Origin: Pseudanabaena sp. PCC 6802
GTDB lineage: Bacteria; Cyanobacteriota; Cyanobacteriia; Pseudanabaenales; Pseudanabaenaceae
Direction: 5' to 3'
Assembly (NCBI RefSeq): GCF_000332175.1
Contig: NZ_KB235914.1
Coordinates: forward strand, 3,592,868 to 3,656,867
Length of the DNA: 64,000 bases
Made by a program: the position numbers and the translations under genes. Positions 1 to 64,000 of the stretch are shown here, one piece after another. The notes under the pieces are model-generated. The model ran no database searches and had not been told where the DNA came from. It worked only from the letters and a program-made list of their open reading frames with translations. Every line of letters begins with the position of its first letter. Within the stretch, counting starts at the first letter, position 1.

Positions 1-2
1 GT

Positions 3-404
3 GTTGATGGTAAACCCTACCTGGGTAGGCGTATCGATGGCAAGAAAATCCGCGTCTATGTCTTTACTCAGTTTTGGAGTAATGAAAAAAGTGAGGTTCC
101 AGAGGTTCCACAGGTTCCAGTGAGCCAGAATGCAGACACAGTAAAGCATACAGACAGTGACGAGCTGGAACCTAGCTCAGGTTCCAGCAGGTTCCAGAGG
201 TTCCAGAAAGACATTTTTGATAATGCCGTGGAACCTCTGGAACCTGACCAAAAATCGACAGGTTCCAGCGAGGTTCCAGTTGAGAACCTTGACAACAAAG
301 GGTTTGCTGGTAGTGGAACCCCTGGAACCTGTGGAACCCACAAAAAACAGCAAAGTTTAAAAAACACTACCTCGGAGGCGATCGAAGATGCCGATGAGTT
401 CTAG
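3..404 (+). CDS. C-terminal part of an accessory protein, cut by the window edge
   Basis: The frame is open from the left edge to a stop at 402-404. The visible start reads VDGKPYLGRRIDGKKIRVYVF, which could be the end of a folded domain. After that comes a low-complexity tail (SEVPEVPQVPV, ELEPSSGSSRFQRFQK, EPLEP, GTPGTCGTH) written by GGTTCC/GGAACC repeats in the DNA. I do not recognise the family. Similar repeat-rich tails occur in plasmid or phage primase-like proteins, but that is only an analogy. The end overlaps the next gene by 17 nt, so the two are probably co-expressed. Confidence 0.5.
   Translation, partial: VDGKPYLGRRIDGKKIRVYVFTQFWSNEKSEVPEVPQVPVSQNADTVKHTDSDELEPSSGSSRFQRFQKDIFDNAVEPLEPDQKSTGSSEVPVENLDNKGFAGSGTPGTCGTHKKQQSLKNTTSEAIEDADEF
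95..340. repeat. GGTTCCA/TGGAACC short-repeat cluster inside a gene end
   Basis: About 17 copies of GGTTCC or its complement GGAACC lie within 250 bp, many at 9-nt spacing (for example 95-120, 190-206, 231-244, 315-336). They occur in both orientations and in more than one reading frame, so the peptide they encode changes from VPEVP to RFQRF to EPLEP to GTPGT. The DNA word is therefore conserved rather than the peptide. Confidence 0.8.
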
Positions 405-738
405 CCTTTTGGTGGGGGCGATCGCTTTCGGTAAGTCTGGTATTGGTTGCCCTGTCACTCAGGTCGAGGGCGATCGCGTGACAGTGCTTTGTTCCGACGG
501 CAAGTTAAAGCGTGTCCCCCTTAATGCGATCGCTCGCTGGGAGATGCCAGGACAAAAGTTTAAGCCCTGCGATCGCGTAACAATCGCCGTAGGCAACCCC
601 GAACGGTTTCGGCATCACGGCAAAGTCGGCACAATCCGGCGCTTTGACCCCAAGGACTCGACTTTCGAGGTGCAGTTAGACGATGGCGGTCATGGCTGGT
701 GGCGATCGGAGTTTTTGCGGGTGGTGAAGCATGAGTAG
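388..738 (+). CDS. Hypothetical small protein with tandem KOW/SH3-like beta segments
   Basis: The protein has 116 aa with no signal peptide or membrane span. It contains two similar stretches, GCPVTQVEGDRVTVLCSDGK and KVGTIRRFDPKDSTFEVQL, each like a small beta-barrel (KOW/SH3-type) segment around a 'GD-x-V' or 'G-x-V-G' turn. That is only a visual resemblance. Two starts are possible (388 and 394), and both overlap the upstream gene end. The stop overlaps the start of the J-domain gene (ATG at 731), so the three genes form a tight accessory operon. HIP1 words are frequent, so the gene has long resided in cyanobacterial DNA. Function unknown. Confidence 0.65.
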   Translation: MPMSSSLLVGAIAFGKSGIGCPVTQVEGDRVTVLCSDGKLKRVPLNAIARWEMPGQKFKPCDRVTIAVGNPERFRHHGKVGTIRRFDPKDSTFEVQLDDGGHGWWRSEFLRVVKHE

Positions 739-1255
739 TCGGATCTCATTCTGGATGCCAATTTATAAGGACACCGCAAGAGTCAGGGGCTACAAGCGTG
801 GCTGGGTTTGGCATCAACTGCAAAAGCAATTCAGCGATTTCACGCTGAACGAATTGCAGTATATCGGCCAAGAGCTTGGCTATAAGCCATCGTGGGCAGA
901 AATCCAATTTGTCCAACAGTCCGAGGTGCAACAAAAGCAACAGCGCCAACATCCCCCCTTGGACTGGCGGCAAAAGCACAGGCAGCAACAGCGCAAATCT
1001 AACCAGACGTTTAAGCAACAGTTTGCCGACCATTGGCGCGCCCCTACCCCCCAAAGACCATTGCCTCATTGGGGTAGATCTGAATACCTGCGCCCTTACC
1101 TGGATTTGCTTGGACTGGATATGCCGTTTACCGAGCAACAACTGAAGGCGGCTTATCGGTCTCGGGCGAAATCAGCCCATCCCGATGGTGGCGGCAGCCA
1201 TGCCAGTTTCCTGAGGTTGAAAGATGCCTATGACAAGCTCCGAGGGGAATTATGA
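731..1255 (+). CDS. DnaJ-domain (J-domain) protein, accessory type
   Basis: The protein has 174 aa. The C-terminal ~50 residues form a J domain: FTEQQLKAAYRSRAKSAHPD followed by GGGSHASFLRLKDAYDKL, with the essential HPD tripeptide intact. J domains stimulate the ATPase of Hsp70/DnaK. The N-terminal 90 residues are basic and glutamine-rich and resemble nothing I know. Here the J domain is C-terminal and there is no Gly/Phe region or zinc finger, so this is not the housekeeping DnaJ. In phage and plasmid replication modules such small J proteins sometimes recruit host DnaK; that role is inference. The start overlaps the upstream stop. Confidence 0.8.
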   Translation: MSSRISFWMPIYKDTARVRGYKRGWVWHQLQKQFSDFTLNELQYIGQELGYKPSWAEIQFVQQSEVQQKQQRQHPPLDWRQKHRQQQRKSNQTFKQQFADHWRAPTPQRPLPHWGRSEYLRPYLDLLGLDMPFTEQQLKAAYRSRAKSAHPDGGGSHASFLRLKDAYDKLRGEL

Positions 1256-1337
1256 GTAGCGCGATCGCGCGATCGCGTAAACATATCCCCTCCAATATGT
1301 CGATTTTTTGGCGAAAAATAAACATGCGATTGACACA

Positions 1338-1535
1338 TCAATCGCAACTATCTTTATCGTCCTCTGCGATCGCTTTCCGCAAAACTTCTCTTACCCACTC
1401 ATGACCTTTAGCTCTCACATACTCATCAATATCGACTGGCAGGCGAAGGCTAAATACTTTGCTTGCTAGGGGCACATCTCGGATGCTTTCAAACTTGCCG
1501 ATACTGCCGATCCGCGCACCTTTGATAATCCTCAT
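1338..1535 (-). CDS. Small ribbon-helix-helix-like DNA-binding protein
   Basis: The protein has 65 aa and starts at an ATG with a good Shine-Dalgarno sequence (AGGAAG). The centre, KVFSLRLPVDIDEYVRAKG followed by WVREVLRKAI, has the pattern of a CopG/Arc-type ribbon-helix-helix: a short beta strand, then two helices. It resembles the protein at 4851-5060. Such proteins are usually small repressors or antitoxins. It is transcribed away from a promoter at 1635-1663 that contains a short palindrome, a plausible operator for it. No toxin partner is adjacent. Confidence 0.6.
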   Translation of the reverse strand: MRIIKGARIGSIGKFESIRDVPLASKVFSLRLPVDIDEYVRAKGHEWVREVLRKAIAEDDKDSCD

Positions 1536-1634
1536 TGCCTATCTTCCTATTAGAACCCGACAATCCTACCCTAGCACGAGTCAACACGTACTCAAATTTG
1601 GTCGCAATCTAGTCACCAAAAATTGCTAAAAGTA

Positions 1635-1663
1635 TTGCTATAAACGTGTCTACACGCTATAAT
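1635..1663 (+). promoter_or_regulatory. Sigma70-type promoter with a palindrome between -35 and -10
   Basis: TTGCTA (1635-1640) and TATAAT (1658-1663) are separated by exactly 17 nt. The spacer contains CGTGTCTACACG, a 5+5 palindrome with a 2-nt centre, placed where a repressor would block RNA polymerase. It lies about 90 nt upstream of the 1752-2697 gene cluster. The repressor is not known; the ribbon-helix-helix protein encoded divergently at 1338-1535 is the nearest candidate. Confidence 0.65.
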
Positions 1664-1751
1664 TATATCCATAAAGCAAGACGATCGCCCCTCCCGGAAA
1701 GAAGTAAGCGATCGCCTTGCAAGTAAAAACTACTTAAAAGGATTGTAGATT

Positions 1752-1985
1752 ATGTTGAGTCTGCCAGCAAACGATCGCGCCGTTGCGAGCCTGAGACTTG
1801 TCAATCATTGTCCGCTGCCATGGATGGACTATACCGACGATTTTGATATCCCTGAAGTGCCCTACAGGGTGGTTGTCCGGGATATCCCCGAATATGGCTA
1901 CGCTCAAGCAGTGAGTCTGGAAGAACATTATCGCGTTTTGTTTCGCCTGGGCTACGCAAACGATGAGGAGGAAGACAATGGCTAA
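1752..1985 (+). CDS. Hypothetical protein, 77 aa, acidic
   Basis: A soluble, acidic protein (ending NDEEEDNG) with no recognisable motif. It is the first gene behind the promoter at 1635-1663. AAGGA lies 10 nt upstream of the ATG. Its last codons contain the ribosome-binding site GAGGAGG and the start of the next gene (8-nt overlap), so translation is probably coupled. Confidence 0.55.
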   Translation: MLSLPANDRAVASLRLVNHCPLPWMDYTDDFDIPEVPYRVVVRDIPEYGYAQAVSLEEHYRVLFRLGYANDEEEDNG

Positions 1986-2430
1986 GGTAGTTACTCCCGA
2001 CATCGCCACGGTAGAAGTCATTGGCAGAGCCAAACAATCCAATTACTCGGACGACGTTTACCATCCCTGCCTATTCACACTGGCAAGCGGCGGTCAAATA
2101 TGGAAGTCGCTAAACCAGTCAGAGGCAAGTCAGCTAAGCAAAGGCGATCGCGTCCAATTGGTACCCGCTGGCACGGACAGCAAAGGTAATACCAAGCACA
2201 ACATCGTCAGGATGGAGAACCCACCGAATGCTGTGACAACCGAAGCGGTTGGGTTAAGTACGCAGGAGAAGCAGGCGATCGCCACATATATCCAGCAGCA
2301 AGCAAAGGTACTGCGATATTGCTATGAGTCAGCCGCGGGCGAATTGGGAAGCTTGGAATTATCAGAAGAGAGTATCAGAGCATCCGCCCATACTCTGTAT
2401 CTGGCAGCTAGCAAGCATTTCAAGTTGTAA
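1978..2430 (+). CDS. Hypothetical protein, possible OB/beta-barrel N-terminus
   Basis: The protein has 150 aa from the ATG at 1978, chosen because GAGGAGG sits just upstream; an upstream alternative at 1963 lies inside the ribosome-binding site. The first ~75 residues look like a small all-beta fold (TVEVIGRAKQSNYSDD, then GGQIWKSLNQSEASQLSKGD and RVQLVPAG). The rest is helical (TQEKQAIATYIQQQAKVLRY). This layout would suit a single-strand nucleic-acid-binding protein, but that is a guess. It belongs to the accessory operon 1752-2697. Confidence 0.55.
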   Translation: MAKVVTPDIATVEVIGRAKQSNYSDDVYHPCLFTLASGGQIWKSLNQSEASQLSKGDRVQLVPAGTDSKGNTKHNIVRMENPPNAVTTEAVGLSTQEKQAIATYIQQQAKVLRYCYESAAGELGSLELSEESIRASAHTLYLAASKHFKL

Positions 2431-2460
2431 ATTTTATCGGCAAACATAAGGAGAAAACTC

Positions 2461-2697
2461 ATGATCGAATCAACACTCAAATCTATCGTCACGGACTTGA
2501 GCGATATTGGGGGCAATATCGGCATTATTGCCTCGGCTCTGCGTCGCCTGGATGGGGATTTTGCAGAGAGATATCCCGATGACGATCGCGAATTGGAAAA
2601 ATTGCTGCTTGCCATCATCGCGCTAGAAGGCATCGAAGAACTCATCCACAATTCGACAATGGCGCTTGCGAAGCTGCCGGAGCAAACTGATAAGTAA
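2461..2697 (+). CDS. Hypothetical helical protein, 78 aa
   Basis: A strong ribosome-binding site (AAGGAG) lies 8 nt before the ATG. The protein is predicted all-helical (SALRRLDGDFAERYP, RELEKLLLAIIALEGIEEL), with no cysteines and no membrane span. It is the third gene of the accessory cluster, 30 nt after the previous one. Family not recognised. Confidence 0.5.
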   Translation: MIESTLKSIVTDLSDIGGNIGIIASALRRLDGDFAERYPDDDRELEKLLLAIIALEGIEELIHNSTMALAKLPEQTDK

Positions 2698-3553
2698 CCG
2701 ACAGGTAGAAGTCGAGCACCTGGCGTGGCTGACTGAATCAGGTTAGCCACCGCCAGTCCCTCTTAACGCGAACCGACGCGGCGCACGAGCCGAAGGCAGC
2801 GCCGCAAAACCCCAGCTGCAACGAGAGAGGTTAATATGGCGAAGCTGCGACCCTTAGGGACTTGACGGGTAGCTCCGCCTCCCCTACACTCACGCATTCC
2901 ACACGCACACACCATTGCGGAATGGAGCACACGATAGCCGTTAAAGCGCACCACAAACGAGTGCATTTTAGAAAGAATTAGAACAACAACTATAGACGCT
3001 GAGACGGAACGAAGTGGAGGGGAAGCAAATAAACAAATGTGAGCGCACGTAGCACCCACAAGGTCGAGCGAAATTGCGGAGTGCGCGAACTCCAAACAGT
3101 GCGGAGCGATAGTGAAGCTTAATAAATAGAAGTGACTTCTATGACGCGCGAGGACTGGTGCGCTAGGCTACTCGTTCCTGCGGAATGGAGCGCTAACAAA
3201 GCCCACGGCTAACGCACGTAGGAGTAGGCCGACAAGGGCACAATCAAAGCTGAAGATGCACTTTCAATCTGACGCGAAATATTGCAATGACAGCTTTGTC
3301 AATATTTCTTTAACTTTGCTAATTGAATATGGAATGCATGGAAAGCCCCACTCGGGGGCGGCGTGAGCGGGGGTGGGGAGCGATCTGGCTGCTTTGCGAT
3401 CGCAATTTTTGCGACTGACAAACTATTTACTGACGGCAAGCAGCCCACTAAGCACCGCAGGGACGAGGATGCGGTATAAATTGCGAAGCATCATCTAGCG
3501 CGGGAATCTCAGCCGATCTAATTAATGCATGCGCCTTATAAAAAAGGATCTCC
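2698..3553. other. Long gene-free stretch of unusual composition, possible structured RNA
   Basis: About 850 nt hold no convincing protein gene in any frame. GCGATCGC is absent until about 3398, unlike neighbouring DNA. The stretch carries repeated purine-rich words (TGCGGAATGGAGC at about 2917 and 3179, TGCGGAG at about 3074 and 3102) and several small hairpins: ATAGAAGT-G-ACTTCTAT at 3126-3142, GGAGTGCGCGAACTCC near 3076, and CCCCACTCGGGG near 3348. Options are a non-coding RNA gene, a regulatory region or a decayed insertion. I cannot choose between them by eye. Confidence 0.35.
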
Positions 3554-3964
3554 TCACTCAGGAGCGATCGCCTGCTTCCAATTTTCAAGAGACATTTGTT
3601 CTGGCACGTAAATTTGTACTTGTGGCGCGATTTTGTGCGCATCGTGGTTTCTTTCTCGCCAACCTAATTGGGTTTTGCAGAGGAAAATAATCATCGTCGT
3701 GTCGCCTTCCATAGCGGTATCGAATGCCAGTTGCGCTAGTTTGACTTCCGCTATGGCTTTGCCTGATTCCCATGCTCCACGAATCCTCTCATCTTTTTGC
3801 AGGTAATTATCCAAGGTGCGATCGCTGATTCCTATTACTAGCGCGATTTGACTTAGAGTGAATCCCAGGCTTGCCAGCCGCTGCAATTCCGATAGACGGA
3901 TTTCTCTTGGCTTGCTTGGCAGATCGTTAATTATTTTTTTGGTTGCGCTACCAGCTTTTGGCAT
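3554..3964 (-). CDS. Phage-type HTH protein, terminase-small-subunit-like
   Basis: The protein has 136 aa. A helix-turn-helix is clear at residues ~30-55 (RLASLGFTLSQIALVIGISD, then RTLDNYLQ). It is followed by a segment typical of phage small-terminase or homeodomain-like proteins: a GKAIAE helix, LAQLAFDTAMEGDTTMIIF, and LCKTQLGWRE. In phages this family recognises DNA ends for packaging, but solitary chromosomal copies are common and may be regulators. No large terminase, portal or capsid gene is visible nearby. The gene supports a mobile-element origin for this end of the window. Confidence 0.7.
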   Translation of the reverse strand: MPKAGSATKKIINDLPSKPREIRLSELQRLASLGFTLSQIALVIGISDRTLDNYLQKDERIRGAWESGKAIAEVKLAQLAFDTAMEGDTTMIIFLCKTQLGWRERNHDAHKIAPQVQIYVPEQMSLENWKQAIAPE

Positions 3965-4158
3965 ATTAGAAAAGTTTTAGCCCGTCACCTATGTGAATGA
4001 TTTGAGTATAGATTTAAAGCCCTGTCGGAGTGCGATCGCTTTTTAATGCACTTGGTTCTCAGCTATGGGCAACCTCTTTCCTGGCAGTTTCCAAAAGGAA
4101 TGTAATCGGGAGTCATTTACATGGATCTTATTAAAAGGGGCTGTAACATTGCATTTTT

Positions 4159-4563
4159 TCAAGGCAGGCGTTCGCAGGCGAGTCCATCTTTGTCCCTATC
4201 GAGTAAGAAAGGATCGTCAGGGAAAGCGTCTAAAACTTTTTGAGCCTCCCTCTGTGTAGCAAAGTCCTTACAATCGCAGTTTCCTTGTGACACGCAAATG
4301 GAAACTGTGGGGCTGGCTGTATTGACAGCTTTTTTGTTGTTGACTACACTCCCTACCCCTAAAACGATTGCAAAACTAATGCCCACAAATGCGATGAGAA
4401 ATAGTGGGTTATCCTCTATGCCTGACTTCCTGTTTTCATCTTGAACAATGGGTAGCTTTGGTTTGTTACGTGCGATCGCGCGATCCATCAAACGATATTT
4501 CCAATGGTAAACATTTGACTGAATGGAGAATAAAGATCCGATAGATTTAAAGAAATTTTTCAC
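4159..4563 (-). CDS. Membrane-anchored Excalibur calcium-binding domain protein
   Basis: The protein has 134 aa. One membrane segment ([20 protein letters not shown]) lies at residues ~52-72. The C-terminus is an Excalibur domain: [20 protein letters not shown], then a [10 protein letters not shown] loop, which is the DxDxDGxxCE calcium site with paired cysteines. The family is extracellular and often accompanies nucleases or lysins, but no enzyme domain is present. The start shown is GTG at 4563; a later ATG (residue 26) is possible. Confidence 0.75.
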
Positions 4564-4797
4564 TCTCAGCGTAATCCTTGCAAAGCTAATGAGTCCAGAT
4601 TACCCAGCTATGCACCTAAATTATCCATTGAGCTATGCAAAAGTCTGGGTATCAGAATCTCCAGCCTGTTTACTAGCTCAAAGCGCAACGATCGCACTCC
4701 TGAGCAGCAACTGATTGCGGAAGCCCTGGAGAAAGGACAGCATTGGCAAGTATGCGATCGCTCGGGGAGATCGCTACTCTGGGAGCGGGTTGGTTAA
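4534..4797 (+). pseudogene. Start-less coding-like fragment
   Basis: This open frame has no ATG/GTG/TTG start but looks protein-like towards its end (TPEQQLIAEALEKGQHWQVC, then DRSGRSLLWERVG). It may be the end of a gene whose beginning was lost, or noise. It stops 53 nt before the next gene. Confidence 0.25.
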
Positions 4798-4850
4798 ATT
4801 AATTGCAATTTGTTATATTGTTGTTAACAGCAATATTTAAGTTAGGAGAT

Positions 4851-5060
4851 ATGCCAAATCCACACCCAAAACCTGAAAACTTGAAGCCTCTCCCCCGTTG
4901 TGATGACAGCACCGAACCATTAGCCAGTGCAATTCTAGCGGTCAGAGTCTCGACCGAAATAGATGCTGTGGTGCGATCGCAACCTAACAAAGCCGCGTGG
5001 CTGCGGCGGGTCATTACCGAAGCGGCACAACGCGAACTAATGGGAGGTAATGAGTTATGA
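4851..5060 (+). CDS. Small ribbon-helix-helix-like protein
   Basis: The protein has 69 aa from the ATG at 4851 (AGGAG just upstream; a TTG at 4803 would add a hydrophobic leader but looks less likely). The core LAVRVSTEIDAVVRSQPNK followed by AAWLRRVITEAAQREL matches the strand-helix-helix pattern of CopG-like proteins and resembles the 1338-1535 protein. Its stop overlaps the start of the coiled-coil gene (ATGA), so they form a two-gene unit. Confidence 0.6.
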   Translation: MPNPHPKPENLKPLPRCDDSTEPLASAILAVRVSTEIDAVVRSQPNKAAWLRRVITEAAQRELMGGNEL

Positions 5061-5425
5061 CCTTTGAAGAGTTGCAGGCAATAGTTGAATCTACGGCTCG
5101 CACGGTGCAAGGTTTAGCTGAGACTCAGGGAGAACTTCGACGCGATTTAGCCGAGCAACGTTTAGAGTTCAATCGAGAAATGGCTGAATACGAACGGCTA
5201 AACCGACAACGTCATGACGATTTAAGTGCAGAGTTGCAAGCAATATCCCGTGATGTTTCGCGGCTGGTTGACACTCAGCACGAGGCCGCGACAGAGCGAC
5301 ACGAACTCAGACAAGCCACCTTGGGTATTGCTAACCTGCTGGCATCCCTAGATGAGGATCGCCCCACTATCTTTAGAAAGCTGAATGCGATCGAGAACAA
5401 AGTCGATAGGATATTAGAGCGTTAG
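5057..5425 (+). CDS. Coiled-coil protein, 122 aa, common cyanobacterial type
   Basis: Almost the whole sequence is heptad-like helix (ELRRDLAEQRLEFNREMAEY, ELQAISRDVSRLVDTQHEAA). Cyanobacteria have many such short coiled-coil proteins of unknown role, often beside small RHH genes. Translation is coupled to the upstream gene through an ATGA overlap. A terminator-like hairpin follows at 5581-5602. Confidence 0.65.
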   Translation: MTFEELQAIVESTARTVQGLAETQGELRRDLAEQRLEFNREMAEYERLNRQRHDDLSAELQAISRDVSRLVDTQHEAATERHELRQATLGIANLLASLDEDRPTIFRKLNAIENKVDRILER

Positions 5426-5580
5426 CCTTTAGCTATCCACAGGGAAAGAGGCAGGTGCATTAGTTAGTTTTAGAGTAAAATACCTCACAGCATTACTCAT
5501 TTGTGGGGACAATTTGGGGTACGCTCAAATCGTCTAGATGCTAAACCCATTGCCTAGCTAGAAATGCAAGAGTTTTCTCT

Positions 5581-5602
5581 ATGGGCGGGCGACCCATTTT
5601 TT
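5581..5602 (+). terminator. Rho-independent terminator-like hairpin
   Basis: ATGGG and CCCAT flank a 7-nt loop, followed by TTTTTT. It lies about 155 nt after the coiled-coil gene on the plus strand. The stem is short, so confidence is moderate. Confidence 0.45.
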
Positions 5603-5652
5603 CGGAGCCGCGATCGGCAAAGTTACGAAAATAATCAATACTGCTCGATCGA

Positions 5653-6426
5653 TCAGCCAAACTTACCCGATACATACTCCTGGGTTTGTTGTTTGGTAGC
5701 ATTCTCGAAAATTACTTGTGTAGTATCAAATTCTACTAGCTCTCCGAGATACATAAATGCGGTGAAGTCAGAAATGCGAGAGGCTTGCTGCATGTTATGA
5801 GTGACGATCAAGATGGTGACTTTTTCCTTCAGGCGGCTCACTAATGACTCAATACTGGCAGTAGCGATCGGGTCTAGTGCAGAGGTTGGTTCGTCAAACA
5901 GTAATATCTCCGGCTCGGTAGCTAATGCCCTGGCAATACAGAGGCGTTGCTGTTGACCGCCGGATAAATTTAGGGCTGAGTCTTTCAGCCTATCTTTTAC
6001 TTCGTCCCACAGAGCCGCATCTCTCAGGGCCATTTCTACTTTGTCATCGATCGCTCTCCGCCTTCTCTGCCCCCTAACTCGCAGTCCATAGGCAACATTC
6101 TCATAGATGGATTTTGGGAAAGGATTGGGTTTCTGAAATACCATCCCAATTCGCATTCTGACCTCAATTGGATCGATGTGCTTGTTGAGAATATTTTGGG
6201 ATTCTAATAGAATTTCTCCCTCATAGCGATTGCCAGCATACAGATCGTGCATGCGGTTGAAGCATCGCAGCAGAGTGGTTTTACCGCACCCCGACGGACC
6301 GATCAAGGCTGTCACTGCATTCTCTGCTACATTGAGGTTGATATTTTTGAGGGCGTGGACGTCACCATAATAGAAGTTGAAGTTCTCGACTTGCGCTTTA
6401 GCTCTTATTTCTTGGGAGATCTGCAT
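5653..6426 (-). CDS. pstB: PstB, ATP-binding subunit of the phosphate ABC transporter
   Basis: PstB hydrolyses ATP to drive phosphate import through PstC/PstA. Visible motifs are Walker [10 protein letters not shown], the signature LSGGQQQR and Walker [14 protein letters not shown], with the PstB-type [14 protein letters not shown] start and [19 protein letters not shown]. The start given is the ATG at 6426 (258 aa, usual length). A TTG at 6465 would add 13 residues; neither has a strong ribosome-binding site. It is last in the pstS-pstC-pstA-pstB operon, 58 nt after pstA (19 nt if the TTG start is used). Confidence 0.95.
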
Positions 6427-6484
6427 AAAATTCTGGGAGTAGTATTTCAAGTAATTATTTTCCAACTGCTAGACCTAATTTCTA

Positions 6485-7465
6485 TTACCACTTGATGCGC
6501 TGGCGGAAATAATAGCGTAAATAGATAGCTAATCCATTCATCAAGAGAGTAATTCCAACCAGAACTATCCCAGCGGCGGCGGCGTTAAGCTGGAATTCCG
6601 GTTCGGGACGCGATACCCAATTAAACATTTGAATTGGCATCACTGTAAAGGGTGCAAATAGCCATTTAAACGAGTACCAGGGTTGTTCGTCAGAAAATGG
6701 CAAAAAAGCAATAAATGTGAGCGCTCCGATTGTAATTAGCGGTGCGGTTTCGCCGATCGCTCGCGACAATCCCACAATAATTCCGGTCAGGATACCTCCT
6801 GCCGACGCTGGTAGTAGATGATCCCAAATCATTTGCCATTTGCTGGCACCCATAGCATAGGCTGCCTCGCGCAGGCTGCTCGGCACCGCTTTAATCGCCT
6901 CGCGCGTAGTCACGATGACCACGGGCAGAATCAACAGCGAGAGAGTCATGCCCGCCGTGATTACGCTTTCCCCCAGTTTAAGTTGCTCGACAAATACACC
7001 CAATGCCAGCAATCCATAAACAATTGATGGCACGCCAGCCAGATTTGAGATATTAATTTCAATTAAAGCTGACAGCCAGTTCTTGCGGGCATATTCTTCT
7101 AGATAGATGCCCGAGGCAACACCTAAGGGCACAGTTGCTACAACTGTCACTAACATGACCAGCAAGCTGCCTACCCACGCTGACAGGATACCAGCATCTT
7201 CCGGCACTGGGTCGGCAAAGGAGGTAAGGAATTTCCAATTCAAGCGCGGCGTACCAGTCAGAGCCAGGTTAGTAATTAGTGCTAGCAGCACGAATAAAAT
7301 AACTAGCAATGCCAAAAGCCCGAAGATAATAAATATATAATCCCAAAGCTTGCGACGTTGAATCCCAGTCCGAAGCGATCGCAGGTTTCTGGAAGAATCT
7401 CCTGTTGAGGTGTCATCCAACGAATCATCTGGTTCCAAGCCCTCTGTTATCAACCAATCTGCCAT
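6485..7465 (-). CDS. pstA: PstA, phosphate ABC transporter permease
   Basis: The protein has 326 aa. After a ~35-residue polar N-terminus there are about six membrane helices and the permease loop REAAYAMGASKWQMIWDHLL, followed by GIIVGLSRAIGETAPLI, the PstA version of the EAA motif that contacts PstB. It forms the membrane channel with PstC. The start lies 4 nt after the pstC stop, which points to translational coupling. Confidence 0.95.
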   Translation of the reverse strand: MADWLITEGLEPDDSLDDTSTGDSSRNLRSLRTGIQRRKLWDYIFIIFGLLALLVILFVLLALITNLALTGTPRLNWKFLTSFADPVPEDAGILSAWVGSLLVMLVTVVATVPLGVASGIYLEEYARKNWLSALIEINISNLAGVPSIVYGLLALGVFVEQLKLGESVITAGMTLSLLILPVVIVTTREAIKAVPSSLREAAYAMGASKWQMIWDHLLPASAGGILTGIIVGLSRAIGETAPLITIGALTFIAFLPFSDEQPWYSFKWLFAPFTVMPIQMFNWVSRPEPEFQLNAAAAGIVLVGITLLMNGLAIYLRYYFRQRIKW

Positions 7466-7469
7466 GTAA

Positions 7470-8480
7470 CTAGTAGACCTCCCGAAAACGCTTGCTCAAA
7501 AAATATCCAATGATATTGAGTATAAGAGTCATCGACACCAGAGATAATCCTGCGATAAAGATAGTGTCATACTCTATGGAACCATGTGGGATATCTCCCA
7601 AACTCACCTGCACGATATAAGCCGATACCGTTGCTGCCGATTCTAGAGGATTCCACGTATAGTTTGGTTGCAGTCCGGCAGCGATCGCCACAATCATCGT
7701 CTCTCCAATCGCTCGCGAGATCCCGAGGATATAAGCTGCAATTACACCAGAGAAAGACGCTGGCAAAACCACCCTTAGCGCTGTTTGCAAGCGCGTAGCG
7801 CCAGTCGCGTAGGAACCTTCCCGCATTTGCAAAGGAACGGATCGCATGGCATCTTCACTAATCGAGCTTATCAAAGGAATAATCGCAATTCCGATCGCTA
7901 GTCCCGCACTGAGCATGTTAAATCCTGGGAGCAGAAAGTATTCAAACTCTCCCAGATCGGGCATGAAATATTTCTGCACCGCCAGCAGAATTGCTTGTAA
8001 GGCAGGCGATATAGCAGTTAGCGCAAAATAACCAAATACGACAGAGGGAATACCAGCTAGTAATTCTAGAATTGGCTTGACAATCTCGCGGGTGCGGCTG
8101 GAGGCAAATTCACTTAAATATATAGAAATAATTGTGCCAATCGGAATGGCGAATGCGATCGCTACGCCGGTGGTGACAAGCGTTCCAGTTAGAAGTGGTA
8201 ATATACCAAACTTGCCACCTTCAAACAGAGGGGACCATTCACGCTCGTTTAAAAACTCCCCTAGGAAAAAACTAATTGGTGTTGTATTACGCAGTTCTGC
8301 TACTTTTAAGAAGAAATTATATGATTCTACAATTAGAATCTCCATGATTCCAAATGTTGTCAGAACCGATGAGAGAGCAGCCAATAACAGAATAATCTCT
8401 ATTCCTCGCTCAATTAGCACGCGCTTCCATTTGCGCTGACTAGGCATAAGGGCAAGCCCTGCCACAGAAGATTTTGCCAT
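7470..8480 (-). CDS. pstC: PstC, phosphate ABC transporter permease
   Basis: The protein has 336 aa and about six membrane helices. The coupling loop REGSYATGATRLQTALRVVL and the segment ISRAIGETMIVAIAAG identify PstC; the N-terminal helix (IEIILLLAALSSVLTTFGIM) is also typical. It pairs with PstA in the inner membrane. It lies 131 nt downstream of pstS, with no terminator evident between. Confidence 0.95.
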   Translation of the reverse strand: MAKSSVAGLALMPSQRKWKRVLIERGIEIILLLAALSSVLTTFGIMEILIVESYNFFLKVAELRNTTPISFFLGEFLNEREWSPLFEGGKFGILPLLTGTLVTTGVAIAFAIPIGTIISIYLSEFASSRTREIVKPILELLAGIPSVVFGYFALTAISPALQAILLAVQKYFMPDLGEFEYFLLPGFNMLSAGLAIGIAIIPLISSISEDAMRSVPLQMREGSYATGATRLQTALRVVLPASFSGVIAAYILGISRAIGETMIVAIAAGLQPNYTWNPLESAATVSAYIVQVSLGDIPHGSIEYDTIFIAGLSLVSMTLILNIIGYFLSKRFREVY

Positions 8481-8611
8481 GCCAAATACTTAATGACCTC
8501 GTAGAGTAAGTAAATAATGAAAAGAATACAGCATGACATGTTGCACGCTGTATTCCATTAAAACCTATAGAAATCGCAAATCCCAATTAGAAACAGATTG
8601 GAAATTATCGA

Positions 8612-9634
8612 TCAATCTACACCTTCACGATCTAGAACTTCAGCAATGGTTGCACCGATATCGTTTTGACCGTTGAAGACGGTACCAGCTTTACCCTTGT
8701 TGAAGTTTGCCAAAATCTTTGGATAAGAGGCACCAGGGAGAGCCGTATACTTTGCCTTTTTGGTAATAGCTGCACCGTTATTGATGAAGTAGCTCACAAA
8801 CTGCTTTACTTCTGGACGTTTAGCAGCGTCAACCCTAATGTAGATGAACAGCGGTCTAGAAAGCGGCTGATAGGTGCCATTTTGGACGGTTTGGTCGCTA
8901 GGAAGTACGGCTGAGCCAGAAGGGGAAACGATCGCTACTGGTTTAATGCGGCTCTTATTCGCTTCCAAGTATGACTTACCGAAGTAGCCCAGACTGCCGC
9001 GATCTCCAGCAACACCCTGTACCAGGACGTTGTCATCTTCACTTGGCGTGTAATCAGTACGGCTAGCTTTTGCCTTGCCATTCACAGCTTCTGTGAAGTA
9101 GTCAAATGTACCTGAGTCAGGGCCTGGGCCAAATAGTTTAATTGGCACATTTGGGAATCCTTTACGAACCTGGCTCCAGTTTTTTACCTTCGACCCAGGC
9201 TCCCAAATTTTCTTTAGCTCAGCCACTGTCAAATCTTTAGCCCAGTTGTTTTGGGGGTGAACAACTACAGCAATACCATCAAAAGCAATAGGTAGCTCGA
9301 TGTACTTAATGCCTTTATTCTTACAAGCATCCATTTCCTTTTTCAGGATGGGGCGAGAAGCATTGGAAATGTCTAGTTCGCCAGCGCAAAACTTTTTGAA
9401 TCCGCCGCCAGTACCAGAAATACCAACTGTAACTTTGATACTAGAATTAGCCTTCTGGAAACCGCTAGCAGCAACTTCAGCAATTGGATAGACAGTACTT
9501 GACCCATCTACTTTGATGGTTTTTTGCTGAGCTAGTGCCGAAGGAATCAAAGGAAGCGTAACTGCTGCGGCACCTACGAGAAGGGTTGACGCACCCCTAA
9601 ACAGTGTCCTTTGAATAATAGCGCTTGCATTCAT
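8612..9634 (-). CDS. pstS: PstS, periplasmic phosphate-binding protein
   Basis: The protein has 340 aa. A signal peptide ends near residue 36 (PLIPSALAQ); there is no lipobox cysteine, so a soluble periplasmic protein is expected. Ligand-site segments are visible: KVDGSSTVYPI, GISGTGGGFKKFC, DISNASR and GPGPDSGTFDYF. It captures phosphate and delivers it to PstCA. It is the first gene of the operon, under the Pho box at 9723-9763. Confidence 0.96.
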   Translation of the reverse strand: MNASAIIQRTLFRGASTLLVGAAAVTLPLIPSALAQQKTIKVDGSSTVYPIAEVAASGFQKANSSIKVTVGISGTGGGFKKFCAGELDISNASRPILKKEMDACKNKGIKYIELPIAFDGIAVVVHPQNNWAKDLTVAELKKIWEPGSKVKNWSQVRKGFPNVPIKLFGPGPDSGTFDYFTEAVNGKAKASRTDYTPSEDDNVLVQGVAGDRGSLGYFGKSYLEANKSRIKPVAIVSPSGSAVLPSDQTVQNGTYQPLSRPLFIYIRVDAAKRPEVKQFVSYFINNGAAITKKAKYTALPGASYPKILANFNKGKAGTVFNGQNDIGATIAEVLDREGVD

Positions 9635-9722
9635 CTTAATTTGTAACCCTAAACCTGAATAAGTACTTAGTAATCAAGCTACACAAATATTTACCCCCTC
9701 AGGTGAAGGATAGGGAAAGGTT

Positions 9723-9763
9723 GAATTAAGCTAATGATAAGAATTGGTAAAAAAATGGTTAAA
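9723..9763 (-). promoter_or_regulatory. Pho box: four direct repeats at 11-bp spacing upstream of pstS
   Basis: Read on the minus strand, 8-bp units are TTTAACCA (9763-9756), TTTTACCA (9752-9745), CTTATCAT (9741-9734) and CTTAATTC (9730-9723), each separated by 3 nt. They match the cyanobacterial PhoB/SphR consensus (Y)TTAACC(W), best in the first two and weaker in the last two. The box lies 90-130 nt before the pstS start and predicts induction under phosphate starvation. A palindrome AAATGGTT-A-AACCATTT overlaps its distal end (9753-9769). Confidence 0.85.
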
Positions 9764-9819
9764 CCATTTCCAATTCATCCTTGCGATCGCCGCTAGCAAT
9801 TAAAATCCTAATTTATAAC

Positions 9820-9849
9820 AAATTATACCCAAATTATACCCAAATTCAC
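9820..9849. repeat. Two and a half tandem 11-bp repeats (AAATTATACCC)
   Basis: AAATTATACCC occurs twice in a row, followed by AAATTCAC. The period is 11 bp, the same as the Pho box 60 nt away. It could be a second binding site on the same helix face or a simple A/T repeat. Confidence 0.5.
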
Positions 9850-9980
9850 TAAATGATGATGTCTCTTTAATTCTCTCAAGTTTGCGAATTGCGATCGCCA
9901 TGATAATCAGAAGTAGACATCAATTTAGGTAGAACAGAATTCCATGCTTTGTTAAGAAACTGAGTTTCAATCTAAAATAC

Positions 9981-10092
9981 TATAGCGGTTTTCAGATCGG
10001 AAAGAGCAGTGGATTTGGTGGTGTTGCCCCCAAGAAGGGGTGGCCCCTTCACTCCGCCAATGAAACCCGTTCTCAAGCGAACATCGCTATAT
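9981..10092. repeat. Dispersed GC-rich repeat, divergent copy
   Basis: It begins TATAGCGGTTTTCAGATCGG and ends near CGCTATATA. The middle holds a CCCC/GGGG hairpin (CCCCAAGAAGGGG) and 'AACCCGTTCTCAA', shared with the copy at 54309-54402. The region 9850-10257 otherwise shows no gene. Confidence 0.5.
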
Positions 10093-10257
10093 AACACTCC
10101 GATCTGAGTCGTAAATTCCTTTACTGACCGCTGACTACTACAGCTAACTTGCACGAATCATTTCGGATTGCTATAGTCTATACATAGACAGATCCGTGTC
10201 TGCCTATCTCACTAATGGTCTAGTAGTGGTATAGAAGTAACGATCGAGGAAAGAATC

Positions 10258-11184
10258 ATGAAACGAGCTATTAAAGGACTTCTTAAAAAAGCGCCGTTCT
10301 TTCGGAATCTCGAAGAGAATATTAGAAATCTCGAGGAGCATGTGAGAAGGCAGGGAGCATATCCCGTTGGCCACTATTATTCTCCCATCCCGTCACAAGA
10401 AGATGTTCTTACGTATCTAAGAACGCGCAAGCCGCCGAACAAGGAACTAATCGGCATTAATTTGAACGAACAGAAGCAATACGACTTACTAAACGAGTAT
10501 GCTCAGTTCTATAAAGACCTTCCATTCCCAGAAAAACTAGTTGCTTCGAGCCGCTACTATTACGACAACTCCTGGTTTAGCTATTCAGATGCTATTTTCC
10601 TTTACTGCTTTTTAAGAAAGTATCAGCCTAAAAGAATCGTTGAAGTCGGATCGGGTTTTTCATCTGCTGTAATGCTAGATACCATTGATAGCATTTTTTC
10701 TCAGAGACCGGAAATTACTTTTATTGAACCATATCCCGATCGGCTTAATAGCTTGCTTAGAGACAAGGACAGGCAACAGATAGAATTAATTGACAGAAAG
10801 ATTCAAGAAGTTCCATTTGACATTTTCTCCACTCTAAAATCTGGCGATTTCCTGTTTATTGATTCAAGCCATGTAGTGAAATGCGGTAGCGATCTGCAAC
10901 TGCTTATGTTTGAGATCTTACCACGCATTCAACCGGGAGTCTTTGTCCATTTTCATGATGTATTCTACCCATTTGATTATCCCTCCGAGTGGTTAACAGA
11001 GGGAAGATATTGGAATGAAAATTACTTTCTTCGTGCATTTCTAGCTTACAATTCCGAATGGAGCATCCTATTTTTCAATACCTACGCGCACTACATGTTT
11101 AGCGATATAATAAAAGAGAAAATGCCTTTATGTATGAAGAATCCAGGCGGCAGCTTGTACATTCAACGCAACCAAATTGTTTAG
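10258..11184 (+). CDS. Class I SAM-dependent methyltransferase (Methyltransf_24-like)
   Basis: The protein has 308 aa. A coiled-coil-like N-terminus is followed by a Rossmann-type methyltransferase core: RIVEVGSGFSSAVMLD (SAM-binding glycine loop, residues ~136-150), ITFIEPYPDRL (acidic end of strand 2), GDFLFIDSSH and PGVFVHFHDVF. The substrate is unknown; this group often modifies sugars or peptides in glycan or natural-product clusters. GAGGAAAG precedes the ATG. The gene is AT-richer than its surroundings and contains no GCGATCGC, which suggests recent transfer. It stands alone, with no glycan genes beside it. Confidence 0.85.
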   Translation: MKRAIKGLLKKAPFFRNLEENIRNLEEHVRRQGAYPVGHYYSPIPSQEDVLTYLRTRKPPNKELIGINLNEQKQYDLLNEYAQFYKDLPFPEKLVASSRYYYDNSWFSYSDAIFLYCFLRKYQPKRIVEVGSGFSSAVMLDTIDSIFSQRPEITFIEPYPDRLNSLLRDKDRQQIELIDRKIQEVPFDIFSTLKSGDFLFIDSSHVVKCGSDLQLLMFEILPRIQPGVFVHFHDVFYPFDYPSEWLTEGRYWNENYFLRAFLAYNSEWSILFFNTYAHYMFSDIIKEKMPLCMKNPGGSLYIQRNQIV

Positions 11185-11207
11185 TTGATATGGGTGCGAT
11201 TTTTTAG

Positions 11208-11572
11208 ATATCAAATTCTGCCAATAATACTTTCTTCTCACCCGGAGCGATCGATCTGCAAATCAATGGAGCTTTAGGTGCTTCTTTTAATGAATTGGAT
11301 GCGGATACGGACGATCGCTTGTTTTTAGTGAGCGATGCTCTGGCTCCGTTGGGGTTGCCCGATGGCAGTTATCCTTGGGGTGCACGCGAGATCGAGGTCA
11401 AAAATGGCACGGCGAGGCGGGCGGACGGTACGCTCTAACTATGTTACCGTTGCTGGAATGCGTAAAGAATATGGTGAAATGGGGAATTTGCCTGCCCAAT
11501 CGGGCGATCGCCACGGCAACAATCGCACCGCGTCAAGTACTCAACTTACCAACTGCTTTTCCTGTTATATAG
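11208..11572 (+). pseudogene. nagA: Decayed nagA (N-acetylglucosamine-6-phosphate deacetylase) with internal deletion and frameshift
   Basis: Translation gives three NagA-like blocks in order. FFSPGAIDLQINGALGASFN is the metal-binding region of the N-terminus. LVSDALAPLGLPDGSYPWG, then GTARRADGTL, comes from the C-terminal half and follows in the same frame to a stop at 11436. In another frame LLECVKNMVKWGICLP and RAIATATIAPRQVLNLP continue. Intact NagA has ~380 aa, so roughly 200 residues were deleted from the middle and the reading frame has shifted. The enzyme would deacetylate GlcNAc-6-P; this copy cannot. Confidence 0.85.
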
Positions 11573-11662
11573 CTGTAGACGGATCGGTTAGTACAGGGGG
11601 TGTGGGGGCACAGCCTCCACGCAGGGGTAGAACCCCTGCACCCCGTCATAATCTTTATGGCT
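11566..11662. repeat. Dispersed GC-rich repeat copy
   Basis: It runs from TATAGCTGTAGACGGATC through GGGGGTGTGGGGGCACAGCC to ACCCCTGCACCCCGTC and TTTATGGC. It belongs to the same family as 30746, 34987, 38751 and 54309. It abuts the nagA remnant. Confidence 0.75.
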
Positions 11663-11845
11663 TTGACATACTCACCGAGCTAAAGCAACGGTGATTCTTG
11701 ACGCTTCACAGCTACGCGCTACCGAAGTAGTCTTACCATCGCTCCACGTCCGTTTAGAGTCTCCCAATGCCCTATGGCGACTAGCTACATCTTACCAAAA
11801 AGCCGTGCTAAAAGCACGGGGTTTTAGACCCAATTTTCTGATAAC
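11663..11845 (+). mobile_element. Orphan right end of an IS605/TnpB-type element (possible omega-RNA relic)
   Basis: The sequence pattern (ACGGTGATTCTTGACGCTTC, then CCATCGCTCCACGTCCG, ending in the CCGTGC-taaaa-GCACGG hairpin at 11803-11819 followed by GGTTTTAGACCCAATTTTCTGAT) resembles, from memory, what follows tnpB genes in many cyanobacterial IS605-family elements. In those elements the right end encodes the guide (omega) RNA scaffold. No tnpB reading frame is present here, so this would be a non-autonomous remnant. The hairpin may also serve as a terminator. Confidence 0.5.
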
Positions 11846-11870
11846 TATAGCTTGCCAGATGAGTCGTCAG

Positions 11871-12824
11871 CTAACTTGTCATCTCATCCGCCAGCAAGTG
11901 CATCCCAGGCTCTAGTTTGGCATTTGCACTCTGAACGTGAATTGGTTTGGCAGCGTCGATCGGGACTGGTTTAGAGTGCATGCGTATGATTGCCGCCAGA
12001 GTTTGTTTGAGCTGAGTGCGGGGCACCACAGCATCGACAAATCCGTGCTCTAAGAGATATTCCGCTGATTGGAAGTCATCGGGAATTTTTTGCTTGAGGG
12101 TTTGCTCGATAACCCGCCTGCCTGTAAAAGCAATCATGGCTTTCGGCTCTGCCAGGATAATATCGCCCAGCATGGCAAAACTGGCCGTGACTCCACCAGT
12201 GGTGGGGTGAGTGAGGATGGGAACATACAGCAGTCTCGCCTGACGATGCCGCTCTAAGGCAGCAGAGGTCTTCGCCATTTGCATTAAGCTTAAAATGCCC
12301 TCCTGCATTCTGGCTCCACCAGAGGCACATACAATCGCAACGGGCAAATTTTTCTGCGTAGCAGTCTCGATCAGGCGGGTTAACTTTTCCCCGACGACAG
12401 AACCCATGCTGCCGCCCATAAAGCGAAAGTCCATGACACCTAGAGCAATCCCAAAACCTTCAATACTGCCCAAACCGGTTACGACACTATCACTGAGACC
12501 CGTACTTTCCTGAGTTTCCCGCAGGCGGGCGCTATAGGGTTTGCGATCGCGAAACTCTAAGGGATCGCAGGAATGCAACTGACCGTTAATTTCTGTCCAA
12601 CTGCCAGGATCGGTCAGTTGAGCAATGCGCTCGCTAGAGTTGACCTGCATGTGATGGCCGCATTCGGGGCAAACCATCAAGTTGTTGCGTAAGTCCTTGA
12701 TATACGTGAGGGCAGAGCAAGAACTGCACTTATGCCAAAGCCCGTCAGGTATCTCTCGTTCTTGGTGTTGTTGACCCATGGGAGTTGCCTTGCGGCGATC
12801 GGCAAACCAATCGAACAACGACAT
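11871..12824 (-). CDS. accD: AccD, carboxyltransferase beta subunit of acetyl-CoA carboxylase
   Basis: The protein has 317 aa, the normal length. An N-terminal zinc ribbon (C33, C36, C52, C55: CSSC and CPEC) precedes the carboxyltransferase core with [31 protein letters not shown] and [16 protein letters not shown]. With AccA it transfers CO2 from biotinyl-AccB to acetyl-CoA to make malonyl-CoA for fatty acid synthesis. The gene stands alone, as is usual in cyanobacteria. Confidence 0.97.
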
Positions 12825-13011
12825 AAATTTACTTAGCCATATAAACAGTATGCAAAGAGGCTCAAGCTACAGAAAAACTAGACTTAGCTTTTACTATGAG
12901 GTTAAAGCCTACCCTTTTGCAAATTTTAACATTTCACTGTCACACTCAAAATTTATGAATTTTCGCAGTGCCAAACGATACCAAATCCTTTGTAGTTCGC
13001 CCCTTTTACTC

Positions 13012-13076
13012 GAAGTCCGCACAGGCGGACTTTGTTTGTGTAGCCGTGACTTCCAGTCGCCAGGCAATCTTAGGGG
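13012..13076. repeat. Cyanobacterial AAGTCCGC-type dispersed repeat
   Basis: It has a hairpin AAGTCCGC-acag-GCGGACTT followed by TGTTTGTGTAGCCGTGACTT and CCAGTCGCCAGGC. Related copies lie at 54402-54448 and, inverted and doubled, at 63462-63562. The rest of the 12825-13144 gap is AT-rich and shows no gene. Confidence 0.75.
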
Positions 13077-13144
13077 TTAATTTAATGAGGATTTGGGATC
13101 GCACGTTCTACAGTGGGGACATTATTTAACTGCGCTTCCCCAAT

Positions 13145-15016
13145 CTACTCGATATTTTCAATGTCTAAACTATCTTTGGGCTTAACTCGCTCTACCTGCG
13201 AATACCGTTCGATCGCTTCAGTAATCGCAAATAAACAATCTTGCAAGGGTCTGACCTTTTCCTGTAGCTCCTCTGAGGTAGTTTCTGACTTTTCCAGAAT
13301 AACTTTCAGGCGCTCGATGTGTTTTTGGGTAGGCTCGCGCAGACTCGCAGTAATCACGGTCGGGCCGTATTCGCGTAGTGCTTCCTCTACCGTGCGCATT
13401 AGGTTGGTAGCCTGATTGCGCATATCCGCCATCCTCCGGCGTTCGGTATCCTCTTCCGCATATACTTCCGCTTCTATACGCATGCGTTCGATTTCACTAG
13501 CGCTAAGACCGCCGGTATTAGTAATACTAATACTTTGCTCTAAACCAGTATCGACATCGCGGGCGGACACGTTCAGGATGCCGTTGGCATCAATATCGTA
13601 GGAAACCTCGATTTGGGGCACGCCGCGCGGGGCAGGGCGAATCCCCGATAGCTCGAATTTACCCAGACTCTTGTTGTCTGCTGCCATAGCACGCTCGCCC
13701 TGCAAAACATGGATCTCCACAGTTGACTGGTTGTCTACAGCCGTAGAAAAGATCTGCCCCTTGCTGGTGGGGATAGTGGTATTGCGATCGAGGATTTTTG
13801 TGAATACACCACCCTGGGTTTCCAGTCCGATAGACAGCGGAATTACATCTAGAAGGAGTAAGTCTTTCACCTCACCACCCAGAATACCAGCCTGAATGGC
13901 AGCACCGACTGCTACAGCCTCGTCTGGGTTAACCGATTGTTCCGGTTTCTTGCCGTCAAAAAATTTACTCAGTGCTTCTTGTACTGCTGGAATGCGCGTA
14001 GAACCACCCACTAAGATAATGCGGTTGATTTCCTTCGGTACCATACCTGCATCTTTAAGTGCGTTGCCAATTGGCTCTAACGTGCTTTTGACCAGGTGGG
14101 CTGTAATTTCGTCAAATTTAGCTCTAGTTAGTTCGATATCAAGGTTTTTAGGCCCGGTCTCATCGCTGGCAATAAAAGGTAAGTTGATCAGACTAATTGG
14201 CGCGCTAGACAGCTCAATTTTGGACTTTTCCGCTGCTTCGCGCAGACGTTGCATGGCAGAGCGATCGCTGCTCAAGTCGATTCCAGTCGATTCTTTAAAA
14301 TCTGAAACTAACCAGTTCACTACGCAAGCATCGAAGTCATCGCCACCGAGATGATTATTCCCAGAGGTAGCCTTTACCTCGAAGATACCCTCGCCTAGTT
14401 GCAAAATCGAGACATCAAACGTGCCACCACCGAGGTCAAACACCAGTACCATTTGCTCCTCATAGATCTTATCTAAGCCATAGGCTAAGGAGGCGGCTGT
14501 CGGTTCGTTGACGATGCGCAGCACTTCTAGTCCCGCGATCGTACCAGCATCTTTAGTAGCTTGTCGCTGCGAATCAGTAAAATAGGCGGGTACGGTAATT
14601 ACTGCTTTGGCAACTGGCTCGCTCAGGTAGTTTTCGGCATCCTGCTTGAGTTTTTGCAAGATCATGGCAGAGATTTCTTGCGGCGTATATTGCTTGTCGG
14701 CAATGCTGACGTTGACCGTTTCATCTCTACCTTTAACCGTCGTGTAGGCTACGCGTTGCCGCTCGTCTTCGGTTTCATCCCAACGCCTACCAATAAAGCG
14801 CTTGATACTAAAAACTGTATTACTAGGGTTAGTTACGGCCTGTCGCTTGGCTACCTGTCCTACAATGCGTTCGCTCCCATCCTTGATAAAAGCTACAATG
14901 CTGGGCGTAGTTCTGCCACCTTCAGCGCTAGAGATTACCACTGGCTTACCGCCTTCTAGGACAGCAACGCAACTGTTTGTCGTTCCAAGGTCAATTCCAA
15001 TTACTTTTGATGACAT
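13145..15016 (-). CDS. dnaK: DnaK, Hsp70 chaperone
   Basis: The protein has 623 aa. The ATPase domain begins [19 protein letters not shown]; the other nucleotide-binding signatures [14 protein letters not shown] and [14 protein letters not shown] are intact. The substrate-binding domain ([16 protein letters not shown]) and helical lid follow. The C-terminus ends DSLDIENIE rather than the EEVD-like or GGDDVI tail, which suggests one of the paralogous cyanobacterial DnaKs. It lies 99 nt downstream of grpE in the same direction. No CIRCE element was seen upstream. Confidence 0.96.
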
Positions 15017-15115
15017 AAACTAACAGTCCTGAATAAAGCCAAAAATATCAATAATGAGGTCAACCTAAAGCTACCCATTTTCGCGGTCTAAAAGCACTAA
15101 TACGCAATAGCTAAT

Positions 15116-15853
15116 TTAACTATCTTCATTTGCACTTGCGTCGCTGCGATCGCTCCCTTGCGATTCGCTTGCTGTTGGTGTTGGCGCTGGTGCCTCGTCT
15201 GCAACTGCAACGCGCACCATAGCATGTCGGAGTACGCGCTCCCCTAGTAGATAACCCGGACGTAACTCATCCATGACAGCACCCTCCTCAAACTCGTTTG
15301 TTGGTTCTTGGGAAATAGCCTCGTGATAGTTAGGATCGAATTCTTCGCCAACACTGAGCATGCGCACGACACCTGCTTCCTTGAGGCATTTGACAAGTTG
15401 CTTGTAAACCGACTGATAGCTGTTGTGAATTACAGCTTCAGCGTCTGTTTTAGGCTTGATCTGGGACTGTGCCCTTTCAAAGTCATCAACAACAGGTAAA
15501 AACTTCTTCAGGATTTTAGCGCTGTTTCTTTCTTCCTGTTCTTCCTTATCGCGTTCGGTCCGCTTGCGGAAATTATCAAAATCTGCATATAGTCTGGTGT
15601 ATTGACTGTTACGTTCCTCAAGCTGTTGCTTGATAGCCGTAACTTCTGACATTAGCTCTGCTAACTTGGGAGACACCTCGCTTTCTTCAGTGACTTGTAC
15701 TTGGACAGGCTCGCTGGATACTTTGTCAGGCTCCTGGGCATCTGCAACCGCAGCAATCCCTTTATCTGCTAGTTCGTTTAGGGACTCTTCCAAGTCGAGA
15801 TCCTCCTCCACAAGTTCTTCAATTCCAGGATTTTGTTTATCTTCTTCAATCAT
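15116..15853 (-). CDS. grpE: GrpE, nucleotide-exchange factor for DnaK
   Basis: GrpE releases ADP from DnaK. After an acidic variable N-terminus comes a long coiled coil (EVTAIKQQLEERNSQYTRLY) and the family core ADFDNFRKRTERDKEE, with FLPVVDDFERA and EGAVMDELRPGYLLGERVLR in the C-terminal beta domain. The start at 15853 (MIEEDKQ, AGG upstream, 245 aa) fits the usual length. Upstream ATG (15892) and TTG (15922) starts are possible. It precedes dnaK. Confidence 0.94.
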   Translation of the reverse strand: MIEEDKQNPGIEELVEEDLDLEESLNELADKGIAAVADAQEPDKVSSEPVQVQVTEESEVSPKLAELMSEVTAIKQQLEERNSQYTRLYADFDNFRKRTERDKEEQEERNSAKILKKFLPVVDDFERAQSQIKPKTDAEAVIHNSYQSVYKQLVKCLKEAGVVRMLSVGEEFDPNYHEAISQEPTNEFEEGAVMDELRPGYLLGERVLRHAMVRVAVADEAPAPTPTASESQGSDRSDASANEDS

Positions 15854-15960
15854 GTTTGCCTGTAGTTTTGCTCGCAACTTAGGGTGACTCAGCATAGCAA
15901 TTATTATAGAAACTGGGTACAAAAACTAGCTGAATTTACGCCAGTACCTATAAAGTTGCT

Positions 15961-15994
15961 TTATTTTGACATTAGCTTTTATTTTGACATTATA
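15961..15994. repeat. Direct repeat TTATTTTGACATTA between grpE and the hydrolase gene
   Basis: Two copies of TTATTTTGACATTA (15961 and 15979), each containing TTGACA, lie in a row and are followed by TATATAAAG. This AT-rich block probably carries the promoters of the divergent genes; exact -35/-10 assignment is ambiguous. Confidence 0.4.
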
Positions 15995-16061
15995 TAAAGC
16001 TGTTGATATCACGTTGCACTAGGATTGCAACAGACAAATAACTGCAAAGCGTTCCTTTGAC

Positions 16062-16156
16062 GTAGGGGCAGTTTTTGTTCGGGCGCTCAGTAATAAGCGA
16101 AAACTTGTAGTTAAACCTGCCCGTACATAAAGTCCATCAATGAAAAATTTACAGGT
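16062..16156. repeat. ~95-bp MITE-like repeat, copy 1
   Basis: Its first part starts GTAGGGGCAG and its inner right arm reads AAACCTGCCCGTAC, so the arms are inverted repeats. A shared tail CATCAATGAAAAATTTACAGG follows. The related copy is at 31379-31475. The tail supplies an AGGTGA that may be the ribosome-binding site of the hydrolase gene. Confidence 0.6.
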
Positions 16157-16167
16157 GAAAGTATTTT

Positions 16168-17013
16168 GTGCAAATGCAAAATTCAAGCATGCTACAGGAT
16201 AATTTATCAATCCTGTGCTTGCACGGGCATCCCGGCAGTGGGGATGCTATGTCAGTATTTACGCAGCACTTCTGGGATAGAGGATTTCGAGTTATTGCAC
16301 CGGATCTGCGCGGCTATGGGCGATCGCAACGCCAGCACCCGATCGAGCAACCCTTCGCTATGCTAGAGCACTTAAGCGACTTAGTTAATTTGCTCGAAAA
16401 TAGCCATATTGACCGATGCATTGTTTTGGGTTGGTCGCTGGGAGGCATTTTGGCAATGGAGCTAGCCCTTAAATTTAACGATTTGTATCCTGGCAAAATT
16501 GCAGGACTGATCCTGATTGCGTCTGCTGCTAGACCTTGTAGCAGCCACCCGAAAGTGCCCTGGTGGCAGGTGATGAATACAGGTTTAGCCGTGCTGGCAC
16601 ACCGTTTGACCCATCGCCTGCTGCCACACAGCAAATTAGCAATATGGCTGGGCAAGCGATCGCTATTGCAATATTTGATCCAGCAACATACAACTTTTGC
16701 CTACGATCGCATTGCCAACGAGGGGATGCGTGCTTTCTTGCAAACCTCAAAATTTGCAACCAAAGCCCTATTCGATGCCATGCACCAGGGTTACGATCGC
16801 CGCCAGGATCTAGCTCGAATTCAGGTGCCCTGCCTGGCGATCGCGGGGGAGTGCGATCGGCATATCACAGCCGAGTCTAGTCGCGAGACAGCCATGCTTT
16901 TACCGAACTCAACCTGGATTTGCTATCCGCAGGTGGCGCATCTCTTGCCCTGGGAAATTCCGACGCAGTTGATGGCGGATATAGATCTGTGGCTGGAGAG
17001 GAATGGGTTTTAG
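16168..17013 (+). CDS. Alpha/beta-fold hydrolase
   Basis: The protein has 281 aa. Features of an alpha/beta hydrolase are LCLHGHPGSGD (oxyanion loop), VIAPDLRGYGRS, the nucleophile elbow GWSLGG (Ser at residue ~91), an acid near ECDRHIT and the catalytic His in QVAHLLPWE. Substrate unknown; overall it is like the many generic esterase/lipase-type members. The start at GTG 16168 has AGGTGA at good spacing; ATG 16174 is the alternative. Confidence 0.88.
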   Translation: MQMQNSSMLQDNLSILCLHGHPGSGDAMSVFTQHFWDRGFRVIAPDLRGYGRSQRQHPIEQPFAMLEHLSDLVNLLENSHIDRCIVLGWSLGGILAMELALKFNDLYPGKIAGLILIASAARPCSSHPKVPWWQVMNTGLAVLAHRLTHRLLPHSKLAIWLGKRSLLQYLIQQHTTFAYDRIANEGMRAFLQTSKFATKALFDAMHQGYDRRQDLARIQVPCLAIAGECDRHITAESSRETAMLLPNSTWICYPQVAHLLPWEIPTQLMADIDLWLERNGF

Positions 17014-17175
17014 GGGTGGGGTGATGGGGGTTGGGTGATGGGGGACGGATCGCGGGCGCAGGGGTTTAGCATTTGTCAATAACGCTTGCATTTGACGCGC
17101 AGACGATCGCACAAATGCTAAACCCTTAAAGTTAAAATCGTGGGTGGTGGTCGTTGCTTTAAAATTCATTTCCCT

Positions 17176-17925
17176 ATGAGTAATTCCGATCGCGTCTCAG
17201 ATGCCAAACCCGATCGAACAGATGATTCTGAGCAGGTAAGCTGGACAAAAAGTCCCTGGTTAAAGTTGGGCATAGCTCTAGTAGTTGAGATTAGCGTTGT
17301 ATTAGTAGTTTTTTTTACGCCAGTGCGCGGTTGGCTGGGTCTGGGTAACGCTCGCACAATTATGCATAACTTCCAGACCTGGCGGGAGAACCTGGGTATA
17401 CTCGCACCTTTGGCATATATGTTGACCTATGTGGTGGCAACCGTATTCGCCATTCCAGGGTCGGCTCTGACGCTGGCATCGGGAGCGATATTTGGTGCAA
17501 TTCAAGGCACCATTTGGACTGTGATTGGGGCAACCCTGGGTGCCACGGGAGCATTTATGGCATCGAGATTTTTGATCGGTGGCACGATCGCTAAGCGGTT
17601 CGATCGCGGCGATCGCCTCAGCCAATTGGTACAAGGAATCAAGGAAAATGGCTTTTGGTTTGCTTTGTCTATTCGACTAGCCCCCATTTTTCCTTTTAAC
17701 GCTGTTAACTATCTGTTTGGGGTAACCCCCATCCGCCTTAGCTCTTATTTTTTTGCCACTTTTATCGGTATTATTCCTGGTACCTTAGTTTATTCGTGGC
17801 TGGGACAAGAGGGTGCAGAAGCTTTAACTGGCAATGCTCGTTGGCAGCTACCTGCTGCTCTGGTGGCGCTATCAGCACTATCGGCAACCCCTTTGTTGAT
17901 GAAACGATTGAAGCGATCGGTTTAG
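17176..17925 (+). CDS. TVP38/TMEM64 (DedA-like) family membrane protein
   Basis: The protein has 249 aa from the ATG at 17176 (a GTG at 17140 is also in frame). It has about five to six hydrophobic segments. The family core is visible: FAIPGSALTLASGAIFGAIQ, then GATLGATGAFMASRFLIG, and LSIRLAPIFPFNAVNYLFG. These proteins act in lipid scrambling or membrane homeostasis; the exact role in cyanobacteria is unclear. No partner gene is adjacent. Confidence 0.88.
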   Translation: MSNSDRVSDAKPDRTDDSEQVSWTKSPWLKLGIALVVEISVVLVVFFTPVRGWLGLGNARTIMHNFQTWRENLGILAPLAYMLTYVVATVFAIPGSALTLASGAIFGAIQGTIWTVIGATLGATGAFMASRFLIGGTIAKRFDRGDRLSQLVQGIKENGFWFALSIRLAPIFPFNAVNYLFGVTPIRLSSYFFATFIGIIPGTLVYSWLGQEGAEALTGNARWQLPAALVALSALSATPLLMKRLKRSV

Positions 17926-17952
17926 GGGTAGGGGTACGCAGTTTAAAAAACT

Positions 17953-18120
17953 CTATAAGGAATCTGGAATTGGTTCAACCAACAACTTAATCGCATCTTT
18001 TAAATTTGCGATCGCCTCATCTCGTGTTTCACCAAATGAAGATACAAAATTAAGTTCTGGGCAGGTTGCAGAATAAGCCTGTACTTCATCATCCCACTCT
18101 AGTACGACCCTAATCTTCAT
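17953..18120 (-). CDS. HicB-like small protein, orphan
   Basis: The protein has 55 aa: MKIRVVLEWDDEVQAYSATC, then PELNFVSSFGETRDEAIANL and a KDAIKLLVE helix. This is the partial RNase H-like fold of HicB antitoxins (strand, 'Y-A-CPEL', 'G-ET-EEA-NL-EAI'). No HicA toxin gene (normally ~60-80 aa, with a conserved His) is present on either side, and HicB has no C-terminal DNA-binding part here. It is therefore an orphan or a free-standing regulator. It precedes the amidohydrolase gene on neither strand's operon: the 3' end of that gene lies 31 nt away. Confidence 0.75.
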   Translation of the reverse strand: MKIRVVLEWDDEVQAYSATCPELNFVSSFGETRDEAIANLKDAIKLLVEPIPDSL

Positions 18121-18151
18121 AGACTTGACCTGTTTTTTTTAATACTTCAGT

Positions 18152-19369
18152 TTACCTACAAAATTTTTCGACGCAGCGCACAAAGATCTCTACCCCAGTT
18201 CCCAGCGCTGTCTCGTCAAAGTCAAAGCGGGGATGGTGGTGGGGGTATGCCAAATCTTTATCTGGGTTGGCGGCACCCACAAAAAAGTAGCAGCCAGGGA
18301 CTTCCTGTAAAAAGAAAGACATGTCTTCGCCACCCATAGTCCGACACTCTGGCACTACGCCTGCGGGCGTTTCCACGACAGTTTCGGCAACAGAACGAAC
18401 TAGAGCGGCGATCGCGCCATCATTAATCACGGGTGGATAAAGACGTTGGTAATCCAGTTCGTAACCAGCACCATGACTCTGGCATACACCAGCAATTACC
18501 TGTTCTAACCGCTGGGGAATCAGGTTGCCCAAAGCTGGATTAAAATACCGTACCGTACCGTTCAGTTTTGCCTTGTCAGCAATCACGTTCCGCTTTGTGC
18601 CCGCATGAAGCTCGCCCACCGTGACCACTGCCGAATCAAGGGGATCGACATTTCTGGCTACAATGGTTTGCAGAGCGTTGACCACCTGGGCTGCCACCAA
18701 TACCGAGTCAACCGTCTGATGGGGCATAGCACCATGTCCGCCCTTACCCAAGATCGTACAGGTAAAACTTTCCACCGCAGCCATCAGTGCCCCGCTACGC
18801 ACGCCAACCGTCCCGATCGGCAAGTTATTCCACAGATGCAGCCCAATAATCGCTTCAACGCGGGGATGCTCCAGTACTCCCTGCTCGATCATCGGCTTTG
18901 CGCCACCGGGGCCTTCCTCCGCTGGCTGAAAAATAATTTTCACCGTACCCCTAAAACTATCCCGATGCTGCCAAAGCCAAAAAGCGGTTCCCAGTGCGAT
19001 CGCCGTATGCCCGTCATGACCGCAGGCGTGCATCAGTCCATCGATCTGAGAACGATAGTCAACGATATTTTCTTCCTGAATCGGCAGCGCGTCCATATCG
19101 GCGCGGATCGCCATGACCCGTCCACCCGTGGGCTTGGTACTGGTAATGGTTGCCACGATCCCAGTTTGGGCAATGCTGCCCTGATGCGGAATCCCCCACT
19201 CACTCAACTTTTGCTGTACGAACGCCGCAGTTCGTCTTTCTTTGAACCCTAGCTCCGGCCAACGATGCAGTTCTCGCCGCCATTGCACCAGATTAGACTG
19301 CAATGCCAGAATCTCCGACCTGATCTTAAACTTAGGGACGCTGGATAAATTAACTGGAGTAGCAACCAT
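18152..19369 (-). CDS. M20 family amidohydrolase (hippurate/IAA-amino acid hydrolase-like)
   Basis: The protein has 405 aa. Metal ligands are in MHACGHDGHTA (Cys, His), FQPAEEGPGGAKPM (Glu pair) and the C-terminal YPHHHPRFDFDE (His). The dimerisation domain holds GKGGHGAMPHQTVDS. The family splits N-acyl or amide bonds of amino acid conjugates; the natural substrate here is not known. The gene is monocistronic. Confidence 0.93.
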   Translation of the reverse strand: MVATPVNLSSVPKFKIRSEILALQSNLVQWRRELHRWPELGFKERRTAAFVQQKLSEWGIPHQGSIAQTGIVATITSTKPTGGRVMAIRADMDALPIQEENIVDYRSQIDGLMHACGHDGHTAIALGTAFWLWQHRDSFRGTVKIIFQPAEEGPGGAKPMIEQGVLEHPRVEAIIGLHLWNNLPIGTVGVRSGALMAAVESFTCTILGKGGHGAMPHQTVDSVLVAAQVVNALQTIVARNVDPLDSAVVTVGELHAGTKRNVIADKAKLNGTVRYFNPALGNLIPQRLEQVIAGVCQSHGAGYELDYQRLYPPVINDGAIAALVRSVAETVVETPAGVVPECRTMGGEDMSFFLQEVPGCYFFVGAANPDKDLAYPHHHPRFDFDETALGTGVEIFVRCVEKFCR

Positions 19370-19534
19370 GACGAAATCTTTGCAGAAAGAGCATATCTTA
19401 CAGTACTTTCCCCATTGTATAGCGAGCCACTAGCTTTCAGTTTTTAGCAGTCAGCGGTCAGCTTTTTTCAAGACCTATACTGCCATCCTCTCAACGCATA
19501 TTATAGATATGTCTGCTAATTCCCAACCCCTAAT

Positions 19535-20197
19535 ATGTTTACCGGCTTAATCCAATCCCTAGGGCAAATCGAGCATCGCGATCGCGAACAAATTGTCATT
19601 CGCTGCCCAGATCTGAGAAATAAGCTCGCATTAGGTGATAGCGTTGCGGTCAATGGAGTTTGCCTAACGGTTGCCAAATTAACGGCATCGGGATTTGTTG
19701 CAGATATCTCACCGGAAACTCTTAATCGTTCCAACTTGGGTGATTCTAATTCCATGCCCGTAAATTTGGAATTAGCCCTTGCAGTTGGCGATCGCTTGGG
19801 CGGGCATTTTGTCACGGGGCATATTGATGGAATTGGAACTCTAATTGAAAGTAAGATGCAGGGTGGCGCATGGGAGATGAGCTTTCACGCGCTCGCTTCA
19901 GTGGGGCACTATATCGTCTTTAAAGGAAGTATTTGCGTGAATGGCATCAGCCTCACGGTTGCCAGTTGTAACGATGACGGTACTTACTTTAGCGTGGCGG
20001 TAATTCCGCATACATATCAAAATACTAACCTGTCGTACCTGCGATCGGGGAGTAAAGTAAATTTAGAATCCGATGTATTGGGTAAGTACGTTGAGAAATT
20101 CCTCCGTCTGGGTTCTCATACAGTTCGCGAACCTAACGGTTCGCCAGCAGAAATCACCGCCGACTTCCTGGCCGAGCACGGCTGGGAATACACATAG
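19535..20197 (+). CDS. ribE: Riboflavin synthase, alpha subunit
   Basis: The protein has 220 aa in two similar beta barrels: MFTGLIQSLGQIEHRDRE / DSVAVNGVCLTV, and GGHFVTGHIDGIG / GSICVNGISLTVASC. It dismutates two 6,7-dimethyl-8-ribityllumazine molecules to give riboflavin. The MFTGL start is diagnostic. There is no FMN riboswitch upstream, and other rib genes are absent from the window, as is usual for scattered cyanobacterial rib genes. Confidence 0.96.
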   Translation: MFTGLIQSLGQIEHRDREQIVIRCPDLRNKLALGDSVAVNGVCLTVAKLTASGFVADISPETLNRSNLGDSNSMPVNLELALAVGDRLGGHFVTGHIDGIGTLIESKMQGGAWEMSFHALASVGHYIVFKGSICVNGISLTVASCNDDGTYFSVAVIPHTYQNTNLSYLRSGSKVNLESDVLGKYVEKFLRLGSHTVREPNGSPAEITADFLAEHGWEYT

Positions 20198-20263
20198 GCT
20201 TGATGGACTTATGGCTACATCGCTCGACCTCTATGATAGGATAGCAGGCACGGGTTAGATATA

Positions 20264-20623
20264 GTGATTGGTGTGACGGAAGAGTCTATTTATCATCGAA
20301 AAGAGTCGGAGTCTCAGACAGCAGATGATGCAGCGAAACAGATAGCAAGCCAAGAAATGTGGGGCGGGCCTTGTCGGAATTATCTGAGCAGCGATATTCC
20401 TAAAGTCAAAGCCTATACGGATGAATTACCTCTGACAAAAAATCGGGAAGGTAAGGAACGGGGGATCGAGTTTACGACAGCGGTAAAACCGGATCGAGGA
20501 ACAAGGCCAGGTCTAGCCTATTGGTCGGGAGATCGTGAGGGTGTCCGAAATGAAGGTGGTTACGCTAAAATTAAGGTGCGGATAAAATTCTGCAATCAAC
20601 TGAGTGAGGTCTGGGGTAGTTAA
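20264..20623 (+). CDS. Hypothetical cyanobacterial protein, 119 aa
   Basis: A soluble protein with the stretches EMWGGPCRNYLSSDIPKVKA, ERGIEFTTAVKPDRG and GLAYWSGDREGVR. I have the impression of a family widespread in bloom-forming cyanobacteria but cannot name it. The start is GTG at 20264 with no clear ribosome-binding site. Its stop overlaps the start of the next gene by one base (TAATG), so the two are probably translated together and functionally linked. Confidence 0.6.
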   Translation: MIGVTEESIYHRKESESQTADDAAKQIASQEMWGGPCRNYLSSDIPKVKAYTDELPLTKNREGKERGIEFTTAVKPDRGTRPGLAYWSGDREGVRNEGGYAKIKVRIKFCNQLSEVWGS

Positions 20624-21594
20624 TGAGTACTTCAGTGTTGAGGAAAGATCGACTGGTTCGATTTGAAGAGGTGACACCGGCGAATACGATCGTCGCCTTT
20701 TTAGATGCTCAATTAAAACCTTTAGCTGCTCGCGTTCAGCTTCCAGTCTTTGCAGGATATGACGATCTGGATGAAATAAAGTTTACTTTTTTGACTTTGC
20801 CTTCAGGAAAAACGGTAACGCTGGGACAGTACGAACATTCGCCACAGGTTGGTGTGGATTTATATGTGGATCTCAGCATTCAAGACATTCCCTCTGTTGT
20901 GTTTGAGAGCTGCCAGTACCTAGAAATGTCCCGACAAGAGGTTTTGTGGCTCCACCCAGACTTTCAGGAAAAGATAGATCGACTGTTTGCAGAGCATGGT
21001 AATCTCCCTATACAGCATAAAGCACCGCAGGTGGAAGTAGAGTTGCTGCAAAACACTCTCTATGAACCAATAGATTGCTTTGAATATTCCCTAGGAATTT
21101 ACACTAGGCAGCAGTTCCCCGAATACTGGGCAATGCTGCAACACAATCTGGGATTGGCTTACTACAATCGCACTCATGGCGATCGCGTAGAGAATTTGGA
21201 GGAGGCGATCGCCCCTCGCAGAAAGAATTTGCGGAAGGCGATCCCCCTTCACATAGAGGATTTGGAGAAGGCGATCGCATGTTTTAATAATTCTCTGCAA
21301 ATTTTTACCCAGCATGAATTCCCGGAAAAGTGGGAGATAACTCAGCATGATTTGAGTGAAGCCCAGCGATCGCTTGAACAAAAGCAGGGATTTCTGAAAT
21401 ATCATGAATTTCTTAAATCGCATCTTAAATCGCGCGATCATCTCTTAAGACCCAACGTTCTCAACGACACCATTGATTACCTGAATCCCACCCCTCCTTT
21501 AACAGATGCTGAGAAAAACTCGATCGATGATTGGTTTGGAGATCTGGGACTGAGAACATCCTTTTTTCGCAGGGTACGTAAGCGTAGGAGCTAG
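20623..21594 (+). CDS. TPR-like protein with novel N-terminal domain
   Basis: The protein has 323 aa. Residues 1-140 form an unrecognised domain (RLVRFEEVTPANTIVAFLDA, VGVDLYVDLSIQDIPSVVFE). Residues ~155-260 hold TPR-like units of the cyanobacterial CHAT-associated type (QFPEYWAMLQHNLGLAYYN ... LEEAIA and EFPEKWEITQHDLSEA). The linker between them contains short repeats (NLEEAIAPR, NLRKAIPLH, DLEKAIACF) written by HIP1-containing DNA (GCGATCGCC), suggesting expansion by repeat duplication. It probably works with the 119-aa protein encoded just upstream. Confidence 0.65.
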   Translation: MSTSVLRKDRLVRFEEVTPANTIVAFLDAQLKPLAARVQLPVFAGYDDLDEIKFTFLTLPSGKTVTLGQYEHSPQVGVDLYVDLSIQDIPSVVFESCQYLEMSRQEVLWLHPDFQEKIDRLFAEHGNLPIQHKAPQVEVELLQNTLYEPIDCFEYSLGIYTRQQFPEYWAMLQHNLGLAYYNRTHGDRVENLEEAIAPRRKNLRKAIPLHIEDLEKAIACFNNSLQIFTQHEFPEKWEITQHDLSEAQRSLEQKQGFLKYHEFLKSHLKSRDHLLRPNVLNDTIDYLNPTPPLTDAEKNSIDDWFGDLGLRTSFFRRVRKRRS

Positions 21595-21759
21595 GCAATA
21601 AATTGTGGAATATTTTTAGTAGCAAAATATTGTTCGTACATCGCACCAATCTGCCAGGGAATATCTTTGCCAGCAAACCGTTTGTGAAGCTTGGAGGGCA
21701 GATCTCCACCAAGTTCTGCTAAAGCTTCAAGCAGATTAACTACTAAATCAATCTTCTCA

Positions 21760-22634
21760 GAACCCATTTAGGAAGTCGCAGTTGCCAGATTTCTTAGCAT
21801 TTTGCGGATTAAAGCCAAGTAAATAAACGATTCAGACATTTGCTCATAAAATTCATAATCCTTGCTTAGTCTACGACAATTACCTAACCAAGCAAAGGTT
21901 CGCTCTACCACCCAACGCTTTGACTCCACTACAAAACCTTTCTGATTGTCTGCCCGTTTGCTAACTTCCCAAAGCCATCCGAAGTTGTCGTTGACCCATT
22001 GTGTGATTTCATCACCAGAGAATCCAGCATCAACCAGAATTTTCTCTAATCGTGGTAATGGAGATGTGAGATTCTGTAACAACTGCTTAGCTCCTGCTCT
22101 TTCACCGATGTTAGCTGCACACACCAACACCTTTACAACTAAGCCCAAGGTGTCAACCATAGCGAAGCGTTTTCTGCCCTTGATTTGCTTACCGCCATCA
22201 AAACCTCGACTGCCCGCACTTTCTGTTGTCTTCACACTCTGGCTATCGATACTCACCAAGCTTGGGGTCGCCTCTTTACTAACCTTTTCCCTAAATTGTT
22301 GGCTCAATTTGCGATTAATCTCCTCCAGTAGCCCAGTTCTTTCCCACCTTTGCCAGTAGAAATAGACCGTTGAGTAAGGCGGAAAGTCATGGGGTAGATT
22401 CTGCCATGTACAACCATTTTTGAGTATATAGAAAATGGCATTCAGTAACTCTCGCATATTTGTTTTGGGTGGCCTACCCCATTTTGATGGTTTGGGTAGC
22501 ATGGGTGCGATAATTTCCCATTCTTGGTTGGATAAATCGGTATTATAGGATCGGCGCATCTCTTCAGGTTTATACTAGACTTCATCAGTATTTATACCTG
22601 CTTTTGGTGCGCCTTTTACTTCCTAAATGGCTTC
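21760..22634 (-). mobile_element. IS5-family insertion sequence (875 bp)
   Basis: Terminal inverted repeats are GAACCCATTTAGGAAGT at the left (21760-21776) and the complement of GAAGCCATTTAGGAAGT at the right (22618-22634), 16 of 17 matching. The trinucleotide TCA flanks both ends (21757-21759, 22635-22637), the TNA duplication typical of some IS5 groups. It carries one transposase gene and sits inside the HEAT-like gene. Confidence 0.88.
21768..22559 (-). CDS. IS5-family DDE transposase
   Basis: The protein has 263 aa, apparently intact. The N-terminal DUF4096-like part (TDLSNQEWEIIAPMLPKP, RELLNAIFYILKNGCTWQNL) is followed by the DDE core: SIDSQSVKTTE (first Asp), VDAGFSGDE (second Asp) and WVVERTFAWLGNCRRLSKDYE (Glu with the Y-(2)-R-type tail). 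The stop codon lies inside the left inverted repeat. Confidence 0.92.
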   Translation of the reverse strand: MRRSYNTDLSNQEWEIIAPMLPKPSKWGRPPKTNMRELLNAIFYILKNGCTWQNLPHDFPPYSTVYFYWQRWERTGLLEEINRKLSQQFREKVSKEATPSLVSIDSQSVKTTESAGSRGFDGGKQIKGRKRFAMVDTLGLVVKVLVCAANIGERAGAKQLLQNLTSPLPRLEKILVDAGFSGDEITQWVNDNFGWLWEVSKRADNQKGFVVESKRWVVERTFAWLGNCRRLSKDYEFYEQMSESFIYLALIRKMLRNLATATS

Positions 22635-23034
22635 TCAAACGCGCAGATGTTTAAGCAATCCACAATTGGCTGAATAGCTTTTTCAACCTTTGCTTTAGCT
22701 AAATGTTTTGCTACTAAGCCTGCATATTCACAGTCAGGTTCTATAGCTTCTAATAGAATTAACAAGCTAGATTTTGAGTTAAGTTGCAGCAGCACTAGAG
22801 AGGAGAGAACTTTGACTTCCAAATCATCTGAGGCTTGCAAAAGCTTCTCTAAGTGCGGAATTGACAGCGAACCAAACCTGCTTAAGCGTTCGGCAACTAG
22901 GAAGCGATTTGGGCTTTCTAGCAAAGCATTTACAGCCTGCGATACTAAAGAATTGACGATCTCGGTAGCTTCATTCAAAGCTGGAATCTGTTTTTCAACG
23001 TAGTTAGTACCCAGATTATCAACAACTGACTTAA

Positions 23035-23166
23035 GAACCCATTTGGGAAGTCAAGAAAAGCTTCTTTTAGTCACATTGCTACCATGTAAGAAGTCAGCAT
23101 TTCAGTACCATACATCCCCTGAAGCAGCAAAAAATACTAAGTATTTATACTTTCTTAAATGAGTTC
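23035..23166. mobile_element. 132-bp MITE related to the neighbouring IS5 element
   Basis: The left end GAACCCATTTGGGAAGTC differs from the IS5 left end by one base. The right end ACTTTCTTAAATGAGTTC is a degraded inverted copy. TAA flanks both sides (23032-23034, 23167-23169), again a TNA duplication. It has no coding capacity. It was inserted near codon 6 of the HEAT-like gene. Confidence 0.8.
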
Positions 23167-23184
23167 TAAGGTTGAATTCACTCA

Positions 23185-23318
23185 TTATCGAATCCTCGCA
23201 ACTAAGAACGTGCCTTTGAGCGTAATACCACCAGGAATAGTAAAAATACTGCTTGGTAGAGGGCATTGTAGCAAGTATGGCTTAACATATTTACTGAACT
23301 TGTAAACAGCGACCATGA
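23185..23318 (-). CDS. Possible small ORF upstream of, and coupled to, the broken HEAT gene
   Basis: From an ATG at 23318 the frame encodes about 43 aa ending [18 protein letters not shown] and TFLVARIR; its TAA overlaps the HEAT-gene ATG (TAATG). The start codon sits opposite the purL start, so the two genes would overlap head-to-head by a few bases. It may be a real small gene, or what is left of one after purL DNA moved next to it. Weak evidence. Confidence 0.25.
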
Positions 23319-25633
23319 CAAACCCAGCCGCTACCAATTTTTCTCCCGAAGAAATCAAGTCAGAAGGCTTGACCTTAGATGAATACGCCATGATTTGCGA
23401 TCGCCTCGGTCGCGAGCCAAATAAAGCCGAACTAGGCATGTTTGGCGTGATGTGGTCGGAACACTGCTGCTACAAAAATTCCCGACCTCTGCTCAAGCAG
23501 TTTCCCACCCAGGGCGATCGCATTTTAGTAGGACCGGGTGAGAATGCAGGTGTGGTCAAAATTAGCGATGACATTGCCATTTGCTTCAAGATTGAGAGTC
23601 ACAATCGCCCCTCAGCGGTGGAGCCATTTCAGGGGGCAGCGACTGGCGTAGGCGGGATTTTGCGCGATATCTTCACGATGGGAGCGCGACCTATTGCCTC
23701 GCTGAATTCGCTGCGGTTTGGCGATCTGTCCGATCCTTGGGTACGCAGTCGCGTCAATGGCGTGGTGGCGGGAATTGCTGGATATGGTAACTGCGTGGGC
23801 GTACCGACTATTGGTGGTGAAGTATATTTTGATGCCGCTTACAATCGCAATCCATTAGTTAATGCAATGGCGATCGGGATTTTGGAAACTCCCACCATTG
23901 TGAAATCGGGTGCATCGGGGGTGGGCAACCCTGTTCTGTATGTCGGTTCTACCACTGGACGCGATGGCATGAAAGGAGCCAGCTTTGCCAGTGCAGAGCT
24001 AACTGATGAATCGCAGAAAGACCGTCCCGCCGTGCAGGTGGGCGATCCGTTTCTAGAGAAGTCCCTGATTGAAGCCTGCTTAGAGGCGTTTAAAACTGGT
24101 GCGGTGGTCGCGGCGCAGGATATGGGTGCCGCCGGATTAACTTGTTCCACTTCCGAAATGGCAGCGAAGGGAGGTGTGGGAATTCAACTAGATCTCGATA
24201 AAGTTCCAGCAAGGGAAACGGGGATGACACCCTATGAATACCTGTTGTCTGAATCCCAGGAACGCATGTTATTTGTGGCTCAGCAAGGGAGAGAGCAGGA
24301 GTTAATCGATATTTTCCATCGCTGGGGCTTACATGCTGTAGTTGCGGGTGAAGTTCTGGAGGAGCCGATCGTGCGGATTCTCTGGCACGGCATCGTAGCG
24401 GCAGAGATTCCCGCCACTGCCCTCGCAGATAACACTCCCATCTACTACCGTCAATTCCACAATACGCCGGAATATGCCCTCAAAGCTTGGGCATGGCATG
24501 AGTCGGCGATCGCTTCAAAATTAACCACTTCACCCGATCGGGTTCTATTGCAATTATTGGATAGTCCCGCGATCGCTTCTAAAGCATGGATCTACCGTCA
24601 GTACGACCAACAAGTGCAGAATAATACGGTGATGTTGCCTGGAAGTGGAGATGCTGCGGTGATTCGCTTGAGAGATCAGGACTTTGGAATTGGCGATATC
24701 CAATTATCGCCTCTAAATCAGGCGACAATTGGTGTTGCTGCTACGGTAGATTGTAATGCGCGTTACGTCTACCTCGATCCCTACGAGGGCGCTAAGTTAG
24801 CGGTTGCCGAAGCATCCCGCAATCTTTCCTGCGTGGGCGCAGAGCCTCTAGCGGTAACTGATAATCTCAACTTCGGCAGTCCGGAGCACAGCACTGGTTA
24901 TTGGCAACTGGCGGAAGCCTGTCGCGGTATCGCCGAAGCCTGTCGCGAGTTGCACACCCCTGTCACTGGCGGCAATGTCTCTCTCTATAATGAAACCATC
25001 GATCCTGATGGAAACGCCCAGCCTATCTATCCCACGCCCGTGATTGGCACGATCGGACTTGTGAGCGATATCACTAAAATTTGCGGACAAGCATGGCAAG
25101 TGGTTGGCGATACTATTTATCTGCTGGGCAGCGATCGCACGAGTCTAGCCGCTTCCGAGTATCTTGCCGTCATTTTAGGACAGGTAACGGGTAGACCTGT
25201 AAGCGTGGATTTTGACATTGAGCGGCGAGTGCAGGCAGTTTGTCGTTATGGCATCGCTCAAGGTTGGATCGCATCCGCCCATGATTGTGCCGAGGGTGGT
25301 ATAGCAGTGGCGATCGCGGAATCGTGCATCACAAGTAACTTGACCGCGCACGTGAGTCTGGATGCTATCCCTGGTTTGCATCCCCACAATATTCTATTTG
25401 GTGAAGGTCCCAGTCGGATTGTCGTATCTGCGAGCGCCGAACATCGCAATCGCTGGGAAGAATATTTACAGGCGCAGTTAGCCGATTTATGGCAAGCGAT
25501 CGGTCATGTCACTGAAGGTGATACCAACCTGGTAATCGCGATCGCGGGATCGGAGGCTAGCGTGAACTTAAGCCTGAACCAACTCAAAGATGCGCATACT
25601 CAGGCTATCCCTAGACGAATGCAATCAAATTAG
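23315..25633 (+). CDS. purL: PurL, phosphoribosylformylglycinamidine synthase large subunit
   Basis: The protein has 772 aa, the length of the small (bacterial/cyanobacterial) PurL that works with PurQ and PurS. Diagnostic segments are [59 protein letters not shown] and [12 protein letters not shown]-like [13 protein letters not shown]. It converts FGAR to FGAM using glutamine-derived ammonia and ATP in purine synthesis. It converges on glcF, with only 6 nt between the two stop codons. Confidence 0.97.
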
Positions 25634-25639
25634 AAAAAT

Positions 25640-26989
25640 TCACTTTGCATCCAACCTAATACCGCGAATCGAATAATCTAATAATTCCATAGGATGCATG
25701 ACCGGGACTGCCTGCGATTGTAATTGCAGATGTTTGCGAATCTGAATCGTGCATCCCACATTTGCGGATGCGATCGCACTCGCTTTTGTATTTACCAGAT
25801 TTTGCACCTTCATCTGCCCCAACTCATCGGCAACTTCAGGTTGCAGAATATTGTAAACTCCGGCGCTACCACAACAAAGCGCCGCATCCATTGGTTCGCG
25901 CAGTTGGATGCCTGGAATTTGTCTTAACAGACGACGCGGTTCCAGGCTGATTTTTTGTCCGTGCAACATGTGACAAGCATCTTGATAGACCACTGCCAAA
26001 GGCTCATCTTGCAAAGGTGAGAGTTTAGCTGTTAAGCCCACCGCATCCAGGAATTCCTGCACGTCCTTAACTTTACTGGCAAATCGCTTCGCCGCTTCTG
26101 CATATTCGGGATCGTCTTGCAGAATATGCCCGTACTCCTTCAGCGTGTGACCGCAGCCGGAGGCATTGATAATTATGGCATCGACGTTGGTATCGGCGAA
26201 GGTATCGATCGTCTGGCGAGCCAACTCCTGGGTTTGCGCATCTTGACCCTGGTGGTGCGTCAAAGCCGCACAGCATCCCTGTGTTGGCGGAATTACCACC
26301 TCGCAACCGTTCGCAGTTAAAACTCTGACCGTAGCATCATTGACGTGGGGTAAAAACACTCGTTGCACGCAACCTAAAATCATGCCGACGCGATAGCGCC
26401 GATCGCCTTGGGCTGGAATTACCTGTGGCAGGCTATCTTGGAATGCCTGGGGCGAAATAGCGGGTAAAACCGATTCCATTGCCGCTAATTGTCTGGGCAG
26501 GAGGCGATCGAGCAAACCCGTGGAGCGTACGAGTTTTTGCAATCCCAGTTTTTGGTAGATTGCCAGAGGCGCGAGTAAAGCCCGCAAACGCTTGGGATAG
26601 GGGAAGATCGCGAAAATTAGCTGGCGTAATAGCCTCTCGGTGAGGCTGCGTTGATGCTGGCGCTCTACTTGCGGACGGGTGGCAGCAATTAATTTGTCGT
26701 ACTGTACTCCCGAAGGACAGGTGGTCACGCAGGCGAGACAGCCCAAGCAGGAGTCAAAATGCTGGGCGGAGGCATCAGAAAGTGGTATTTTCCCTTCATT
26801 AATGGCATCCATCAGGTAGATGCGTCCCCTGGGCGAGTCGGTCTCTTTCCCAATTACCCGATAGCTAGGGCAGGTAGACAAACAAAATCCGCAATGCACG
26901 CAAGCATCTATGAGTTTTGGATCTGGAGGATTGCGTTCGTCAAAGCCAGATATGAGTTGTGTCGTTGGAGGTGACTCAGAAGTCTGCAT
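25640..26989 (-). CDS. glcF: GlcF, glycolate dehydrogenase iron-sulfur subunit
   Basis: The protein has 449 aa. Two 4Fe-4S motifs lie near the N-terminus: CVHCGFCLSTCP (C30, C33, C36, C40) and CLGCLACVTTCPSG. Two cysteine-rich CCG domains follow (GCVQRVFLPHV ... GCCAALTHHQG, and YQDACHMLHG ... ALCCGSAGVYN), as in GlcF/heterodisulfide-reductase-like proteins. It passes electrons from glycolate oxidation (photorespiration) to the membrane pool. The glcD/glcE partners are not in this window. Confidence 0.92.
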   Translation of the reverse strand: MQTSESPPTTQLISGFDERNPPDPKLIDACVHCGFCLSTCPSYRVIGKETDSPRGRIYLMDAINEGKIPLSDASAQHFDSCLGCLACVTTCPSGVQYDKLIAATRPQVERQHQRSLTERLLRQLIFAIFPYPKRLRALLAPLAIYQKLGLQKLVRSTGLLDRLLPRQLAAMESVLPAISPQAFQDSLPQVIPAQGDRRYRVGMILGCVQRVFLPHVNDATVRVLTANGCEVVIPPTQGCCAALTHHQGQDAQTQELARQTIDTFADTNVDAIIINASGCGHTLKEYGHILQDDPEYAEAAKRFASKVKDVQEFLDAVGLTAKLSPLQDEPLAVVYQDACHMLHGQKISLEPRRLLRQIPGIQLREPMDAALCCGSAGVYNILQPEVADELGQMKVQNLVNTKASAIASANVGCTIQIRKHLQLQSQAVPVMHPMELLDYSIRGIRLDAK

Positions 26990-27000
26990 ATGATTGCGGG

Positions 27001-27516
27001 TTAGGGCGCGGGTGTAGGGGTAGGAGTTGGTAGATTTTCGGTGAATAATTTCTTTTGGGCATCGCGGCTCTCATAGACGCAATCAACTAAGGCTTTTTTA
27101 TCCAGATCGCCTGTAAAGCCGAACGTGTTCATGCGGTCTTTGCACAGGCGGATGTCTTTTTCACCGATCGCTCCCCTGCGTAATAGCTCGTTCCAGTTAT
27201 TTGGCAACACCACGCAACCCGGAATCGGTTCTGCCTGACTGACATAGACGTTAAAGGGATTGAGCGTGACGTAGACGCGGCTATTCATCACCATAGCGGC
27301 GGAACCGAAGTTATTGCAAAAGTCGCGGTTGGGGGCGACAATGTCCAGCCGGATAGCATCAACCGTCTGCGTGGTTGGGTTCAGCGTAGACAGCGCCACG
27401 CCCACAGCAATCCCGATCGCAAAAATTGCCCCCGCGATCGCGAGTTTAATACTGGAGCTACCACCAAATCCACTGGAAGTAGTGTTTGTAGTTGTTGCAT
27501 ATCTGCGGCGGGCCAT
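27001..27516 (-). CDS. DUF3172 cyanobacterial membrane-anchored protein
   Basis: The protein has 171 aa. One transmembrane segment (IKLAIAGAIFAIGIAVGVAL, residues ~23-42) is followed by a conserved globular region (DIVAPNRDFCNNFGSAAMVM, LNPFNVYVSQAEPIPGCVVL, NNWNELLRRGAI) and a TPTPTP tail. The family is found across cyanobacteria and has no assigned function. It lies 11 nt downstream-side of glcF on the same strand, so they may share a transcript. Confidence 0.8.
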   Translation of the reverse strand: MARRRYATTTNTTSSGFGGSSSIKLAIAGAIFAIGIAVGVALSTLNPTTQTVDAIRLDIVAPNRDFCNNFGSAAMVMNSRVYVTLNPFNVYVSQAEPIPGCVVLPNNWNELLRRGAIGEKDIRLCKDRMNTFGFTGDLDKKALVDCVYESRDAQKKLFTENLPTPTPTPAP

Positions 27517-27603
27517 AGGTTTACGTTCGATTTGATTCTACGCTCTATTAGTTATAGCAAGTTTTAGCCTGTAGCTGACTGCTAACCGCCGATCTGCTCT
27601 AAT

Positions 27604-28353
27604 TTACCGACTAAACTCGAACATCCGACTCAGTGACTGTAGGGTCACGCACCAAACAAAATAGGGGAGAGCCAGCATCCGCCGCCAGCGCCAGGGTTCT
27701 TGATACAGACGATACACCCACTCCAGATGGTTGTCGCGCAACCACTTAGGAGCGCGAGTTTTAGTCCCCGACCAAACATCAAAGCTGCCACCAACCCCAA
27801 TCCAGGTGGCATGGGGACAGAGCGATCGCTGTGACTGAATCCAAAATTCCTGGCGCGGTACTCCTAGCCCCACCAGGATTAGATCGGGCTGGATAGTTTG
27901 TAATTGCGACAGGATAATTTCCTCCTCCGCTCGATCGAAGTAGCCATTATGCACGCCAGCGATCGCCAGATCGGGAAACTGCGCCTGCCACTGTGCGGCT
28001 ACACTTTGAGCGATTCCCTCACCTCCGCCAATTAAAAAGATCCGCCAGCCCTGTCGCGCCGCCGAACGAATCAAGGATTCCGCCAACTCAATACCAGGAC
28101 AGCGATCGACTTTTTTACCCTGCGATCGCGCGTACAAAACCACACCCGCACCGTCGGGTACGACCACCTCTGCGTTACGCACCAGTGCGGCTAATTGGGG
28201 ATTTTTTTGTGCCTGGATCGCCATTTCGGCATTGAGCGTGACCACATGCGTACCCTGGTTTTGGGCCAGGCGCTGCTCTAGCCAATCGCGATAGTTATCA
28301 TGCAAGTGTACGTGTAAGTCTAAAATGGAAAACTTCTCTACCGATTGCATCAC
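27604..28353 (-). CDS. WecB/TagA/CpsF family glycosyltransferase
   Basis: The protein has 249 aa. The family signature is full: THVVTLNAEMAIQAQKNPQL, VVPDGAGVVLYAR, IFLIGGGEGIAQ, VHNGYFD, DLILVGLGVPRQEFWI and GVGGSFDVWSGTKTRAPKWL. Members transfer N-acetylmannosamine(-uronic acid) or related sugars to lipid-linked intermediates in surface polysaccharide synthesis. No other polysaccharide genes are adjacent. Confidence 0.93.
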   Translation of the reverse strand: MMQSVEKFSILDLHVHLHDNYRDWLEQRLAQNQGTHVVTLNAEMAIQAQKNPQLAALVRNAEVVVPDGAGVVLYARSQGKKVDRCPGIELAESLIRSAARQGWRIFLIGGGEGIAQSVAAQWQAQFPDLAIAGVHNGYFDRAEEEIILSQLQTIQPDLILVGLGVPRQEFWIQSQRSLCPHATWIGVGGSFDVWSGTKTRAPKWLRDNHLEWVYRLYQEPWRWRRMLALPYFVWCVTLQSLSRMFEFSR

Positions 28354-28465
28354 AGCATCCTCAACGAACGACTAGATCGTAGCAGACAACGAGCAATTTC
28401 TGTCGCCGCCAAGGAGTGCAATTTCCCTGCTCTCAAAACTATTGATTATAGAACTTGTTTGGGTT

Positions 28466-28591
28466 CTAGAGGGTCTTTAATGCATCCATCACCTCTTGCG
28501 CGGATTGATATCGTTCGCTAGACGATGGCCCGATCGTCTTGTCTAAAATTGCTGCTAGCTCCGCTTGAACTTCGACAGTATCTCGCCACAT
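28466..28591 (-). pseudogene. C-terminal remnant of a serine/threonine protein kinase domain
   Basis: Forty-one residues read ELAAILDKTIGPSSSERYQS and AQEVMDALKTL. This is the last helix region of cyanobacterial Hanks-type kinases (consensus 'LA-ILDK-...-S-RYQSA-EVL-AL'). Nothing of the catalytic part is present upstream; instead the ABM gene follows. It is a truncated leftover. Confidence 0.65.
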
Positions 28592-28619
28592 AAATTCTCC
28601 ATTCTTTATAGTTCTAAAT

Positions 28620-28907
28620 CTAAGCCGTTTCGCTTGTCACCCAGCGATCCCTAGGACGGGCAAGAAGCGGGGTGAGCCGATGAATCGTCTCAGAATCTTT
28701 GTATTTTTCCAGGACAGCATCTGCATCCTCAATGCTTCGCCACTTGCCGAGCGCGATAATGTGCCCAGGTGTATCCCGATCGATGAAAATTTGATGTGAG
28801 ATATAACCCTCATAGTTCCGCATATCTGACCACACTTGACGCGTAAGGCGGAGTCCTTCTACTTCCATATCAGGTTTCAGCCAAGTATCCCAAATGACTG
28901 TAATCAC
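28620..28907 (-). CDS. Antibiotic biosynthesis monooxygenase (ABM) domain protein
   Basis: The protein has 95 aa with a ferredoxin-like ABM fold: ITVIWDTWLKPDMEVEGLRL, YEGYISHQIFIDRDTPGHII and ALGKWRSIEDADAVLEKY. Such proteins are small cofactor-free or heme/quinol oxygenases; the substrate is unknown. GTG start with AGGAGG upstream. It lies 58 nt after the VOC gene and is the last intact gene of the ECF42-associated cluster. Confidence 0.75.
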   Translation of the reverse strand: MITVIWDTWLKPDMEVEGLRLTRQVWSDMRNYEGYISHQIFIDRDTPGHIIALGKWRSIEDADAVLEKYKDSETIHRLTPLLARPRDRWVTSETA

Positions 28908-28965
28908 TTAATTTATCCTCCTTGATTTTCTAAATTGACTCCTTTGGATTTGTTTCGGTCTGCCC

Positions 28966-29358
28966 TCACCCTGTCGTTTTTGGGGGCATGTGAAGGCCGA
29001 TCGTATTTCCCTCGGTATCGACAACCAAAGCCATAAATCCGTATTGGCCGATTGAGATTTTAGGGGTGTGGATTTGCCCACCTGCCGTAACGACACGTTC
29101 CAACTCAACAGCGGCCTCGTCGCAATGGAAGTAGGGTATTGTGCCAATTCCGCCAGACTTAACTCCGTCCATCTTGACCAATGCACCAGAAGCACCGACC
29201 GATTCCATCGTCATCGGAAATGCCCACATTTCGATCTCAGAACTTTCAGGACTTTCAAGTTTCTCCAGTTTCACCTCAAATACAGACTCGTAAAACTGTT
29301 TTGCACGATCCATGTCCTGGACGTAAATTTCACACCAAATAATGGGATTGAGTTTCAT
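28966..29358 (-). CDS. VOC (glyoxalase/bleomycin-resistance-like) family protein
   Basis: The protein has 130 aa in two beta-alpha-beta-beta-beta halves: PIIWCEIYVQDMDRAKQFYE and GTIPYFHCDEAAVELERVV, ending FMALVVDTEGNTIGLH. It belongs to the PhnB/glyoxalase-like type often encoded beside DGPF proteins and ECF sigma factors. AGGAG precedes the ATG. An ECF42-like promoter lies 70-95 nt upstream. Confidence 0.88.
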   Translation of the reverse strand: MKLNPIIWCEIYVQDMDRAKQFYESVFEVKLEKLESPESSEIEMWAFPMTMESVGASGALVKMDGVKSGGIGTIPYFHCDEAAVELERVVTAGGQIHTPKISIGQYGFMALVVDTEGNTIGLHMPPKTTG

Positions 29359-29426
29359 AATTCATCTCCTGTTTAATTTTGCAGTTATAGTATCTGTTTG
29401 CGACCAAACACTTACTCTACTTAATA

Positions 29427-29453
29427 GTCGAATTAAAGTTTGGGCAATCGACA
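29427..29453 (-). promoter_or_regulatory. ECF42-type promoter upstream of the VOC gene
   Basis: On the minus strand TGTCGA (29453-29448) and CGAC (29430-29427) are separated by 17 nt. The literature motif for ECF42 promoters, as I recall it, is TGTCGA in the -35 and CGA/TC in the -10 region. The same two words at the same spacing precede the YCII gene at 31260. Confidence 0.75.
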
Positions 29454-29460
29454 GAGCGAA

Positions 29461-29649
29461 CTACTTTGGGATCGATTTTATAGAAGTAGTAGGCTCGATC
29501 GCGCTGCCTGGGGCAACTTGATTAGTTGATATAAATATTGGCAAAGCGAACGTTAGCAAAGCGATCGCTACTAAACTCAGTGTAAAGGAACGCTCGAAAT
29601 GAGAATCCAGTAAGTAATCCTTTTTAGCTTTTTGAGATGATATAAACAT
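29461..29649 (-). CDS. Small single-span membrane protein
   Basis: The protein has 62 aa from ATG 29649, chosen for its CAGGAG ribosome-binding site. One hydrophobic segment (FTLSLVAIALLTFALPIFIS) follows a short basic start (SSQKAKKDYLLDSHFERS). Family not recognised. It lies inside the ECF42-associated cluster, between YCII-2 and VOC. GGTCGA-N17-CGAG (29692-29666), a near match to the ECF42 promoter, lies just upstream. Confidence 0.6.
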   Translation of the reverse strand: MFISSQKAKKDYLLDSHFERSFTLSLVAIALLTFALPIFISTNQVAPGSAIEPTTSIKSIPK

Positions 29650-29741
29650 AAGAGTATCTCCTGAACTCGATCTTGTCAGTACAGTATCGACCGACATCTA
29701 AATACGGAAATATGCGCAGTTAGTTTTTAGGGGTAAATCTA

Positions 29742-30107
29742 TTACTGTCGCGGCTCTGGGAATAGACCCGCGAGTTCCATGAGGGGTCGGATTTCTACCG
29801 TGCCTTTTAGCACAGTTGGAATGCGCTCGGCGATCGCGATCGCTTCATCGAGATCTTTGGCATCGATGAGAAAGTAGCCGCCGAGTTGTTCGTAGGTTTC
29901 TGCAAATGGGCCATCGGTTACTAGCCGCTTGCCGTTACGTACTCGCACGCTGGTTGCTGTTGCAATAGAATGTAATGGCGATGCTCCTAGATACTGACCC
30001 TTTGCTTGCAGTTGATGTGTAAGCTGGATCGACTCAGCATAACATTGCTCCCGCTCGCTCTCAGTCCATGCGTTTTCGTCATTATAAATAAGCAACATGT
30101 ATTTCAT
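29742..30107 (-). CDS. YCII-related (DGPF domain) protein 2
   Basis: The protein has 121 aa from ATG 30107 (GGAGG upstream; the longer frame to 30239 has no such site). It shows the family hallmarks MKYMLLIYNDENAWTESERE, VRNGKRLVTDGPFAETYEQL (the DGPF box) and GGYFLIDAKDLDEAIAIAER. DGPF proteins are typical companions and targets of ECF41/ECF42-group sigma factors; biochemical role unknown. It is paralogous to the protein at 30880-31260. Confidence 0.9.
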   Translation of the reverse strand: MKYMLLIYNDENAWTESEREQCYAESIQLTHQLQAKGQYLGASPLHSIATATSVRVRNGKRLVTDGPFAETYEQLGGYFLIDAKDLDEAIAIAERIPTVLKGTVEIRPLMELAGLFPEPRQ

Positions 30108-30246
30108 AGTTTCTATCCTCCAGTGAGTCATAGCGATAAGCGAACCGATCCGATCGGGGTGTGGAGACATCGCTCCTATACATGGATATGCCTCCATCAC
30201 CTTGCCGCCAGACAATCTTGTAATGCTATAAAATGACAACCACGAG

Positions 30247-30726
30247 CTATTGCTTTCGCCAGTAATGCGATGTCATAAATTGATGCCAGTTGCCGTCCTC
30301 TCCCAGAATTTGTGATGTCAAGATCCGGCGATCGTCGCTGACAAACTCGATAATGTCCTGGTATTTGGACAGCGAGTTCTGCTTGCAGGTAGGCCCTTCG
30401 GTGTTGAGCGTTAACACCTTTCCCGTAGCATCCAGCGAGCCGTCGTAAATCCAGAGATGGGACATCATGGAGCAGACAAACGTTCCCACATAGCGATCGC
30501 TCTGCGGATCGAAGCCCAACGTTATAATGCTCTTTCCCGTACTGCCATCCGGCATCTCGCTCTCGCCTTCAGCTACAATCCAAAGTCCGCCAAGCGATCG
30601 CACGACCTCAGTCCCTTTAGACTTTGATGGCGGTTGACCTGGCTCCATAATGCATTCGGCCTCAAAGATCCACTCACCGATGAGTTTGTTTAACCATTGT
30701 TGTTCTTTTTGAAGTGTTGCTTGCAT
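30247..30726 (-). CDS. DUF1579 family protein
   Basis: The protein has 159 aa. LNKLIGEWIFEAECIMEPGQ, GLWIVAEGESEMPDG and TLGFDPQSDRYVGTFVCSMM match the DUF1579 lipocalin-like beta barrel. Members accompany DGPF and VOC genes in ECF-controlled clusters; function unknown. AGGAG precedes the ATG. A dispersed repeat (30746-30843) lies between it and the upstream YCII gene, which could separate or end the transcript. Confidence 0.85.
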   Translation of the reverse strand: MQATLQKEQQWLNKLIGEWIFEAECIMEPGQPPSKSKGTEVVRSLGGLWIVAEGESEMPDGSTGKSIITLGFDPQSDRYVGTFVCSMMSHLWIYDGSLDATGKVLTLNTEGPTCKQNSLSKYQDIIEFVSDDRRILTSQILGEDGNWHQFMTSHYWRKQ

Positions 30727-30745
30727 TGGTTTTCTCCTGAATTAA

Positions 30746-30843
30746 TATAGCTATAGCCAATAGTCTTGGGACGGGGTTCCACCCCTGCATGGGGGCTGCG
30801 CCCCCACACCTCCTGTAATAACCGAATCTATCTACGGCTATAA
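30746..30843. repeat. Dispersed GC-rich repeat copy, inverted
   Basis: It starts TATAGCTATAGCCAATAG and contains GGGGGCTGCGCCCCCACACC, ending CTACGGCTATA. It is in the opposite orientation to the copies at 34987 and 38751. It separates YCII-1 from DUF1579. Confidence 0.8.
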
Positions 30844-30879
30844 AAATAGAGTCGATCGGTGTGGATTTGGTGTCAGCCC

Positions 30880-31260
30880 TCAGGCAACTGCATCGATTGT
30901 TTTACCAAGGCAGTTTTCCTCATCCACCGGACGAATTTCAAAGGAGCCATAACGAACGCCTGGATGCCTTGACATGAGCTGGATCGCGTGGTTGAGATCT
31001 CTGGCTTCAAGGATCAGGAATCCACCAAGCTGTTCTTTCGTCTCAGCGTAGGGGCCATCCGTAACTGCGACATTTCCATGCCGATATTGCAGTGTCGCCG
31101 CATTGCGAACGCTTTGTAGCGCTTCTCCGCCAATAAAGTGTCTGCCCCTGCGCAGCTCGTCGTCGTAGGCTAAACACTCCGTAATAATCGCACTGCGATC
31201 GCTTTCGGGCATTTCATCCCACTTTGACTCTTCCATATATCCCAGACAGATGAATTTCAT
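30880..31260 (-). CDS. YCII-related (DGPF domain) protein 1
   Basis: The protein has 126 aa. [40 protein letters not shown] (DGPY/F box) and [20 protein letters not shown] identify it. GGGAGG precedes the ATG, and a full ECF42 promoter motif lies 53-80 nt upstream. It is the first structural gene after the sigma factor. Confidence 0.9.
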
Positions 31261-31313
31261 TGCGTCCTCCCAAATTAGGTTCGATTAGATCTGAGGGTTA
31301 CTTTCACCTAGTA

Positions 31314-31340
31314 GTCGTTCGGTGTCTCCGCAAATCGACA
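31314..31340 (-). promoter_or_regulatory. ECF42-type promoter upstream of YCII-1
   Basis: On the minus strand TGTCGA (31340-31335), a 17-nt spacer and CGAC (31317-31314). It is identical in both elements and in spacing to the site at 29427-29453. Confidence 0.75.
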
Positions 31341-31378
31341 TCGGCTCGAAAAAAATTTGCTGCCGTCAAGATCCATTG

Positions 31379-31475
31379 GTAGGGGGAGGTTTTGCCCGAT
31401 CGCTGCGGGTGAAAATCAAAAACTTCTTGCCAAACCTGCCCTTACATATAGCCCATCAACAGAAAATTTACAGGT
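31379..31475. repeat. ~95-bp MITE-like repeat, copy 2
   Basis: It runs from GTAGGGGGAGGTTTTGCCCG to AAACCTGCCCTTACATATAG and the tail AGAAAATTTACAGGT, matching the copy at 16062-16156. It lies between the sigma-factor gene and its promoter-bearing target. Confidence 0.6.
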
Positions 31476-31483
31476 AGAAATTT

Positions 31484-32755
31484 TTAACCTAATTCTTGAA
31501 GCCTTCTTTCTAAAAAACGACGCTCTGGTTCTTGCCGTACGAGGGCAAGGGCTTTTTGATACGATGCTTTGGCATCAGCGGTTCTTCCCAGCCGTCGGCA
31601 TAGATCGGCGCGAGCCGCGTGCGCCAGGTGATAGTCGATCAAGTTGCCCCGAGCCAGAATGCCATCAATCAGTTTTAAACCCGCCAGCGGGCCATCTCGC
31701 ATTGCCACTGCCACCGCCCGATTTAAGTCAACAATAGGTGAGGGCTGTACGAACAAGAGAACATCGTATAAGCCCACGATCTGCGACCAATCCGTTTTAG
31801 CAGCACTGGAAGCTTCGGCATGCACGGCAGCGATCGCCGCCTGCAGCGAGTAGGCACCAAATTGTCCTGACGATATCGCCCGCTGTACCAGCGCCCTGCC
31901 TTCCAGGATTTGCGATCGGTTCCAGAGCGAGCGATCCTGGTCTTCCAGGAGGATCAGGTCGCCTGTCGGCGAGGTGCGCGACTTACGCCGCGATTCTTGT
32001 AGCAGCATCAGTGCCAGCAGTCCCATGACCTCTGCATCTGGCAACAACTCCATTAAGAGCTGCCCCAAACGGATCGCTTCATTGGAAAGATCGGCTCGCG
32101 TTAGCAGCGCCCCCGACGAAGCAGCGTATCCTTCATTAAATACCAGGTAGATGACCTGGAGCACCGCCTCCAACCGTTCGGGTAATTCGGTTGCGGACGG
32201 TACTTGATATGGAATGCGCGCATCGCGGATTTTTGACTTGGCACGCACGATCCGCTGTGCTAGCGTGGGCGGAGCAATCAGAAAAGCACTGGCGATTTCC
32301 TCGGTTGTCAACCCGCAGACCTCTCGCAGGGTTAGCGCCACCTGGGCTTCCTGTGACAGGGCAGGATGGCAGCAGGTGAAGATCAGACGCAGGCGATCGT
32401 CCTCTACTTCCCCATCATCTGGGGCATAAGCAACCTCTGCGCTTCCATCGATGCGATCGGCAAGTTCTGCCAGCGAGGCATCAAAACGAGTGCGGCGGCG
32501 AACGGCATCAATGGCTTTGAAGCGACCGGCAGACACAAGCCAGGATCGGGGATTTGTCGGTACGCCATCCCGCACCCATTGTTTCACCGCTGCAGCAAAG
32601 GCTTCGTGCAGTGCCTCTTCTGCCAGGTCGAAGTCCCCTAGCAGTCCGATTAGGGTTGCAAAAACCCGACGCGACTCAGTGCGGTAGAGGCGGTCTACCA
32701 ATTCACTTACCTGTTCGCTGGCTTTGTTAGCCACCCTCTCATCCATTACTTGCAT
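31484..32755 (-). CDS. ECF42-group RNA polymerase sigma factor with C-terminal extension
   Basis: The protein has 423 aa. Sigma region 2 is in the first 95 residues (LIGLLGDFDLAEEALHEAF, PRSWLVSAGRFKAIDAVRR) and region 4 at ~125-185 (LTLREVCGLTTEEIASAFLI, APPTLAQRIVRAKSKIR). The extra ~230 residues (VLQVIYLVFNEGYAASSG, then helical TPR-like repeats) are the DUF6596/SigJ-like extension that marks ECF42. This group has no anti-sigma factor; the extension is needed for activity. Start ATG 32755 with AAGGTGG; a GTG at 32764 is possible. Targets are probably the DGPF genes next door. Confidence 0.9.
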   Translation of the reverse strand: MQVMDERVANKASEQVSELVDRLYRTESRRVFATLIGLLGDFDLAEEALHEAFAAAVKQWVRDGVPTNPRSWLVSAGRFKAIDAVRRRTRFDASLAELADRIDGSAEVAYAPDDGEVEDDRLRLIFTCCHPALSQEAQVALTLREVCGLTTEEIASAFLIAPPTLAQRIVRAKSKIRDARIPYQVPSATELPERLEAVLQVIYLVFNEGYAASSGALLTRADLSNEAIRLGQLLMELLPDAEVMGLLALMLLQESRRKSRTSPTGDLILLEDQDRSLWNRSQILEGRALVQRAISSGQFGAYSLQAAIAAVHAEASSAAKTDWSQIVGLYDVLLFVQPSPIVDLNRAVAVAMRDGPLAGLKLIDGILARGNLIDYHLAHAARADLCRRLGRTADAKASYQKALALVRQEPERRFLERRLQELG

Positions 32756-33139
32756 GTTCACCACCTTATGGGTAGATTTTCATCGATCGCCACTTGGAAC
32801 GCATCGCTTATGAAGCCTTGCAAAGAACGTTTGGTTACTAAACCGATTGCCAAACTATTGTGCGTGTTACAATCCTAATACACATTTTGTTTTTTGTACT
32901 AATATCAAAACAAATCTTTACATAAGCTAGTACACCAAAACAAAAGTTTTGGAGGGGGTGGAGGGGGTGAAACCCCCTTCTGGGGGCTTTGCCCCCATTC
33001 CCCCATGTTGCAAAATTTATGATTTGCAACACTAGCTATGGTAGATAGGGGCAGGTTTGGCTAGAAATAGTTGACTTTTACAGACAAGACTCGTAGACCA
33101 CCAGTCCCTACAACGATCTACAAATTTACCGCCACGGTT
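32756..33139. other. Intergenic region with GC-rich hairpins and a palindrome
   Basis: There is no gene here. A GC-rich hairpin block lies at ~32951-33005 (GGGGGTGAAACCCCC and GGGGGCTTTGCCCCC), perhaps another degraded dispersed repeat. A palindrome TGTTGCAAA...TTTGCAACA follows at 33006-33031. The sigma gene's own promoter must lie in the AT-rich left part, but no clear motif stands out. Confidence 0.5.
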
Positions 33140-33571
33140 TCATCCTGTTTGTTGAATAGCGGCGATCGCTTTGTTCATATACTCATACAAAGCCCTATCC
33201 ACCGCACTTTGCGTCAAATGCTTCGGATCTTCTTGCTGATACATAGCAAACAGCGATTCCTTAATACCAGCATCGCCACCAGTAAACTCCTCAATCAGTT
33301 CAAACCAACGGCGAGCCAATTGTTGCATGGGTTCGCTGGTTGGATCGGTACCCTTCTCCATTTCACGTTGAACCTGCATAATTAGGTTTTGCCAATCAGC
33401 TTGACTTTGCCGAATCCGTTCCTCGCCCAACGATTCCTGACGTTGCTTCAGGGTTTCGAGTTGCTCGGGCGTGTAATATTTTTCCAACATACAAATGACC
33501 TCAATAGTTTGCATCAACGTTTCGATGGAAACAGATTCCATCGAATTCATCATTTCGGCAATTGCGTCCAA
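33140..33571 (-). CDS. TipAS-type effector-binding domain protein, MerR half missing
   Basis: The protein is up to 143 aa. CMLEKYYTPEQLETLKQRQE, DWQNLIMQVQREMEKGTDP and RRWFELIEEFTGGDAGIKES are the TipAS drug-sensing domain, normally the C-terminal half of a MerR-family activator. The coding frame begins within what would be the MerR coiled-coil linker (LSNKLLNRLDAIAEMM) and is closed upstream by a stop; only a TTG (33571) or ATG (33553) is available. A MerR-type promoter lies directly upstream. An internal deletion seems to have removed the DNA-binding domain. Confidence 0.8.
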   Translation of the reverse strand: MDAIAEMMNSMESVSIETLMQTIEVICMLEKYYTPEQLETLKQRQESLGEERIRQSQADWQNLIMQVQREMEKGTDPTSEPMQQLARRWFELIEEFTGGDAGIKESLFAMYQQEDPKHLTQSAVDRALYEYMNKAIAAIQQTG

Positions 33572-33636
33572 GCGATTGAGAAGCTTGTTAGATAGTTCGA
33601 TTGGCTTGCAGACTACCCTAATTGATGAACGAGCCT

Positions 33637-33668
33637 ATCGTAGAACCCTCACCTTACGTCAGAGTCAA
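33637..33668 (-). promoter_or_regulatory. MerR-type promoter with long spacer and palindromic operator
   Basis: On the minus strand -35 TTGACT (33668-33663) and -10 TACGAT (33642-33637) are 20 nt apart. The spacer is filled by a palindrome read on the plus strand as ACCCTCAC-cttac-GTCAGAGT (33645-33665), like TipA/Mta-class operators (ACCCTCAC...GTGAGGGT). Long 19-20 bp spacers are the hallmark of MerR-activated promoters. Confidence 0.7.
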
Positions 33669-33685
33669 GGGGTGCTGCAAAAAAT

Positions 33686-34174
33686 CTAACGCCCGCTTGC
33701 GATCGCGAGTAATGCGGCTGCCGCCAGCGATGCAATTGTACGAACAGTGTTCCAGAACGTCCAATCGGTCAAATAACTAGCCCAGAAACTTGCGCCTTCA
33801 GTGCTTTCTGGTTTAGCGATCGCCAGGGCATCGTTCAAGGGCACGTTGCATACCATCGTTACGCCAAAGCTACCAATAAGATAGAACAAGCTGCCGAGCA
33901 GCAGGTAGACAGAAATGGGCTGTTGCCATTGCCACAGCGAGTAAATAGATAGAAAAAGACAAATCACTGCTGTACCGAGGAACGCTGACATAAACCACGG
34001 ATTAATTACCGTGATATTGATAGATTGCATGGCGGCGATTCCCTCTGCTGGCGGTCTTTGCCCAAGTGCTTTCATCACAAATGTAGAAAAAGCGAAGAAG
34101 ACTCCTGCAATTAGTCCGCAGCCAAGGACTGTAAGGATTTTTAATACAAAAAGCGTGCGATCGATAGTTAGCAT
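33686..34174 (-). CDS. DUF1772 (anthrone-oxygenase-like) membrane protein
   Basis: The protein has 162 aa from ATG 34174 and four membrane segments (LTVLGCGLIAGVFFAFSTFV, PWFMSAFLGTAVICLFLSIY, YLLLGSLFYLIGSFGVTMVC, IASLAAAALLAIA). The motif MVCNVPLNDALA is typical of DUF1772. Some members oxygenate anthrones, most are uncharacterised. It lies within the minus-strand stress-like island. Confidence 0.82.
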   Translation of the reverse strand: MLTIDRTLFVLKILTVLGCGLIAGVFFAFSTFVMKALGQRPPAEGIAAMQSINITVINPWFMSAFLGTAVICLFLSIYSLWQWQQPISVYLLLGSLFYLIGSFGVTMVCNVPLNDALAIAKPESTEGASFWASYLTDWTFWNTVRTIASLAAAALLAIASGR

Positions 34175-34242
34175 ATATTTCAATGTTCCAATATCCAATA
34201 TTCCAATAGATTGCGATCTCATTCCAAAGGATAAATTCTGCT

Positions 34243-34872
34243 TCAGTACGATACCCCAGGCGTTTTGTGAAGGTATGAGTTATCCGTCAACTGCTTTAGC
34301 ATAAAGTCAGCAACATCAGCGCGCGAAATTACGAGTTTCGTTGTCTTGTCAGTGCCTGGGAAACCACGTCGATAAGCGCCAGTGCGATTCCCCTCCACAA
34401 AAGCTGACGGACGGACAATCGTCCAGTCCAGTTGACTTTGCTTGACATATTCCTCTTGCTTGACATGATCCGCAAACACTTGACGCAGAAGGAAGCCAAA
34501 CATAATGTACTTCCAGAAGAAATTCAGATTTCCCCGACTATCTCCAATCCCTAGGGTGGTTTGACAGATAAAACGTCTCGCATTCGATTTTTCCATCGCC
34601 TGGATAATATTGCGAGTTCCCTCCGATCTGATCGTCCCTTTTGTCTGCGTACCCGAACCTAGCGAACACAATACTGCGTCTTGACCTCGCACCGCTTTTT
34701 CTACCGCTGTGATATTTGTGGCATCGCCCTGAAACAGTTTCAGATTCTCGTGCTGAATGTCTAGCTTTGAGAGGTTTCGCGCGAACGCCGTGACCGTATA
34801 TCCTTGGTCGAGTGCTTGCTTGACAAGCTCGCGACCAATACTACCTGTTGCTCCAAAAATCAGTAGGTTCAT
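34243..34872 (-). CDS. NAD(P)-binding, NmrA/SDR-like reductase
   Basis: The protein has 209 aa from ATG 34872. The Rossmann motif MNLLIFGATGSIGRELVKQA is followed by GDATNITAVEKAVRGQDAVL and DWTIVRPSAFVEG, as in atypical short-chain dehydrogenases of the NmrA/BVR-B type. The catalytic Tyr-Lys pair of classical SDRs is not evident, so it may be a sensor or a flavin/quinone reductase-like enzyme. Confidence 0.85.
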   Translation of the reverse strand: MNLLIFGATGSIGRELVKQALDQGYTVTAFARNLSKLDIQHENLKLFQGDATNITAVEKAVRGQDAVLCSLGSGTQTKGTIRSEGTRNIIQAMEKSNARRFICQTTLGIGDSRGNLNFFWKYIMFGFLLRQVFADHVKQEEYVKQSQLDWTIVRPSAFVEGNRTGAYRRGFPGTDKTTKLVISRADVADFMLKQLTDNSYLHKTPGVSY

Positions 34873-34986
34873 GTTCTCTATTCCCGCTATAGCTTTTAGC
34901 AATTCATTACCCTATTAGCGTAGAGAAGTCGTTTACGGTTAGCTATTTGATTCCTGCGGTACTATCACAATCTTGCGGTTAGTTTT

Positions 34987-35082
34987 TATAGCCATAGACA
35001 GATCTGTTAGGACAGGGGGTGTGGGGGCTGCGCCCCCACGCAGGGGTGGGTCCCCTGCACCCCGTCCTAAGCCTGTTGGCTA
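34987..35082. repeat. Dispersed GC-rich repeat, interrupted by an ISKra4-type IS
   Basis: It runs TATAGCCATAGACAGATCTG ... GGGGGCTGCGCCCCCACGC ... CCTAAGCCTGTTGGCTA, and the last eight bases reappear after the IS at 36280-36287, followed by TAGCTATA. The element was intact before the IS landed in its right arm. Confidence 0.88.
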
Positions 35083-35194
35083 GGGAGCATCTCAACTTTG
35101 CGCTGAGTAATAATGCTTAATATAGATGGGTAGCCAAAAGGGGGAAGAAATCAGAAGATAGGAATACGAGAAACCAACCCCAAGGAGAGCAACC

Positions 35195-35461
35195 ATGACT
35201 CCAGAGCAGGAAAAAGAAATGCAAGCGCACGTTCAAGCTATTGCCGCCATCCTTTATCAGAATACACCATCGGAACAACTAACCAGCTTGGAAGGGATCG
35301 AAATCGCTGTGCGGCAGCAAATCCTCGAACATGTCAGCCCAGAAATAGGGAGTTTTTTATCCGCACAGTTACGGGCACAGAAGCAGGACGCCGCAGGCGA
35401 GTGCAAAGCAGCATCGGACAGCTCCACCTCACGCAAAAGCAAGCGCAGAAGCTCAAAGTAG
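35195..35461 (+). CDS. ISKra4-family transposase, first frame (OrfA)
   Basis: The protein has 88 aa: MTPEQEKEMQAHVQAIAAIL, SLEGIEIAVRQQILEHVSPE. This is the helical N-terminus of ISKra4 transposases. CAAGGAGAGCAACC precedes the ATG. The frame stops at 35461, after the second frame has opened; the two overlap from 35401 and the second frame is -1 relative to this one. Confidence 0.82.
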   Translation: MTPEQEKEMQAHVQAIAAILYQNTPSEQLTSLEGIEIAVRQQILEHVSPEIGSFLSAQLRAQKQDAAGECKAASDSSTSRKSKRRSSK

Positions 35462-36270
35462 CCCCCTATAGCCAGGTGAGCCCGTATGTGGAAAGATGTA
35501 GCCTGATCTTGAGTGCGAATGTATCCTACGAACAAGCCGCCAAAGACTTAGCCATGTTGATGGGAGTGCAAATATCGCGCAGTACACAACAGCGCCTGGT
35601 GCATCGCCATGAATTTAGCCCCCTAGAGGTAGAAGAGTCGGTCGAGGAATTAAGTGTCGATGGAGGCAGAATCAGACTGCGCACGCCACTTGGACAGCCA
35701 AGTGAGTGGAAGGACTATAAAGCTGTGAACTTGCATGGACAAGCCATATTTGCCACATTTCAAGATAACATTGCCTTAACAGACTGGGTAAATCGACAGC
35801 CTTTAGCAGATATGGTTACCTGTATTGGGGATGGACATGATGGGATTTGGAATATTATTGCCCAGATCTCTATACCTGATAGTCGCTATGAAATCTTGGA
35901 CTGGTTCCATTTGGTGGAAAACCTGCATAAAATTGAGGCTACAGCTCAACTTTTGACTGGGGTCGAAGCTTTTTTGTGGCGGGGTAATGTGACTGCAGCT
36001 ATTGCTGAGCTCAATCACTTAGCTAGTCCTCAGAGCATCAATTTTATTGCTTATCTGCACAAGCATCGCCATCGTATTCCTGATTATTGGTATTTCCAAA
36101 CCGAGCAGATTTGCTCTATTGGTTCTGGCGCAGTGGAATCTGCTGTTAAGCAAATCGCTAGACGCATCAAAATCTCTGGCGCTCAATGGAACCGTGATAA
36201 TGTGCCACAAGTCCTCAAACACCGTTCTGCTTACCTTAATGGCTCTCTTAACCTTGCCTTGCAAAACTGA
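35401..36270 (+). CDS. ISKra4-family transposase, second frame (catalytic part)
   Basis: About 289 aa carry the DDE-type core: EELSVDGGRIRLR (first Asp), TCIGDGHDGIWNI (second Asp), ILDWFHLVENLHK and GSGAVESAVKQIARRIK (Glu). Nothing looks inactivated. It is probably made only as a fusion with OrfA by -1 ribosomal frameshifting in the 61-nt overlap; A-AAG just before the OrfA stop (TCA AAG TAG) is a possible slip site. Confidence 0.85.
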   Translation: MQSSIGQLHLTQKQAQKLKVAPYSQVSPYVERCSLILSANVSYEQAAKDLAMLMGVQISRSTQQRLVHRHEFSPLEVEESVEELSVDGGRIRLRTPLGQPSEWKDYKAVNLHGQAIFATFQDNIALTDWVNRQPLADMVTCIGDGHDGIWNIIAQISIPDSRYEILDWFHLVENLHKIEATAQLLTGVEAFLWRGNVTAAIAELNHLASPQSINFIAYLHKHRHRIPDYWYFQTEQICSIGSGAVESAVKQIARRIKISGAQWNRDNVPQVLKHRSAYLNGSLNLALQN

Positions 36271-36324
36271 GATGCTCCCGTTGGCTATAGCTATAAATAG
36301 ATTTCCAGTAAATAAAATATCGGT

Positions 36325-37233
36325 CTACCATTCTCCACCGATCCAGAGCCGCAGTCCCCAAAAGACGCATAGCAAAATCCCCACTAGCCAATCCCAACCC
36401 ATGAGTTTAAGAGGGTTCCACCTCACCAAATGCTGGTTTGGGGTCGTAAAACCTCGTACTTGCATGGCGCTCGCCGACTGCTCGGCACGGGTAAACAAGT
36501 TAGCAATCAGTCTTTCTGCTAGAATCAACCAGATTTGCGTCGTGCGTTTAAGCCCCAATTTTTTCCAGTCGATCGCTCGCGTGCGTACTGCCCTGAAAAG
36601 ATTTTGCACTTCCTCCAGTACCAACGGGAGAAACCGCAATGCCAATGTCAGCGTCAGCGTAATTTCAACAATTGGTACCCTCAGCCACTTTAAGGGCATA
36701 GCAATACTGGTAATCGCAGCGGTAATTTCTTCGGGGGCGGTCACCAGTAGATAGAGCGTAGGGGCATATAAAAAGGTGAAAATCAGCGTGCTGATGCGCG
36801 TCCCCAGGTTCAGGGACTGTCGCGTAATTTGAATATTGCCAGCCTTAAACAGGACGTACCTATAAGTGGTTGGGGCATTGGCTGCCTGATTTGGGAAGCT
36901 TACCTGGCTGACAACAGGTTCGGGAATGGGGCGGCGGGGTTGATGCGTTACGTTCAGACCGTCGGGTGAAAATATCGCAATTACAAACGTCATGACTGCC
37001 AGTAGCATTAATAAACCCATCTGTTGCTTCCACACCCTGGCTGGAATACCGGCGGTGAGGGTAAGGGCAATCAGCGAGATTGCCATTGCCACCCGCCACA
37101 ACGGGTTTGACAGGGTAGGTGAGAGCAAAAAACTCAAGAGCCAGAATAGCTTGATGCGAGGGTCAAGGCGATGCAACCAGGTAATTGGTTGCTCTAAGTG
37201 AAGTCCTATAGTCAGCGATCGCAGTATATCCAC
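36325..37233 (-). CDS. EcfT/CbiQ-type transmembrane protein of an energy-coupling-factor transporter
   Basis: The protein has 302 aa with about five to six membrane helices. Family marks are LHRLDPRIKLFWLLSFLLSP near the start and the coupling motif ...FTRAEQSASAMQVRGFTTP near the C-terminus (the A-R-G signature contacting the ATPases). It forms the membrane core of ECF vitamin/metal importers; the ATPases and substrate component are not next to it, as is common in cyanobacteria. A ~40-residue insertion (FSPDGLNVTHQPRRPIPEPV...) lies between helices. Confidence 0.87.
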   Translation of the reverse strand: MDILRSLTIGLHLEQPITWLHRLDPRIKLFWLLSFLLSPTLSNPLWRVAMAISLIALTLTAGIPARVWKQQMGLLMLLAVMTFVIAIFSPDGLNVTHQPRRPIPEPVVSQVSFPNQAANAPTTYRYVLFKAGNIQITRQSLNLGTRISTLIFTFLYAPTLYLLVTAPEEITAAITSIAMPLKWLRVPIVEITLTLTLALRFLPLVLEEVQNLFRAVRTRAIDWKKLGLKRTTQIWLILAERLIANLFTRAEQSASAMQVRGFTTPNQHLVRWNPLKLMGWDWLVGILLCVFWGLRLWIGGEW

Positions 37234-37377
37234 GTATCAAAATGTCTTGGTATCAATTCTTCTGTATAGTCAAAGTGGCTAACTTATAGCAGTTAGCGAT
37301 TCAGATCTTAGCCGAAACCTGGTTAAAGATCGGGTTTTCATCCAATTAGCTGGCTCGTAATCTTAAAGCCCTACCTC

Positions 37378-38679
37378 ATGTCAATCGCCAATCATTTACC
37401 AGAACAATTACTGGAATTAGCTGTCCGCAACGGTGCAACTGCCGCCGAAGTTTACCTATCCAGTTCGATCTCCCATCCCGTCTATTTTGAGTCCAACCGT
37501 CTCAAGCAGCTAGAAAGTACGGAATCGGCAGGATTGGCACTGCGGTTATGGAAGGACGGTCGTCCTGGCCTGGCGATCGCCTATGGTGAAGTGGAGCCAC
37601 AAACACTGGTCGATCGAGCCATAGCTTTGAGCGAACTGAACGATCTGGAAGAGCCTAACCTCACGGCTAATACCCTCAGTGCCTATCCTAGAAGCTATGG
37701 TAGCGGTGTCAGCGTCGAGCAGTTAATCGACTGGGGACAATCTGCAATCGAGCGGGTACAATCCGCTTACCCTGAGGTACTGTGCGAGTCGCAGTGGGAC
37801 TGCACGGTGGAAACCATGCGCCTGGTCAACTCTTTGGGACTGGACTGCGGCTATGATGACAGCACCCTGGACGGCTACGTTAGTGCCGAGTGGATTCGTG
37901 GGGATGATTTCTTAAATGTTTGGTATGGCGAATCGGATCGCGAACAGTTAAGACCCGAAGCGATCGCCAACCAGATTCTCCAACATCTAATCTGGGCGCA
38001 AGAAAATGCCGCTGCCCCCAATGGCAAAGTGCCCGTCCTATTTACCGCAAAAGTGGCGGATACGCTTTGGGGCGTGGTAGCCGCTGCCATGAGCGGTCGT
38101 CAGGTACAGCAAAAGGCCAGTCCCTGGACTGATAAGCGCAACCAACCCGTAATCGCCGCAGAATTTACCCTGGAGCAACGCCCAGACTTTGGGGTATACA
38201 GCCTGCCCTTCGATGATGAAGGCACGCCAACCGAAGCTATGACCTGGATCGACCGAGGGATATTGCAAGATTTCTATGGCGATCGCCGTACTGCCAAGGA
38301 ACTCAAGCTTCAACCCAGGGGGAACGGTTTTCGGGGCGGATTGGGCAGTTATCCCAGTCCTGGCCTATTTAACCTGGTGGTTAGTCCTGGGCAAGGCAGT
38401 CTGGTCGAGTTAATTGCCTTCATGTCCGATGGCATTATTGTCGATCAGATTCTTGGCGGCGGCCCTGGCATATCCGGTGACTTCTCAGTCAATATCGATT
38501 TGGGCTATCGCGTTAAAAATGGGGCGATCGTGGGGCGGGTCAAGGACACGATGGTAACCGGTAATGCCTACACCGCCTTGCAAAACCTGATTCAGCTAGG
38601 TGGTGACAATGAGTGGCAGGGTTCAATCTATCTACCCTCGATGATTGTAGACAGTCTGACTGTTACCAGCCGTAATTAA
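37378..38679 (+). CDS. TldE/PmbA-family metalloprotease component
   Basis: The protein has 433 aa. Segments GATAAEVYLSSSISHPVYFE, LESTESAGLALRLWKDGRPG, GIYSLPFDDEGTPT-like GVYSLPFDDEGTPTEAMTWI and DIGFSG-like GGGPGISGDFSVNIDLGYRV are those of PmbA/TldE. TldD/TldE act together as a protease on unfolded or leader peptides; TldE lacks the zinc-binding HExxxH of TldD, and none is visible here. The tldD gene is not in the window. Confidence 0.9.
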   Translation: MSIANHLPEQLLELAVRNGATAAEVYLSSSISHPVYFESNRLKQLESTESAGLALRLWKDGRPGLAIAYGEVEPQTLVDRAIALSELNDLEEPNLTANTLSAYPRSYGSGVSVEQLIDWGQSAIERVQSAYPEVLCESQWDCTVETMRLVNSLGLDCGYDDSTLDGYVSAEWIRGDDFLNVWYGESDREQLRPEAIANQILQHLIWAQENAAAPNGKVPVLFTAKVADTLWGVVAAAMSGRQVQQKASPWTDKRNQPVIAAEFTLEQRPDFGVYSLPFDDEGTPTEAMTWIDRGILQDFYGDRRTAKELKLQPRGNGFRGGLGSYPSPGLFNLVVSPGQGSLVELIAFMSDGIIVDQILGGGPGISGDFSVNIDLGYRVKNGAIVGRVKDTMVTGNAYTALQNLIQLGGDNEWQGSIYLPSMIVDSLTVTSRN

Positions 38680-38705
38680 TAACACGACAACCATCGTACG
38701 TTTTG

Positions 38706-38862
38706 CAGGGTCGGCAATGCTCACCCTGCACCCCGTCCTAAGCCTGTTGGTTATAGTTATAGCCGTAGACAGATCTATTAGGATAGGGGGTGTGGGGGCT
38801 GCGCCCCCCCGCAGGGGTTCCACCCCTGCACCCCGTCCTAAGCCTATTGGCTATAGCTATAT
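38706..38862. repeat. Dispersed GC-rich repeat: full copy plus adjacent partial copy
   Basis: A full copy at 38751-38862 (TTATAGTTATAGCCGTAGAC ... GGGGGCTGCGCCCCC ... CCTATTGGCTATAGCTATA) follows a partial right half at 38706-38760 (CACCCTGCACCCCGTCCTAA). This looks like a tandem insertion of one element into the end of another. Confidence 0.82.
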
Positions 38863-38935
38863 ATGACGAAATTATGAGCGTTTACTTTAAAAACTGCACT
38901 AGAATATAGGCAATTTAATCAAGTAAGGATGAAAT

Positions 38936-39817
38936 ATGACAGTCGCTTACCCTCGTAAACTTCGCAACCAACTGAGCGCCCTGGATATTCTCAGTCAAGT
39001 TGTCAAGCAACGCGAAGTTCATATGGTAACGCTGAATCGCTACCGCTTTAACGAACAACGCAGTTGCAAGGATCTTACCGAGCTGATCGAACAGTTGGAC
39101 GGTCAGCCCAAGCAGCTAGTGCGCGAACTTTCCCATCATGTATCGGATGAAGCTCGTCATGCTTACTGGTTAACCGATTTGCTCGACGAACTGGGCGAGG
39201 AGATCGGTACTCCACCCGGAACCTCATATATTGACGAATTCGAGCGCTTGCTAAATCGCGCTTCCACCAATAGTAAAGAAGATACGATTATTGACGCTTT
39301 AGCTGCGATCAATGTTACGGAAAAGCGGGGATGCGAATATTTCTCCGCTCATATCAAAGCACTAAAGGCAGCGGAACAAACTCCAGAAAATATCAAGATC
39401 CGCGAGACCATCGAACGCATCATGCCGGAAGAAGCCGGTCATGTCCGTTGGGGCAATCGCAAGCTTGCTGAAATTGCCCAGCAAAGTCCCAGACATAAAG
39501 CTAAGGTAGAAAACGCTAAGCTTAAATACGCGGCGATCGAGCAGGCTGCCTTTGAGTCTGGAATGGATGTCTTAGCTGGTGCGGAGTTTCGCCGCGTCGA
39601 TAACCTGATGAAGGTAATCGATACGCTACCGATTTGGCAACGCCCTCAATATTTGATCGAGCATTTGCCTCAAACTTTGCTCTCGCCAGAACTGCAAAAG
39701 ACGCGCATCGAGCTGGTGCAAAGAGCGTGGCAGCGCGACCCTGTAGCCTTCGTGGAAAAATTTATCCCCATGTTCTTTGGCGGTGACCTCAAAGCAGCCC
39801 AAAAAGCGACTCAATAG
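38936..39817 (+). CDS. Ferritin-like domain protein
   Basis: The protein has 293 aa, all helical. Two ExxH-type iron sites are visible: HHVSDEARHAYWL (residues ~69-81) and IMPEEAGHVRWG, with further acidic residues in the helices between (TEKRGCEYFSAHIKAL). This is a di-iron ferritin-like fold, so an oxidase or radical-chemistry role is possible; substrate unknown. It converges on the V4R cluster, with a perfect palindrome in between. Confidence 0.82.
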   Translation: MTVAYPRKLRNQLSALDILSQVVKQREVHMVTLNRYRFNEQRSCKDLTELIEQLDGQPKQLVRELSHHVSDEARHAYWLTDLLDELGEEIGTPPGTSYIDEFERLLNRASTNSKEDTIIDALAAINVTEKRGCEYFSAHIKALKAAEQTPENIKIRETIERIMPEEAGHVRWGNRKLAEIAQQSPRHKAKVENAKLKYAAIEQAAFESGMDVLAGAEFRRVDNLMKVIDTLPIWQRPQYLIEHLPQTLLSPELQKTRIELVQRAWQRDPVAFVEKFIPMFFGGDLKAAQKATQ

Positions 39818-39827
39818 TGTCTTTAGT

Positions 39828-39851
39828 AAGGGCGAACGGCCGTTCGCCCTT
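39828..39851. terminator. 24-bp perfect palindrome between converging genes
   Basis: AAGGGCGAACGG followed by its exact complement CCGTTCGCCCTT. It lies 10 nt after the ferritin-like gene and 23 nt from the end of the V4R gene, so it is well placed to terminate both transcripts. The same core (GGGCGAACGGCCGTTCGCCC) is the centre of the 100-bp MITEs at 49742 and 63582. Confidence 0.65.
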
Positions 39852-39874
39852 AAGAGCGGGTTTGGGATAAATTC

Positions 39875-40531
39875 CTAAGCGATTAGATCTTCAATAATGG
39901 CTGCGTGATCTAAACCTTCCTCTACCATAGCTTCTACGCGGTTCAGGCGTTCTGATAACCCCACAATAAAGCGATTGCAGTCAGCTCCCATTGACTCGCA
40001 AGATGTTTGTACTGCTAGCAGATCGCGACTTGTCAAACGACTAAAGAATGAAGTTAAAATACCTGCTTCCAGGTAACAGCTAGGTAAACTAGCATTTGAC
40101 ATAGCTTTGCTGTAGGGAGAATTGAAGGTCTTAATCAGCAACAAGCCTTGCCCCTGGTGCTCGGGATCGAACTCCAGTCTTCCCCAACCGTGGGTAGCCC
40201 AGCACTCCTTCAGGCATTGGATGAAAGTTGCCATGTCCATCTCAGATAGGGACGTGTTGTAGTAGTCCGTTATTTCTTCGCTGAAACGGGTGTAGAAGTT
40301 CTTGCCCCACCACTTTCCGCAGTTGAACAAAACCAGGCGGGATGCTTCGCCAGTTTCTTGCTCTAAACCTTCATACAAAGCAGCAATCAACGTATCTGGC
40401 ACGGCAATCAGGCGATCGCCGCGACGGTTTTCTAAAAGACCTAATTCTAGATCGCCACTGATATAGTTCTCGTAGCTAAAGTAGTTACCAGGGATGCGAT
40501 CTTCTTGAAGTAAATCAGCAACAGAAATCAT
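39875..40531 (-). CDS. V4R-domain protein A (slr0144-like), photosystem II assembly cluster
   Basis: The protein has 218 aa. The V4R (4-vinyl reductase) domain covers residues ~50-195: GLEQETGEASRLVLFNCGKW, ECWATHGWGRLEFDPEHQGQ and the cysteine-bearing end TSCESMGADCNRFIVG. V4R domains bind tetrapyrroles or other small ligands. The gene order matches, in kind, the Synechocystis slr0144-slr0152 cluster implicated in photosystem II assembly. It is last in this minus-strand operon and paralogous to 41438-42112. Confidence 0.85.
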   Translation of the reverse strand: MISVADLLQEDRIPGNYFSYENYISGDLELGLLENRRGDRLIAVPDTLIAALYEGLEQETGEASRLVLFNCGKWWGKNFYTRFSEEITDYYNTSLSEMDMATFIQCLKECWATHGWGRLEFDPEHQGQGLLLIKTFNSPYSKAMSNASLPSCYLEAGILTSFFSRLTSRDLLAVQTSCESMGADCNRFIVGLSERLNRVEAMVEEGLDHAAIIEDLIA

Positions 40532-40564
40532 AGTTTTTAAGATGGTAAATGTGGATAGTTACGA

Positions 40565-41023
40565 TCAATAAATTAGAGTCACTTGAGCGCTAGTAATCAG
40601 CGGTTGCATCAGACCCAGTTGCTCGTTGGATAGTTCTTCCTTGAGTACCTGATTGAGAGATTTGTAAAGAGTTTCGTTCAGGCTCCGCATATCAAACTGC
40701 GACACAATCTGCTCCAGCCATTTTAGTAGTCTGACTTTGATAAATTCTTCGTCATTTAACAACATGCCCATAGCACAATAGCGAACCACGAGGATTAGAT
40801 TCTTAATGCCCCGCTCTAAGTCTTCTTCAGCGACTTTGGGTAGCTCTCCTTCGGTGCGATCGGCTACGGCTTGCATGATATCTACTTCGCGATCGCGTAA
40901 GAGCTTGTATAGATTTATGCGCTCTGGTAAAGATTGCACGTATGCTTCTAGGGTGTCTAATTCCTCGGCTGCGAGGTAACGATCTTGGGCGCGCTCAATT
41001 AGTTCTTCGATCTCATTGTTCAT
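40565..41023 (-). CDS. Phycobilisome-protein-like subunit of the photosystem II assembly cluster
   Basis: The protein has 152 aa, all-helical and globin-like as in allophycocyanin relatives: YLAAEELDTLEAYVQSLPER, VVRYCAMGMLLNDEEFI. The conserved chromophore-binding cysteine context of true phycobiliproteins is not present; Cys in 'RYCAMG' matches the chromophore-Cys region (R-C-A) only loosely. Probably a non-pigmented scaffold. It lies between the 111-aa gene and V4R protein A. Confidence 0.75.
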   Translation of the reverse strand: MNNEIEELIERAQDRYLAAEELDTLEAYVQSLPERINLYKLLRDREVDIMQAVADRTEGELPKVAEEDLERGIKNLILVVRYCAMGMLLNDEEFIKVRLLKWLEQIVSQFDMRSLNETLYKSLNQVLKEELSNEQLGLMQPLITSAQVTLIY

Positions 41024-41105
41024 GGATAGTTACTCAGTCATTGCTCGTGTGGTGGTTAAATGTGGAGGATGCGATGTTGTGTCTTAGCGAGTTTTGAATC
41101 TAGCA

Positions 41106-41441
41106 TTAGAAAAACTGAGAGATATCTGCTAAGAAATCATCTAAAGTATCGATTTTATGCTCGTTATCTTCGACTACTGCTGCCGCTGGAGTAGGAGCTG
41201 CCACTAACGGCGCACCCGCCCAGGGAATAGCATTGAGATAATCCCGCACTGACATCTTGAAGTTCAACATTAATGCCGGAGCAACCGTGAATGCTGCAGA
41301 TAGTTCTGATGTCTCAGATTGACCGTTAATTTCGGGCTGGGCTGCGGCAACCGATACTACAGGAATCGGACGATTTTCCCAATTAACTTCTTGCCAGAAC
41401 TTCTTAACAGTTTGGCGCATCAATAGACTGTAGTCGCTCAT
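41106..41441 (-). CDS. Small protein of the V4R cluster (slr0146-like position)
   Basis: The protein has 111 aa: an amphipathic start (DYSLLMRQTVKKFWQEVNWE), a mid-part FKMSVRDYLNAIPWAGAPLV, an Ala/Pro-rich linker and an acidic helix at the end (IDTLDDFLADISQFF). No enzyme motif. It overlaps V4R protein B by 4 nt, which suggests coupled synthesis. Confidence 0.7.
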   Translation of the reverse strand: MSDYSLLMRQTVKKFWQEVNWENRPIPVVSVAAAQPEINGQSETSELSAAFTVAPALMLNFKMSVRDYLNAIPWAGAPLVAAPTPAAAVVEDNEHKIDTLDDFLADISQFF

Positions 41442-42112
41442 CGTAGTAATTCTCCATCGCGCAAGCGTCTCTCGATATCGCGGCTGGTTGCTCCTTCATT
41501 GAGCCAGAATGCAGCGGCATCAATGCGATTTTTGCCACCCAGTAAAAACTTACAGAAGTTTTCACCCATGGAATAGCACTGAATTTCGATGCAATCTAAC
41601 TCCTTTTTGACCAAACTGGTGAAAAAGCCGGAGAATAAACCAGCGTAGAGATGGCAGACTGGCTTGCCTACATCCCCCAAACTGCGTGCTACGGCGGAGT
41701 CGTAAATGCTGATAAACATAAACCCCTGCTTGCGATCGCTCATGTCCATCTGCCAGCGTCCCCAACCTTGGGAGGTAAACGGCCACCACCAGGTTTCCAG
41801 TAAGAACGGCAGGTTAGCCTGACGAATACTACGTCCAAAATCGCGCTCGAACCACTCAGTAAAGAATTCTGCGTCCTTGCGACCCCATTCGCAGCCAATC
41901 GTGTACATTACTGCTGCCGAGGCTTCTCCCACCTCTTCTTCTAAACCTTCCTGGAGACCAATAATAAAATCTTCACTGGTAAAGATATTGCGCAGGCCGT
42001 TCCAGTCATCGATTACGCCTCGCTCGGAGTCCGGCTTAAAAAAATCTGCAAAACTGTAGTGATTGTTTCTTCTATTGGCAGTAGCAATAGAACGCTCGGC
42101 AGTAACGGTCAT
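41438..42112 (-). CDS. V4R-domain protein B (slr0147-like)
   Basis: The protein has 224 aa. GLEEEVGEASAAVMYTIGCE, WWWPFTSQGWGRWQMDMSDR and IQCYSMGENFCKFLLGGKNR define the V4R domain, with the same CxxxG...C pattern as protein A. It probably binds a pigment or intermediate during photosystem II assembly (inference from the related Synechocystis operon). The 3' end overlaps the next gene. Confidence 0.85.
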   Translation of the reverse strand: MTVTAERSIATANRRNNHYSFADFFKPDSERGVIDDWNGLRNIFTSEDFIIGLQEGLEEEVGEASAAVMYTIGCEWGRKDAEFFTEWFERDFGRSIRQANLPFLLETWWWPFTSQGWGRWQMDMSDRKQGFMFISIYDSAVARSLGDVGKPVCHLYAGLFSGFFTSLVKKELDCIEIQCYSMGENFCKFLLGGKNRIDAAAFWLNEGATSRDIERRLRDGELLR

Positions 42113-42263
42113 AATTTGGCATACTCCTTAAATTAACACTTGGAATTTCGAGCTATGCGCGATACTTGGTTCTTGACCTCCCTACAGGCAATAAACTTTT
42201 ATCCTGGTGGAGCAAATCTCGGCATGGCAGATGGATAAATCTGTAATCGAGCAAATTAATTAT

Positions 42264-42746
42264 CTATACTCTCCGGGTGTGCGATAGTTGCTCGCCTACA
42301 CGAAAGTCAGTATTTTCTAATTGCCTGATAGTTGAACGTGTAATTAGCTTACCCACTTCTACTAAAGTTTTACCTGTTACGGGGTGTAACAAGGGTTTTT
42401 CACAACGACGGCCAATCAGCGCTTCAATATCTTGAATTGACTGCACGTACATACCAACTGGCAGCTCTACGACAACTCCCTCACCCATTACTCTGGCTTG
42501 ACAGGCTAAACGAGAGTTAGGCTTGCAGGTAGTAATTACCTCTAGGGTGCGCTGCTCCCTTTTTGCCATGGGGCTAAGAGCATCCATCCCTTCTTGAATG
42601 TAAACGTGACAAGTTGCACACATGCCGCGTCCACCACACTCTTTAAGGATATTGAGATCCTCTGCCATTAATATAGATAACAACGCACCATTTGTAGCAA
42701 TGTCTGCTTCCTGTGCGATTGGTTCAATTCTAACTTTCTTTGCCAT
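42264..42746 (-). CDS. 2Fe-2S ferredoxin-like protein with C-terminal extension (slr0148-like)
   Basis: The protein has 160 aa. The cluster ligands are in LKECGGRGMCATCHVYI (C37, C43, C46) and RLACQARV (C82). The N-terminal half is a plant-type ferredoxin fold; the last ~55 residues (IGRRCEKPLLHPVTGKTLVE, VGKLITRSTIRQL) are an extra domain not found in PetF. It heads the minus-strand cluster of V4R and phycobilisome-like genes. Confidence 0.88.
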   Translation of the reverse strand: MAKKVRIEPIAQEADIATNGALLSILMAEDLNILKECGGRGMCATCHVYIQEGMDALSPMAKREQRTLEVITTCKPNSRLACQARVMGEGVVVELPVGMYVQSIQDIEALIGRRCEKPLLHPVTGKTLVEVGKLITRSTIRQLENTDFRVGEQLSHTRRV

Positions 42747-42974
42747 TATTGTAGTTTCCCTATTTACCCAGCACGGTGCGTTACAGTTTTAAGTTTATCT
42801 CAACATAAATTATGCCCATTGGTTGACCTGATGCGATCGCATTGGTTGCGATCGACTCTATGAATGAGTTGAGAGTTTGAGCTACAGCGAGATACAGCAC
42901 TACAAATTCTTGTGAGGATGGGATGCAGCTCGCACGCCCTACAATGTACGCACAAGTTATCTTGTTCATCGTTT

Positions 42975-43032
42975 GATGCTTTAGATCCCCCTAAATCACC
43001 CTTTTTAAGGGGGTTGGGCGATCTAAAGCATC
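42975..43032. repeat. 58-bp palindromic MITE-like element
   Basis: Perfect 13-bp terminal inverted repeats GATGCTTTAGATC / GATCTAAAGCATC enclose CCCCCTAAATCACCC and AAGGGGG. This resembles the small 'CCCCCTAAATCCCCC' elements common in cyanobacteria. The rest of 42747-43387 has no convincing gene; a GC-rich hairpin (GCGGGGGCTATGCCCCTGC) lies near 43082. Confidence 0.75.
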
Positions 43033-43387
43033 TTCAGCCTTTTTAGAGATGTGTGTGCTCAGGGAGGGGAACAAAACCAGAGCGGGGGCTATGCCCCTGC
43101 GACCCTTATGTATAAAGGGTACGTACAGGTTAAAGGAGATAAGGATTCCGCGTAACATCAGTTATAAATATTAATAAAGATTTATTGCAATATCTAAATT
43201 AAAAGCTGGGACGTTGGTAGAAATTATGGCAGTTTGAGAAAGTTTTTCAAACTGTGAGGTCTTCGGATGTAGTATGGGGTTGTACGCAGTGTTACTCTCT
43301 GTGAGGCAGGCATAGAGCTAAGTCAGGCTAATCGCACAGATCGAAATTCTGAATAACATATCCGAGCATGAATTTTTACCTAATTTT

Positions 43388-44338
43388 ATGATCGACATTC
43401 CTTTCACTCTAGACCAGCTAAGAATTTTAAAGGCGATCGCAGCAGAGGGTAGTTTCAAGCGTGCGGCTGATAGCCTGTATGTCTCTCAACCTGCGGTCAG
43501 CCTCCAGGTACAGCATCTAGAGCGCCAACTCGACGTTCCCTTGTTCGATCGTGGCGGCAGGCGGGCGCAACTTACAGAAGCAGGACGGCTGTTGTTGTCC
43601 TACGGCGATCGCATCCTGAGCCTATGCCAAGAAACCTGTCGTGCTATTGACGATCTGCAAAACCTCAATGGAGGCACGTTAATCATCGGTGCGAGCCAAA
43701 CCACCGGCACGTACCTGATGCCGCGCATGATCGGTCTGTTTCGGAAAAAATATCCCGATGTCGCAGTGCAACTTCACGTCCACTCTACACGCCGTACTGC
43801 CTGGAGTGTGGCTAACGGACAGATCGATCTAGCAATTATTGGTGGGGAAGTACCGCCGGAGTTGAAAGAGGATCTGGAGATCCTGCCATACGCTGAAGAT
43901 GAATTGGCATTGGTGCTGCCCATCCTCCATCCCCTAGCAACAGTTAATGTTTTGCAAAAAGAAGAACTGTACAAGCTGCAATTCATTACCCTGGACTCCC
44001 AATCAACCATTCGCAAGGTGATCGAGCAAGTCTTAACTAAAAGCGGTATCGACCCGCGCCAACTGAGTGTCGAAATGGAATTAAACTCGATCGAGGCCAT
44101 CAAAAATGCGGTGCAAGCTGGTTTAGGTGCGGCATTTTTGTCCGTCACGGCGATCGAAAAAGAGCTACAGATGGGCGCAATGCATCGCGTTGCCATTGAA
44201 GGTGTGGAAATCAAGCGCACCCTCTGTCAGGTTCGCAACCCCAATCGCTATAGATCTAGAGCTACCGAAGCTTTTTGTAATGAGATTCTGCCGCTGTTTA
44301 GCGACCATCTCGCAGTTGCCTCCGCTGCCAGCATATAG
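43388..44338 (+). CDS. rbcR: RbcR (Ycf30), LysR-type regulator of RuBisCO genes
   Basis: The protein has 316 aa. The N-terminal winged HTH ([39 protein letters not shown]) and effector domain ([39 protein letters not shown]) are very close to cyanobacterial RbcR. It activates the rbcLXS operon in response to carbon metabolites. The gene stands alone behind a ~640-nt leader region. Confidence 0.93.
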
Positions 44339-44427
44339 GGACTGCCAGGAAACTAAGATAACCGCGATGCGTTATGGCTATCGCCTAACACATCCTACAA
44401 TTGGGACTAACACGTCCTACTGATAGA

Positions 44428-45867
44428 TCAGCTTGCCTTTGATTTTTTATCGCCGTTGGACTGGGCAAGTAAATAAATTCGATCGCTCAACTGTCTGATT
44501 AACTGCGCTGTATCGGCATCGGTAGCTTGCAGTTGGGTAACCTTGTCACAGCTATACATGACAGTGGTATGGTCTTTGCCACCAAACTCTTCGCCGATTT
44601 TGGGCAGGCTGAGGCTGGTATGTTGACGCATCAGGTACATGCCAATTTGACGCGCTTGACTGATTTCCCGCCGCCTGGAATTACCTTGTAGGTCAACTAG
44701 ATCGATACTAAAGAAATCGGCTACCACGCTCAGCACCAACTCGGCAGAGACCTCAACGGGTTCTTTCGGGGGATTGAGTGCTGGAGCCACATTCTCTACA
44801 GTCATTGGTAGACCGGAAATGGAGATATAAGCTACAGCCCGTACCAGAGCGCCCTCTAGCTCGCGCACGTTGGAGGTGTAGCTAGCCGCAATATGGTGCA
44901 GTACATCGCTGGGGATGCGTAAGTTTTCATGCTCTGCTTTCTTTTGCAAGATTGCCATGCGCGTTTCTAGATCCGGCACCTGAATATCTGCTATCAACCC
45001 CATAGAAAACCTCGAGCACAAGCGTTCCTGTAGGCGGGGTATGTGGGCGGGAGGGCGATCGCTAGCCAGGATAATTTGCTTGCCGGCCTCATACAGTGAG
45101 TTGAACGTATGGAAAAACTCTTCCTGGGTGTATTCTTTGCCTTCGATAAACTGGATGTCGTCCACTAAAATCATGTCTACATCGCGATAGTGTTCGCGAA
45201 AGCTCTGCATGCTATCTTTACGAATTGCCGAGATCAAGTCGTTGGTAAATTGTTCCGTGGAAACATAAAAAATCCTGGCTTCTGGCATGATTTCTAGACG
45301 GTAGTGCGCTATCGCTTGCATCAGGTGCGTTTTGCCCAATCCCACACCACCACATAGGAATAGGGGATTAAACTCGCGTCCCGGCGACTCGGCCACGGCA
45401 AGCGCCGCCGCATGTGCCATGCGGTTTGTCGCCCCCACTACAAACCTCGAAAATACATACTTGGGGTTGAGCGTGCTTTTTTTGGGCACGTTGCTGGTCT
45501 CGGGCACGTGGATTGCTGCTGGTTTTAGTGCGGGTTCGGCAGCAGATTTGGCGGCGGCCTTAGTGGCGGCAGCCTCCTCCTCTCCTACCAGCTCATCTGC
45601 CAAATCTTCCTGGTTAGCCTGAGAGGTAACCACAATAACCTCAACGGGATAACCCAGAATTTGCGTCACGGCATCGGTAATATTTTGGTGATAATATTTG
45701 ACCAACCAATTGCGGGCAAACGGATGTGGGGTACGGAGAGTTAAGCGCTCTGGAGTTAGCTCTTCGGGTTCTACGGTCTTGATCCATGCCTCAAAGGTAG
45801 GACGGCTAAGCTGCCCTTCTAACAGGCCAAGCACCTGATTCCAAAGAGTTTCTAAAGAAATATCCAC
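44428..45867 (-). CDS. dnaA: DnaA, replication initiator
   Basis: The protein has 479 aa. Domain I ([20 protein letters not shown]) is followed by a variable Ala/Lys-rich linker (~residues 85-145), AAA+ domain III with Walker [17 protein letters not shown] and Walker [15 protein letters not shown], and domain IV with the DNA-binding helix [18 protein letters not shown] and [12 protein letters not shown]. Neither dnaN nor a cluster of DnaA boxes is adjacent, as often in cyanobacteria. It is divergent from pdxA. Confidence 0.97.
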
Positions 45868-45960
45868 AGTTTGTTCTAACTTCAGACAGCAAAATTATAG
45901 ATAGGAGAATAATTCTAGCTTCTAGCTAACGGTATCGACCCAAAATAAAATCTTTAAATT

Positions 45961-47013
45961 ATGAACCAACGCCCCAGACTAGCATTGACCTTAGGAGATC
46001 CAGCGGGAATTGGTCCCGAGATAGTTTTGAAGGCTCTAGCTAACTTAAAACATTCTCAGGTTTCAGCTAAGATAACCGTTGTCGGAGATAGTCGTCAAGT
46101 AAGGTTAGCATATTCACGACTGCGCCCGTTTTCTGAGGAATTGGCCGACCCTGACAGTTTTGAAATTTTAGACACTAAAACTAACCTGGAAATTAGTTGG
46201 GGACACGGCAATGCGGCTAGCGGGGAGGCAAGTTTTGTTTATTTAGATACGGCGATCGCCCGCACCTTGGCAGGCGAGTTCGATGCCATTGTCACGTCAC
46301 CAATTGCTAAATCGGCATGGAAACTTGCAGGGCACGATTTTCCCGGTCAAACTGAGTTGCTTGCCCAGCGTTGCGACGAGTCGCAGTTTGGTATGTTGTT
46401 TGTAGGTAAGTCGCCCTATTCGGGCTGGCTGTTACGCACTTTGCTAGCAACCGTGCATATTCCCCTCGCAGATGTCCCGAAAGTCCTGACCCCAGAGCTA
46501 GTAGAGCGCAAACTCGATCTGCTGTGGCGATCGCTTCAGGATGACTTCAACTTGTCGGCTGCTAGAGTAGCGGTTGCCGGACTAAATCCCCACAGCGGCG
46601 AGCAGGGGCAGTTGGGGCGAGAAGAGCGGGATTGGCTGGTGCCGCTATTGCAAGATTGGCAAGCTAAGCATCCAAACGTGCGTGTAGACGGCCCCATACC
46701 GCCGGATACGATGTGGATTAACCCGGGCTTAGCTTGGCACGATCCAGCCCAGGCGAACCTGGGTCATGATGCCTACCTTGCCATGTACCACGATCAGGGG
46801 TTAATTCCGGTAAAGCTGCTGGCATTTGAACAGGCTGTCAATACAACCATTGGCTTACCCTTCGTGCGTACCTCTCCCGATCGCGGTACCGCCTTTGACA
46901 TCGCCGGGCGCGGCATAGCCAGCTCAGCCAGTTTAGAGGCCGCGATCGCGCTTGCTGCAGAGCTAACTACTACCAAGTGGCAGCACGACCGTAAAAGTGG
47001 AACCAACTCCTAA
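45961..47013 (+). CDS. pdxA: PdxA, 4-hydroxythreonine-4-phosphate dehydrogenase
   Basis: The protein has 350 aa. [58 protein letters not shown] and [19 protein letters not shown] (metal and substrate residues) are all intact. It makes the aminoacetone-phosphate precursor of pyridoxal phosphate. Its last 51 nt overlap the end of the antiparallel kinase gene. Confidence 0.96.
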
Positions 47014-48129
47014 CTCGCTCTCCACCAAAACCACTCCTCCCAAAATGTCCGCGTAATTTTTCACGATCGCCAGCCCTAAACCATCGCCTGGAATGGTATC
47101 GACATTTTCAGCGCGGAAAAAAGCATCGAATATTCTTGTTTGAGCATGGCTGGGTATGCCGATACCCCAATCCTGCACGCTAAAAACGGCAGCATCGGTG
47201 CTAAAAGGTAGGTTTTGCCCTGCTAACTGACTGGCATCCTCCAGCGGCATACATGTGAGGTGCAGGTTGACTGCGCCACCAACTGGGGAATATTTAATTG
47301 CGTTGGAGAGGAGGTTATGCAGGATCTGATACAGTAATTTTTCATCCAGGTAGGCGTTGCGATTGTTGCTGCGATCCAGGAAGCCGATTTCATAGCTGCT
47401 ATATTCCTGGCGAAATTCGTCAATCAGATCCGCACAAAATTTTCCTAGCTGGAAAGAGGTTGGCTTAGGTTCTAGTTTACCTAGCTCGGATTTACTAATG
47501 GAGGTAATGTCATCGAGTAGCTTTGTCATGCGCGCGATCGCTCTGCGGATATGCGCGTAGCGCTTGCTCTTTTTTTCGTCAGATAGCTTGTAACCTTGAC
47601 TTTCCAGCAGATCGGTAGATAGGTAGATGCTAGAAAGCGGCGTGCGGAACTCGTGGGAAAGTACCGACACAAATTCTGATTTGAGGTTATTTAGCGACTC
47701 GACCTGATGGCGCAGTTGTGCCTCCTTTTCGAGGGCTGCCTGCAGGCGCAGGTCTGCCTCTTGCTTGCGCAGCGCAATTTCTATCGTCGCTCTTAATTCG
47801 TGGGACTTAAACGGTTTGATCAAATAGCCAAATGGTTCGGCAACTTTAGCGCGTTGCAAGGTACTTTCATCCCCAAACGCTGTCATAAACACCACGGCAG
47901 TCGGCGATTGCCTGGATATTTCTACCGCCGCTGCCACACCATCGATCTCCCCCTTCAGCATAATATCCATCAAGATGAGATCGGGCTTGACGTTACTGGC
48001 TTCTTTAATCGCCTCTGCCCCAGAATCAACTATGCCAACTACATCGTAGCCTTGTTGGCGCAAGCGTCCTGCAATATTCTCAGCAGCGATCGCCTCATCC
48101 TCTACAATGAGAATCTTTGCCTGCGGCAT
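46963..48129 (-). CDS. Response-regulator/histidine-kinase fusion (REC-HisKA-HATPase)
   Basis: The protein has 388 aa. REC domain residues 1-120 with phospho-acceptor Asp in LILMDIML (about residue 55) and KPF switch lysine (IKPFKSHEL); a short coiled coil; HisKA with [20 protein letters not shown] (His ~157); HATPase with [16 protein letters not shown] and [11 protein letters not shown]. The N-terminal REC order suggests it receives a signal from another kinase, likely the protein encoded 4 nt upstream. Its C-terminus overlaps pdxA. Confidence 0.93.
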
Positions 48130-48133
48130 AGGT

Positions 48134-49660
48134 TTATAGCCTCTCTTTGTACTGTAACTCTGTAAAAGTCAACTTGAATAGAGTACCTTCTTTCAGGTCT
48201 AGCTCGATTTTCCCCTCTAATTGGCGAGTTAGCATGCGCACCAACCTTAACCCCAGCGAGTTAGTGTTTTGCCAATTAATACTTTTACAAATCCCTACGC
48301 CATTATCTCCTACGGCCAGCACAAATTCGCGATCTTTTAACTGTTCTTTAGAGTCAGAACGAACGTGTAGTTGCAAGCGCAGGATACCAGGATACTCAGG
48401 CGGGAAAGCATATTTTAACGAATTGGAAACCAGTTCGTTTACGATTAACCCGCAGGGCATGGCAGTTTCGATGTTAACCGTTACCGGCTCTAAATCTAAT
48501 TGCACCTGGACGGATTGAGGATAGAAACTGTAGGATGCCAATAAGTTATCTACTAAATCCTTGAGATAGCGATCGAACCCGATCGCACCTAGATTTGCCG
48601 ATTGATAGAGTTGTTCGTGAATCAATGCCATCGAATTAATCCGATTTTGACTGTCTGTAAATAGGTCGATCGTTCTAGCATCATCAATGTACTGAGTTTG
48701 CAGATCTAACAGGTTAGAGATGACGTGCATGTTATTTTTGACGCGGTGGTGAATTTCTTTGAGCAGTACCTCCTTCTCTTCTAATGATGTCGCAACCAGT
48801 TGCTCCGCTCGCTTGCGATCCGAGATATCAGTAGAAATGCCGCAAACTGCGTAGAATCGATCGGCAGTATTGTGGAGTGGAAACTCGATTGAAAGAAGGG
48901 TTCGATCGCCTTCTGGCTGGGAGATTGTTTCTTCAAATTCCTTGGGCAACTCTTCCGCAATTACCTGCCGATCGTGCTCCCACAATCGATCTGCTAGATC
49001 TTTAGGAAAGATATCGCGATCGGTTTTTCCTAAAACTTCTTCTCTAGTGAGATGAAAGAGAATTTGGAATTTGCGATTGATTAATATATATCGACCTTGT
49101 AGATCTTTGAGGTAGATCGCAGCCGGGGCATTATCGATAATATCCTGCAATCGTGCCTCGCTTTCCTGTAGTGCGGTTTCTGCCTCTTGCCGCATAGCTA
49201 TAGCTCGGTGCTGGGGATCGATCGCTTTAAACTCAACGGCATCATTTGAGCGATCGTGGTTGTTGGTAGCTGCAAGCAGCGATCGCATCACTCTTTGCTC
49301 GGAGATCGCGCCGATCGGTAGATTCCCAGGATCTACAACTGGTAAATATTGCAAGCGATGGCGATGAAATAGATCCAGCAGGTGATAAGGATCGCTTAAC
49401 TCGCTTTGGCTGACCCGGATGGTTGAAGGTGGGAGGCAATCTGCAACCCTGGTCTCCAGGGCGGTCTCCAGGACGTTAGATTCACACGACGGTTGGACAA
49501 ACACCCTTAGTGCTTCTTTTGCTGTGAGAATACCCCTAATATTTTCGCAGTCCATAACCAGGGCGTAGTCATAATTAGATTGCGCAATTTTTGCGATCGC
49601 CTCTCGAAGGGTAGCTCGAGCGCTAACAATCGGAGGCTGATAGTCAATGGCATCCAGCAT
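48134..49660 (-). CDS. CBS-PAS sensor histidine kinase (HisKA_2/HWE-like)
   Basis: The protein has 508 aa. Two CBS repeats (residues ~1-125; YDYALVMDCENIRGILTAKE and LQYLPVVDPGNLPIGAISEQ) are followed by a PAS domain (~165-285; DIIDNAPAAIYLKDLQGRYI), then HisKA_2 EVLLKEIHHRVKNNMHVISN with its phospho-His and an HATPase end (IVNELVSNSLKYAFP). There is no membrane span, so the signal is cytoplasmic, perhaps a nucleotide bound by CBS. It is the first gene of a two-gene unit with the REC-kinase. Confidence 0.92.
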   Translation of the reverse strand: MLDAIDYQPPIVSARATLREAIAKIAQSNYDYALVMDCENIRGILTAKEALRVFVQPSCESNVLETALETRVADCLPPSTIRVSQSELSDPYHLLDLFHRHRLQYLPVVDPGNLPIGAISEQRVMRSLLAATNNHDRSNDAVEFKAIDPQHRAIAMRQEAETALQESEARLQDIIDNAPAAIYLKDLQGRYILINRKFQILFHLTREEVLGKTDRDIFPKDLADRLWEHDRQVIAEELPKEFEETISQPEGDRTLLSIEFPLHNTADRFYAVCGISTDISDRKRAEQLVATSLEEKEVLLKEIHHRVKNNMHVISNLLDLQTQYIDDARTIDLFTDSQNRINSMALIHEQLYQSANLGAIGFDRYLKDLVDNLLASYSFYPQSVQVQLDLEPVTVNIETAMPCGLIVNELVSNSLKYAFPPEYPGILRLQLHVRSDSKEQLKDREFVLAVGDNGVGICKSINWQNTNSLGLRLVRMLTRQLEGKIELDLKEGTLFKLTFTELQYKERL

Positions 49661-49741
49661 CTTGCTAATCTAGCCCTGCTTTGACGAACTTACATTTAAT
49701 ATTGAGTATACCCAAATCAATTTTGAAAATTCGGCACGGTA

Positions 49742-49841
49742 ATACCAATTCTCTAAAGTGAAATTACAGATTACTGGAGGGGCGAACGGCCGTTCGCCCG
49801 TACTTAGATTGATATGTAGTTCAATTTTGAAGAATTGGTAT
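49742..49841. mobile_element. 100-bp MITE, copy 1
   Basis: It starts ATACCAATTCTCTAAAG and ends TTTGAAGAATTGGTAT, imperfect inverted repeats with TA at the ends as in IS630/Tc1-derived elements. The centre is GGGCGAACGGCCGTTCGCCC. It differs from the copy at 63582-63681 at only two of 100 positions. Confidence 0.88.
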
Positions 49842-49894
49842 AAGGTGGGTATCTTTCCCTCGCAGGCTTTTAGCCTGCCATGCGGATGGTGCAA

Positions 49895-51304
49895 TTACTG
49901 AGTAAGCTTTTCTGTTTGACGGACTGGTATCGTTACGGCAACAGTTTCGACACGGGGAACTTCTGTATTTGATGCTTCCGTTAAACTCAATTGAGGCTCG
50001 CGGGCAGCCGTTACTGCCGTTTGTTCGGGCAGCCAACCCAAGAGCGGTAAAGGTACGAGGTTACTCAGGTTGGTAATCAGTACTAAAATCCATAGGTTAG
50101 CAAAGTTAACGTCCGTCACGCCCAACCAGTGCGTGAGTCCCGCACCTAGCTGGTACGAACACAATCCCGCTACGTTCATTACGGACATCAAAAGTGCAAA
50201 TAAAGTAGCTTCAATTCCCTCTGGACAAAGACGAGCCGCAAGCACCAGGACGGGCATGTACGCAATTCGTCCCGCTACTGTGAGGATGAGGCTATCCCCC
50301 AAGCTAAACCAGCGATCGTCAATGCCAAGACTGCGGTTAGTATGGGTGATCAGGATTAAACTAGTCAGTCCCAAGATAGTGGAAATAAGCGTAGTCCACA
50401 GAAATATGCGACGCATCGGTACGGATTTGAGGTAGCGCTGGAAGATCCATACACCGACCAATCCTGCCAGGCTAGTTGCCAAGCGTACCGTACCTAAAAA
50501 TTCTGGATTAAACCCCAGTTCGTTGGTCGTGAAGAAAAAGAACGCCGTGTCAGCCGAAGGGGTGGCTTGCCAGAGAAAAATAAAAGCGGCTGGCAGCCAG
50601 ATTTGCTTGCTGGTAAACGCCTGGCGCAGTTGGTGCCATTGGTGTCCGATATTCGGCTGAGTGCTGTCGATCGCGCTATTTTCAGATTTTGCAGATAGAT
50701 CGGCGATCGCGAAGGCGGCGATTGCTACTAACAAAGGCAAGGCGGCTGTAATCTCGAATACTACTTGCGTACCCCACCGCTCCAGCACAAAGCCACCAAA
50801 ATAGGCTGAGGAAATTGCACCCACCGAAACGGCTGCCCAACTGAATGACTGCAGAGAGCCAGCATCACCTTCTGACTCCGAACGCGCCCTTTGGACGACT
50901 AGAGCATCGGTGATGGCATCGGAGCAAGCAACGGATAGAGAAGCCAACCCAATCGCGATCGTGGCAGCTAGGGGAGTTTCCACCACCATTGCCATGCATA
51001 ACCAGGCGATCGAACCTAAGAGGCTCGACAGCACTAAATAGGGTCTGCGCCTATAGCCTCCGATGGGGAAGCTATCCGAAATCATGCCGTAGAGAGGTTT
51101 TACCGTCCAGGGTAGCATGGCAATCCCGACTAGGGAGGCTACTTCAGCGGGACTAAGACCGAGGCGATCCTTTAGAAAAAAGCTGACAGCCAGATGGGCC
51201 AGTCCTAGCGCTCCCTGCACAAAATAAACCAGGGCGATCGCGCCTAGTTCGAGATCGAACCGAAAATTTTTAGACTTATTTACCCAATCTGAGTGGCTGA
51301 ACAC
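49895..51304 (-). CDS. BT1-family (folate/biopterin) transporter
   Basis: The protein has 469 aa and about 12 membrane segments. FVQGALGLAHLAVSFFLKDR, MLPWTVKPLYGMISDSFPIG and YRRRPYLVLSSLLGSIAW are the conserved start of the BT1 family (major facilitator fold). Cyanobacterial members carry folates; substrate here is inferred. The last ~35 residues are a polar tail. It lies downstream of the sigF hairpin with its own start. Confidence 0.88.
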   Translation of the reverse strand: MFSHSDWVNKSKNFRFDLELGAIALVYFVQGALGLAHLAVSFFLKDRLGLSPAEVASLVGIAMLPWTVKPLYGMISDSFPIGGYRRRPYLVLSSLLGSIAWLCMAMVVETPLAATIAIGLASLSVACSDAITDALVVQRARSESEGDAGSLQSFSWAAVSVGAISSAYFGGFVLERWGTQVVFEITAALPLLVAIAAFAIADLSAKSENSAIDSTQPNIGHQWHQLRQAFTSKQIWLPAAFIFLWQATPSADTAFFFFTTNELGFNPEFLGTVRLATSLAGLVGVWIFQRYLKSVPMRRIFLWTTLISTILGLTSLILITHTNRSLGIDDRWFSLGDSLILTVAGRIAYMPVLVLAARLCPEGIEATLFALLMSVMNVAGLCSYQLGAGLTHWLGVTDVNFANLWILVLITNLSNLVPLPLLGWLPEQTAVTAAREPQLSLTEASNTEVPRVETVAVTIPVRQTEKLTQ

Positions 51305-51376
51305 AGTAATGATTAAGAAATATCAACAACTGCAATCTATCTTAACTGTATTTTAAAAATCTACAAATAGCTATCG

Positions 51377-51417
51377 GCGAACGGGGCGTTAAATCATAGA
51401 TTTAACGCCCCGTTCGC
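51377..51417 (-). terminator. Strong hairpin downstream of sigF
   Basis: A 19-bp perfect stem (GCGAACGGGGCGTTAAATC and its complement) with a 3-nt loop lies 22 nt after the sigF stop. No long T run follows, so it could also be a mobile palindrome that doubles as a terminator. Confidence 0.6.
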
Positions 51418-51438
51418 TTCCTCGGATTGTAAGATTTG

Positions 51439-52275
51439 CTAGGCAGCGGTTGCCATTACATACTTAAGGGTTGATAAACCCTTTTTCACTTGTCTGGAAA
51501 TAGTTACGGCGCTGACTCCTAGCATTTTGGCGACTTCTCTTTGAGTCAAGTCTTCAATGAAAACGAATTCCATAATTTCGCGAGTGCGCTGCTCCAGGTA
51601 GCTGAAAGCTTGTTGCAGTCTGATGATTTCATCGCGGTTGTTTTGCGTTTGCGATCGCGGATCGCCGACCAGGTCGGCAAGGCAAATTGAGTCTTCTTCA
51701 CCATTGCGCACAGGGGCATCCAGGCTGATGGGGGAGCGGTTATAGTGGGCTAGCTTAATTTCCTGCCACTCCGACATAGTAATTTCTAGAAAATTGGCAA
51801 TTTCGCGATCGGATGGCTCGCGGTTTAGTTCGACTCGTAGTAGGCGGCTGGCGCGGCAGCCTTGTTCGTATAGCTCTTGCCAGCGACGGGGCATTCTCAA
51901 AGTCGAGCTTTTATCGCGTAGATAGTGCTGGATTTCACCACGAATGTAGCGCGTGGCAAAAGAGCTAAATGCATAACCGCGATCTACCTCAAATCTATCG
52001 ATCGCGCCAATGAGACCAATAGAACCAACCTGGAGTAAATCTTCGTAGGATTCCGAACTCTGGTTAACCCAATAACTCACCTCTTTCTTGACTAACCCAA
52101 TGTTGAGGCGTACCAGTTGGGCTCGTACCTTAGATGATGGCTGCTGGCGATATGCTTTTAGCAATTCTAGCGTTGTGCTCTTGTCTTCCTGCGAGAATTC
52201 TTTATATTTAGAGAATTGCGTAATCCCAGCCGTCGATCTTGAAGTCTCTAAAGTTCCCCCTGCTAAATGGTTCAT
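51439..52275 (-). CDS. sigF: SigF, group 3 alternative sigma factor
   Basis: The protein has 278 aa. Region 2: YEDLLQVGSIGLIGAIDRFE, then YAFSSFATRYIRGEIQHYLR and DKSSTLRMPRRWQELYEQGC; region 3: REPSDREIANFLEIT; region 4: YLEQRTREIMEFVFIEDLTQ and REVAKMLGVSAVTISRQVKK. The arrangement is that of cyanobacterial SigF, which controls pili, motility and some stress genes. No anti-sigma gene is adjacent. Confidence 0.93.
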   Translation of the reverse strand: MNHLAGGTLETSRSTAGITQFSKYKEFSQEDKSTTLELLKAYRQQPSSKVRAQLVRLNIGLVKKEVSYWVNQSSESYEDLLQVGSIGLIGAIDRFEVDRGYAFSSFATRYIRGEIQHYLRDKSSTLRMPRRWQELYEQGCRASRLLRVELNREPSDREIANFLEITMSEWQEIKLAHYNRSPISLDAPVRNGEEDSICLADLVGDPRSQTQNNRDEIIRLQQAFSYLEQRTREIMEFVFIEDLTQREVAKMLGVSAVTISRQVKKGLSTLKYVMATAA

Positions 52276-52627
52276 TAATTTTGTTCCTTATTTTATTCAA
52301 TACTTTTCAGTCATAAATTCATTAGTCGCAGCATTTCTGCTTAAGCCATCAATGGCTGCCAATGAGTTTGTAGCTATGAGAGCAATTTAATGTGAGGATA
52401 CCCACCTAAAGCTGAAATGTCTTCTCTCTTTATCAAACTCAATAACAAGCCGCTATCTCTCAACAATCAGGTTAAACTAATGGCTAGATCTGGGTCACCT
52501 AGCGGCATGTTAGGATTTCTGTTGCTTGCAGTAAAGCGACACCTAACAGTTTGTTAGGTAAATATGTTAGGTTGTGTTTCTGTGAATGTAACCTTTGGCA
52601 ATCTAGCCCAAACCATACTTAATTAAG
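52276..52627. promoter_or_regulatory. Intergenic region with four TGTTAGG words before the STAND gene
   Basis: Copies are TGTTAGGA (52508-52515), ACCTAACA/TGTTAGGT as a palindrome (52541-52559) and TGTTAGGT (52565-52572), 50-120 nt before the STAND ATPase start. The arrangement suggests an operator. The rest of the region is AT-rich and contains the sigF promoter area, with no gene. Confidence 0.5.
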
Positions 52628-54307
52628 ATGGTGTCCTCTTCCGAAAATTTCGATCGCTTATTCCCTGAAGCAGCACAAACCTGGGACTTAGACAGGCTGT
52701 ATGCAGATCTAGAGGCAGTCAGCATCAAGCCCCTCAAGCCTTTTGAAAAAGCCTGCTTGCGGGGGTTGCTGTGTCGTTATCGACCGGGACAGTTAGCATT
52801 TAAACTTGCCTGGACATCAGGCGCGATCAGAGTAGAGCTTAATAAAGGTCTGTATCGCTATATTGAGGATCTAACGGAACAGCCCCCCAATACTTTAAGG
52901 TGGGAAAAGATTAGTGAATGGCTGGAGGCAAAGGGCTATAGGGTCGTGCAGCAAGTCGATCGCTCCGTACCTGGCGCGGAACCAATTACCCAAGGTAGAC
53001 CTCGCAATATGGCAGACTGGGGCGAAGCTCCTGAAGTACCCGTATTCTTTGGTCGGACGGCGGAACTAACCAACCTGGAAAACTGGATCTTGCGCGACAA
53101 TTGCCGCGTCACCGCAATATGGGGGATGGGTGGGATTGGCAAAACCGCTTTGTCTGTAAAGTTAGTCGAAAAAATTCACAGGAAGTTTGAGTATTTAATC
53201 TGGCGATCGCTGCGAAATGCCCAGCCCATCCAGCCATTTTTATCAGATATTCTGCGGTTTATTAGCGACGGTAAAGAGGCAGATTTTACCCTATCCTATT
53301 TAATCGACACTTGCAAAAAACACCGTTGCCTGATCGTGCTGGATGACTACGAAACCATCATGCGCGACGGCGAGTTGGTGGGACCGTACCGTCCCGGCTA
53401 TGAAGCCTATGCAGAACTGCTAGAAAGATTGGGCGGCGAGCGCCATCAAAGTTGCGCGATCGTCATCAGTCGCGAGCAACCAAAGGAAATTGCCGTACTT
53501 CAGGGCGAGGATTCCCCCGTGCGATCGCTTAAATTAGGTGGTATGGATCGGCAAGCCGCCCGCAGCCTTCTCACAGCAAGGGGATTTACAGGTTCCGAAG
53601 GTGGATTGGAGGATCTAATCCAACAATACCGAGGGAATCCATCCGCACTGCGCATTGTGGCAACTACGATCCGCGAGCTATTTAATGGCAATGTTTCCGA
53701 CTTTCTCAAGCAAACGACCCTAGCTCTCGGGGATATCCTGCGCAATCTTTTATACCAACAGTTTGAGCGTCTCTCCGAACTGGAAAAAGATGTCCTCTAT
53801 TGGTTAGCCTTAAAACGCCGTCCTGTCTCTCTATCCGAATTGCGCGAGGACATGCGATTGCACGACTCTGTCTCGGAACTGATCGATGCCCTGGAGTCGC
53901 TACGCTGGCGATCGCTAATCGAGCAAGCGATCGATAAGGGAACGGTGATGTTTGTCCTGGAACCAGTAGTCATGAAATACGTGAATAAAAAGTTTGTAGA
54001 GGAAGCATGTAAGGAAGTTGATGAGATCGTCAAAAGTTCGAGCCTGAGCAAATTAAATCTCCTCAGCCGCCACGCCCTGGTGGAAGATAAAGCATCTGAC
54101 ACGATTCGCGCCGTACAGATCCGTCTGGTCTTGAAACCTATCAAAGATAGATTGGGCGTAACGTTGAGACAAGTCGGCAAGTCTACAGATTTACTCAACG
54201 AGCAACTGGCTGCCTGTCATCAAAGTAAATCTGCAACCCTATCGGATATCGCAGATAGCCTCGACTACATGGAAGCAAACCTCACTCTATTAGGTTTGTG
54301 GGTATGA
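52628..54307 (+). CDS. STAND (NB-ARC-type) NTPase lacking C-terminal WD40/TPR sensor repeats
   Basis: The protein has 559 aa. The N-terminal ~100 residues (LKPFEKACLRGLLCRYRPGQ, GAIRVELNKGLYRYIEDLTE) are the domain usually found in front of cyanobacterial NB-ARC/WD40 proteins. The ATPase has Walker A AIWGMGGIGKTALSVKL (about 164-180) and Walker B RCLIVLDDYET, plus a winged-helix region (EKDVLYWLALKRRPVSLSEL). Relatives continue into many WD40 repeats; here the protein ends in NLTLLGLWV, and a dispersed repeat begins 2 nt after the stop. It may be a signalling switch or a truncated defence-like protein. Confidence 0.85.
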   Translation: MVSSSENFDRLFPEAAQTWDLDRLYADLEAVSIKPLKPFEKACLRGLLCRYRPGQLAFKLAWTSGAIRVELNKGLYRYIEDLTEQPPNTLRWEKISEWLEAKGYRVVQQVDRSVPGAEPITQGRPRNMADWGEAPEVPVFFGRTAELTNLENWILRDNCRVTAIWGMGGIGKTALSVKLVEKIHRKFEYLIWRSLRNAQPIQPFLSDILRFISDGKEADFTLSYLIDTCKKHRCLIVLDDYETIMRDGELVGPYRPGYEAYAELLERLGGERHQSCAIVISREQPKEIAVLQGEDSPVRSLKLGGMDRQAARSLLTARGFTGSEGGLEDLIQQYRGNPSALRIVATTIRELFNGNVSDFLKQTTLALGDILRNLLYQQFERLSELEKDVLYWLALKRRPVSLSELREDMRLHDSVSELIDALESLRWRSLIEQAIDKGTVMFVLEPVVMKYVNKKFVEEACKEVDEIVKSSSLSKLNLLSRHALVEDKASDTIRAVQIRLVLKPIKDRLGVTLRQVGKSTDLLNEQLAACHQSKSATLSDIADSLDYMEANLTLLGLWV

Positions 54308-54308
54308 G

Positions 54309-54402
54309 CTATAGCTATAGCCAATAGGCTTAGGACGGGGTGAAGGGGTGGAACCCCTTCACCCCAAAAATAAAACCCGTTCTCAATTGAAAACCGCTAT
54401 AG
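54309..54402. repeat. Dispersed GC-rich repeat copy right after the STAND gene
   Basis: It runs CTATAGCTATAGCCAATAGG ... GGGGTGAAGGGGTGGAACCCC ... AACCCGTTCTCAATTG ... CCGCTATAG. An AAGTCCGC-type repeat (54402-54448: GTCTGC-gtag-GCAGAC, TTTGTTTGTGTAGGCG) follows directly and provides the last codons and stop of the TPR gene. Confidence 0.78.
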
Positions 54403-54438
54403 TCTGCGTAGGCAGACTTTGTTTGTGTAGGCGCGAAT

Positions 54439-55149
54439 TTATTCGCCAGCACCCTGAAGTAACACCTGCTTAGAAGTTTGAATTTGTTCGGTGCTGAAGC
54501 CTGCCTCTTTTAAATAATCGAGAAAGTTGGCATCGCCATATCTGCTGTCGATGCTAACAGCACTGCGAAAAGATTGAATGGCAGCATTACGATCGCCGTT
54601 GTCCCAGTGCGCGATCGCCTCAGCCACGAGCGGATGGGGATTGCCTGGTTCTAGTTGGGCAGCGCGCTTGGCGTTGGCGATCGCTACGGTATGTAGCTTT
54701 TGGCGATGGTACGCCAGGCTGAGGTTGTAATAGGCAATTTCATTATCGGGCTTGAGCAAAGCTGCCCAAGTGTGACTGGTAATGGCTGGAGGCAGTTCGC
54801 CCTGCACCAGGTAGACGATGCCCAGTGCGTTAAATGCTTGGACGGAGAACGGATCTAGATATATCGCACTCCAGAGCGATCGCGCTGCTTCAGATTCTTG
54901 ACCTGCTAGATGTTGCGTCCATCCCAGCAAGATCCTGGCTGAAACATCTTTAGGTGCTAGCTCTGCCGCCTTTTCAAATGCAGCGATCGCCTCGGGAAAG
55001 CGTTCCTGCTGGCGATATGCCAAGCCTTGTTGGCGATACTGGCTGGCGGAATTAGGGCTAGCAGCAAAAACTGGCCTAGCGATCGCTAGACCAGCTATCA
55101 GTATCAACGTACTGACTGAATTACGCCTAAATTTTGGATAAGAGGTCAC
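54439..55149 (-). CDS. Exported TPR protein
   Basis: The protein has 236 aa. A signal peptide (LILIAGLAIARPVFAA, cleavage near residue 30) is followed by about five TPR units (QYRQQGLAYRQQERFPEAIA, VQAFNALGIVYLVQGELPPA, EIAYYNLSLAYHRQKLHTVA). It is probably a periplasmic or thylakoid-lumen scaffold. Its C-terminal residues are encoded by a dispersed repeat. It lies 6 nt from the next upstream gene's end, so the two are probably co-transcribed. Confidence 0.82.
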   Translation of the reverse strand: MTSYPKFRRNSVSTLILIAGLAIARPVFAASPNSASQYRQQGLAYRQQERFPEAIAAFEKAAELAPKDVSARILLGWTQHLAGQESEAARSLWSAIYLDPFSVQAFNALGIVYLVQGELPPAITSHTWAALLKPDNEIAYYNLSLAYHRQKLHTVAIANAKRAAQLEPGNPHPLVAEAIAHWDNGDRNAAIQSFRSAVSIDSRYGDANFLDYLKEAGFSTEQIQTSKQVLLQGAGE

Positions 55150-55155
55150 GAATGC

Positions 55156-56217
55156 TTATGAAGAGTACTTATTAATTGCTTTAGCAACTAACTTGTCATT
55201 TCTAAAGGTAGCATTCATGCTAACATCACCGCTCTGCCAACTGATAACTACTGCCAAATTTTGATTGTTAACCAGGTTTTGCACGTCGTCGCCCTTCTGC
55301 CAACTCGCTAAAACCGTAGAATTGCTAAACGGACGAGATATACCCAATGGCTTGCCATCACCGCCCAAAATACTGGTGACTTGGGCATAGGACATGCCAT
55401 GCGTCAAGCAGACATAGTTTTTCATCGATATACCAGGATTACCGCATCTGTATTTGGGGTTAGCAAATCTGGAGTCATAATGCTGAGCTGGAATCTGCGC
55501 TAAATTCAGCGTCGGCCCCGATAAGAAGTCAGTGGCAAGCCATAGTGCCGCAATCAAAAATAAGCCAAAGATGACATCTTCAATAATCGCCTTAACTAAG
55601 TTGCGTTTATGCCTGCGTTTTTGCCATTCCAGTTTTGCTTGAAACCATGTCTCCCAGGGAAACGTATCTACCCAGGCTAGCGCTTCGCTGCCTTTGAGTA
55701 CGATCGCATCTTTTGCCCCAATTAAGAGGCGTTTGGGATCGCGAGCGGCTAACTTCCCAGTACTGCGTAAATTTTGCGCCAGTTCGGGACTGGTAAGCGC
55801 AGAACGCAAAGCGCGAAACAGTCCGCCACCCTTAGCAGCAGGAGCTAATTGGACGGTGCTAGGACTCGCGATCGCGCTGTCATCCGGTGTGGGTGGAATA
55901 AATGTAACTTCAAATTTGTGGTTGAGTGTAGGGACAGATTCGCCGATCGCAAAGAAATCTAGCTCGATTTGCCGCACTCCAACCAGTTGCAGGCGCTTCA
56001 GAAAACTTTCCAGGTTTCTGGTGAAATAGTTAGCGCGTTCCTGGTCTGGTGGTACGGCAATCAGGGTAAAAGCAAGTGACAGGTTTTGTTGTTCGAACTT
56101 AAATGCAGTTTGCTCGGCGGCGACTAAGTCAATGTAGTCTGAAGCAAAACTGGTCAGAACGTGTTGAAATTTCTGCCACGACTGTCGATCTTCGAGGTTT
56201 AACCTTACTGTTTTCAT
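55156..56217 (-). CDS. Hypothetical membrane protein with DUF3862/BamE-like C-terminal domain
   Basis: The protein has 353 aa from ATG 56217 (MKTVRLNLEDRQ). A cytoplasmic N-terminal half with an unknown alpha/beta region precedes one transmembrane segment (IIEDVIFGLFLIAALWLATD, about residues 232-251). The C-terminal ~80 residues (LTHGMSYAQVTSILGGDGKP, VVISWQSGDVSMNATFRND) look like a BLIP/BamE-type fold (DUF3862). The role is unknown. It may share a promoter region with the divergent Ycf46-like gene. Confidence 0.65.
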   Translation of the reverse strand: MKTVRLNLEDRQSWQKFQHVLTSFASDYIDLVAAEQTAFKFEQQNLSLAFTLIAVPPDQERANYFTRNLESFLKRLQLVGVRQIELDFFAIGESVPTLNHKFEVTFIPPTPDDSAIASPSTVQLAPAAKGGGLFRALRSALTSPELAQNLRSTGKLAARDPKRLLIGAKDAIVLKGSEALAWVDTFPWETWFQAKLEWQKRRHKRNLVKAIIEDVIFGLFLIAALWLATDFLSGPTLNLAQIPAQHYDSRFANPKYRCGNPGISMKNYVCLTHGMSYAQVTSILGGDGKPLGISRPFSNSTVLASWQKGDDVQNLVNNQNLAVVISWQSGDVSMNATFRNDKLVAKAINKYSS

Positions 56218-56301
56218 CTCTAACCTGCACGCCCAATATTGGCTACATTCCGGTGCGGGTTTATAATACCCGAGTTGCAAATTTTATTACACGTTATCTA
56301 C

Positions 56302-57810
56302 ATGAGCTTTGAAGCAGAGTTAAGTCTCACTCTCCGCGCTCGTTATCCTATAGTTTACATCCCTTCGCATGAAGAAGAACGAGCCGAAGCAGTAATTACC
56401 ACGATCGCCAAATCTCTAAGTCGCGGTGTATACATTTGGGATTTTGTGGATGGGTATCAGGGCAATCCCACTGATGCGGGAGTGGGTAAGCGCAACCCCC
56501 TTCAGGCTTTAGAATTAGTTGAAAAAGTGGCTCAGGGTGCCGTATTCATCCTGCGCGACTTCGATCGCTTTCTAGATGATGTCGCGATCGCGCGCAAGCT
56601 CAGAAATTTGGCAAGACGACTGAAGAGCGAGCCACAAAACATTATTATATTGGCATCGCAGGTTAATATCCCCGATCGGCTTGGTGAAGTAATTACCATT
56701 CTGGAATTTCCGCTGCCAGAAACCGCAGAAATTCGGCAAGAAATTCAGCAAATGCTGGCTAGCGCGCAAGATAAGGCGCAGCTAGAATCTAGTGCCCTTG
56801 ATGAATTAGTCACATCCAGTCAGGGGTTATCCTTAGATCGCCTGCGACGGGTATTGGCAAAAGCGATCGCTGAAAATGGGTATTTACGTGCCGATGATGT
56901 GGATTTAATTTTAGAGGAGAAGCGTCAAAGCATAAGACAAACCCAAATTTTAGATTTTTACCCTTCCGCCACGGAAATTAGCGACATTGGTGGTTTGGAT
57001 AATCTGAAGGAGTGGCTGTTGCGGCGCGGCGGTAGTTTTTCGGAGCGAGCGCGACAATATGGACTGCCTCATCCCAGGGGCTTGCTGTTGGCAGGCATTC
57101 AGGGCACGGGTAAATCGCTAACTGCCAAAGCAATTTCGCACCACTGGCACCTGCCGCTGCTGAGGTTGGATGTAGGGCGGTTGTTTGCTGGACTCGTGGG
57201 TGAGAGCGAGTCGCGCACCCGTCAGATGATCCAGCTTGCCGAAGCTTTAGCTCCTTGCGTGTTGTGGATTGATGAAATTGACAAAGCCTTTTCTGGTGCC
57301 GATAGCCGGGGCGACTCCGGTACGACCAGTCGCGTGTTCGGCACGTTCCTAACCTGGATGGCAGAAAAAACTTCCCCCGTGTTTATCGTGGCAACGGCTA
57401 ACAATATTCGCCAGCTACCGCCGGAACTGCTGCGGAAAGGGCGATTTGATGAGGTGTTTTTCGTCGGACTGCCCAATCAAATGGAGCGCCAGCAAATCTT
57501 TAACGTCCATCTGGGTAAGTTCCGTCCCCACAACCTGCGAGCCTACGACATCGATCGCCTCGCCTACGAAACGCCGGACTTTTCTGGTGCTGAGATCGAA
57601 CAGGCAATTATCGAAGCCATGCACATAGGCTTCAGTCAGGATCGCGACTTTACCACCGATGATATTTTGGAAGCAGCCAGCCAGATCGTGCCGTTGGCTC
57701 AAACTGCCCAAGCTGAGATTCAGTTTTTGCAGGAATGGGCAACCTCAGGTAAAGCCCGCCTGGCCTCGCGTCAGGGGATACTCAACGCTCGCATGAAATC
57801 TATGGAGTAA
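56302..57810 (+). CDS. ycf46: Ycf46-like AAA+ ATPase
   Basis: The protein has 502 aa from ATG 56302. An N-terminal regulatory part (SFEAELSLTLRARYPIVYIP, FILRDFDRFLDD) precedes the AAA module: Walker A LLAGIQGTGKSLTAKA (~265), Walker B CVLWIDEIDKAFSG (~318) and the sensor region FIVATANNIRQLPPELLRKG with arginine finger GRFDEVF. This is the plastid/cyanobacterial Ycf46 type, linked in Synechocystis to photosynthetic carbon uptake; exact substrate unknown. Confidence 0.9.
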   Translation: MSFEAELSLTLRARYPIVYIPSHEEERAEAVITTIAKSLSRGVYIWDFVDGYQGNPTDAGVGKRNPLQALELVEKVAQGAVFILRDFDRFLDDVAIARKLRNLARRLKSEPQNIIILASQVNIPDRLGEVITILEFPLPETAEIRQEIQQMLASAQDKAQLESSALDELVTSSQGLSLDRLRRVLAKAIAENGYLRADDVDLILEEKRQSIRQTQILDFYPSATEISDIGGLDNLKEWLLRRGGSFSERARQYGLPHPRGLLLAGIQGTGKSLTAKAISHHWHLPLLRLDVGRLFAGLVGESESRTRQMIQLAEALAPCVLWIDEIDKAFSGADSRGDSGTTSRVFGTFLTWMAEKTSPVFIVATANNIRQLPPELLRKGRFDEVFFVGLPNQMERQQIFNVHLGKFRPHNLRAYDIDRLAYETPDFSGAEIEQAIIEAMHIGFSQDRDFTTDDILEAASQIVPLAQTAQAEIQFLQEWATSGKARLASRQGILNARMKSME

Positions 57811-57855
57811 TGAGTGCTATGTTAAAGTAAAACCAACGTATCTCTGGGAGTTACT

Positions 57856-58647
57856 ATGGAAAGCATTCAAACCCTCATTGAGCCTACTGCTCCCACATCT
57901 CCACCTGCGATCGACACCGATATCGACTTACCCGACCATACGCAACTGCCAGAATCCGATGGAACTTTTGTGAAAAATTTTCAGGAACACCCCCAGAGCA
58001 TTATCTTAACCAGTTCCATCAAACCCGTTTTAGAGAAACTACATCCCGACGGGCGTTATTGTATTGGGCAAGATAGCGGTATTTATTGGCGCATCACCCA
58101 ACCAGCCGAAAGAGGAGCGGAGGCTCCTGATTGGTTCTATGTCCCTAACGTGGAACCGCTTTTGAATGGGGAATATCGCCGCTCCTATGTGATGTGGAAA
58201 GAGATAGTTGCTCCTTTAATTGCGATCGAGTTCGTATCTGGCGATGGTTCGGAGGAGAGAAATACCACTCCACCGAGTGAAACCCAAAAAGCAGGAAAGT
58301 TTTGGGTCTACGAACAAGCAGTGCGCATTCCTTTCTATGCGATTTACGAAGTGAGTAAGGCTGCGGTTGAGGTATATCGCCTCGCGGGTGGACGCTATCA
58401 GCAGATGCCACCCAACGATCGCGGACATTATCCTATTACTCCTTTGGGAGTGGAGTTAGGTATCCTCCCAGGGCCAGAAAACCCTCCGATTCCGTGGCTG
58501 CGGTGGTGGGACGCAGATGGCAATTTGCTTCTGACGGGTGATGAACGAGCCGAGCAGGCCGAGGCGATCGCTGTGCAAGAGCATCAGGAAAAGGAAAGAC
58601 TAGCAGCATATCTGAGATCTATAGGTGTTAATCCTGATGAAATTTAG
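57856..58647 (+). CDS. Uma2-family (DUF820) endonuclease-like protein
   Basis: The protein has 263 aa. The PD-(D/E)XK-like core shows EAPDWFYVPNV and PLIAIEFVSGDGSEE, where D and E-x-V replace the usual catalytic line, followed by KAGKFWVYEQAVRIPFYAIY. Cyanobacteria have dozens of such genes, often described as restriction-endonuclease-like of unknown role. GGGAG precedes the ATG. The C-terminus is a charged coiled coil (QAEAIAVQEHQEKERLAAYL). Confidence 0.85.
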   Translation: MESIQTLIEPTAPTSPPAIDTDIDLPDHTQLPESDGTFVKNFQEHPQSIILTSSIKPVLEKLHPDGRYCIGQDSGIYWRITQPAERGAEAPDWFYVPNVEPLLNGEYRRSYVMWKEIVAPLIAIEFVSGDGSEERNTTPPSETQKAGKFWVYEQAVRIPFYAIYEVSKAAVEVYRLAGGRYQQMPPNDRGHYPITPLGVELGILPGPENPPIPWLRWWDADGNLLLTGDERAEQAEAIAVQEHQEKERLAAYLRSIGVNPDEI

Positions 58648-58721
58648 AGTTAGCTTGCGTGGCGGAGCCAATCGCTCCCCAGACAATAATTATCGTCGGG
58701 GATATGCGGGCGCTGCCCACC

Positions 58722-59099
58722 TCAGGCTAATGGAACTTCTTTCTTAGCTGGGAGTAGCGCTTCGCGGCTGTCGTAAATATCAAACAGTCGATCCATAGAT
58801 GTGATTTCAAATAAAACCTTAACTTGTGGACTGAGCGCGCACAATGCAACTTCAATGCCGTGGGGCTTTAACTTTTTGAGCAAGCAAACCAGAACTCTTA
58901 GCCCCTGGCTGTCCATGAATCCTACACCATGCATGTTGAGCAATAAAGTCCCTACTTTATCTCTAATAGCTTCTGTGGCTACGCGATTGATAAGACTGTC
59001 GCAACTTAGATCGAATATGCCGGAAAGCCTTAGCTCGGCGATCGCAGCGCGTTTTAGCTGGCGTGATGGAGTCGATTGCCCTATCCTAATTGTCTTCAT
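58722..59099 (-). CDS. STAS-domain (anti-sigma-factor antagonist-like) protein
   Basis: The protein has 125 aa. A STAS fold with TLLLNMHGVGFMDSQGLRVL: the serine in FMDSQG is the regulated phospho-site in SpoIIAA-like proteins. A short basic N-terminus precedes it. It overlaps DUF1816 by 14 nt and is the last gene of a zinc-ribbon/DUF1816/STAS operon. The kinase/phosphatase partner is not obvious here. Confidence 0.9.
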   Translation of the reverse strand: MKTIRIGQSTPSRQLKRAAIAELRLSGIFDLSCDSLINRVATEAIRDKVGTLLLNMHGVGFMDSQGLRVLVCLLKKLKPHGIEVALCALSPQVKVLFEITSMDRLFDIYDSREALLPAKKEVPLA

Positions 59100-59343
59100 A
59101 AAATTTGGTTAGCTCGGCTGGGTAACAGCGTTTAATCGCAGTTGTAATGTTTTGGGCACCTTCAGCGACTAAATCCTCAACATAAGCGGGACACAGATTG
59201 GATGCTTCGATAAAATTGAGAAAAGGGCCAAAGTAATAAACGCATTGAGGGCTGGATGTCGTAACTTCTACCCACCAATCGCCCACGCCAAAATCAGGTA
59301 AGTTGATGAATAGTTTTTTGATGCCAGTTGCGATCGCGTTCAT
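59086..59343 (-). CDS. DUF1816 protein
   Basis: The protein has 85 aa from ATG 59343 (a longer frame to 59364 lacks a good site). FGVGDWWVEVTTSSPQCVYY, then FGPFLNFIEA, is the DUF1816 core, found in cyanobacterial phycobilisome-linked or signalling genes; function unknown. It is translated with the STAS gene. Confidence 0.82.
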   Translation of the reverse strand: MNAIATGIKKLFINLPDFGVGDWWVEVTTSSPQCVYYFGPFLNFIEASNLCPAYVEDLVAEGAQNITTAIKRCYPAELTKFYEDN

Positions 59344-59389
59344 AAAATAGATTCTCCTGAACACTCTAAATATAAATACACTGAGAATT

Positions 59390-59566
59390 TCAGCCTCTCT
59401 TTAAAAGGAACCTGGAAGCTCGCGGGATAAAGTCTCTGGTTTCTTCTTTAGGAGGTATTTCTGACCAATTAGACATTCCCGACCAACAGTGACGACAAAA
59501 CCAATGCATTTGACGATCTCGAAACTGTTGGAGCATTGGATAGGAACAGCAAGGGCACTGGCTCAT
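59390..59566 (-). CDS. Small zinc-ribbon protein (58 aa)
   Basis: From ATG 59566 the frame encodes MSQCPCCSYPMLQQFRDRQM, HWFCRHCWSGM and a basic tail. The four cysteines in CPCC...CRHC form a zinc ribbon of a type seen in many cyanobacteria. The protein is too short to stand out by length alone but has the family signature. It lies 46 nt upstream of DUF1816 in the same direction, so it is probably the first gene of that operon. Confidence 0.75.
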   Translation of the reverse strand: MSQCPCCSYPMLQQFRDRQMHWFCRHCWSGMSNWSEIPPKEETRDFIPRASRFLLKRG

Positions 59567-59871
59567 GATGACATCGTTATCAGAACAAAGGATCTAGAAA
59601 AGGAAGTCTCAGAAGTTCTGCTGCACTTTTGGGGATTGCGGACAAAAGTTCCTCCTTCTAATTGGTTATTATCTCGATCGAGTTGTAAAGAAACTGTGAA
59701 ATAGAAGTAAATAGCCAGGATTTAATGATAGGAGTGTAAATTTATCCTCAGGCATCGTTACGATACTTTTAGAGGAAGCCTTTTGGGTGCGATCGCTTCT
59801 GAGAGTAACTGTACCATTGCTCGATTGTAGTTGCGTTTAAGTTGCAAGCAGTTGGCTTGACGAAACCCCCA

Positions 59872-61134
59872 ATGAAAATTCTGGTTGTAGAAGACGATTT
59901 CGCTGTTGCCCAAAGTTTACGATTTCTATTTTCAACCTATAGCTACGCGGTGGATATTGCTGCCGATGGCGAGGCTGGATTGCAAATGGCGGAAGCCTTT
60001 GCCTACGACCTGATCTTGCTGGATGTCATCCTGCCCAAGTTGGATGGGGTGAGCCTATGCAAACAATTGCGGGCTAAGGGGTTTCAGAGTCCGATCCTGT
60101 TACTGACAGGACAGGGAGAGGGGTGGCAAAAAGCCAGCGCCCTCAATGCGGGAGCCGATGATTACGTCACCAAACCCTTTGATTCTGAGGAATTGGTTGC
60201 CCGAGTGCAAGCGTTGTTGCGTCGCGGCGATCGCACCAGCCAACCCATCTTAACTTTTGGCGATCTGTCCATCGATCCGAGTCTTCGTCAGGTAGCCTAC
60301 GGTACGCGGTTGCTGACCCTCACCCCCAAGGAGTATGCCATTCTGGAATTGTTTTTGCGCAATCCCCAGAAAGCATTCAACCCCAATGTCATTCTGGAAC
60401 ACGTTTGGACTTCGCTGGAAACCCCTGGAGAAGAGGCAGTTCGCGTGCACATTAAAGAGCTACGCAAAAAATTGCTCTCCCTGGGCGCGCCTGAAGATTT
60501 CATCAAAACCAAATATCGGCAGGGTTACATATTGAATCCGCTCTATTCGTCCCCGTCAGTTGCACAGACTGCCGATCGCCTGACCCCACCCCAGCTTGCC
60601 GAATTGAATGCGGTTAATGAAGAATTGCGTGCCACCTTAAAAGAACTGCGATCGACTCAGGAGGTGCTGCGTCAGAGAAATCGGGATTTGGAGATTGCCT
60701 ACGAAACGATCGCTCAAGAAAGGCAGCAGTTGCAAGCTTCTTGCGGCGGACTGGAACAGCCAGCCAGCAACCTGGATCGGTCGAATGCCCTCCTCAACTC
60801 TATTTTGACCGACCTGTGCTTAGGAATAGTCGCGATCGATTCTCAGGGTTGCATTATCAGTTGGAACCAGGAAGCGCAAAACCTCTGGGGACTGTCGGTT
60901 GAGGAGGTGCGGGGAAAGTCCTTATTTAATCTGGATATTGGCTTGCCGATGGCGCAGTTGCGAGAGCCAATCCTGGCCTGCCTGAACGGGCAAACCGATC
61001 GCTATGTCCTGAAGCTCGATGCGATCGACCGCCGAGGGCGATCGATGCAATGTCAGGTTAGGATCTATATATCGCTCGGAGTCGCTCGGGAGCGACAAGG
61101 GGCAATCGTGTTGATGGAAGAGGTTGCGGCATGA
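59872..61134 (+). CDS. Response regulator: REC, OmpR-type winged helix, coiled coil, PAS
   Basis: The protein has 420 aa from ATG 59872 (a TTG at 59842 is possible). REC with Asp in LILLDVILPK (~51) and KPF lysine; winged-helix DNA-binding domain (~125-225; LLTLTPKEYAILELFLRNPQ, FIKTKYRQGYILN); a coiled coil (~245-290); then a PAS domain (~300-415; SILTDLCLGIVAIDSQGCII). A PAS at the C-terminus of an OmpR-type regulator is uncommon and lets one protein both sense and bind DNA. Its stop overlaps the kinase start (ATGA). Confidence 0.9.
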   Translation: MKILVVEDDFAVAQSLRFLFSTYSYAVDIAADGEAGLQMAEAFAYDLILLDVILPKLDGVSLCKQLRAKGFQSPILLLTGQGEGWQKASALNAGADDYVTKPFDSEELVARVQALLRRGDRTSQPILTFGDLSIDPSLRQVAYGTRLLTLTPKEYAILELFLRNPQKAFNPNVILEHVWTSLETPGEEAVRVHIKELRKKLLSLGAPEDFIKTKYRQGYILNPLYSSPSVAQTADRLTPPQLAELNAVNEELRATLKELRSTQEVLRQRNRDLEIAYETIAQERQQLQASCGGLEQPASNLDRSNALLNSILTDLCLGIVAIDSQGCIISWNQEAQNLWGLSVEEVRGKSLFNLDIGLPMAQLREPILACLNGQTDRYVLKLDAIDRRGRSMQCQVRIYISLGVARERQGAIVLMEEVAA

Positions 61135-63446
61135 GCGCATCAGAGGAACGACAGCATTACCAAAACTGGTTTGAGCTTGCCCCCGATGCCTGCTTGATAA
61201 CGGATGTCAAAGGCACGATTGAGGTGGCAAACGGGGCTGCTGCTGCCCTGCTGAACGTGCGGCGCAATTCGTTGGTAGGCAAATCCCTGCTTTCCTTTGT
61301 GGCCGAATCCGATCGCCCCGCGCTCTCTGCCCAGCTAGATAACCTTACCCACTCGAACCAACCAGCGTCAAAACGTTCTCCCCAGCGATCGCGGAGCCAG
61401 ATTTTATTGCAGGATTGGGAATTGTCTTTGCAACCGCAGAAGCAGGCTGCCTTCCCAGTCTCTTTGTCACTGACGGGAGAGCGCGTTGGCGCAGCCTCTC
61501 GGAACGAGACTCGCCAGGGACAGGTCGCGTGCTTGTACTGGTTATTTCGCGATTTGAGCGATCGCAAACAAGCCGAACTCGCTCTCAGGGAAACGCAACA
61601 ACAGCTTCAAGCAATTCTCGATAACTCACCTGCGGTTATCTACGCGATCGATCGGCAAAACCAACATCTGTTCGTGAATCGCAGTTATGCCGAAATTATG
61701 TCTGTGACACCAGAAGCCCCGATCGGCAAGAGTATCTATGAATTCTGGCCGGCGGAAACTGCTAATAATTTTGCTGCCAATAACCAACAAGTCATTCAAG
61801 ACAATCGACCCGTCAAAGTAGAAGAAGTCGTGCCTCAGCCAGATGGACTGCACACCTATATTACCCTCAAGTTCCCCCTGCGCGATGTCGATGGCAACCC
61901 ATACGCCGTCTGCGGTATTTCTACAGACATTACCGATCGCAAACAGACAGAACAGAAAATCCGCGAACAAGCCGCCCTGTTAGACATCACCTCTGATGCG
62001 ATTTTTGTGCGCGACTTAGACAACCGAATTATTTACTGGAACCGGGGGGCAGAGCGGTTGTATGGGTGGTCGGCTGAGGAGGCGATCGGGCAATTTGCCG
62101 ATCTATTGCTCCAAGACCCGACCTCTACTATCGCAGTGATATTACAACGGCTGACAGAAACAGGAGAATGGCAGGGTGAAATCCACAACATAACCAAATC
62201 TGGGGAAGCGGTTACTGTCGCAGTGCGTTGGACATTAATGCGGGATGTCGCAGGTCAACCGCAGGCGATTTTGACCGTTGATACCGACATCACCGAAAAG
62301 AAAAGTCTGGAAGCTCAGTTCCATCAGGCTCAGCGCATGGAAAGTTTGGGTACATTGGCAAGCGGCATCGCCCACGATCTCAACAACGTCCTCACACCCA
62401 TCGTGTCGATCTCTCAACTATTGCGATTGCGCCAACCCACGCTAGATCGACAATCGCAAGAGATGCTAAAGGTTTTAGAAGAAAGTGCCAAACGCGGTGC
62501 AAGCATCATCAAACAAATTCTGACCTTTACCAGAGGCACCGGAGGAGAGCGACAACCCGTCCAGATTGCACCCATATTGCAGGAAGTAATCGACGTTACC
62601 CAACAAACGTTTCCCAAATCGATTTCCATTCATGCATCCACACTCGACCCAGAACTTCAGCTAATTTCTGTCGATCCCACCTATTTGCATCAGGTTTTGA
62701 TGAACCTCTGCGTCAACGCCCGCGATGCTATGCCCAATGGCGGTGCGATCGCGCTGTCTGCCGAAAATTTCCACGTTGACGCACTCTTTGCCCAAATGCA
62801 CCTGGAGGCTCGCGTCGGTAACTACGTGTTAATTACTGTTGCCGATACGGGCAGCGGCATTCCCCCAGAGGTGCGCGATCGCATCTTCGAGCCGTTTTTT
62901 ACTACCAAAGCGCTCGGGCAAGGCACTGGCTTAGGACTTGCCAGTGTCCTGGGCATTGTCAAAGCCTATGGTGGATTTATCGAGGTGCAGAGCCAGCCAG
63001 GAACGGGCAGCCAGTTTAAGATATATCTACCTGCCCTAGTGGAAATGGAAGCAATCCCCTATGAGGCTCTAACCGAGTTGCCCCGAGGGCGCGGAGAATC
63101 GATTTTGATCGTCGATGATGAGAATGCCATTCTTCAATCCGCTCAAGTCATTTTAGAAGCTTACAATTATCGGGTTATTACTGCTAGTCGGGGCGCTGAT
63201 GCGATTGAAATTTATCGCGATCGCCAGGATGAGATTCACGCCGTGTTGATGGACATGATGATGCCCGAAATGGATGGTATCAATGCGATCCAGGCACTGC
63301 AAGCGATAAATCCCCATGTCAAGATCGTCGCTACGAGCGGACTGGCGGGAAACTATCGGCCAACTTTGCAAACCCTTGGTATCGCGATCGTATTGACCAA
63401 ACCATTCAACACGATAGAACTCTTACACAGTATCTCCCAACATTGA
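61131..63446 (+). CDS. Hybrid histidine kinase: three PAS, HisKA, HATPase, REC
   Basis: The protein has 771 aa with no membrane span. PAS 1 (~10-130, [20 protein letters not shown]), PAS 2 (~150-275, [20 protein letters not shown], with a PAC end [16 protein letters not shown]) and PAS 3 (~285-400, [20 protein letters not shown]). HisKA with [20 protein letters not shown] (His ~414), HATPase with [20 protein letters not shown] and a C-terminal REC with Asp in [13 protein letters not shown] (~706). Translation is coupled to the preceding regulator, so the pair should be one pathway. Confidence 0.93.
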
Positions 63447-63461
63447 CGCTCCCTATTAATT

Positions 63462-63562
63462 ACCCCTAATATTGCCTGACGATTGGAAGTCGCGACTACA
63501 CAAACAAAATTGCCTGGCGATTGGAAATCGCGGCTATACGAGCAAAGTCCGCTTGCGCGGGC
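63462..63562. repeat. Cyanobacterial AAGTCCGC-type repeat, two units, inverted
   Basis: Two head-to-tail units (ATTGCCTGACGATTGGAAGT and ATTGCCTGGCGATTGGAAAT) are followed by GCAAAGTCCGCTTGCGCGGG. They are related, inverted, to 13012-13076. Confidence 0.75.
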
Positions 63563-63581
63563 TGTCAAGGAAAAAGGGGTT

Positions 63582-63681
63582 ATACCAATTCTCTAAAGTA
63601 AAATTACAGATTACTGGAGGGGCGAACGGCCGTTCGCCCGTACGTAGATTGATATGTAGTTCAATTTTGAAGAATTGGTAT
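63582..63681. mobile_element. 100-bp MITE, copy 2
   Basis: It is the same length as, and 98% identical to, 49742-49841, with the same ATACCAATTCT ends and the GGGCGAACGGCCGTTCGCCC centre. It sits directly after the AAGTCCGC-type repeat. Confidence 0.88.
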
Positions 63682-63715
63682 TAGCAACCCAGGACTTTGT
63701 ATCGCTACTCCCAAT

Positions 63716-63747
63716 AAAAAACGTGCAGGTCGTGGAGATCTGCACGT
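63716..63747 (-). terminator. Rho-independent terminator of the porin gene
   Basis: On the minus strand ACGTGCAG and CTGCACGT flank an 11-nt loop and are followed by six Ts. It lies 25 nt after the porin stop codon. Confidence 0.85.
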
Positions 63748-63771
63748 CAAAACTCAGAGAAACTACGAACT

Positions 63772-64000
63772 CTAGAAAGTGAACACTGTGCGCAATGTCC
63801 CAACTGTAACCGTGCCGTTCGCGCTGTTGTTATTGGGATTAAAGATGAACTGGATATCAGGCGTAATTGTAATATTGTTGCTAATTGGGAAGTTGTAGAA
63901 CAATTCCAAATTAGTTTGAGAACTATTACCCACCTGGCTGGAGATGAACGGCTGACCCACAGCGATCGCAGCTAGAGCGCCTGGCTTGAACAGATCTGGG
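63772..64000 (-). CDS. C-terminal end of a cyanobacterial porin (OprB-like), cut by the right edge
   Basis: The 75 visible residues (DLFKPGALAAIAVGQPFIS, TNLELFYNFPISNNITITPD, GTLRTVFTF) are alternating beta strands ending in an aromatic residue, the pattern of an outer-membrane beta barrel, and resemble SLH/OprB iron-uptake or carbohydrate-selective porins. The rest lies beyond 64000. A strong terminator follows. Confidence 0.85.
   Translation of the reverse strand, partial: PDLFKPGALAAIAVGQPFISSQVGNSSQTNLELFYNFPISNNITITPDIQFIFNPNNNSANGTVTVGTLRTVFTF

Follow-up and report, generated by a model that had tools for sequence, protein, structure and literature searches.

Frpo/ssi elements of F-type plasmids work as folded single-stranded DNA: RNA polymerase uses the fold, and the RNA produced stays paired and primes second-strand synthesis (PMC7690428; PMC11541004). 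The sso elements of rolling-circle plasmids work similarly (PMC7690428; PMC11541004), and an sso has been reported in the integrative element ICEBs1 (PMC4595007). Cyanobacteria are not mentioned in the principal study of single-strand promoters, and the literature searched on cyanobacterial leading regions or satellites contained nothing on point.

The present study concerns a stretch of 64,000 nucleotides from the cyanobacterium Pseudanabaena sp. PCC 6802 (hereafter, the window). A preliminary description drew attention to positions 2698-3400 as a gene-free candidate for a large structured RNA. Judged from sequence comparison, this block is a non-coding, non-random, conserved, and strand-specific folded element. 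We tentatively suggest that it may well be a single-stranded-DNA promoter or single-strand origin functioning like Frpo, ssi, and sso.

Results

Coding content, repeated words, and extent of the conserved unit

As initially described, the block has no credible ORF. The longest open stretch (110 aa, - strand, 2763-3095) shifts frame relative to the homologous copy in L002, a paralogue in the same genome, and differences between the two are spread evenly over its three codon positions (21/80, 29/80, and 29/79). A protein on the - strand was rejected because of these frame shifts and the lack of codon-position bias. Similar-looking - strand ORFs of 134-196 aa are present in the paralogues, and blastp of the two translations gave E = 1.5e-6, a value that the similarity of the DNA leads one to expect.

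The reported absence of HIP1 sites holds for 2698-3395, but not for the end of the block, where one GCGATCGC spans 3396-3403. Of the 102 intervals that separate HIP1 sites in the window, 31 reach or exceed 700 bp. The absence in the block is thus ordinary, and HIP1 avoidance was rejected as a signal. The word TGCGGAATGGAGC was correctly reported as occurring twice (Table 1). Both copies are exact, flank a conserved hairpin, and recur in the paralogues. The HIP1 absence and the repeated words are real, yet uninformative on their own.

Several hairpins were also recovered. The RNA fold of the 703 nt gave z = -2.8 on the + strand and -1.8 on the - strand. The sequence of the leader hairpin (Table 1) is not conserved in the paralogues. 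The conserved unit is narrower than 2698-3400, extending from about 2860 to 3194, and conservation between the window and the paralogues is limited to approximately 280 nt (core 2915-3194, + strand), with none to the right of 3194. The proposal of a large structured RNA stands in that the element is structured, non-coding, and conserved, with compensatory changes in relatives, and adjoins a gene of the phage-packaging type; the proposed size class of 600-900 nt does not.

Table 1. Features of the window copy and of its surroundings
Feature	Position	Strand	Basis or remark
Leader hairpin, strong, 15 pairs, directly after the upstream ORF	2720..2756	+	RNA fold of the block
Promoter-like TTGACG-17-TACACT	2862..2890	+	Motif scan
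C/A-rich stretch poor in G, corresponding to the polypyrimidine tract in relatives	2885..2913	+	Sequence
5' box TGCGGAATGGAGC	2916..2928	+	Recurs as GCGGAGTGGAGCAC in L043
P1 5' arm, CG + TAGCC	2932..2939	+	Partners 3166-3170 and 3173-3174
Unpaired 5-nt bulge GTTAA	2940..2944	+	Faces the A of the -10-like hexamer
P2 5' arm AGCGCACCA	2945..2953	+	Partner 3156-3164
P3 5' arm CGAGTGC	2958..2964	+	Partner 3146-3152; tandem GA/AG in the window
Apical domain	2965..3145	+	Comparison with paralogues and relatives
P3 3' arm GCGCGAG	3146..3152	+	
P2 3' arm TGGTGCGCT	3156..3164	+	Partner 2945-2953
-10-like hexamer TAGGCT, base of P2	3164..3169	+	Same place occupied in relatives
P1 3' arm GGCTA	3166..3170	+	Compensatory relative to paralogues
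3' box TGCGGAATGGAGC	3179..3191	+	GCGAAACGGAGCGC in L043
Small-terminase-like gene, neighbour in the same island	3554..3964	-	phrog_309, E = 4e-14
attR CGGGCGACCCAT, island right end, copy of the tRNA-Lys 3' end	5586..5597	+	Matches L018 7489-7500

Copies and relatives

A search of the genome itself revealed three paralogues, two that are 80% identical to the window copy across 280 bp and one that is partial. These paralogues (L002, L003, and L004) are located elsewhere in the same contig, on three related plasmid-like stretches of approximately 14 kb that encode a replication-initiator-like gene, a cytosine methyltransferase, DUF932, a SWIM-like protein, and an endolysin-like peptidase. A small SLOG/DprA-like gene is present directly upstream of the paralogue copies on the same strand. 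The 280-bp unit is all that the window and these stretches have in common. We noted that L015, L016, and L017 are related plasmid-like stretches of approximately 14 kb in one chromosome contig, two of which are interrupted by the same IS; in L017, another partial copy follows in inverted orientation. A Mu-like gene set (L019, G000:C5:2080000-2099900; transposase, portal, and F-like head protein, with translations judged by eye) adjoins the L015 plasmid-like element.

DNA similarity searches of 58 relatives, of 72,556 plasmid records (with the L002 copy), and of phages gave no match, and those of 386 genomes of the phylum gave nothing convincing, only matches of 22-35 nt with E of about 0.001-0.01. 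Exact-pattern searches of viral and genome contigs were likewise negative. Homologues of the SLOG protein were found on Picosynechococcus plasmids (pAQ5 and relatives) and on Nostoc, Fischerella, Moorena, and Calothrix plasmids, with 28 loci in the genome collection. In many of these loci, a gene-free gap is located 3' of the SLOG gene on the same strand (approximately 0.6-1.4 kb in Picosynechococcus, Moorena, and Nostoc); a few, such as L053 (311 bp in the annotated plasmid copy), lack it.

Built on the window core plus two paralogues, a covariance model recognized, besides its own members, the third paralogue, L004, with 89 bits. Weak matches were obtained for L043 (19.6 bits, E 0.0009), L061 (14.4 bits), L039 (13.6 bits), L044 (9.9 bits), and L045 (8.8 bits) and, in a second run, for L038 (18.6 bits) and L036 (17.5 bits). 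All of these weak matches are on the + strand inside gene-free gaps after the SLOG gene, on plasmids or contigs of Petrachloros, Picosynechococcus (pAQ5-type), and Calothrix. Conserved copies with compensatory changes, which the preliminary description had proposed to search for, were found by nucleotide search (paralogues in the genome itself) and by the covariance model (plasmid gaps). In pAQ5 of Picosynechococcus sp. PCC 7002, a laboratory strain that can be transformed, the copy is located at about 1330-1990 on the - strand. Another weak match, in a Pseudanabaena-family genome (G025, L081), was discarded as spurious because it sits on a terminator and the end of a coding gene. The same pAQ5 carries a 171-bp hypothetical gene (L040 4280-4450) that is listed in PLSDB as 'ACT-82 beta-lactamase'; this label is surely spurious because 171 bp is far too short for a beta-lactamase.

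Covariation of the stem and variability of the apical domain

In an alignment of nine copies, which was fitted to the covariance model and is thus biased towards the structure, P1-P3 are paired in 90.6% of cells, 11 of 22 pairs are changed on both sides, and all nine P2 pairs are formed in every copy (100%), four of them with double changes. None of 500 shuffles reached any of five measures of P1-P3 pairing, and sliding the pairing partners destroys it. The P2 changes can be read directly from the raw sequences (e.g., AGCGCACCA/TGGTGCGCT in the window, AGCGCGGCA/TGCTGTGCT in L002, and AGCACGGCA/TGCTGTGCT in L004). P1 is also compensatory, with TAGCC/GGCTA in the window and CAGCC/GGCTG in the paralogues, and P3 pairs perfectly in L002/L003 and Picosynechococcus. 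RNAalifold of the core against column shuffles gave z values of -3.4 on the + strand and -2.3 on the - strand. Since G-T pairs, including those in P2 of L002-L004, are confined to the + strand, we regard this as the folding strand.

The sequence above P2 is about 200 nt long in the window copy as well as in L002 and L003, and is a different one in L004 and Picosynechococcus. The apical segment 3031-3149 is about 90% identical to L002/L003; in L004, another sequence takes its place in the centre of the unit, the outer parts of which are conserved. The apical loop is only 4-19 nt long in L041, L045, L052, and L057. As DNA, such compact versions form strong hairpins (z -4 to -13) and the window core is of unremarkable stability (z +0.9 to +1.1), folding energy being unable to discriminate between an RNA and a DNA fold.

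The -10-like element and the polypyrimidine tract

TAnnnT is the usual cyanobacterial -10, and TRTGn ahead of it constitutes the bacterial extended -10 form. The 3' arm of P2 always runs into TAnnnT, resembling an extended -10 promoter element. The hexamer TAGGCT, shared by the window, L002-L004, L043, and L052, is replaced in other relatives by TGTGCTAGGCT, TGTGCTAAAAT, TGTGCTATAGT, or TATAAT (TAAAAT in Picosynechococcus, L041, and L044; TATAGT in L045; TATACT in L054; TATAAT in L057 and L061). TGTGC precedes it in L002, L004, L044, L045, and L052, all of which have TRTGCTAnnnT at the P2 3' arm against a background of 0.05 per 900 nt. The window has CGC instead of TGC and, thus, lacks the TG. 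The DNA folds of L041, L044, L045, and L057 leave all or some of the -10 bases unpaired between P1 and P2.

Polypyrimidine tracts with a length of at least 33 nt (e.g., TACCTTTACCTCTCCTCTCTCTTTTCTTCTTCTTC) occurred in nine sampled loci versus 0.5% of control stretches, and in these loci they invariably lie 5' to the hairpin. In Picosynechococcus and Pseudanabaena-type copies, they are replaced by a G-poor stretch, and the window copy has no true tract. The exact polypyrimidine pattern gave no match in the 386 genomes of the phylum; two matches in viral contigs, which were not accompanied by a hairpin or gene-free gap, were rejected as chance. An automatic search for a stem, TAnnnT, and an outer stem separated the strands poorly because the compact hairpins are nearly palindromic. 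The scan that detected the upstream promoter-like site found one site versus 0.7 expected in shuffles, a result that is weak alone. Its counterparts are TTGACA-17-TAC in L045, L054, and L061, and TTGACA with a shorter spacer in L002/L003.

The host island and gene neighbourhoods

The window copy is located in an island of approximately 11 kb between attL and attR, extending from L018 7427 to window position 5597, with its left end at tRNA-Lys(ttt) (L018 7427-7501). It encodes a P4-type integrase, AlpA, a DUF927 primase-helicase, a DnaJ-like protein, and a small-terminase-like gene; the latter is the neighbour initially described as a phage-like HTH gene, an assignment that was borne out and sharpened. 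The integrase, AlpA, primase, small terminase, tRNA att site, and a size within 10-15 kb were all found, and the predicted gene content gives the island a P4-like or PICI-like phage-satellite layout in a cyanobacterium.

In the plasmids, genes for ArdA, SSB, and DUF1071 (ssDNA-annealing type) adjoin the element, and in pAQ5, pANSO36C, and a Fischerella plasmid, these and replication genes are templated by the folded strand, an arrangement also seen in leading regions. In contrast, the genes on the 5' side in the window lie on the other strand. Neither a relaxase nor an oriT was identified on the element-carrying plasmids or the island; the carrier plasmids are all typed 'non-mobilizable', with no transfer function annotated.

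Two other observations concern the region 3' of the SLOG gene. In Fischerella sp. NIES-4106 plasmid3 and a Fischerella sp. PCC 9431 contig (L042 3767-5785 and L063 3684-5929), the SLOG gene and its structured block are immediately followed by a 23S rRNA gene, or a truncated version of one, in antisense orientation. Moreover, Nostocales loci (L042, L060-L063, L065, and L067) carry a second conserved stretch, in which a hairpin and TATAAT are followed by AAGAGTGGAAGAAACGGAACGACGTRAACCCGGAGGCAATGAAC and a structured sequence of approximately 300 nt. This stretch, also present on small Scytonema plasmids, is possibly a separate RNA.

Discussion

Going beyond the observed conservation, lack of coding, covariation, -10-like element, tract, and gene contexts, we infer a folded molecule made of DNA, its use by RNA polymerase, and priming of DNA synthesis by the resulting RNA. 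In the island or related plasmids, the + strand would become single-stranded after transfer or during replication, and 2932-3174 would fold into P1, a bubble, and P2, with the variable apical domain on top. On its 3' arm, this fold would expose an extended -10 of TGnTAnnnT-like form in which the A at -11 is unpaired, and host RNA polymerase may start there without a separate -35. Transcription, which on folded ssDNA runs towards the 5' side, would first copy the 5' arm and next the G-poor tract. The RNA, predicted to be purine-rich in most relatives, would stay paired to its template and prime synthesis of the complementary strand. All-purine RNA from a polypyrimidine template forms very stable hybrids with DNA, and the tract would therefore yield a fitting primer. 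In the plasmid relatives, the same RNA could continue towards the ardA/ssb/rep genes, for which the folded strand is the template; in the window, a priming role only is conceivable because the genes on the 5' side lie on the other strand.

The stem keeps pairing while its sequence and loop change, and an unpaired extended -10 occupies the 3' arm; the element therefore looks like a single-stranded-DNA promoter. The extended -10 at the stem base, the dispensable apical domain, and the polypyrimidine tract fit such a promoter better than an ornate RNA. Several results weaken this reading. The compact hairpins leave no double-stranded -35, unlike Frpo. No relaxase or oriT was identified, and the life cycle of a phage satellite has no obligatory single-stranded DNA stage. 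The window core is not unusually stable as DNA, and the window has neither the TG of the extended -10 nor a true polypyrimidine tract. The G-T pairs in P2 of L002-L004 suit RNA at least equally, and conservation of the 120-nt inner segment exceeds what a simple loop would call for.

The main rival explanation is a new structured-RNA family of plasmids and satellites (approximately 300 nt in the window). Transcribed from the promoter-like site at 2862-2890, it would combine an invariant outer stem (P1-P2-P3) with an apical domain that can be exchanged, and would serve as a scaffold, regulator, or copy-number RNA. We regard this as possible, but rather unlikely. Covariation including G-U pairs on the + strand only, the better alignment-fold z on that strand, the 90% identity of the apical segment between the window and L002, and the lack of an encoded protein are consistent with it, as are the exact 17-nt spacing of the upstream site, also found in L045, L054, and L061, and the conserved purine-rich stretch (AAGAGTGGAAGAAACGG...) after TATAAT in Nostocales loci, as expected for an RNA start. 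However, the apical domain is replaced in L004 and shrunk to a few nt in L041, L045, and L052, the conserved promoter-like TGnTAnnnT inside the fold would have no role, no Rfam family matches, and no convincing intrinsic terminator was found on the + strand. It is likewise somewhat doubtful that cyanobacterial plasmids (3' of the SLOG gene) and a phage-satellite-like island carry previously undescribed structured RNAs with exchangeable apical domains.

We consider it improbable that the extended -10 at 3164-3169 belongs to an ordinary double-stranded promoter, with the overlapping inverted repeat as a regulator site and a short RNA running rightward. TRTGnTAnnnT is the standard extended -10 form and the conserved 3' box directly follows it, but the half-sites are 4 to approximately 200 nt apart depending on the lineage and differ in sequence with pairing kept, which is unlike operator evolution. 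Furthermore, nothing is conserved to the right of 3194 between the window and the paralogues, and no rightward gene is present on that strand in the window or L002/L003. Another DNA site of plasmids and satellites (vegetative origin, partition, or packaging), the inverted repeats of which merely resemble a transcription signal, is very improbable. A position between replication genes and the small-terminase gene (window) or close to parA (pAQ5) would suit such a site; however, strand-specific orientation, the unpaired -10, and the polypyrimidine tract would have no role in it, and no iterons were found.

Should the element prove to be a promoter or priming site in single-stranded DNA, it would be, within the literature searched, the first described in cyanobacteria. 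It would indicate the strand and the side of entry for plasmids without an annotated transfer function, and would imply that the int-AlpA-primase island passes through a single-stranded stage. It would also provide a search rule for cyanobacterial establishment regions: a polypyrimidine tract, followed by a stem whose 3' arm has TGnTAnnnT at its base, beside a SLOG gene.

Comparison with known systems

The preliminary description speculatively likened the block to GOLLD and ROOL RNAs, with which it shares a large, gene-free structured stretch on phage-related or plasmid-like elements. This likeness did not extend to the families themselves: neither was detected by cmscan, whether run on positions 1-8000 with E values up to 5 or on the complete window with gathering scores, and no Rfam family matched the block even at E up to 5. 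The conserved unit is approximately 280 nt instead of 600-900 nt and has a promoter-like element inside the fold.

The element resembles Frpo/ssi in its long single-strand hairpin, the -10 in the 3' arm, and a gene-free stretch of approximately 300 bp. Predicted folds and covariation both point to a folding single strand with the -10 in its stem. Nearby antirestriction and SSB genes templated by the folded strand are a further likeness, which holds for the plasmids, but not for the window. A paired -35 is absent, since loops of 4-19 nt above 6-9 pairs leave no room for it in the compact relatives, and the L002 copy revealed no sequence similarity to known Frpo/ssi among the 72,556 plasmid records; the element is therefore not Frpo by definition. 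It also differs in its occurrence on cyanobacterial plasmids and an int-AlpA-primase island, its polypyrimidine tract on the 5' side, and its large, interchangeable apical domain.

With the sso of rolling-circle plasmids and ICEBs1, the element shares strand- and orientation-specific hairpins, second-strand priming by RNA polymerase (predicted here), and residence on an integrative element. The island itself resembles P4-like and PICI satellites in its tRNA insertion, P4-type integrase, AlpA, primase-helicase, small terminase, and size of approximately 11 kb, and differs from them in carrying a single-strand-type element common to plasmids.

Follow-up and report, generated by a model that had tools for sequence, protein, structure and literature searches.

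An element of the PATE type inside a host MITE

The window, i.e. the whole stretch of 64,000 nucleotides that was analysed (G000:C5:3592868-3656867), carries on its minus strand the gene accD (TIGR00515), which ends at 11871, 26 bases before a TTAT at 11841–11844. It is near certain that the DNA at 11663–11840, also on the minus strand, is a complete gene-less IS200/IS605 element (PATE type), 178 bp long and with both ends, the left end at 11840 and the right end at 11663. The sequence-only reading had placed a tnpB-type right end without its gene at 11663–11845. Its limits were almost exact, but its polarity was wrong, as the right end is on the 11663 side and reads on the minus strand, and the lone right end turns out to be a whole element.

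A same-genome search with 11663–11841 gave near-identical copies at C3:10928-11106 (99%) and C5:2304438-2304611 (98%), the latter without the left tip, so the locus is not unique. Bases 1–120 of the query match the DNA downstream of tnpB at C1:873496-873616, C2:47005-47125 and C5:8752-8872 (82%) and at C3:28008-28128 (80%). These matches begin at 11663 and sit directly 3' of tnpB genes, beside divergent tnpA genes, which bears out the supposed likeness to DNA that follows tnpB. They run antisense to the window, and the tnpB-sense strand of the element is therefore the minus strand. The left end matches C3:26452-26495 (89%), C5:1053181 and C5:4163737, and the 35 bases of the right terminus recur at three further places in the genome. 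The sequences at C5:1053181 (L063) and C5:4163737 (L064) are left ends without an R1 scaffold match (R1 is the scaffold model described below).

In tnpB sense the element starts with CAGAAAATTGGGTCTAAAACCCCGTGC directly after TTAT and ends with GAGTATGTCAA directly before AGCC. The start CAG directly after TTAT is also found in the C3 copy and in the full element on contig C3. TTAT, which precedes the left end on its 5' side, is taken as the target site and predicted TAM from its presence at the left ends of these two elements and from its position in the copies of the interrupted repeat. This repeat is a host MITE on the plus strand with TATAGC...GCTATA ends, which occupies 11568–11662 and resumes at 11841–11850. 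When the two flanks are put together, the alignments of all but one (L026) of 23 MITE copies, i.e. 22, span the junction; the empty site thus reads TTAT directly followed by AGCCATAAAG, and target duplication is absent. The MITE family (the window copy and L004–L030) contains a long GC-rich palindrome and is present at at least 33 other genome places among the 40 matches scored. Between the MITE and the gene ending at 11184, coding-looking fragments on the plus strand (11200–11440) may resemble an N-acetylglucosamine-6-phosphate deacetylase.

The class assignment follows from the structure. Subterminal palindromes are present at both ends, with the right end 80–82% and the left end 89% alike to those of full elements, the insertion is 3' of a fixed short target, and the transposase gene is absent, as only mechanical short frames overlap the element. 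Unlike those of a classical MITE, its ends differ (TCAG.. versus ..GTCAA), and it made no target duplication. As a class the element is ordinary, a gene-less IS605 element, but its guide-RNA scaffold is intact.

The left end contains the hairpin CCGTGC-TTTTA-GCACGG (11803–11819, minus strand), which has its homologue in the left end at C3:26452-26495 and, together with the T5 that follows it, is terminator-like. The hairpin had been noticed from the letters alone and is indeed there, but it marks the left, tnpA-side end, as in L048 and L062. IS608-type transposases recognise their target through a short left-end guide, whose precise base rule was worked out here by comparing the element sequences. 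In the window, AAAA (11822–11825, minus strand), 15 nt from TTAT, fits this rule, in which target and left guide are TTAT and AAAA (window and C3), TGAC and CAAG (C1, C2 and C5), or TCAT and GAAA (L031–L033). At a spacing of 15 this holds in 19 of 41 orphan scaffolds, related copies not being independent. When the target is slid by -3, -2, -1, +1, +2 and +3, it fits 0, 1, 5, 3, 0 and 0 of 36 hairpin starts.

Rfam gave nothing at gathering scores in the window, and at E up to 5 the search of eight orphan and partner loci returned only two chance-level matches to unrelated families. Phage records searched with the element gave no match, and plasmid records gave six, none of which covers 80% of the query. 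The genus-level search comprised this genome alone.

The guide-RNA scaffold, its predicted guide and its possible promoter

The scaffold set was built from 80 loci encoding relatives of the C3 and C5 TnpBs, taken from named genomes. A pattern search found the scaffold in 73 of them (7 misses), and after near-duplicates and three odd ones were dropped, 66 tnpB-linked scaffolds form alignment A3. In this alignment 98.6% of cells are paired, 23 of 33 pairs show both-sided changes, and both-sided cells number 326, against 77.8±9.8 in shuffled and 10–28 in slid versions; the consensus structure had been chosen from a covariation scan of these very rows, a choice that favours that structure.

The covariance model R1 was made from the 66 tnpB-linked scaffolds alone, with the window's genome left out. 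It matches the window on the minus strand only, at 11663–11782, over its full length (1–121) with 120.6 bits and E 2.9e-24. Since this score comes from a model of the tnpB-linked scaffolds of other genomes, the likeness is not due to chance. The kinship with IS605 tnpB right ends is thus real, there is no tnpB within the stretch, as had been said, and the whole 120 nt reRNA (omegaRNA) scaffold, ending ...TATGTCAA, is retained. The program cmsearch marks a few non-standard pairs, one of which is broken here and intact in copy L003. The plus strand shows no unusual folding stability (z -0.48), but this concerns the wrong strand and is uninformative.

The scaffold is predicted to adopt the structure of a reRNA, including the pseudoknot. 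The right-end hairpin CACCG...CGGTG (11673–11693, minus strand) is the covarying helix 6 of A3, with GAAT before it (11694–11697). The pseudoknot, helix 2, joins a 5' strand GGCAT (11767–11771, minus strand) to ATGTC near the 3' end (11665–11669). It is paired in 100% of cells in the linked set, where the central pair is CG, AU or UA, and in 98.2% of cells in the orphans. Unlike a regular reRNA, the window scaffold is not linked to a tnpB gene; no PF07282 match was found near the element. In linked elements the covarying 5' strand of the pseudoknot lies inside the tnpB frame (A3 columns 12–16 with 130–134), and this stretch therefore serves protein and RNA at once.

By analogy with ISDra2, the predicted guide is AGCCATAAAGATTATGACGG (11643–11662, minus strand), directly after the TCAA end and consisting of flanking DNA of the MITE copy. 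It thus lies left of 11663 and does not follow the CCGTGC hairpin, as had been proposed. A genome search with the guide and TTAT found no perfect target and two sites only, both with two mismatches, one of which is the element's own right-end junction. Near-matches only are as expected of a guide that would address an occupied site. The idea that the guide is directed against other copies of the host MITE was rejected: beyond the first five bases the copies listed depart from the guide, and most of them have CTAT rather than TTAT; in the genome search none was among the guide matches within three mismatches.

An extended -10-like motif, TGGTAAGAT, lies at 11789–11797 on the minus strand, 6 nt upstream of scaffold nucleotide 1; a scan for -35/-10 pairs found none in the element region. 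Among 41 orphans, 20 have TGnTAnnnT in the 30 nt before the scaffold, in 18 cases at 5–8 nt, against 3.4% at random upstream places; several of the 20 are near-identical copies. Read-through from accD would be an alternative source of RNA, because this gene ends so shortly before TTAT on the same strand as the scaffold. The left-end hairpin with its T5 could stop such read-through.

Candidate partner genes, and stand-alone scaffolds in other cyanobacteria

Elsewhere the genome has tnpB genes whose products could serve the element in trans, in line with the sequence-only idea of an RNA usable by a TnpB in trans. There are four tnpA+tnpB elements with related scaffolds, and the one on contig C3 (C3:26452-28128) shares its TTAT target and its left end with the window element. 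The C3 TnpB is an open frame of 393 aa, similar to ISDra2 TnpB over residues 4–357 (E 1.6e-65). Conserved among three TnpBs of this genome are D183, E266 and D348, which we take to be catalytic, and four cysteines, presumably for zinc. The C3 TnpA (C3:26497-26850) matches NF033573. Near-identical copies of the window element occur at three places. A TnpA would move it in trans, and the C3 element is the best candidate source of this enzyme, as it agrees with the window element in both its TTAT target and its AAAA left guide.

R1 was searched against 146 cyanobacterial genomes drawn across the phylum (E <= 1e-10), yielding 119 matches in 24 of them, with seven matches in the window's own genome. 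About 1.7 kb upstream, contig permitting, was taken for 99 of the other 112 matches (23 genomes); 13 that start less than 90 bases from a contig end, 11 in G149 and 2 in G075, were left out. Compared with three TnpBs, the 99 upstream regions include 36 with at least 900 nt of tnpB, 12 with partial tnpB and three with partial tnpB at a contig end; 33 have no tnpB, four have under 150 nt of it, and for 11 the upstream sequence is too short. In L249 the scaffold is 295 nt from its tnpB, so the truly abutting cases are 35, not 36. The 85 scaffolds with at least 1 kb upstream are thus divided into 35 linked, 12 decayed and 38 without abutting tnpB, among which L235, L246, L248, L293 and L300 are remnant-like rather than clean orphans. 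The window's family contains two more tnpB-less scaffolds, L065 and L077. As R1 detects scaffold-bearing orphans only, these counts cover no scaffold-less PATEs.

Most orphans share a distinct variant. CC at positions 6–7, facing GG, is found in 33 of 38 orphans versus 4 of 112 linked scaffolds (L293, L246 and L300 dropped), or 34 of 39 versus 3 of 111 once L249 is moved (Fisher p 7e-25, kinship ignored). In alignment A4 the CC orphans are without one base that most linked scaffolds have, and the missing base breaks the tnpB frame. The pairing is nonetheless kept: an alignment of orphans alone, with 33 distinct rows after six degraded ones and duplicates were dropped and with the right-end hairpin left out for its variable length, has 96.7% of cells paired and 81 both-sided cells versus 22.2±5.2. 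Nearest neighbours are mixed. Many orphans are nearest to orphans of other genomes, and the window copy is nearest to the tnpB-linked L170 (87% versus 83%). Together, these relatives suggest, from their sequences, a lasting lineage of stand-alone scaffolds.

Of sixteen orphan-bearing genomes compared, nine have a full tnpB that abuts such a scaffold and seven do not. A protein search of these seven, G017 and G009 found a close intact TnpB only in G009 (71%). The others have full-length TnpB relatives at about 33–47%, and G118 additionally has fragments with stops (71–81%). All 13 scaffolds of G118 (L234–L246) follow a partial or missing tnpB, with none on a full tnpB in the stretches fetched. 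That the distant TnpBs use the orphan scaffolds was considered and rejected, as none of the right ends of six such genes (L315–L320) and L033 scores above the 34.6 bits of L033, i.e. the distant tnpB right ends carry another scaffold type. G081, which has no close intact TnpB, carries three orphan scaffolds that are identical but differ in their flanks. As these orphans sit at different sites, TnpB is maybe not needed for spread. A second, longer orphan type consists of a left end, a conserved non-tnpB leader of about 170 nt (CCCGGATTTAAGATACTCCG...) and the scaffold (L077, L274, L289 and L075, in four genomes).

A proposed satellite transposon with its own guide RNA, and known systems

We suggest, with somewhat more confidence than doubt, that the element is at once a satellite, i.e. 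non-autonomous, IS200/IS605 transposon and a minimal guide-RNA gene, served by TnpA and TnpB in trans. Its sequence shows both ends, a precise insertion on the TTAT side and, on the minus strand, an intact covarying scaffold; intact tnpA and tnpB genes of this family lie elsewhere in the genome. A TnpA made in trans, most plausibly from the C3 element, would peel and paste the element. TnpB would bind, in trans, an RNA that begins near 11782 and stems from the extended -10-like motif or from accD read-through, and the guide (11662 to 11643) would direct this TnpB to the empty donor site, TTAT followed by AGCCATAAAG.... A cut there could lead to repair from a sister copy, which would restore the element after excision. 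Karvelis 2021 (PMC8612924) proposes that TnpB cuts the post-excision donor joint and thereby restores the element. The window element would then have all parts for such a restoration except the two proteins, which are encoded elsewhere in the genome.

Three other readings have to be weighed against the satellite. The element could be a passive PATE, in which only the ends matter, TnpA moves the element, and the scaffold is a leftover or DNA that TnpA needs. PATEs are known as fused IS605 ends down to 52 bp (PMC3119063), and the orphan genomes that have no close intact TnpB, among them G081 with its identical orphans at different sites, fit this. However, in orphans that have lost their coding capacity the stems beyond the right-end hairpin and the pseudoknot stay paired, with compensatory changes in several helices, and the frame-broken variant is common to most orphans and rare among linked scaffolds. 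We therefore regard the passive reading as possible but doubtful. Much less probable is a regulatory or decoy RNA that titrates, represses or retargets TnpB without helping its own retention. Such a role would suit a complete scaffold whose sole genomic near-targets have two mismatches, but its guide necessarily comes from the DNA that flanks its own empty site, an arrangement that full elements have too, and no other perfect target was found. A right end running from left to right, with its guide after the CCGTGC hairpin, can practically be dismissed: similarity and hairpin exist, but R1 matches the minus strand only, the hairpin belongs to the tnpA-side left end, and the alignment with full elements refutes this orientation.

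In the satellite reading, the gene-less relatives in other cyanobacteria would persist as a lineage that keeps the RNA structure and not the protein. More tentatively, we speculate that a lineage of stand-alone guide-RNA transposons, each about 180 bp of ends, promoter and scaffold, has long existed in cyanobacteria as true satellites of RNA-guided transposons. They would borrow TnpA for movement and TnpB for retention, and their RNA would have stayed under selection after coding was lost. Should the RNA prove to be produced and to serve in trans, TnpB guide RNAs would be shown to be capable of existing as independent genes under selection. This would be a possible step from a one-element nuclease to one served by many unlinked guides, as CRISPR nucleases are, and one could then test directly if TnpB also benefits elements to which it does not belong. 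A literature search, which covered few subscription papers, turned up no description of cyanobacterial reRNA elements that lack tnpB.

The full elements of the same genome (C3:26452-28128 and those on C1, C2 and C5) share with the window element the scaffold family, the TCAA right terminus and the GAAT before the right hairpin. They differ in carrying divergent tnpA and tnpB genes, in a scaffold that overlaps the tnpB frame, and in having GG/CC at the place of CC/GG in the orphan. The PATEs of Haloquadratum (PMC3119063) are likewise gene-less, with near-terminal IS605-type palindromes and no target duplication, and some arose by core deletion. The window element differs from them in keeping a complete covarying scaffold and a -10-like motif, and in being bacterial, not archaeal. 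The reRNA of ISDra2 (PMC8612924, PMC10097598) is a right-end scaffold of about 116–121 nt whose 3' end pairs into a 5' segment as a pseudoknot, whose guide comes from flanking DNA and whose TAM equals the insertion target; the window element shares this layout, with its guide and TAM as predicted. Its pseudoknot, -5..-3 with -105..-103 (PMC10097598), agrees with GGCAT/ATGTC of the window family. Compared with ISDra2, the window scaffold is unattached to tnpB, its target is TTAT and not TTGAT, and its RNA is predicted from sequence.
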